The translations under genes and the position numbers were made by a program. Positions 1 to 12,330 of a stretch of DNA of 12,330 bases are shown piece after piece. The stretch comes from Oscillospiraceae bacterium (GTDB taxonomy: Bacteria; Bacillota; Clostridia; UBA1381), in contig JAJBTG010000197.1 in the NCBI GenBank assembly GCA_020860985.1, positions 1-12,330 of the forward strand, in the 5' to 3' direction. Every line of letters begins with the position of its first letter. The stretch's first letter is position 1. The notes under the pieces were generated by a model. The model did no database searches. It was not told the origin of the DNA and saw only the letters and a program-made list of their open reading frames with translations.

Positions 1-650
1 ATTCAATCGCTCCCGAAACAATCGCGAACTTTTTGACAACGATTATAAACGAGCTTTTCAATAAGGCATCCTCCGTTTCGATTATTTCCATAACGGCGGT
101 TACAACGCTTTGGCTCTCGTCAAAGGGAGTCATGGCGCTTTATCTCGGATTGAACAATGTGTTCAATCCCGAAAAGAAACCGAATTATTTCTACAGCCGC
201 TTCATATCGGTAATATATACTCTGTTCTTTATTATCGCGCTGCTTCTGACGATTGTAGTATTCGGCTTCGGCAACAAGATAGAAAATATCTTATCGGGAC
301 ACTCGGCGCTTTTGTCTGTGATAATCTCGTTCCTGCTCAACATCAGAGTTATTTTGTTTACCGTACTCCTGACGCTGGGCCTCGCCTCTTTCTACAGGTT
401 TTTGCCGCACGGAAACAGCGGTAAATTCAAATACCAAATCCCGGGCGCGTTATGCGCGGCGGGCGGTTGGATGTTGTTTTCGTTTTTTTATTCGATATAC
501 ATCGAGTATTATTCAAACTACTCATATGTTTACGGAAGTCTTACGGCGATTGTGTTCCTTATGCTATGGCTGTATTTCTGTATGAATATATTCCTGTACG
601 GCGCGGAAATAAATAAGCTTTACGTTGAACAATTTAAGAAAAAATATTAA
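1..650 (+). CDS. YihY/BrkB-family integral membrane protein, 3' part (5' end outside window)
   Basis: The reading frame is open from the first bases (codons from base 3), so this is the C-terminal part of a longer gene. The TTG at 33 is not a credible start, because coding-like sequence (SIAPETIANF) precedes it without a stop. The visible part has about five hydrophobic segments. Its end carries the features typical of the YihY/BrkB family (formerly misnamed RNase BN): a Pro-Gly-Ala at the start of a membrane helix followed by a Trp, a YGSLTAIVFLMLWLY-type helix, and a closing GAEIN motif. Family members are about 270-300 residues with six helices, so roughly 60-80 residues are missing. The function is not firmly known; these are inner-membrane proteins proposed to act in envelope or transport processes. 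The gene has no obvious terminator and looks like host chromosome rather than phage. The family call is strong; the role is unknown. Confidence 0.88.
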   Translation, partial: SIAPETIANFLTTIINELFNKASSVSIISITAVTTLWLSSKGVMALYLGLNNVFNPEKKPNYFYSRFISVIYTLFFIIALLLTIVVFGFGNKIENILSGHSALLSVIISFLLNIRVILFTVLLTLGLASFYRFLPHGNSGKFKYQIPGALCAAGGWMLFSFFYSIYIEYYSNYSYVYGSLTAIVFLMLWLYFCMNIFLYGAEINKLYVEQFKKKY

Positions 651-659
651 TTGTTTCTC

Positions 660-688
660 TTGTTTAACTGCGTTTTTTATGATATACT
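660..688 (+). promoter_or_regulatory. Sigma-A type promoter for the two-gene operon
   Basis: TTGTTT at 660-665 (-35) is separated by 17 nt from TATACT at 683-688 (-10), and a TG at 680-681 one base upstream of the -10 makes an extended -10 element. The spacing is ideal for a housekeeping sigma factor. It lies in the gap between the YihY-family gene and the Ser/Tyr repeat gene. Transcription would start near 695, leaving a leader of about 40 nt before the strong ribosome binding site at 723-729. No operator palindrome is evident. Confidence 0.72.
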
Positions 689-722
689 TAAAGCGGACTA
701 ACCTTACAACCACCTATATACC

Positions 723-729
723 AAGGAGG
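723..729 (+). promoter_or_regulatory. Strong ribosome binding site fixing the start at 737
   Basis: AAGGAGG, a full match to the anti-Shine-Dalgarno core, sits 7 nt before ATG 737. It fixes the start of the Ser/Tyr repeat protein and, with the promoter, implies high expression. Confidence 0.8.
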
Positions 730-736
730 GATTATC

Positions 737-1318
737 ATGATAGACATAATAGTATTTACTCAAAAAGAATTGGACAACGCGATTAATAACGGCTGTACCG
801 TTATCGCTTTGTGTGACAATAATTTCAGACTTCCCTCCGTTTCCGATATACATTATATCGCAATCGGCAAAATTACCGCTTCGATTGAATTGGACCATCC
901 CGAGGACTACGGTATAAAATTTTCCAATTTTTCACCGAAAACAAAAAAACGTCCGAAAATCGTTCATGTAGAAAATAAAGCCGTAGGAACGGCATCGCTT
1001 TCCTCCGGCTCCTATTCCTCAAGCTACGGTTCATATCTTTCGAGCTATAAGCGGGGTTCCTATTCCTCAAGCTACGGCTCATACTTTTCAAGCTACCAAA
1101 CCTCCTATTTATATAGCTATCGCTATAACTACCGCTTTAACTACCGTTCAAGCTTCTCCGGCTCCTATTCCTCGAGCTACCGTCTCGGCGGGAGCTATCG
1201 GTCGAGCTTTGCGTCAAGCTTTAAGCTTACCTCGTTTATACATAGTTTTAAGCGCGGAATGTACGACTATATATTAAGGGAGATTTCCGTAAACGGTTAC
1301 GGTATCCATCTTATTTAG
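737..1318 (+). CDS. Ser/Tyr/Gly-repeat protein of unknown function
   Basis: The 193-residue product is not recognised. Residues 1 to about 80 form a normal-composition N-terminal segment (ELDNAINNG, VIALCDNNF, then IHYIAIGKITASIEL), reminiscent of short beta-rich modules but without a family I can name. Residues 91-170 are low complexity: by my count 30 Ser and 17 Tyr in 80 residues, with Gly, Arg and Phe filling the rest. A 16-residue unit of the type GSYSSSYGSYxSSYxx occurs twice in tandem (91-106, 107-122) and partly again at 142-150. The last 25 residues (about 169-193) return to ordinary sequence. There is no signal peptide or membrane helix, so it is probably cytoplasmic unless exported by an unseen route. 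It starts at ATG 737 behind AAGGAGG and is followed 14 nt later by a glycosyltransferase-like gene, which suggests the Ser/Tyr side chains may be modified. The pattern resembles [G/S]Y[G/S] low-complexity domains that self-associate; this is analogy only. Confidence 0.85.
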   Translation: MIDIIVFTQKELDNAINNGCTVIALCDNNFRLPSVSDIHYIAIGKITASIELDHPEDYGIKFSNFSPKTKKRPKIVHVENKAVGTASLSSGSYSSSYGSYLSSYKRGSYSSSYGSYFSSYQTSYLYSYRYNYRFNYRSSFSGSYSSSYRLGGSYRSSFASSFKLTSFIHSFKRGMYDYILREISVNGYGIHLI

Positions 1319-1332
1319 AAAGGCGTGATACT

Positions 1333-2184
1333 ATGGATGCAATTCACATCAACTGGACAAAGCCGTATCGCGTTCGCACCGACGCGCCGTATTCCGTTGA
1401 AGATTTTGAACTTCTTACAACTATTTTGTCAGCTCTTAAATGGCGCGAAAAAAACGGCAGTATAAAAATGATTACCGATTCCGTCGGCAAGGAATATTAC
1501 GAAAAAATCGGTCTTTCAAAAATTTGGGACGGCGGCATAGATACCTCATTGGACCATGCCCCCGATAATATAAACCCGCGGATTTTCTGGGCGGCGGGAA
1601 AGCTCTTGGCGCTGAAAAATCAGACCGCGCCCGTTGCGGTGATAGATACCGATTTTATTGTGTGGGACAGTATTTTATTTGATAAGCTTCCTCCCGTTAC
1701 ATCCATCCACTTTGAGGATTTGTACGATGATGTTTATCCCGGCCCGTCATATTTCAAAATGAAACGCGAATATCGCTTCGACCCCGATTGGGACTGGAGC
1801 CTGCGCGCGTGCAATACCGCATTCTGCGTTTTTAAAAACCGGGAAATCATCGCCCGTTACACGGACGAAGCCGTAAGATTTATGCAAAGCATCCGCGAGG
1901 ATGTTGACGACACGCTCAGATATATGGTGTTCGCGGAACAGCGGCTTCTGCCGATGTGCGCGCAAAAAATGGATTTGTATTTTTCATCGTTCTCAACCCT
2001 TGAGCGGCTGTTCGCGCACGGCGAAAACTATTTTACCCATACATGGGGCATGAAGCAGCAGATGCGTGATATTCCCGCTCTGCGATATGATTTCTGCAAA
2101 CGCTGTGTAAACAGAATTTTAAGTGATTTTCCGTATATGGCTGATACATTAAAAAATATAGAATGTCTTAAACAGTATCTTTAA
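1333..2184 (+). CDS. Glycosyltransferase-like protein resembling DUF6734
   Basis: The 283-residue product begins with HINWTKPY and contains a strand-acidic motif AVIDTDFIVWD with a DxD at residues 105-107. This is the usual metal/nucleotide-sugar site of GT-A fold glycosyltransferases. Later motifs are RACNTAFCVFKN (158-169), FAEQRLLP with acidic E202, and FTHTWGMK with H236. This arrangement, including the opening xFW/xNWTKP and the MITDSxGK segment, matches my memory of DUF6734-type proteins, a GT-like family without established activity. No membrane segment or signal peptide is visible, so a cytoplasmic enzyme is expected. The start is ATG 1333 with AAAGG about 9 nt upstream. It follows the Ser/Tyr repeat gene by 14 nt and shares its promoter and terminator, so the repeat protein is the obvious candidate substrate (inference). 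The GT-like fold is moderately sure, family name less so, reaction unknown. Confidence 0.72.
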   Translation: MDAIHINWTKPYRVRTDAPYSVEDFELLTTILSALKWREKNGSIKMITDSVGKEYYEKIGLSKIWDGGIDTSLDHAPDNINPRIFWAAGKLLALKNQTAPVAVIDTDFIVWDSILFDKLPPVTSIHFEDLYDDVYPGPSYFKMKREYRFDPDWDWSLRACNTAFCVFKNREIIARYTDEAVRFMQSIREDVDDTLRYMVFAEQRLLPMCAQKMDLYFSSFSTLERLFAHGENYFTHTWGMKQQMRDIPALRYDFCKRCVNRILSDFPYMADTLKNIECLKQYL

Positions 2185-2190
2185 GGCAGT

Positions 2191-2224
2191 AAAAAATCCG
2201 AGGAAATAAACCCTCGGATTTTTT
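2191..2224. terminator. Bidirectional rho-independent terminator between converging operons
   Basis: A perfect 13-bp inverted repeat (2191-2203 with 2212-2224, core ATCCGAGG/CCTCGGAT) encloses an 8-nt loop. The arms begin with six A and end with six T, so each strand gives a GC-containing stem followed by a U tract. It lies 6 nt after the glycosyltransferase-like gene and 5 nt after the amidase stop codon, and serves both converging transcripts. Confidence 0.93.
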
Positions 2225-2229
2225 GTTAA

Positions 2230-3030
2230 TCAATCATACAATCCCGCACGGTCGTTGATAACCAACACTCGCAAAAGCTCGTCGGTAAGTCCCAACTCGC
2301 CGTTTTCGTTGCCCTGCAAAATGCCCTTATCCATCAGCTTCTGCACTGTCGGCACCGCCCAATCGGGCATATTTGCGTCAACATAATTGTAAATCATCTT
2401 GCCCTCAAGTGCGCTCACACGCTCGTTTAATTCCTCATACTGCGTCATAGTTAAATCCTCACTTTCCACGGCTCCGCCGTTCAAAATTGTCTTTACCTTT
2501 GCCTTAAACTCCTCAAATCCCGTTCCGCTTACCCACTGTGCCGGACAGGATTTGCCCCACACATCATAATACCTTAGCACATATGTGTCAACCTCGTCGG
2601 CACTAATGCCGATGTATGCGCACAATGCCGCGCATAGATATGCGGCGTTTGCTATAGTCGTGTCCGACACCGTATAATTTCCCGCCGTACACGCCATTTC
2701 AATACCGATACTGTTCGCGTTGCGGCAGGTCGCGTGCTTGTATACGGTAGTGCCTCCGCAATGCCACGCGCGGTTATTCAGCGCCACACTTTGGTAGCAG
2801 CTGCTGTCGTCCACAAAATAATGCGCGGACGCTTCAACGCTCGTGCTGTTGAAATAATTCGCGTTTGCCTTAGCGGTGTCCTTCGAGTTGCCGGTGTAAT
2901 GCACCACGATATACGACACCGCCCTTGACGCGCTCGCTGTGTAGTTGCTGCTTTTACACGGCAAACTTGTGTCTACGGCTATCCCGTTAAACGATGTAAT
3001 CGGATAACCCTCCGTAATAGTTTTGCTCAT
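2230..3030 (-). CDS. Endolysin: N-acetylmuramoyl-L-alanine amidase (Amidase_2/PGRP-like) with C-terminal SLH-like segment
   Basis: The 266-residue protein has an N-terminal amidase domain (about 1-185) of the T7-lysozyme/PGRP type, which cuts the amide bond between muramic acid and L-Ala of peptidoglycan. Seen motifs are VVHYTGN with zinc ligand H44, ASAHYFVDD (68-75), AWHCGG (88-93), SIGIEM (107-112) and DVWGKSCPAQW with K160 and zinc ligand C162. The expected second His ligand eight residues before that Cys is Tyr (Y154), so catalysis may be lost or altered. A short heptad-like stretch (about 195-212) leads to residues 222-266 (DWAVPTVQKLMDKGILQG, LLRVLVINDRAGLYD), an S-layer-homology-like tail common on clostridial phage lysins. 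There is no signal peptide, so release depends on the holin. Its ATG overlaps the holin stop (TAATG). It is the last gene of the late operon. Confidence 0.92.
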   Translation of the reverse strand: MSKTITEGYPITSFNGIAVDTSLPCKSSNYTASASRAVSYIVVHYTGNSKDTAKANANYFNSTSVEASAHYFVDDSSCYQSVALNNRAWHCGGTTVYKHATCRNANSIGIEMACTAGNYTVSDTTIANAAYLCAALCAYIGISADEVDTYVLRYYDVWGKSCPAQWVSGTGFEEFKAKVKTILNGGAVESEDLTMTQYEELNERVSALEGKMIYNYVDANMPDWAVPTVQKLMDKGILQGNENGELGLTDELLRVLVINDRAGLYD

Positions 3031-3365
3031 TAATCATCCACATCCTTTCCCTTTTCTATCGAAGCCATGTACATACGTTCCGCCGCCGTGGTTTGCGTTT
3101 TCGCGTCATAGCCGGCGGCGTTTTCGGTTTCGGACTTCTGCAAATAGTGCTTAACGGCAAAAAGTATCACCGTATTGGAAAACGTGCTCATCACGCTTAC
3201 TATCGTGCCTATGACAGTAGCATAACTAAGCGATTTCCCCGATTCAATCAAATTTATCAGCCGCAGAATAACATACGCGTCAAACCCCAAAATCAGGAAG
3301 AACGCCAAGCATAACCCGAACACAAGCGCCTTGCTGAAGCTTATGTATTTTTTGAATATTTTCAC
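3030..3365 (-). CDS. Phage holin-like protein, two membrane helices
   Basis: The predicted product is 111 residues, starting at GTG 3365 (VKIFKKYISFSK). The frame runs further upstream, to an ATG at 3407, but that would overlap the previous gene by 38 nt. The GTG lies just behind the previous stop region, with a GGGTGAT stretch upstream. Two hydrophobic segments are clear: KALVFGLCLAFFLILGFDAYVIL near the N-terminus and ATVIGTIVSVMSTFSNTVILFAV in the middle. A polar tail follows (KSETENAAGYDAKTQTTAAERMY). Two helices with a charged C-terminus, placed directly before an endolysin, fit a small holin that permeabilises the cytoplasmic membrane to release the lysin. I do not recognise a specific Pfam holin family. 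It ends in a TAATG overlap with the amidase. Confidence 0.68.
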   Translation of the reverse strand: MKIFKKYISFSKALVFGLCLAFFLILGFDAYVILRLINLIESGKSLSYATVIGTIVSVMSTFSNTVILFAVKHYLQKSETENAAGYDAKTQTTAAERMYMASIEKGKDVDD

Positions 3366-3369
3366 ATCA

Positions 3370-3723
3370 TCACCCAATTCCCAACCTTGTCGCGATAAAT
3401 CCCACAAGCAGACCTACAACGAGCGTCAGCGCGTAATCTACCGCCGTGCGCCACTTTTTACCGTCGCGGCTTTCAAGCTCCTTTAAGCGCTTATTTTCCG
3501 CGTCCTGTGCCTTTGCAATTGCCGATATATTTTCCGACAGCTTCGTGATATTGTCGCTCTGCTTTTGCAATGTGATGTTCATATCGCTTATTTGCCTGTT
3601 CGTTTCCTCAACGACTTTCAGCCGCTCATTAAGCCGCTTATCCTCCGCGGTGAGCGCGTCAAAATTCGCGTCCACCGTGCGCCGAAACTCCTCATGCTCC
3701 GCGCGTGTTATTGCTGTGTCCAT
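3370..3723 (-). CDS. XhlA-like coiled-coil protein with C-terminal membrane anchor
   Basis: The 117-residue protein starts at ATG 3723 behind GGGAGGAA. Residues 5-88 are strongly charged and heptad-like (EEFRRTVDANFDALTAEDKRL, then ERLKVVEETNRQISDMNITLQ and further), predicting a long coiled coil. A single C-terminal membrane helix follows (about 95-114, ALTLVVGLLVGFIATRLG). This architecture matches the hemolysin XhlA family, encoded beside holin and amidase in Bacillus PBSX-type prophages, where XhlA acts with the holin XhlB to cause lysis. Position between tail fibre and holin supports the same lysis-accessory role. Its stop lies 4 nt before the holin GTG, so the two are translationally coupled. 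The family assignment rests on architecture and context rather than a sharp motif. Confidence 0.68.
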   Translation of the reverse strand: MDTAITRAEHEEFRRTVDANFDALTAEDKRLNERLKVVEETNRQISDMNITLQKQSDNITKLSENISAIAKAQDAENKRLKELESRDGKKWRTAVDYALTLVVGLLVGFIATRLGIG

Positions 3724-3742
3724 AATTTATTCCTCCCGTTTA

Positions 3743-4441
3743 TTACTCTAACGCAACGTATTCCACCACGTACCTCATTACATTTTGCTCGCTTGTATTG
3801 CTGTTCATTGCCGCCAATGCCTCACTTTGAGAAGCATAACACCCGTCACATTCATCATCCGATTTTCCCACGGCATAATTCTCGCGTATGACAAAGCTGG
3901 TGTTCAAGTAGCTTATTCCCGTAGCATGGGGTATGCTTGCCAATGTCGCACCGGCACTGCGCGTATAGGTGCCGCATTTGCGATACACTGCCCTGCCGTC
4001 CGTCCAAGTGCCTATTTGTGTTGCTGTTTCCGAATATACGGCCAACGGCGCTACCTCATCAATAGCCTCCGCTATTTCATATGCGGTTATATATCTGTTA
4101 TCGTCAAGTGGTATATAGCTGTTGCTTGCGCTCAAATGCAGCCACTCGCCGCTTGAGCTTACCGCTCGCCAATAGGTACCGTCATACACAAACTCTACAA
4201 TCTCGCCGGCAGCCCAAGAGCCATTACCCGATGTAACAGTACTGCCCGTCATGCCGTTGTATATCGTTTTTGCACCCGTTCCACCCACATTAAGTGTAGC
4301 TGCCGTGCTTGACGTATGCGCATAAGTAAACTTAACCGTCATATGTGCGCCGGTAACCAGTTTAAAATTAGTGCAAGACACTGTTTTCGCCGCCGTTGAT
4401 GCCGCGCTATCGAGCATACTCCGTATGACGGTTGCTTCCAT
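3743..4441 (-). CDS. Tail fibre, C-terminal piece (downstream of a frameshift)
   Basis: This frame carries the missing C-terminal part of the preceding tail-fibre gene. Coding similarity resumes at about 4409 with DSAASTAAKTVSCTNF, which continues directly from GVCS in the other frame. The joined product would be about 711 residues. The in-frame ATG at 4441 lies inside the upstream piece, has no convincing ribosome binding site and codes for nonsense (EATVIRSML), so independent translation is doubtful. The segment has beta-rich repeats typical of phage receptor-binding fibres (KFTYAHTSSTAATLNVGGTG, IVEFVYDGTYWRAVSSS). A likely adhesive tip domain (about 150 residues) follows, with paired Cys residues (DDECDGCYAS). 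It would bind the host surface. It ends at TAA 3743, 19 nt before the XhlA-like start. Confidence 0.72.
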   Translation of the reverse strand: MEATVIRSMLDSAASTAAKTVSCTNFKLVTGAHMTVKFTYAHTSSTAATLNVGGTGAKTIYNGMTGSTVTSGNGSWAAGEIVEFVYDGTYWRAVSSSGEWLHLSASNSYIPLDDNRYITAYEIAEAIDEVAPLAVYSETATQIGTWTDGRAVYRKCGTYTRSAGATLASIPHATGISYLNTSFVIRENYAVGKSDDECDGCYASQSEALAAMNSNTSEQNVMRYVVEYVALE

Positions 4442-5877
4442 ATCGGCGCGGATGTCGTACCCGCCCCCACAAGCTCATATCCCGCAGTGCCTCCTGCGGT
4501 CGGCGCGTACCAAGTCTTGCTTGCTGTTGCACTTCCGTCATAGGTCGTTCCGCTGCCGTTCATCGTCAGCGTCAGCGCATTCGGGTTCTTAACCCCGTTT
4601 TCCGATATATCGTCAAATGTTTCCTTATCAGCCGCTGACATAAGTCCCGCCGCCGATGTCGTCGCGACCGCACTCGGTATTGTTACCGTCTTTGTTCTTT
4701 TTGCGGTAGTATGTCCGTTGTCGGTCGTGATTGTGTCTATAGCCGTGAATGTCCCGCCAAACGCCGGAGCGGATGTTGTCGTGGTTGCGGTCGTGGAATA
4801 TGTGGGGTGAACATACGTCTCTCCCGAGGCGACTTCATTAATAGCGTCTATTTGCTCTTGCAAATCCGCGTCAGCCGCTTCACGCGCCGACACTTCGGTG
4901 TTAATGTTAGACTGCAATTTGCTGTCTGCCGCTTCACACTTCGTTGCTTCCGCTTCAATGTTCGATCTTAACGCTGTTTTGTCAATGCAATCCTCGTTTA
5001 TATACGTAACGCCGTCGTTTTGCAGACACACGGGCGAATCACCCTCCGCTAAGATGAGCGCCTTGCCGTCGGAAGTAAGCTTTATCACATACGACGTGCC
5101 GCCCGCAATGGAATACACGCTGCTGCCGTCGGCGTTATAGGTACTCCATCGATTTTCGTCGGTATCTACTATGGTGTCGTTACCCGCGCCTGTAGCCGCC
5201 CAAACACTGTCATTGCTCGAAAGATAATATATTGTTCCACTTGACAATGCGCTGTCCGAATAAACCAACAAGTTGCTTACTTGAGTTGTGACAATTGCCT
5301 CAACCGGTATTGCCTCCGCGCCGTCAATTGAATTTATTCGCTCCAACAGTTCCGCGTCCGCCGCCTCACGCGCTTCCGCTTCGGTGTCAATGTTAGACTG
5401 CAATGTGCTGTCCGCCGCTTCACGCGCTTCCGCTTCGGCATCAATATTGTTCTGCAACGTAGTGTCCTGGTTTTTTCTTGCGAATGTTTCAAGATTAAGG
5501 GTGTCAGACACGTCTACCGCCTGTAGACGAACTAAATTAATTGCGTAAGGAGTTGCGGCATAACCGCCTGACGCTCCGTCTGTACTGTTTGTACTATCCG
5601 ACAATTTAACATGACCGTATGTCGAGCCGTCGCCCACGGTTTCGGCATGAGCGTCAATGTTAGACTGCAATGTGCTGTCCGCCGACTTCCTCGCCGTCGC
5701 TTCGGAATTAATATTCGTCTGCAACGTGCTGTCCGCGCTCTTTCGCGCGCTGACCTCCTCGCTCAAATCCTCCTCAAGCTCATTATGCTCGTCTTGTATC
5801 GTCTGAAAATTCGCCTTAACCTGAGTCCACCAATTCTTTAACAGCGTTACTCCGCTGTAATCAAAATCTAATTTCAT
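4339..5877 (-). CDS. Tail fibre, N-terminal piece, truncated by a frameshift
   Basis: The frame encodes 512 residues, but only the first 489 are authentic: after GVCS the reading turns into a basic, unrelated tail (IARHQRRRKQ...) and stops at 4339. Residues 1-35 look like the tail-attachment segment. Blocks of the form ADSTLQxNIDxEAEARE recur near 37-75, 131-180 and 303-345, giving a trimeric coiled-coil shaft. Between them lie a STYGHVKLSDST element (85-96), a beta domain (190-300) and an ATTSAAGLMSAADKETFDDI element (405-424). Both elements are widespread in phage fibres. A trimeric side or tip fibre for host recognition is inferred. The ATG overlaps the Tal stop (ATGA). The natural remainder is encoded from about 4409 to 3743 in another frame. 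Without it the receptor-binding tip would be missing. Confidence 0.85.
   Translation of the reverse strand: MKLDFDYSGVTLLKNWWTQVKANFQTIQDEHNELEEDLSEEVSARKSADSTLQTNINSEATARKSADSTLQSNIDAHAETVGDGSTYGHVKLSDSTNSTDGASGGYAATPYAINLVRLQAVDVSDTLNLETFARKNQDTTLQNNIDAEAEAREAADSTLQSNIDTEAEAREAADAELLERINSIDGAEAIPVEAIVTTQVSNLLVYSDSALSSGTIYYLSSNDSVWAATGAGNDTIVDTDENRWSTYNADGSSVYSIAGGTSYVIKLTSDGKALILAEGDSPVCLQNDGVTYINEDCIDKTALRSNIEAEATKCEAADSKLQSNINTEVSAREAADADLQEQIDAINEVASGETYVHPTYSTTATTTTSAPAFGGTFTAIDTITTDNGHTTAKRTKTVTIPSAVATTSAAGLMSAADKETFDDISENGVKNPNALTLTMNGSGTTYDGSATASKTWYAPTAGGTAGYELVGAGTTSAPIWKQPSYGVCSIARHQRRRKQCLALILNWLPAHI
4408..4414 (-). other. Frameshift junction in the tail-fibre gene
   Basis: On the coding strand the original frame is valid through TGC TCG (4416-4411); the downstream frame is valid from AGC GCG GCA (4408 on). 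Two bases, AT, lie between, so one base appears to have been lost, for example from TCC GAT, or two gained. The spot has no X XXY YYZ slippery heptamer and no homopolymer, so neither programmed frameshifting nor simple phase variation is suggested. Mutation or assembly error fits better. Confidence 0.8.
5386..5684 (-). repeat. Two identical 32-bp repeats in the tail-fibre shaft
   Basis: Bases 5386-5417 and 5653-5684 are identical over 32 bp. They encode the coiled-coil unit ending in ADSTLQSNID. Weaker copies occur near 4904-4935 and 5441-5470. The repeats are protein-repeat units that have stayed identical at DNA level, so recombination between them could delete about 267 bp (89 codons) in frame. 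Confidence 0.8.
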
Positions 5878-7166
5878 TCTTCCTCTGTCTCCTCCAATAA
5901 TATTTTTTTGCCGTCTATATAAATCGCGCCGTCCTGCTCGGTAATTTTAACTCCCGACAATGTTATATATGATGCGTCTACCACGCCGCTGAACTCTCTT
6001 TCGCCATCGGCATTTGTAGAGATTCCGTCAACAATAACCGAGCCGGAAATGGACAACGCCCTTACCTTTCCGCTTCCCGCGGATGCCTTCTTATAGCTTT
6101 TCGACAGCAATCCCATCTGATTAAGGTAAAAGAACAAATCCTTTTTAACGCGTCCTACAGAAAGCCGCGTCTGCTTCGGCTCATACGGATACGATTCAAT
6201 TTTTATAATTCGCTCAACAAACGAATTTCTCCCATCCGAAACCGTAACCGTGTCGCCCAACTGAGCGCATTCAACCTCACCGTATTCCGCGAGCCTTGCA
6301 ATATCTATAACATCACCCGAAATATTTATATCCGGCACATCTATTCGTTCCGCATTCGCCGCGCTGAACTCCCACTCCGCGCGGCTCATTATCTTCTCAG
6401 GATCGCTGTAGTCGCTGTAATCGACATATCCCTCGCGCACCCCGTAAATCGAAATATTGTCACTGTCAATATATTGCTTTCCGTCATTTACAGACCCGAT
6501 ATGCGCGTCATCGTAGCCATACGGATACAGGCGCGTAACAAGGTCCGTTATATCCCGTTCGACCGTAAGATTTTCCATATTCTTTCCAAGCCTCAATCTC
6601 AATCCCTTGTCGCTGCCGATTCTCTCTACCAACGCTATTTTGTAGTTGTCCGCATAAATCTCACCCTTACCGCAGTTTTTAATTATTTCCTGCATAACGT
6701 CATGCGGAGTTGTTTTATCCTCCGAAAAAAAATCAATCTCAAATCCGTCAGAGTCCACGCGCTTCATACCGAGAGCCGAAAGCTCACTGTCGGTAAACAG
6801 AGTAAACTGTGTATCGGAAAATATCTTTTTCATAACCGCAAGCGGTGTTTTGCCTATCATATCCGGCACATTCTGCAAATGTATCTTTTGCGAGTCCGCG
6901 TCATAAATATGCAGGCACTCGGCACTGATAACGCTCCGTCCATCATACGAACGCGTAAGCTTAATAATTCTGTACGCCTGTTCCTCGCATACCGCAATCA
7001 TATTTTCCTCAAGCAAATCCGCCTTTTCATCATTCATGGGATAGTCAAAGCTAAGCGTACAATTGCCGTTTATTTCCCGCGTAAGCTTAACATTTACCGC
7101 ATCCCCCAGAACTGCCGTCTGACCGCTTGTGAAATCCGATGCGTCATGCTCAAAAAGTCTAAGCAT
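5874..7166 (-). CDS. Tail-associated protein (Tal), Prophage_tail/endopeptidase-like
   Basis: The chosen start ATG 7166 (MLRLFEHDASDF) gives 430 residues and has TTGGAG 8 nt upstream within the end of the Dit gene. The longer frame to 7190 would lack this site. Features are the N-terminal LREINGNCTLSFDYP-type strand region, EEQAYRIIKL (residues about 60-70), HDVMQEIIKNCGKGEIYADNYKI (about 177-199), and TRLYPYGYDD (about 229-238). All are typical of the Pfam Prophage_tail family (PF06605) that follows Dit in Firmicute siphoviruses. Such proteins form the tail tip hub that closes the tube and docks fibres. Some longer homologues carry wall-degrading domains; none is visible here, so this is a short structural version and 'endopeptidase' should not be taken literally. 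Its C-terminal part (about 365-430) resembles a fibre-anchoring segment. Overlaps neighbours on both sides. Confidence 0.87.
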   Translation of the reverse strand: MLRLFEHDASDFTSGQTAVLGDAVNVKLTREINGNCTLSFDYPMNDEKADLLEENMIAVCEEQAYRIIKLTRSYDGRSVISAECLHIYDADSQKIHLQNVPDMIGKTPLAVMKKIFSDTQFTLFTDSELSALGMKRVDSDGFEIDFFSEDKTTPHDVMQEIIKNCGKGEIYADNYKIALVERIGSDKGLRLRLGKNMENLTVERDITDLVTRLYPYGYDDAHIGSVNDGKQYIDSDNISIYGVREGYVDYSDYSDPEKIMSRAEWEFSAANAERIDVPDINISGDVIDIARLAEYGEVECAQLGDTVTVSDGRNSFVERIIKIESYPYEPKQTRLSVGRVKKDLFFYLNQMGLLSKSYKKASAGSGKVRALSISGSVIVDGISTNADGEREFSGVVDASYITLSGVKITEQDGAIYIDGKKILLEETEEE

Positions 7167-8043
7167 TGCTAACACTCCAATCCACATCATCTAAATCAAA
7201 ATCATAGATAAATCGCGGCTCATACTCAATCGAAACCACCGCTTCGCCCATCACGTAAAGCGTTATATCCACGCTGTCCGACGGTATACCCAATTCAAAA
7301 AAATCGCCGCCTACATATTTCATAACACTTTCGCCGTCCGAATCCGTCACCGTCTGCTTCTTTAAATCGATAATAAATCCGCTCGCCGACGTATTAATGA
7401 TTAGCTCTTTATCCCCGCATGAAAGAGTGATATTTTTAACGCTTCCGTCAATTCGTATAATCGGTCTTGCATGAACATTTCCGGCGTTTACCGCTTCAAG
7501 CGTTTTCGATATATACGTATAGCTGCTCGTGTCGCCGGTAAAATACCATGTAAGAACATCTGAAATATCGAGCGGAATATTTAAATCGAGTTCAAATGCC
7601 GAATCTATAACCGGACCGTCCGCCGTATCAAAAACAGCAAAGCTGAACGGTTCAACTCTGAAAGCCGCCGTAAGGACGGCTTTCCTTCCGTAAAGCTCCG
7701 GTACAAATCCCATCTCGGAACCAACCCACGACTTACATTTAACCATCGGCATATCGTCAAAAATAAGCTCGCCGCTGCCTTTGAGCCATGCCGCTGTTTT
7801 TGATACCTTTTTCTCAAGCAACCTCAGATTATCCGCACTAATCTGTAGCTGCACTTCAAAAAACCTATCATTATAAAATGCCCGTCCGTACTCGTTCACC
7901 GCCGAAAAGTCATATGCGCCGTCCTCAATCGGAGATTCAAAGGTGTAGCTTTTCATTTCCGGCAAAACAGGTCTTGACTTCGTTTTGGCTACCGCACCGA
8001 ATTGAGATGAATGCAAACCCTTATATGTAAATCCTTTCCTCAT
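7159..8043 (-). CDS. Distal tail protein (Dit), Sipho_tail family
   Basis: The 294-residue protein starts at ATG 8043 behind GGGAGG in the last codons of the tape-measure gene (TAATG overlap). The beginning FTYKGLHSSQFGAVAK, the RPVLPEMKSYTFESPIEDGAYDF region and NDRFFEVQLQISADN match the N-terminal ring domain of Dit/Sipho_tail proteins (PF05709). RKAVLTAAFRVEPFSF (about residues 120-135) is the conserved end of that domain. Residues about 140-294 form the galectin-like C-terminal beta domain (HARPIIRIDGSVKNITLSCG). Dit hexamers cap the last major tail ring and hold Tal and fibres at the baseplate. Gene order tape measure - Dit - Tal is standard for Firmicute siphoviruses. Length is normal. 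Confidence 0.9.
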   Translation of the reverse strand: MRKGFTYKGLHSSQFGAVAKTKSRPVLPEMKSYTFESPIEDGAYDFSAVNEYGRAFYNDRFFEVQLQISADNLRLLEKKVSKTAAWLKGSGELIFDDMPMVKCKSWVGSEMGFVPELYGRKAVLTAAFRVEPFSFAVFDTADGPVIDSAFELDLNIPLDISDVLTWYFTGDTSSYTYISKTLEAVNAGNVHARPIIRIDGSVKNITLSCGDKELIINTSASGFIIDLKKQTVTDSDGESVMKYVGGDFFELGIPSDSVDITLYVMGEAVVSIEYEPRFIYDFDLDDVDWSVSNA

Positions 8044-9620
8044 TAGTAATACCTCCCACTCGCGATTGTTTCCTCCATGCTTTTAGTCAGATTTTTCAGT
8101 GCCGTATCATCCGCTGCGGAAATGCTGAAGCTACGGTTATCGGAATATGTGCTTTTTGAATTTATCGCGTTTATAATCTGAGCGGCAAGCGCCGCCATAA
8201 CATTCTGTATACCGCTTACATCGGAGTTAATTCCGTCTATAAGTCCCTGCACATTGATTCCCGCGCTTTGAATTGACGAAAGCAATTTCTTTTTATCCGA
8301 TTCCATCGCACTGTATTCCGATTCCAATTTCTCGATAATTTCATTGTCGGACTTTTCCAATTGATACAGCTCCTCCTCGCGCTCAAGCTCCTTAAGCTGC
8401 TCCTCCAAATCGGCATACTTACTTTTTCCTTTTTCCGTAACGGCGTTTTTATAAATCGCCATAAGGCTCTTAACCTCCGCAATATCGTCGGTTCTGTCCT
8501 CAACCTCCCATGATTCCTTCAGCGCACTTTCCTTATCCGAAAGCTCTGTTTTAACGCGGCTTATATATGCGTACTGCGCCTCCAATAGCTCCTCCGCCTC
8601 ATCCATCTGTGCGTTATACAAATCCATGGAATAATTCATGGTTTCATCGCTGTATTCCTGCCAGCTTATATATCCGTCGCGGTAAAGCTCGCCTATCCTC
8701 TCAATGCACCTTTCATAAAATTGCACCGTGCTGTCGCCGTATTCCTCCCAATCATCGTAGGTATCGCACAATTTTTTCCAATTTTCCGCATCCGATAGCC
8801 ACTTTTCATAAACGGCTCTGTTCATTTCGTTTTCCTTGTCCGTGACCGCGTTTGAAAGCGACTGCATATTTTCGCAGTATTCTCTGTACGTTATGATTCC
8901 GTAATCGTAATATTCTGCCGTATAATCCATCATACGTTCCAATCCCGCGATATAGTCCTCATTGCTCAAATTATTGTATTTGCTCTCCTGCTCCAGCCAG
9001 CGCTTCGACTGCGCCAATCTTTCCTCATACATCGCCGCGCCTATACTCGAAACATTGTCCGTATATTCCTGCCATGTTATAATACCCGATTGAAAATCCT
9101 CGTAATTCCTGCCGCGCACCCTGTCAAACGCGTCGAACGGCGTATCGCCCACGCTGTCGTAATCATTGAAGTATGCCCTGTCCGTTACATACGTCATTGA
9201 CTCCGTATTCAGCTTGTCCGCGATTTTGCGTGTTATGGAGAACACATTTTCCTCACATTCCATAACCGCCTCCGCGCTAATCGCAAATTTTTCCGCCGCG
9301 TCCTTCCACCAATCCAGCTGTTCCGTAAGCGGCATATTGCTCGAATTAAGCTTATGCTCAAACTCAACCTTTTCAAGCTCGAAAAGCTCCTGCGCCCTCT
9401 CCGACATAAAGGACGGAATTCTACTCCTCCACGAATCCGCGACCGTCATATAGCTTTTTTTAAACGCCTCACCGTAAATATATCCTATACTGTCAAGCCC
9501 CGCTGAAGCGGCTGCGGAAGCGTCCAGCGATGAAAGGCTTTCCTTTGCCGTATCTACCGCGTCGGTAAGTCCCGAAACATCGCCCGTTATAGTAACGACC
9601 AAATCAGCCGCATTCGCCAT
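8043..9620 (-). CDS. Tail tape measure protein, short form
   Basis: The 525-residue protein begins MANAADLVVTITGDVSGLTDAV, an opening common in tape measures. It is mostly alpha-helical and charged. A repeated helical module is marked by GIITWQEY (179-186), GIITYREY (241-248) and GYISWQEY (316-323), spaced 62 and 75 residues; each is followed by a long amphipathic helix. Residues about 340-460 form a strong coiled coil (DKESALKESWEVEDR, YADLEEQLKELEREEELYQLE). The C-terminus has a mildly hydrophobic patch (VMAALAAQIINAINS). No lytic transglycosylase, peptidase or clear membrane helix is seen. Tape measures set tail length at about 0.15 nm per residue, so a tail near 80 nm is expected. Position between gpGT and Dit is diagnostic. 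Ribosome binding is by GGGGTGA 4 nt upstream. Confidence 0.86.
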   Translation of the reverse strand: MANAADLVVTITGDVSGLTDAVDTAKESLSSLDASAAASAGLDSIGYIYGEAFKKSYMTVADSWRSRIPSFMSERAQELFELEKVEFEHKLNSSNMPLTEQLDWWKDAAEKFAISAEAVMECEENVFSITRKIADKLNTESMTYVTDRAYFNDYDSVGDTPFDAFDRVRGRNYEDFQSGIITWQEYTDNVSSIGAAMYEERLAQSKRWLEQESKYNNLSNEDYIAGLERMMDYTAEYYDYGIITYREYCENMQSLSNAVTDKENEMNRAVYEKWLSDAENWKKLCDTYDDWEEYGDSTVQFYERCIERIGELYRDGYISWQEYSDETMNYSMDLYNAQMDEAEELLEAQYAYISRVKTELSDKESALKESWEVEDRTDDIAEVKSLMAIYKNAVTEKGKSKYADLEEQLKELEREEELYQLEKSDNEIIEKLESEYSAMESDKKKLLSSIQSAGINVQGLIDGINSDVSGIQNVMAALAAQIINAINSKSTYSDNRSFSISAADDTALKNLTKSMEETIASGRYY

Positions 9621-9632
9621 AATTTCACCCCC

Positions 9633-10090
9633 CTATTTGCCATAGAACATCATAAGATGCTCATTATTTGAATAATCAAAATCATCCGTTTGTTCCTCAA
9701 GACTGTCAAGCAGCTTGAAAAGCATCCACGGATTCTGTCTGCCTACCTCGTCGGGCAGAATATGATGGTATCTGAAAAATACGGGATATATATCTCTCAG
9801 CTTACCTCCCCCGCCCGACTCTACTCGTTTTTTGAGGAAATAGCGTCTATATAGAAGCCCCAAAGCGTCATACAGAGCTTAGTTCTTTCCTCCGCGCCGA
9901 GAGCGTTTATAACCTCCTGAGTAGCGTCCGTACCCTCGAATATATAATCCACCGCGTCGCGGCATATATTCAACGGGCCTCTCTTTTCCTTATCGTTGTG
10001 CGCGTCGTTTATAACGCACATTGTTTCAAAATCAAACGGACGGGACACATATTTAGTATCCCCAACCGTAAAGCTTAATGTATGCTGCAT
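9633..10090 (-). CDS. gpGT-like tail assembly chaperone made by -1 frameshift
   Basis: Frameshifting at the A AAA AAC site (9833-9827) would join 88 codons of gpG to 64 residues in the -1 frame, ending at TAG 9633, for a product of about 152 residues. The T extension begins RVESGGGGKLRDIYP and continues to NPWMLFKLLDSLEEQ and SNNEHLMMFYGK. This acidic, helical ending is of the kind seen in T-domain extensions of Firmicute siphoviruses. The extension has no usable start of its own (only a TTG at 9863 without a ribosome binding site), which supports the fusion. In lambda, gpG coats the tape measure and the T domain recruits the major tail protein. The product lies immediately before the tape-measure gene, as expected. 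Frameshift efficiency cannot be read from sequence. Confidence 0.8.
9821..10090 (-). CDS. gpG-like tail assembly chaperone
   Basis: The zero-frame product is 89 residues from ATG 10090 (MQHTLSFTVGDTKYVSRPFDF). This start is chosen because GGAG lies 6 nt upstream; the frame stays open to 10135 but the extra residues (MIIFMPAQDGGTEII) have no ribosome binding site. Sequence features are the FTVGDTKYVSRPFDFETMCVIND beta segment and the helical part DATQEVINALGAEERTKLCMTLWGFY. This is a typical tail assembly chaperone layout: small protein, two positions after the tail terminator, just before the tape measure. It stops at TAG 9821, only two codons after a slippery heptamer. It is not part of the virion; it keeps the tape measure soluble while the tail tube forms. 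Confidence 0.8.
   Translation of the reverse strand: MQHTLSFTVGDTKYVSRPFDFETMCVINDAHNDKEKRGPLNICRDAVDYIFEGTDATQEVINALGAEERTKLCMTLWGFYIDAISSKNE
9827..9833 (-). promoter_or_regulatory. Slippery heptamer A AAA AAC for -1 ribosomal frameshift
   Basis: In the gpG frame the codons are TCA AAA AAC GAG TAG, giving the classical X XXY YYZ heptamer A AAA AAC in the correct phase, two codons before the gpG stop. Slipping one base continues CGA GTA GAG into the T-like extension. The following stretch is very G-rich (GGGCGGGGGAGG, about 9815-9804), which could slow the ribosome; I see no clear strong hairpin. Confidence 0.83.
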
Positions 10091-10140
10091 AATAATCTCC
10101 GTTCCGCCGTCCTGTGCCGGCATAAAAATAATCAAAAAAT

Positions 10141-10170
10141 CTCTTATCGGCAGGTAAAAAGTAATAAGAG
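10141..10170 (-). terminator. Weak hairpin plus T-run after the major tail gene (possible attenuator)
   Basis: A 7-bp inverted repeat, CTCTTAT/ATAAGAG (10164-10170 with 10141-10147), has a 16-nt loop. On the coding strand it is followed by ATTTTTTGATTATTTTTA. The stem is AT-rich, so termination would be partial. A partial stop here would keep tail tube protein in excess over chaperone and tape measure. It lies in the 91-nt gap between the major tail gene and gpG. Confidence 0.4.
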
Positions 10171-10181
10171 TATATTTTAAA

Positions 10182-10787
10182 TCAGACCGTCGGATACCAA
10201 TTCATATCCGAGAACCAATTCTCCGCAAGCTCGTCCCCGGTGATTCCGTCGGGTAGGTCGCTCTCGTCAAAATAAGCGTAATACTTATTGTCATAGTCGC
10301 GCTGAACCGCCGTATATGTCGCCTTAGCCGTCTGCTTATCGATGCTTCCCGAAGACGGCTTCGTCTTTCCTCCGACATTTGAAGCGAAGCTGTACGACCC
10401 TTTATAATATCTTACATATCTGTAAGTTACGTCGGACTTTAAGATTCTCCAAGCCACTCCGAAATAAACCGTAGCCGTATCGTTGCCGACCTCGACTACT
10501 CCGTTATTGCGTTCCAGACCTCTCCATACAGCGTCAACCTCCGGAGGGATATCCGCGTTGGTAATCTCATGCCCGATTTTTTCTATATAGGTTGTTGTTT
10601 CATAAGCGCCGTTGTCCGCGTCAAATGTATCGGAACTGCCGGCATCCGTCGGCGCGATTTCAACTATACCCTTGAGGTTGACTCCCTCTCCGTATTCCGC
10701 GCCGTTTTCATCGTCCGAAACGATGTTAAAAAAAGTATATCTGTCTACTCCTATCGTAGGTAAAGGTTTCTTCATATTAATTTCCAT
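10182..10787 (-). CDS. Major tail protein, phi13-type
   Basis: The 201-residue protein has the layout of phi13-family major tail (tube) proteins: an N-terminal strand MKKPLPTIGVDRYTFFNIV, a GVNLKGIVEIAPTDAG segment (37-52) with SSDTFDADN, then YIEKIGHEITNADIPPEV, VYFGVAWRI, VRYYKGSYSF, and a C-terminal Asp-rich stretch ending ENWFSDMNWYPTV. Hexameric rings of this protein stack to form the tail tube around the tape measure. The start is uncertain: ATG 10787 has AAAGG only 2 nt upstream, while ATG 10775 (MKKPLP) has GGAAA 5-6 nt upstream. The latter would give 197 residues. An unusually long, structured leader (10788-10944) precedes it, and a weak terminator-like hairpin follows. Both suggest separate control of this abundant structural protein within the late operon. 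Confidence 0.85.
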   Translation of the reverse strand: MEINMKKPLPTIGVDRYTFFNIVSDDENGAEYGEGVNLKGIVEIAPTDAGSSDTFDADNGAYETTTYIEKIGHEITNADIPPEVDAVWRGLERNNGVVEVGNDTATVYFGVAWRILKSDVTYRYVRYYKGSYSFASNVGGKTKPSSGSIDKQTAKATYTAVQRDYDNKYYAYFDESDLPDGITGDELAENWFSDMNWYPTV

Positions 10788-10796
10788 AGCCTTTCT

Positions 10797-10848
10797 GCCC
10801 GCAAAAGTAAATATTCATTTTAACGCTCTTATCTGCGGGCCGATAAGA
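10797..10848 (-). promoter_or_regulatory. Candidate H-type pseudoknot in the major tail gene leader
   Basis: Read on the coding strand, TCTTATC (10848-10842) pairs with GATAAGA (10833-10827), 7 bp. The 8-nt loop contains GCCCGCA (10840-10834), which pairs with TGCGGGC (10803-10797), another 7 bp. The connecting loops are 1 nt and 23 nt, geometrically compatible with an H-type pseudoknot. The second stem ends immediately before AGAAAGG and the ATG at 10787, so folding could mask or expose the ribosome binding site. A competing hairpin, ATAAGA/TCTTAT (10858-10853 with 10848-10843), shares one arm. Structure and role are inferred. Confidence 0.42.
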
Positions 10849-10878
10849 CGTTTCTTATATGTGCCCAACTCCCACCTC

Positions 10879-10905
10879 ATGGGGGCGAACAGCGTTCGCC
10901 CACAT
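10879..10905. repeat. GC-rich palindrome (REP-like) in the leader of the major tail gene
   Basis: GGGCGAAC and GTTCGCCC (10883-10890, 10894-10901) form an 8-bp perfect stem around a 3-nt loop. After one mismatch, three further pairs extend it to 10879-10905. Neither strand has a U tract behind it, so it is not a standard terminator. It resembles short dispersed palindromes common between genes in clostridial genomes (from memory). It occupies part of the 157-nt gap 10788-10944, the longest non-coding stretch in the prophage part. Confidence 0.6.
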
Positions 10906-10944
10906 CTACCCATCTCCACCCCAACATTTTAAATCATCCGTCCC

Positions 10945-11286
10945 TCAGCAAAAGCATTTAACATATCTCATCGTTCGATGATACGCTCTTTCCCCACTCT
11001 GCTTTGGAATATCCATAGAGAACTGCCTGCACCAGCCGTCCGCCGTCAAAAGACCGTTTATCTCAAGCGCAATCCTCCCACATTCATCGGGAACCTCCGC
11101 CCAAATGTCAAGCTGAACAACGCCGTCCTGGAGTTGCTCCTCATTGTCGTATGACATTGAAACCGACTCGGTAAGATTGTAATAGCTTACAACCGGCAGC
11201 TTGTTAAAGCCCTCGGGATGCTGATAGACAAGCGTACAATCCAAATCACTCAATGATTTTTCCAATTCCGGATTAACATCAATCAC
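10945..11286 (-). CDS. Tail terminator / tail completion protein (putative)
   Basis: Taking GTG 11286 as start gives 113 residues (VIDVNPELEKSLSDLDCTLVYQHPEGFNKLPVVSYYNLTESVS...). GGAGGG lies about 5 nt upstream, inside the end of the previous gene. The frame stays open to 11343 without a better site. The HPEGFNKLPVVSYYNLTES segment, the LQDGVVQLDIWAEVPDECG segment and the closing MDIPKQSGERAYHRTMRYVKC are characteristic of small Firmicute phage tail-completion proteins. These are usually annotated as minor capsid or tail terminator and found between gp10-like and major tail genes. Such proteins cap the tail tube where it meets the head. Assignment is mainly by these motifs and gene order. 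It is followed by the 157-nt leader of the major tail gene. Confidence 0.7.
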   Translation of the reverse strand: MIDVNPELEKSLSDLDCTLVYQHPEGFNKLPVVSYYNLTESVSMSYDNEEQLQDGVVQLDIWAEVPDECGRIALEINGLLTADGWCRQFSMDIPKQSGERAYHRTMRYVKCFC

Positions 11287-11287
11287 A

Positions 11288-11605
11288 TTATCCCTCCTTC
11301 GCAACAACCGAATTTCTGATAATATCCCTAACCTCGGCGGCATTATTCAGCAGCGCCGGAACAAGAAACGGTCTTGCCGCCGCTGTACAAGTGCCGAACT
11401 CAACATATGCGGCGCAATCCGCGTCCGCCTTTACGGACGCGCCGCATTCCGACGCTTCGGCTGAAATCGAATCTTTCAAATCGCCCATGTCCTCCGGACA
11501 CATCTCCTCCGCGTTTTTCGCGACAAACTCCGCCGCGCGCTCCATAGCTCCCTCTGTACTTATCCCCGAAAACAGCGAATCGGTATTTCCCGAAATACTA
11601 ATCAT
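11288..11605 (-). CDS. HK97 gp10-like tail component
   Basis: Start ATG 11605 (MISISGNTDSLFSGISTEG) gives 105 residues and has AAAGGGTG 7 nt upstream. The frame can be extended to 11824, but the extra residues are Arg/Cys-rich nonsense over the preceding gene. The order of elements matches HK97 gp10-like proteins (PF04883): a helix AMERAAEFVAKNAEEMCPEDMGDLKDSISAEA, strands SVKADADCAAYVEFGT, then AARPFLVPALLNNAAEVRDIIRNS. The YVEFGT...RPFLxPAL signature is the family hallmark. The protein acts at the head-tail junction during tail completion. It overlaps the upstream stop by 8 nt, and its own stop (TAA 11288) falls one base before the next GTG, giving coupled translation. Confidence 0.87.
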   Translation of the reverse strand: MISISGNTDSLFSGISTEGAMERAAEFVAKNAEEMCPEDMGDLKDSISAEASECGASVKADADCAAYVEFGTCTAAARPFLVPALLNNAAEVRDIIRNSVVAKEG

Positions 11606-11927
11606 CAGAACACACCCTTTCGATAAGAGCCGTAATACCCATGCTCCATCTCTCGGCATATGTAATGCGGTACATCTCGTCGTCAAATTTAACATAGTTA
11701 CCCTCGCATATATTTTCATTGTCGGAGCAGTACATTTTAAAACGCTTAACCGCGTCAAGTCCGAACTCTCTTTCCTCAAGCTGACCGCTGTACGGCTGAA
11801 TATCCGCCGACACCGTACAGACATATTCCTTTTCCGCCGCCGAAGAATACCCGGAGCCGCTCTTAATGCAATAAATATCCGCGGGCGTCTTGCAAAAATA
11901 CGAAAATGCGTTTTTAACCCTGTTCAT
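11598..11927 (-). CDS. Head-tail adaptor (head closure/stopper) protein
   Basis: The 109-residue protein starts at ATG 11927 with GGAGG 6 nt upstream. The N-terminal MNRVKNAFSYFCKTPADIY, the middle YVCTVSADIQPYSGQLEEREFGLDAVKRFKMYCSDN and the C-terminal GNYVKFDDEMYRITYAERWSMGITALIERV form a small beta-barrel pattern. This pattern is typical of head-closure proteins (SPP1 gp16 / YqbH-like), in which a strand run ending in MYRITYAERW is common. These rings seal the portal-connector channel after DNA packaging. Position between the connector (gp6/gp15-like) and gp10-like genes agrees. It overlaps the previous gene by 14 nt and the next by 8 nt. The family is inferred from pattern and order. Confidence 0.75.
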   Translation of the reverse strand: MNRVKNAFSYFCKTPADIYCIKSGSGYSSAAEKEYVCTVSADIQPYSGQLEEREFGLDAVKRFKMYCSDNENICEGNYVKFDDEMYRITYAERWSMGITALIERVCSDD

Positions 11928-12279
11928 CGCACACCTCCATATCGGAGGGCAAACGCGCGGATTTATTTATAAACGGCTCAAGCCTCGGAACATAGCTCCC
12001 GAAGCACGAAAGCTCCGTATCAAACTCAACGCACCTTTCCCCCTCGGTAACCGATTTAACTCCGCCGTACAAATCCGTGCCACCGTATCCTCGAGAACGG
12101 TATGTTTCCGCAACCATCTGCGCCGTAAGTCCGTAGAGCTGATACGGAAGCACATCGATTCTGCAATATTTCATAACCGCGCCTATAGTGTCGTCTATCA
12201 GGAATAGGAGCAATTCATCCGAATCACTGTCACTGATTCCAAGCAGCATTTTGGCATTTTCCAGAATTTCATTCTCCAC
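11914..12279 (-). CDS. Head-tail connector protein (gp6/YqbG-like)
   Basis: The start is GTG 12279 (MENEILENAKMLLGIS), with AAGGGGTG (12294-12287) 7 nt upstream, giving 121 residues. The helical layout ENAKMLLGISDSDSDELLLFLIDDTIGAVMKYCRID, then LPYQLYGLTAQMVAETYRSRGYGGTD, and SVTEGERCVEFD matches the phage head-tail connector family (HK97 gp6-like, SPP1 gp15 and Bacillus YqbG relatives). The typical signature is a Cys/Ile-rich first helix pair, a second helix pair ending in Tyr-Arg-Ser, and a short SxTxG loop. The protein forms the adaptor ring under the portal. It is the first gene of the module visible; capsid genes should lie beyond the right edge. Bases 12280-12330 hold no gene I can define. 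Confidence 0.82.
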   Translation of the reverse strand: MENEILENAKMLLGISDSDSDELLLFLIDDTIGAVMKYCRIDVLPYQLYGLTAQMVAETYRSRGYGGTDLYGGVKSVTEGERCVEFDTELSCFGSYVPRLEPFINKSARLPSDMEVCDEQG

Positions 12280-12330
12280 AAAGCCACACCCCTTAAATTT
12301 AAGATAATAATTTTTTACATGTCCATATTA

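Follow-up and report, generated by a model that had tools for sequence, protein, structure and literature searches.

Glycosylation of serine-rich repeat proteins is carried out by dedicated glycosyltransferases, as with streptococcal GtfA/GtfB, or GlyE with PsrP. Glycogenin (CAZy GT8) glucosylates itself. A 2024 review places the sugar on a Tyr and states that no glycogenin homologues came to light in the glycogen-forming bacteria sequenced (PMC11046441). The mycofactocin precursor is described as a short peptide whose C-terminal motif is very well conserved; its system includes a glycosyltransferase (PMC3023750).

The two-gene unit described here, from an Oscillospiraceae bacterium, resembles each of these in part. 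With the serine-rich repeat systems it shares a Ser-rich low-complexity protein and a putative dedicated glycosyltransferase, and GlyE is among the fold matches of the enzyme; it differs in having a single enzyme, a partner without a wall-anchor family, a C-terminal motif, and partner forms down to 23 aa. With glycogenin it shares the predicted fold, the DxD motif, a protein hydroxyl as proposed acceptor and what we take to be an H..G..K-like motif; however, identity in structural alignments is 6-10%, no Pfam GT8 match is found, and a separate partner protein takes the place of self-glucosylation. Like the mycofactocin system, it can set a short peptide whose C-terminus is very conserved beside a glycosyltransferase, here a putative one; unlike it, no other gene family is widely recurrent next to the pair, and hence no radical SAM enzyme. 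Searches of the open part of PubMed Central found no mention of DUF6734, PF20508 or any of five motif strings, and no described system; this agrees with a sequence-only reading of the locus, which knew of no system with this pairing.

Layout of the unit and family of the enzyme

The window, the whole stretch of 12,330 nucleotides analysed, is one contig (C273) of a 1.49 Mb genome in 281 contigs, estimated to be 73.75% complete. At its left edge a YihY/BrkB-type gene (PF03631) enters, followed by a promoter, the repeat protein and the DUF6734 enzyme, these three on the plus strand, and a hairpin terminator. By direct reading the promoter (660-688) consists of the -35-like TTGTTT (660-665), a 17-nt spacer and the extended -10 element TGATATACT (680-688). 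Of 18 related loci, 15 carry an extended -10 no more than 110 nt ahead of the partner start, compared with 5.6% of letter-shuffled upstream sequences; these loci were hand-chosen from the 21 adjacent loci with the window's partner type, and some are near copies. A consensus promoter and terminator scan listed neither the promoter nor the terminator of the unit. A strong ribosome binding site, AAGGAGG (723-729), stands 7 nt ahead of the ATG at 737; that of the enzyme looks weaker by inspection.

The partner ORF (737-1318, 193 aa) encodes a conserved N-terminal domain, a Ser/Tyr low-complexity repeat (about 1007-1225, judged from translation and composition), which is the proposed acceptor region, and a conserved C-terminus ending in GYGIHLI-stop (1295-1318), the proposed recognition tag. 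The enzyme ORF (1333-2184, 283 aa) begins after a gap of 14 nt. The terminator hairpin (2190-2225) has a 14-bp stem, at -18.6 kcal/mol and z -5.7 on folding; its 5' A-run makes it usable in either direction, and it may thus double as terminator of the convergent amidase gene (2230-3030). That gene belongs to a phage-type block on the minus strand (2230-12279), comprising amidase/endolysin, prophage tail endopeptidase and major tail protein genes, which converges on the pair and shares its terminator; the cassette itself lies outside the block, beside the YihY/BrkB-type gene. Every element named in the sequence-only reading (extended -10, strong ribosome binding site, repeat protein, enzyme 14 nt downstream, terminator) is thus present.

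The enzyme belongs to PF20508 (DUF6734), a family of unknown function, at 37.8 bits against a cut-off of 27 and over profile positions 6-220 of 286. A Pfam scan to E 1 gave only DUF6734 and DUF1923, with no GT8 family match, and comparison by sequence with known structures gave nothing useful (best E 2.2, zinc-finger chains). D105 and D107 of the DxD motif (D105-T106-D107, 1645-1653) are invariant in 66/66 and 18/18 aligned homologues; H236, W238, G239 and K241, in HTWGMK (2038-2055), are invariant in enzyme alignments A2 and A4, and we take this segment to be comparable with the GT8 motif H..G..K. The AF2 model has a pLDDT of 95.2. VIA-align places glycogenin best, with UGGT, YeGT and LgtC also at the top, while Foldseek returns YeGT, glycogenin and, lower, GlyE; the match is remote, with Foldseek TM to query of 0.32-0.47 and rmsd of 6-19 Å among the matches listed. 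Viral structure models likewise include many glycosyltransferases, with only remote similarity. A GT-A-like fold with an intact DxD is predicted with good confidence, and the earlier description of a DxD-containing, glycosyltransferase-like enzyme holds. The substrate does not follow from a shared fold alone.

Variable partners with a conserved C-terminus

A single-protein search with the partner finds 33 proteins, query included; a profile search, in which scoring covered the 8000 best candidates, finds at least 126 at E 0.01. The partner matches no family of Pfam, NCBIfam or PHROG at the thresholds applied, its Pfam scan to E 1 gives no cell-wall anchor family, and known structures compared by sequence yield nothing useful (best E 0.44); ten partners of other lineages likewise gave nothing above a curated Pfam cut-off. 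Inspection of the translation reveals no hydrophobic segment at the N-terminus.

In 107 aligned partner sequences (alignment A3), collected on similarity over the whole protein rather than on the motif, the Ser/Tyr region shows free variation, whereas G187, Y188, G189 and I193 are invariant, as they are in alignment A1. Between lineages the N-termini are unlike, and the repeats take several designs: f54 partners are (SG)n proteins with a repeat lacking Tyr, the f59 partner is a TSYLTSY protein, Clostridium partners are of about 60-80 residues with the motif at the end, the partner in G039 is a short form without the N-domain, and in Cellulosilyticum three of four loci carry 23-residue peptides that end in the motif. 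Ser-rich repeats of differing design accompany the motif in several enzyme clades, although counts by clade label are rough, as the labels 'other' and 'ButyriN' divide one Butyricicoccaceae partner type.

Composition was examined in the 61 adjacent partners among the closest 80 of 314 loci. A stretch rich in S/G/Y/F/T (at least 60% over 40 residues) occurs in 41 of the 61 and is absent from 20; 19 of the 61 are of 90 aa or fewer, lengths being taken from the longest start and perhaps overlong, as is probably so for the 604 aa in L169. Ser is the most enriched residue in the 40 positions before the motif (median 20%, against 4.8% in the enzymes). Tyr has a median of 7.5% there and is missing from 6 of the 61. 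Short partners have few Ser/Thr, the minimum being 1 in the 24 residues ahead of the motif; a Ser-rich array is therefore not needed. The sequence-only reading, right about the pair, its DxD enzyme and the lack of a described counterpart, went astray in taking the Ser/Tyr repeat as the defining feature of the partner: a third or so of adjacent partners have no such stretch, three are of 23 aa, and some have (SG)n repeats without Tyr. The constant feature is the C-terminal motif, which that reading did not mention.

Two earlier counts of the motif had fixed G-[YF]-G or YG in the expression, so that their invariant columns arose partly by selection. An unguided count was made of every dipeptide at every place in the last 12 residues of 104 ORFs, from the closest 80 of 314 loci, whose ends fall between 60 nt upstream and 10 nt downstream of the enzyme start. 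YG at -6 ranks first (61/80 loci), followed by GY at -7 (59 loci) and LI at -2 (55 loci); with the count moved on by 1200 nt as a control, no dipeptide is common to more than 3 loci. When YG alone is imposed, positions -4 to -1 read [LIVM][NEDH][LI][IV] in 61/61, and G precedes in 59. The spacing between partner and enzyme ranges from -4 to 51 nt. In these 61 partners, the 23-aa ones included, the motif Tyr alone provides a hydroxyl whose position is constant throughout.

That proteins so unlike elsewhere should share a fixed sequence at their free C-terminus is suggestive of a docking signal. A docking model of the peptide to the enzyme left the peptide undocked, with pLDDT below 50. One sequence, P0065, has the N-domain and Ser/Tyr region running straight into the enzyme with the motif absent, and is possibly a natural fusion; lack of the motif is what would be expected there if the motif serves only to bring enzyme and partner together. 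Being a single sequence on one contig, it may instead be a deletion or an assembly product. The N-domain alone also gives weak matches inside longer frames of 426-557 aa (G056:C2:31166-31390 and 32505-32681; G032:C4:42977-43117), and may be a module used elsewhere.

Distribution and setting of the pair

The two genes co-occur closely. Among 101 relatives, several of the genomes surveyed being incomplete, the enzyme is found in 34, the repeat family in 34 and both in 31. A widened DNA pattern for the motif (G-Y-G, any NTN codon, any NAN codon, Leu or Phe, Ile, TRR) matches 37 of the 101, once each: 33 of the 34 genomes with the enzyme against 4 of the 67 without, and the reversed pattern matches none. 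Fisher's test gives p 5e-21, a figure that ignores kinship among the relatives, whose counts are not independent. Because the pattern accepts only Leu or Phe ahead of the final Ile, it misses partners ending in NII (L143, L153), and it matched 3 of 9 named genomes. An earlier strict pattern, which excluded the Leu codons TTA and TTG, matched 12/20 enzyme genomes against 4/371 others, with 5 matches for its reversed control. In the 34 enzyme-bearing relatives the partner is adjacent in 22 and elsewhere in the genome in 11; in one (G029) none was found. In the class sample the enzyme occurs in 20 of 391 genomes, 19 of them above the Pfam cut-off, and a partner accompanies it in every one of the 20 (15 adjacent, 5 elsewhere). 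Two of the four pattern matches without an enzyme represent true repeat proteins (G051, with a genome 87% complete, and G057, with one 81% complete); the other two (G065, G084), with the endings YFI and KFI, look fortuitous. In G005, where no enzyme was found, only the partner N-domain is matched, and weakly.

Whether the enzyme is found mainly without a partner had been put forward as the check on the pairing. The outcome favours the pair: besides the 33/34 genomes with the motif, an adjacent partner is present at 61 of 80 named loci (closest 80 of 314 relatives). Within 4 kb of the enzyme at these 80 loci, every other family of ORFs of at least 80 aa is confined to 3 or fewer of the 11 enzyme clades, the clades being our own grouping; no other family travels with the pair, which is thus a self-contained unit, as the sequence-only reading had supposed. 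Among linked genes in the same 4 kb, a radical SAM maturase is not among the recurrent neighbours.

Among the loci that lack an adjacent partner is L168, a Spirochaetaceae record, where GYGIHLI lies inside a longer ORF (3261-4004) with a hydrophobic stretch after the motif; this ORF overlaps the enzyme start and has a weak zinc-ribbon match below cut-off. The other 18 comprise 15 that group together in the enzyme tree as a single, well supported branch, together with L106, L108 and L154. An O-methyltransferase-like ORF (this and the following names are by inspection) is found at every locus of the 15-locus branch, and in L106 and L108 the enzyme follows a RodA/FtsW-like gene. The 21 loci without an adjacent G-[YF]-G partner contain no other motif ORF. 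In genomes of the branch or close to it, six loci (L204, L205, L206, L049, L051, L089) have the partner ahead of a U32-peptidase-like gene instead. Of these split pairs, four have the partner after a HydF-like gene (L204, L205, L049, L089); the enzyme stands after MltG-like and O-methyltransferase-like genes; the two settings may be remnants of one older arrangement.

The enzyme subfamily is also present at loci titled Bacteroidetes and Spirochaetaceae, the Bacteroidetes locus having an adjacent partner that ends in AYGLNLI. In samples of the surrounding classes the only strong match is the centre genome itself (1/148 and 1/247), with 6 more of the 247 weak. This occurrence looks like horizontal transfer; misbinned contigs in metagenome-assembled genomes are the alternative. 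Distant DUF6734 relatives (25-33% identity, L208-L219) on 12 viral contigs have no motif partner, nor do the weak Bacteroidota matches that were retrieved, so the pairing belongs to one subfamily.

Proposed function and its rivals

The unit is probably a dedicated protein-glycosylation pair, in which the enzyme glycosylates its motif-tagged partner. In the mechanism proposed, the DUF6734 protein would be a cytoplasmic GT-A glycosyltransferase of glycogenin-like fold; it would recognise the free C-terminal motif YG[IL]x[LI]I on a single cognate partner, whose gene lies in the same genome, usually just upstream; and it would move sugar to partner hydroxyls, most likely Ser/Thr and perhaps Tyr, in the low-complexity region before the motif. 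We infer the transfer of sugar to the partner and the role of the motif as recognition element; the placing of acceptor residues in the low-complexity region is more tentative.

The motif Tyr at its fixed place in all 61 partners of the closest 80 of 314 loci, even those of 23 aa, taken with the few Ser/Thr of short partners, makes Tyr glycosylation a serious rival. The enzyme would then act as a glycogenin in trans, glycosylating the Tyr of the GYG motif and possibly priming an oligosaccharide or intracellular glucan, with the repeats as spacer or scaffold. Glycogenin is the best VIA-align match, and it glucosylates a Tyr according to the review (PMC11046441); a GlgA-type PF08323 gene is present in 34/34 enzyme-bearing relatives. 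We regard this as unlikely. PF08323, the bacterial glycogen synthase family, is also present in 56 of 67 genomes without the enzyme and does not discriminate; glycogen priming is permitted by these counts, not supported. Less likely again is the form in which a GT8-like enzyme glycosylates the tag Tyr on a separate carrier to prime an intracellular glycan, with YG[IL]x[LI]I as a portable sequon that would serve partners from 23 to several hundred residues. The same co-occurrence would arise if the partner were a tether, scaffold or regulator that binds the enzyme by its C-terminus while the enzyme glycosylates something else, and N-terminal parts that vary between lineages could bind different things; but variously designed Ser-rich repeats accompany the motif in several enzyme clades, and we consider this distinctly improbable.

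The 23-aa partners invite comparison with a RiPP-like small molecule, the conserved C-terminus being a core that is modified and released, as proposed for mycofactocin, whose precursor is short, with a very conserved C-terminal motif and a glycosyltransferase in the system (PMC3023750). No maturase, peptidase or transporter is widely recurrent among linked genes, however, and partners of more than 300 aa make little sense as leaders, so that this is very improbable. Phage structural genes directly after the pair in the window suggest mobile or phage-borne cargo, whether phage moron, toxin-antitoxin or defence pair. Against this, 50,697 phage records contain no enzyme match at E 1e-5, viral contigs carry only 12 distant relatives with the motif absent, neither protein has a PADLOC match to E 0.1, the motif matches once per genome where present, and 19 related loci have a homologue of the YihY-type gene; cargo of this kind is hardly credible, and the phage-moron reading is rejected on the phage records together with the distant, motif-free viral relatives.

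Read as a dedicated glycosylation pair, the unit offers the functionally uncharacterised DUF6734 family a concrete hypothesis about its substrate, and makes the short C-terminal motif a directly testable recognition element. The pair hints at an undescribed way of adding sugar to protein. A motif sufficient for recognition would serve as a portable glycosylation tag; should the motif Tyr be the acceptor, the system would be relevant to how bacteria lacking glycogenin could initiate protein-linked glycans.
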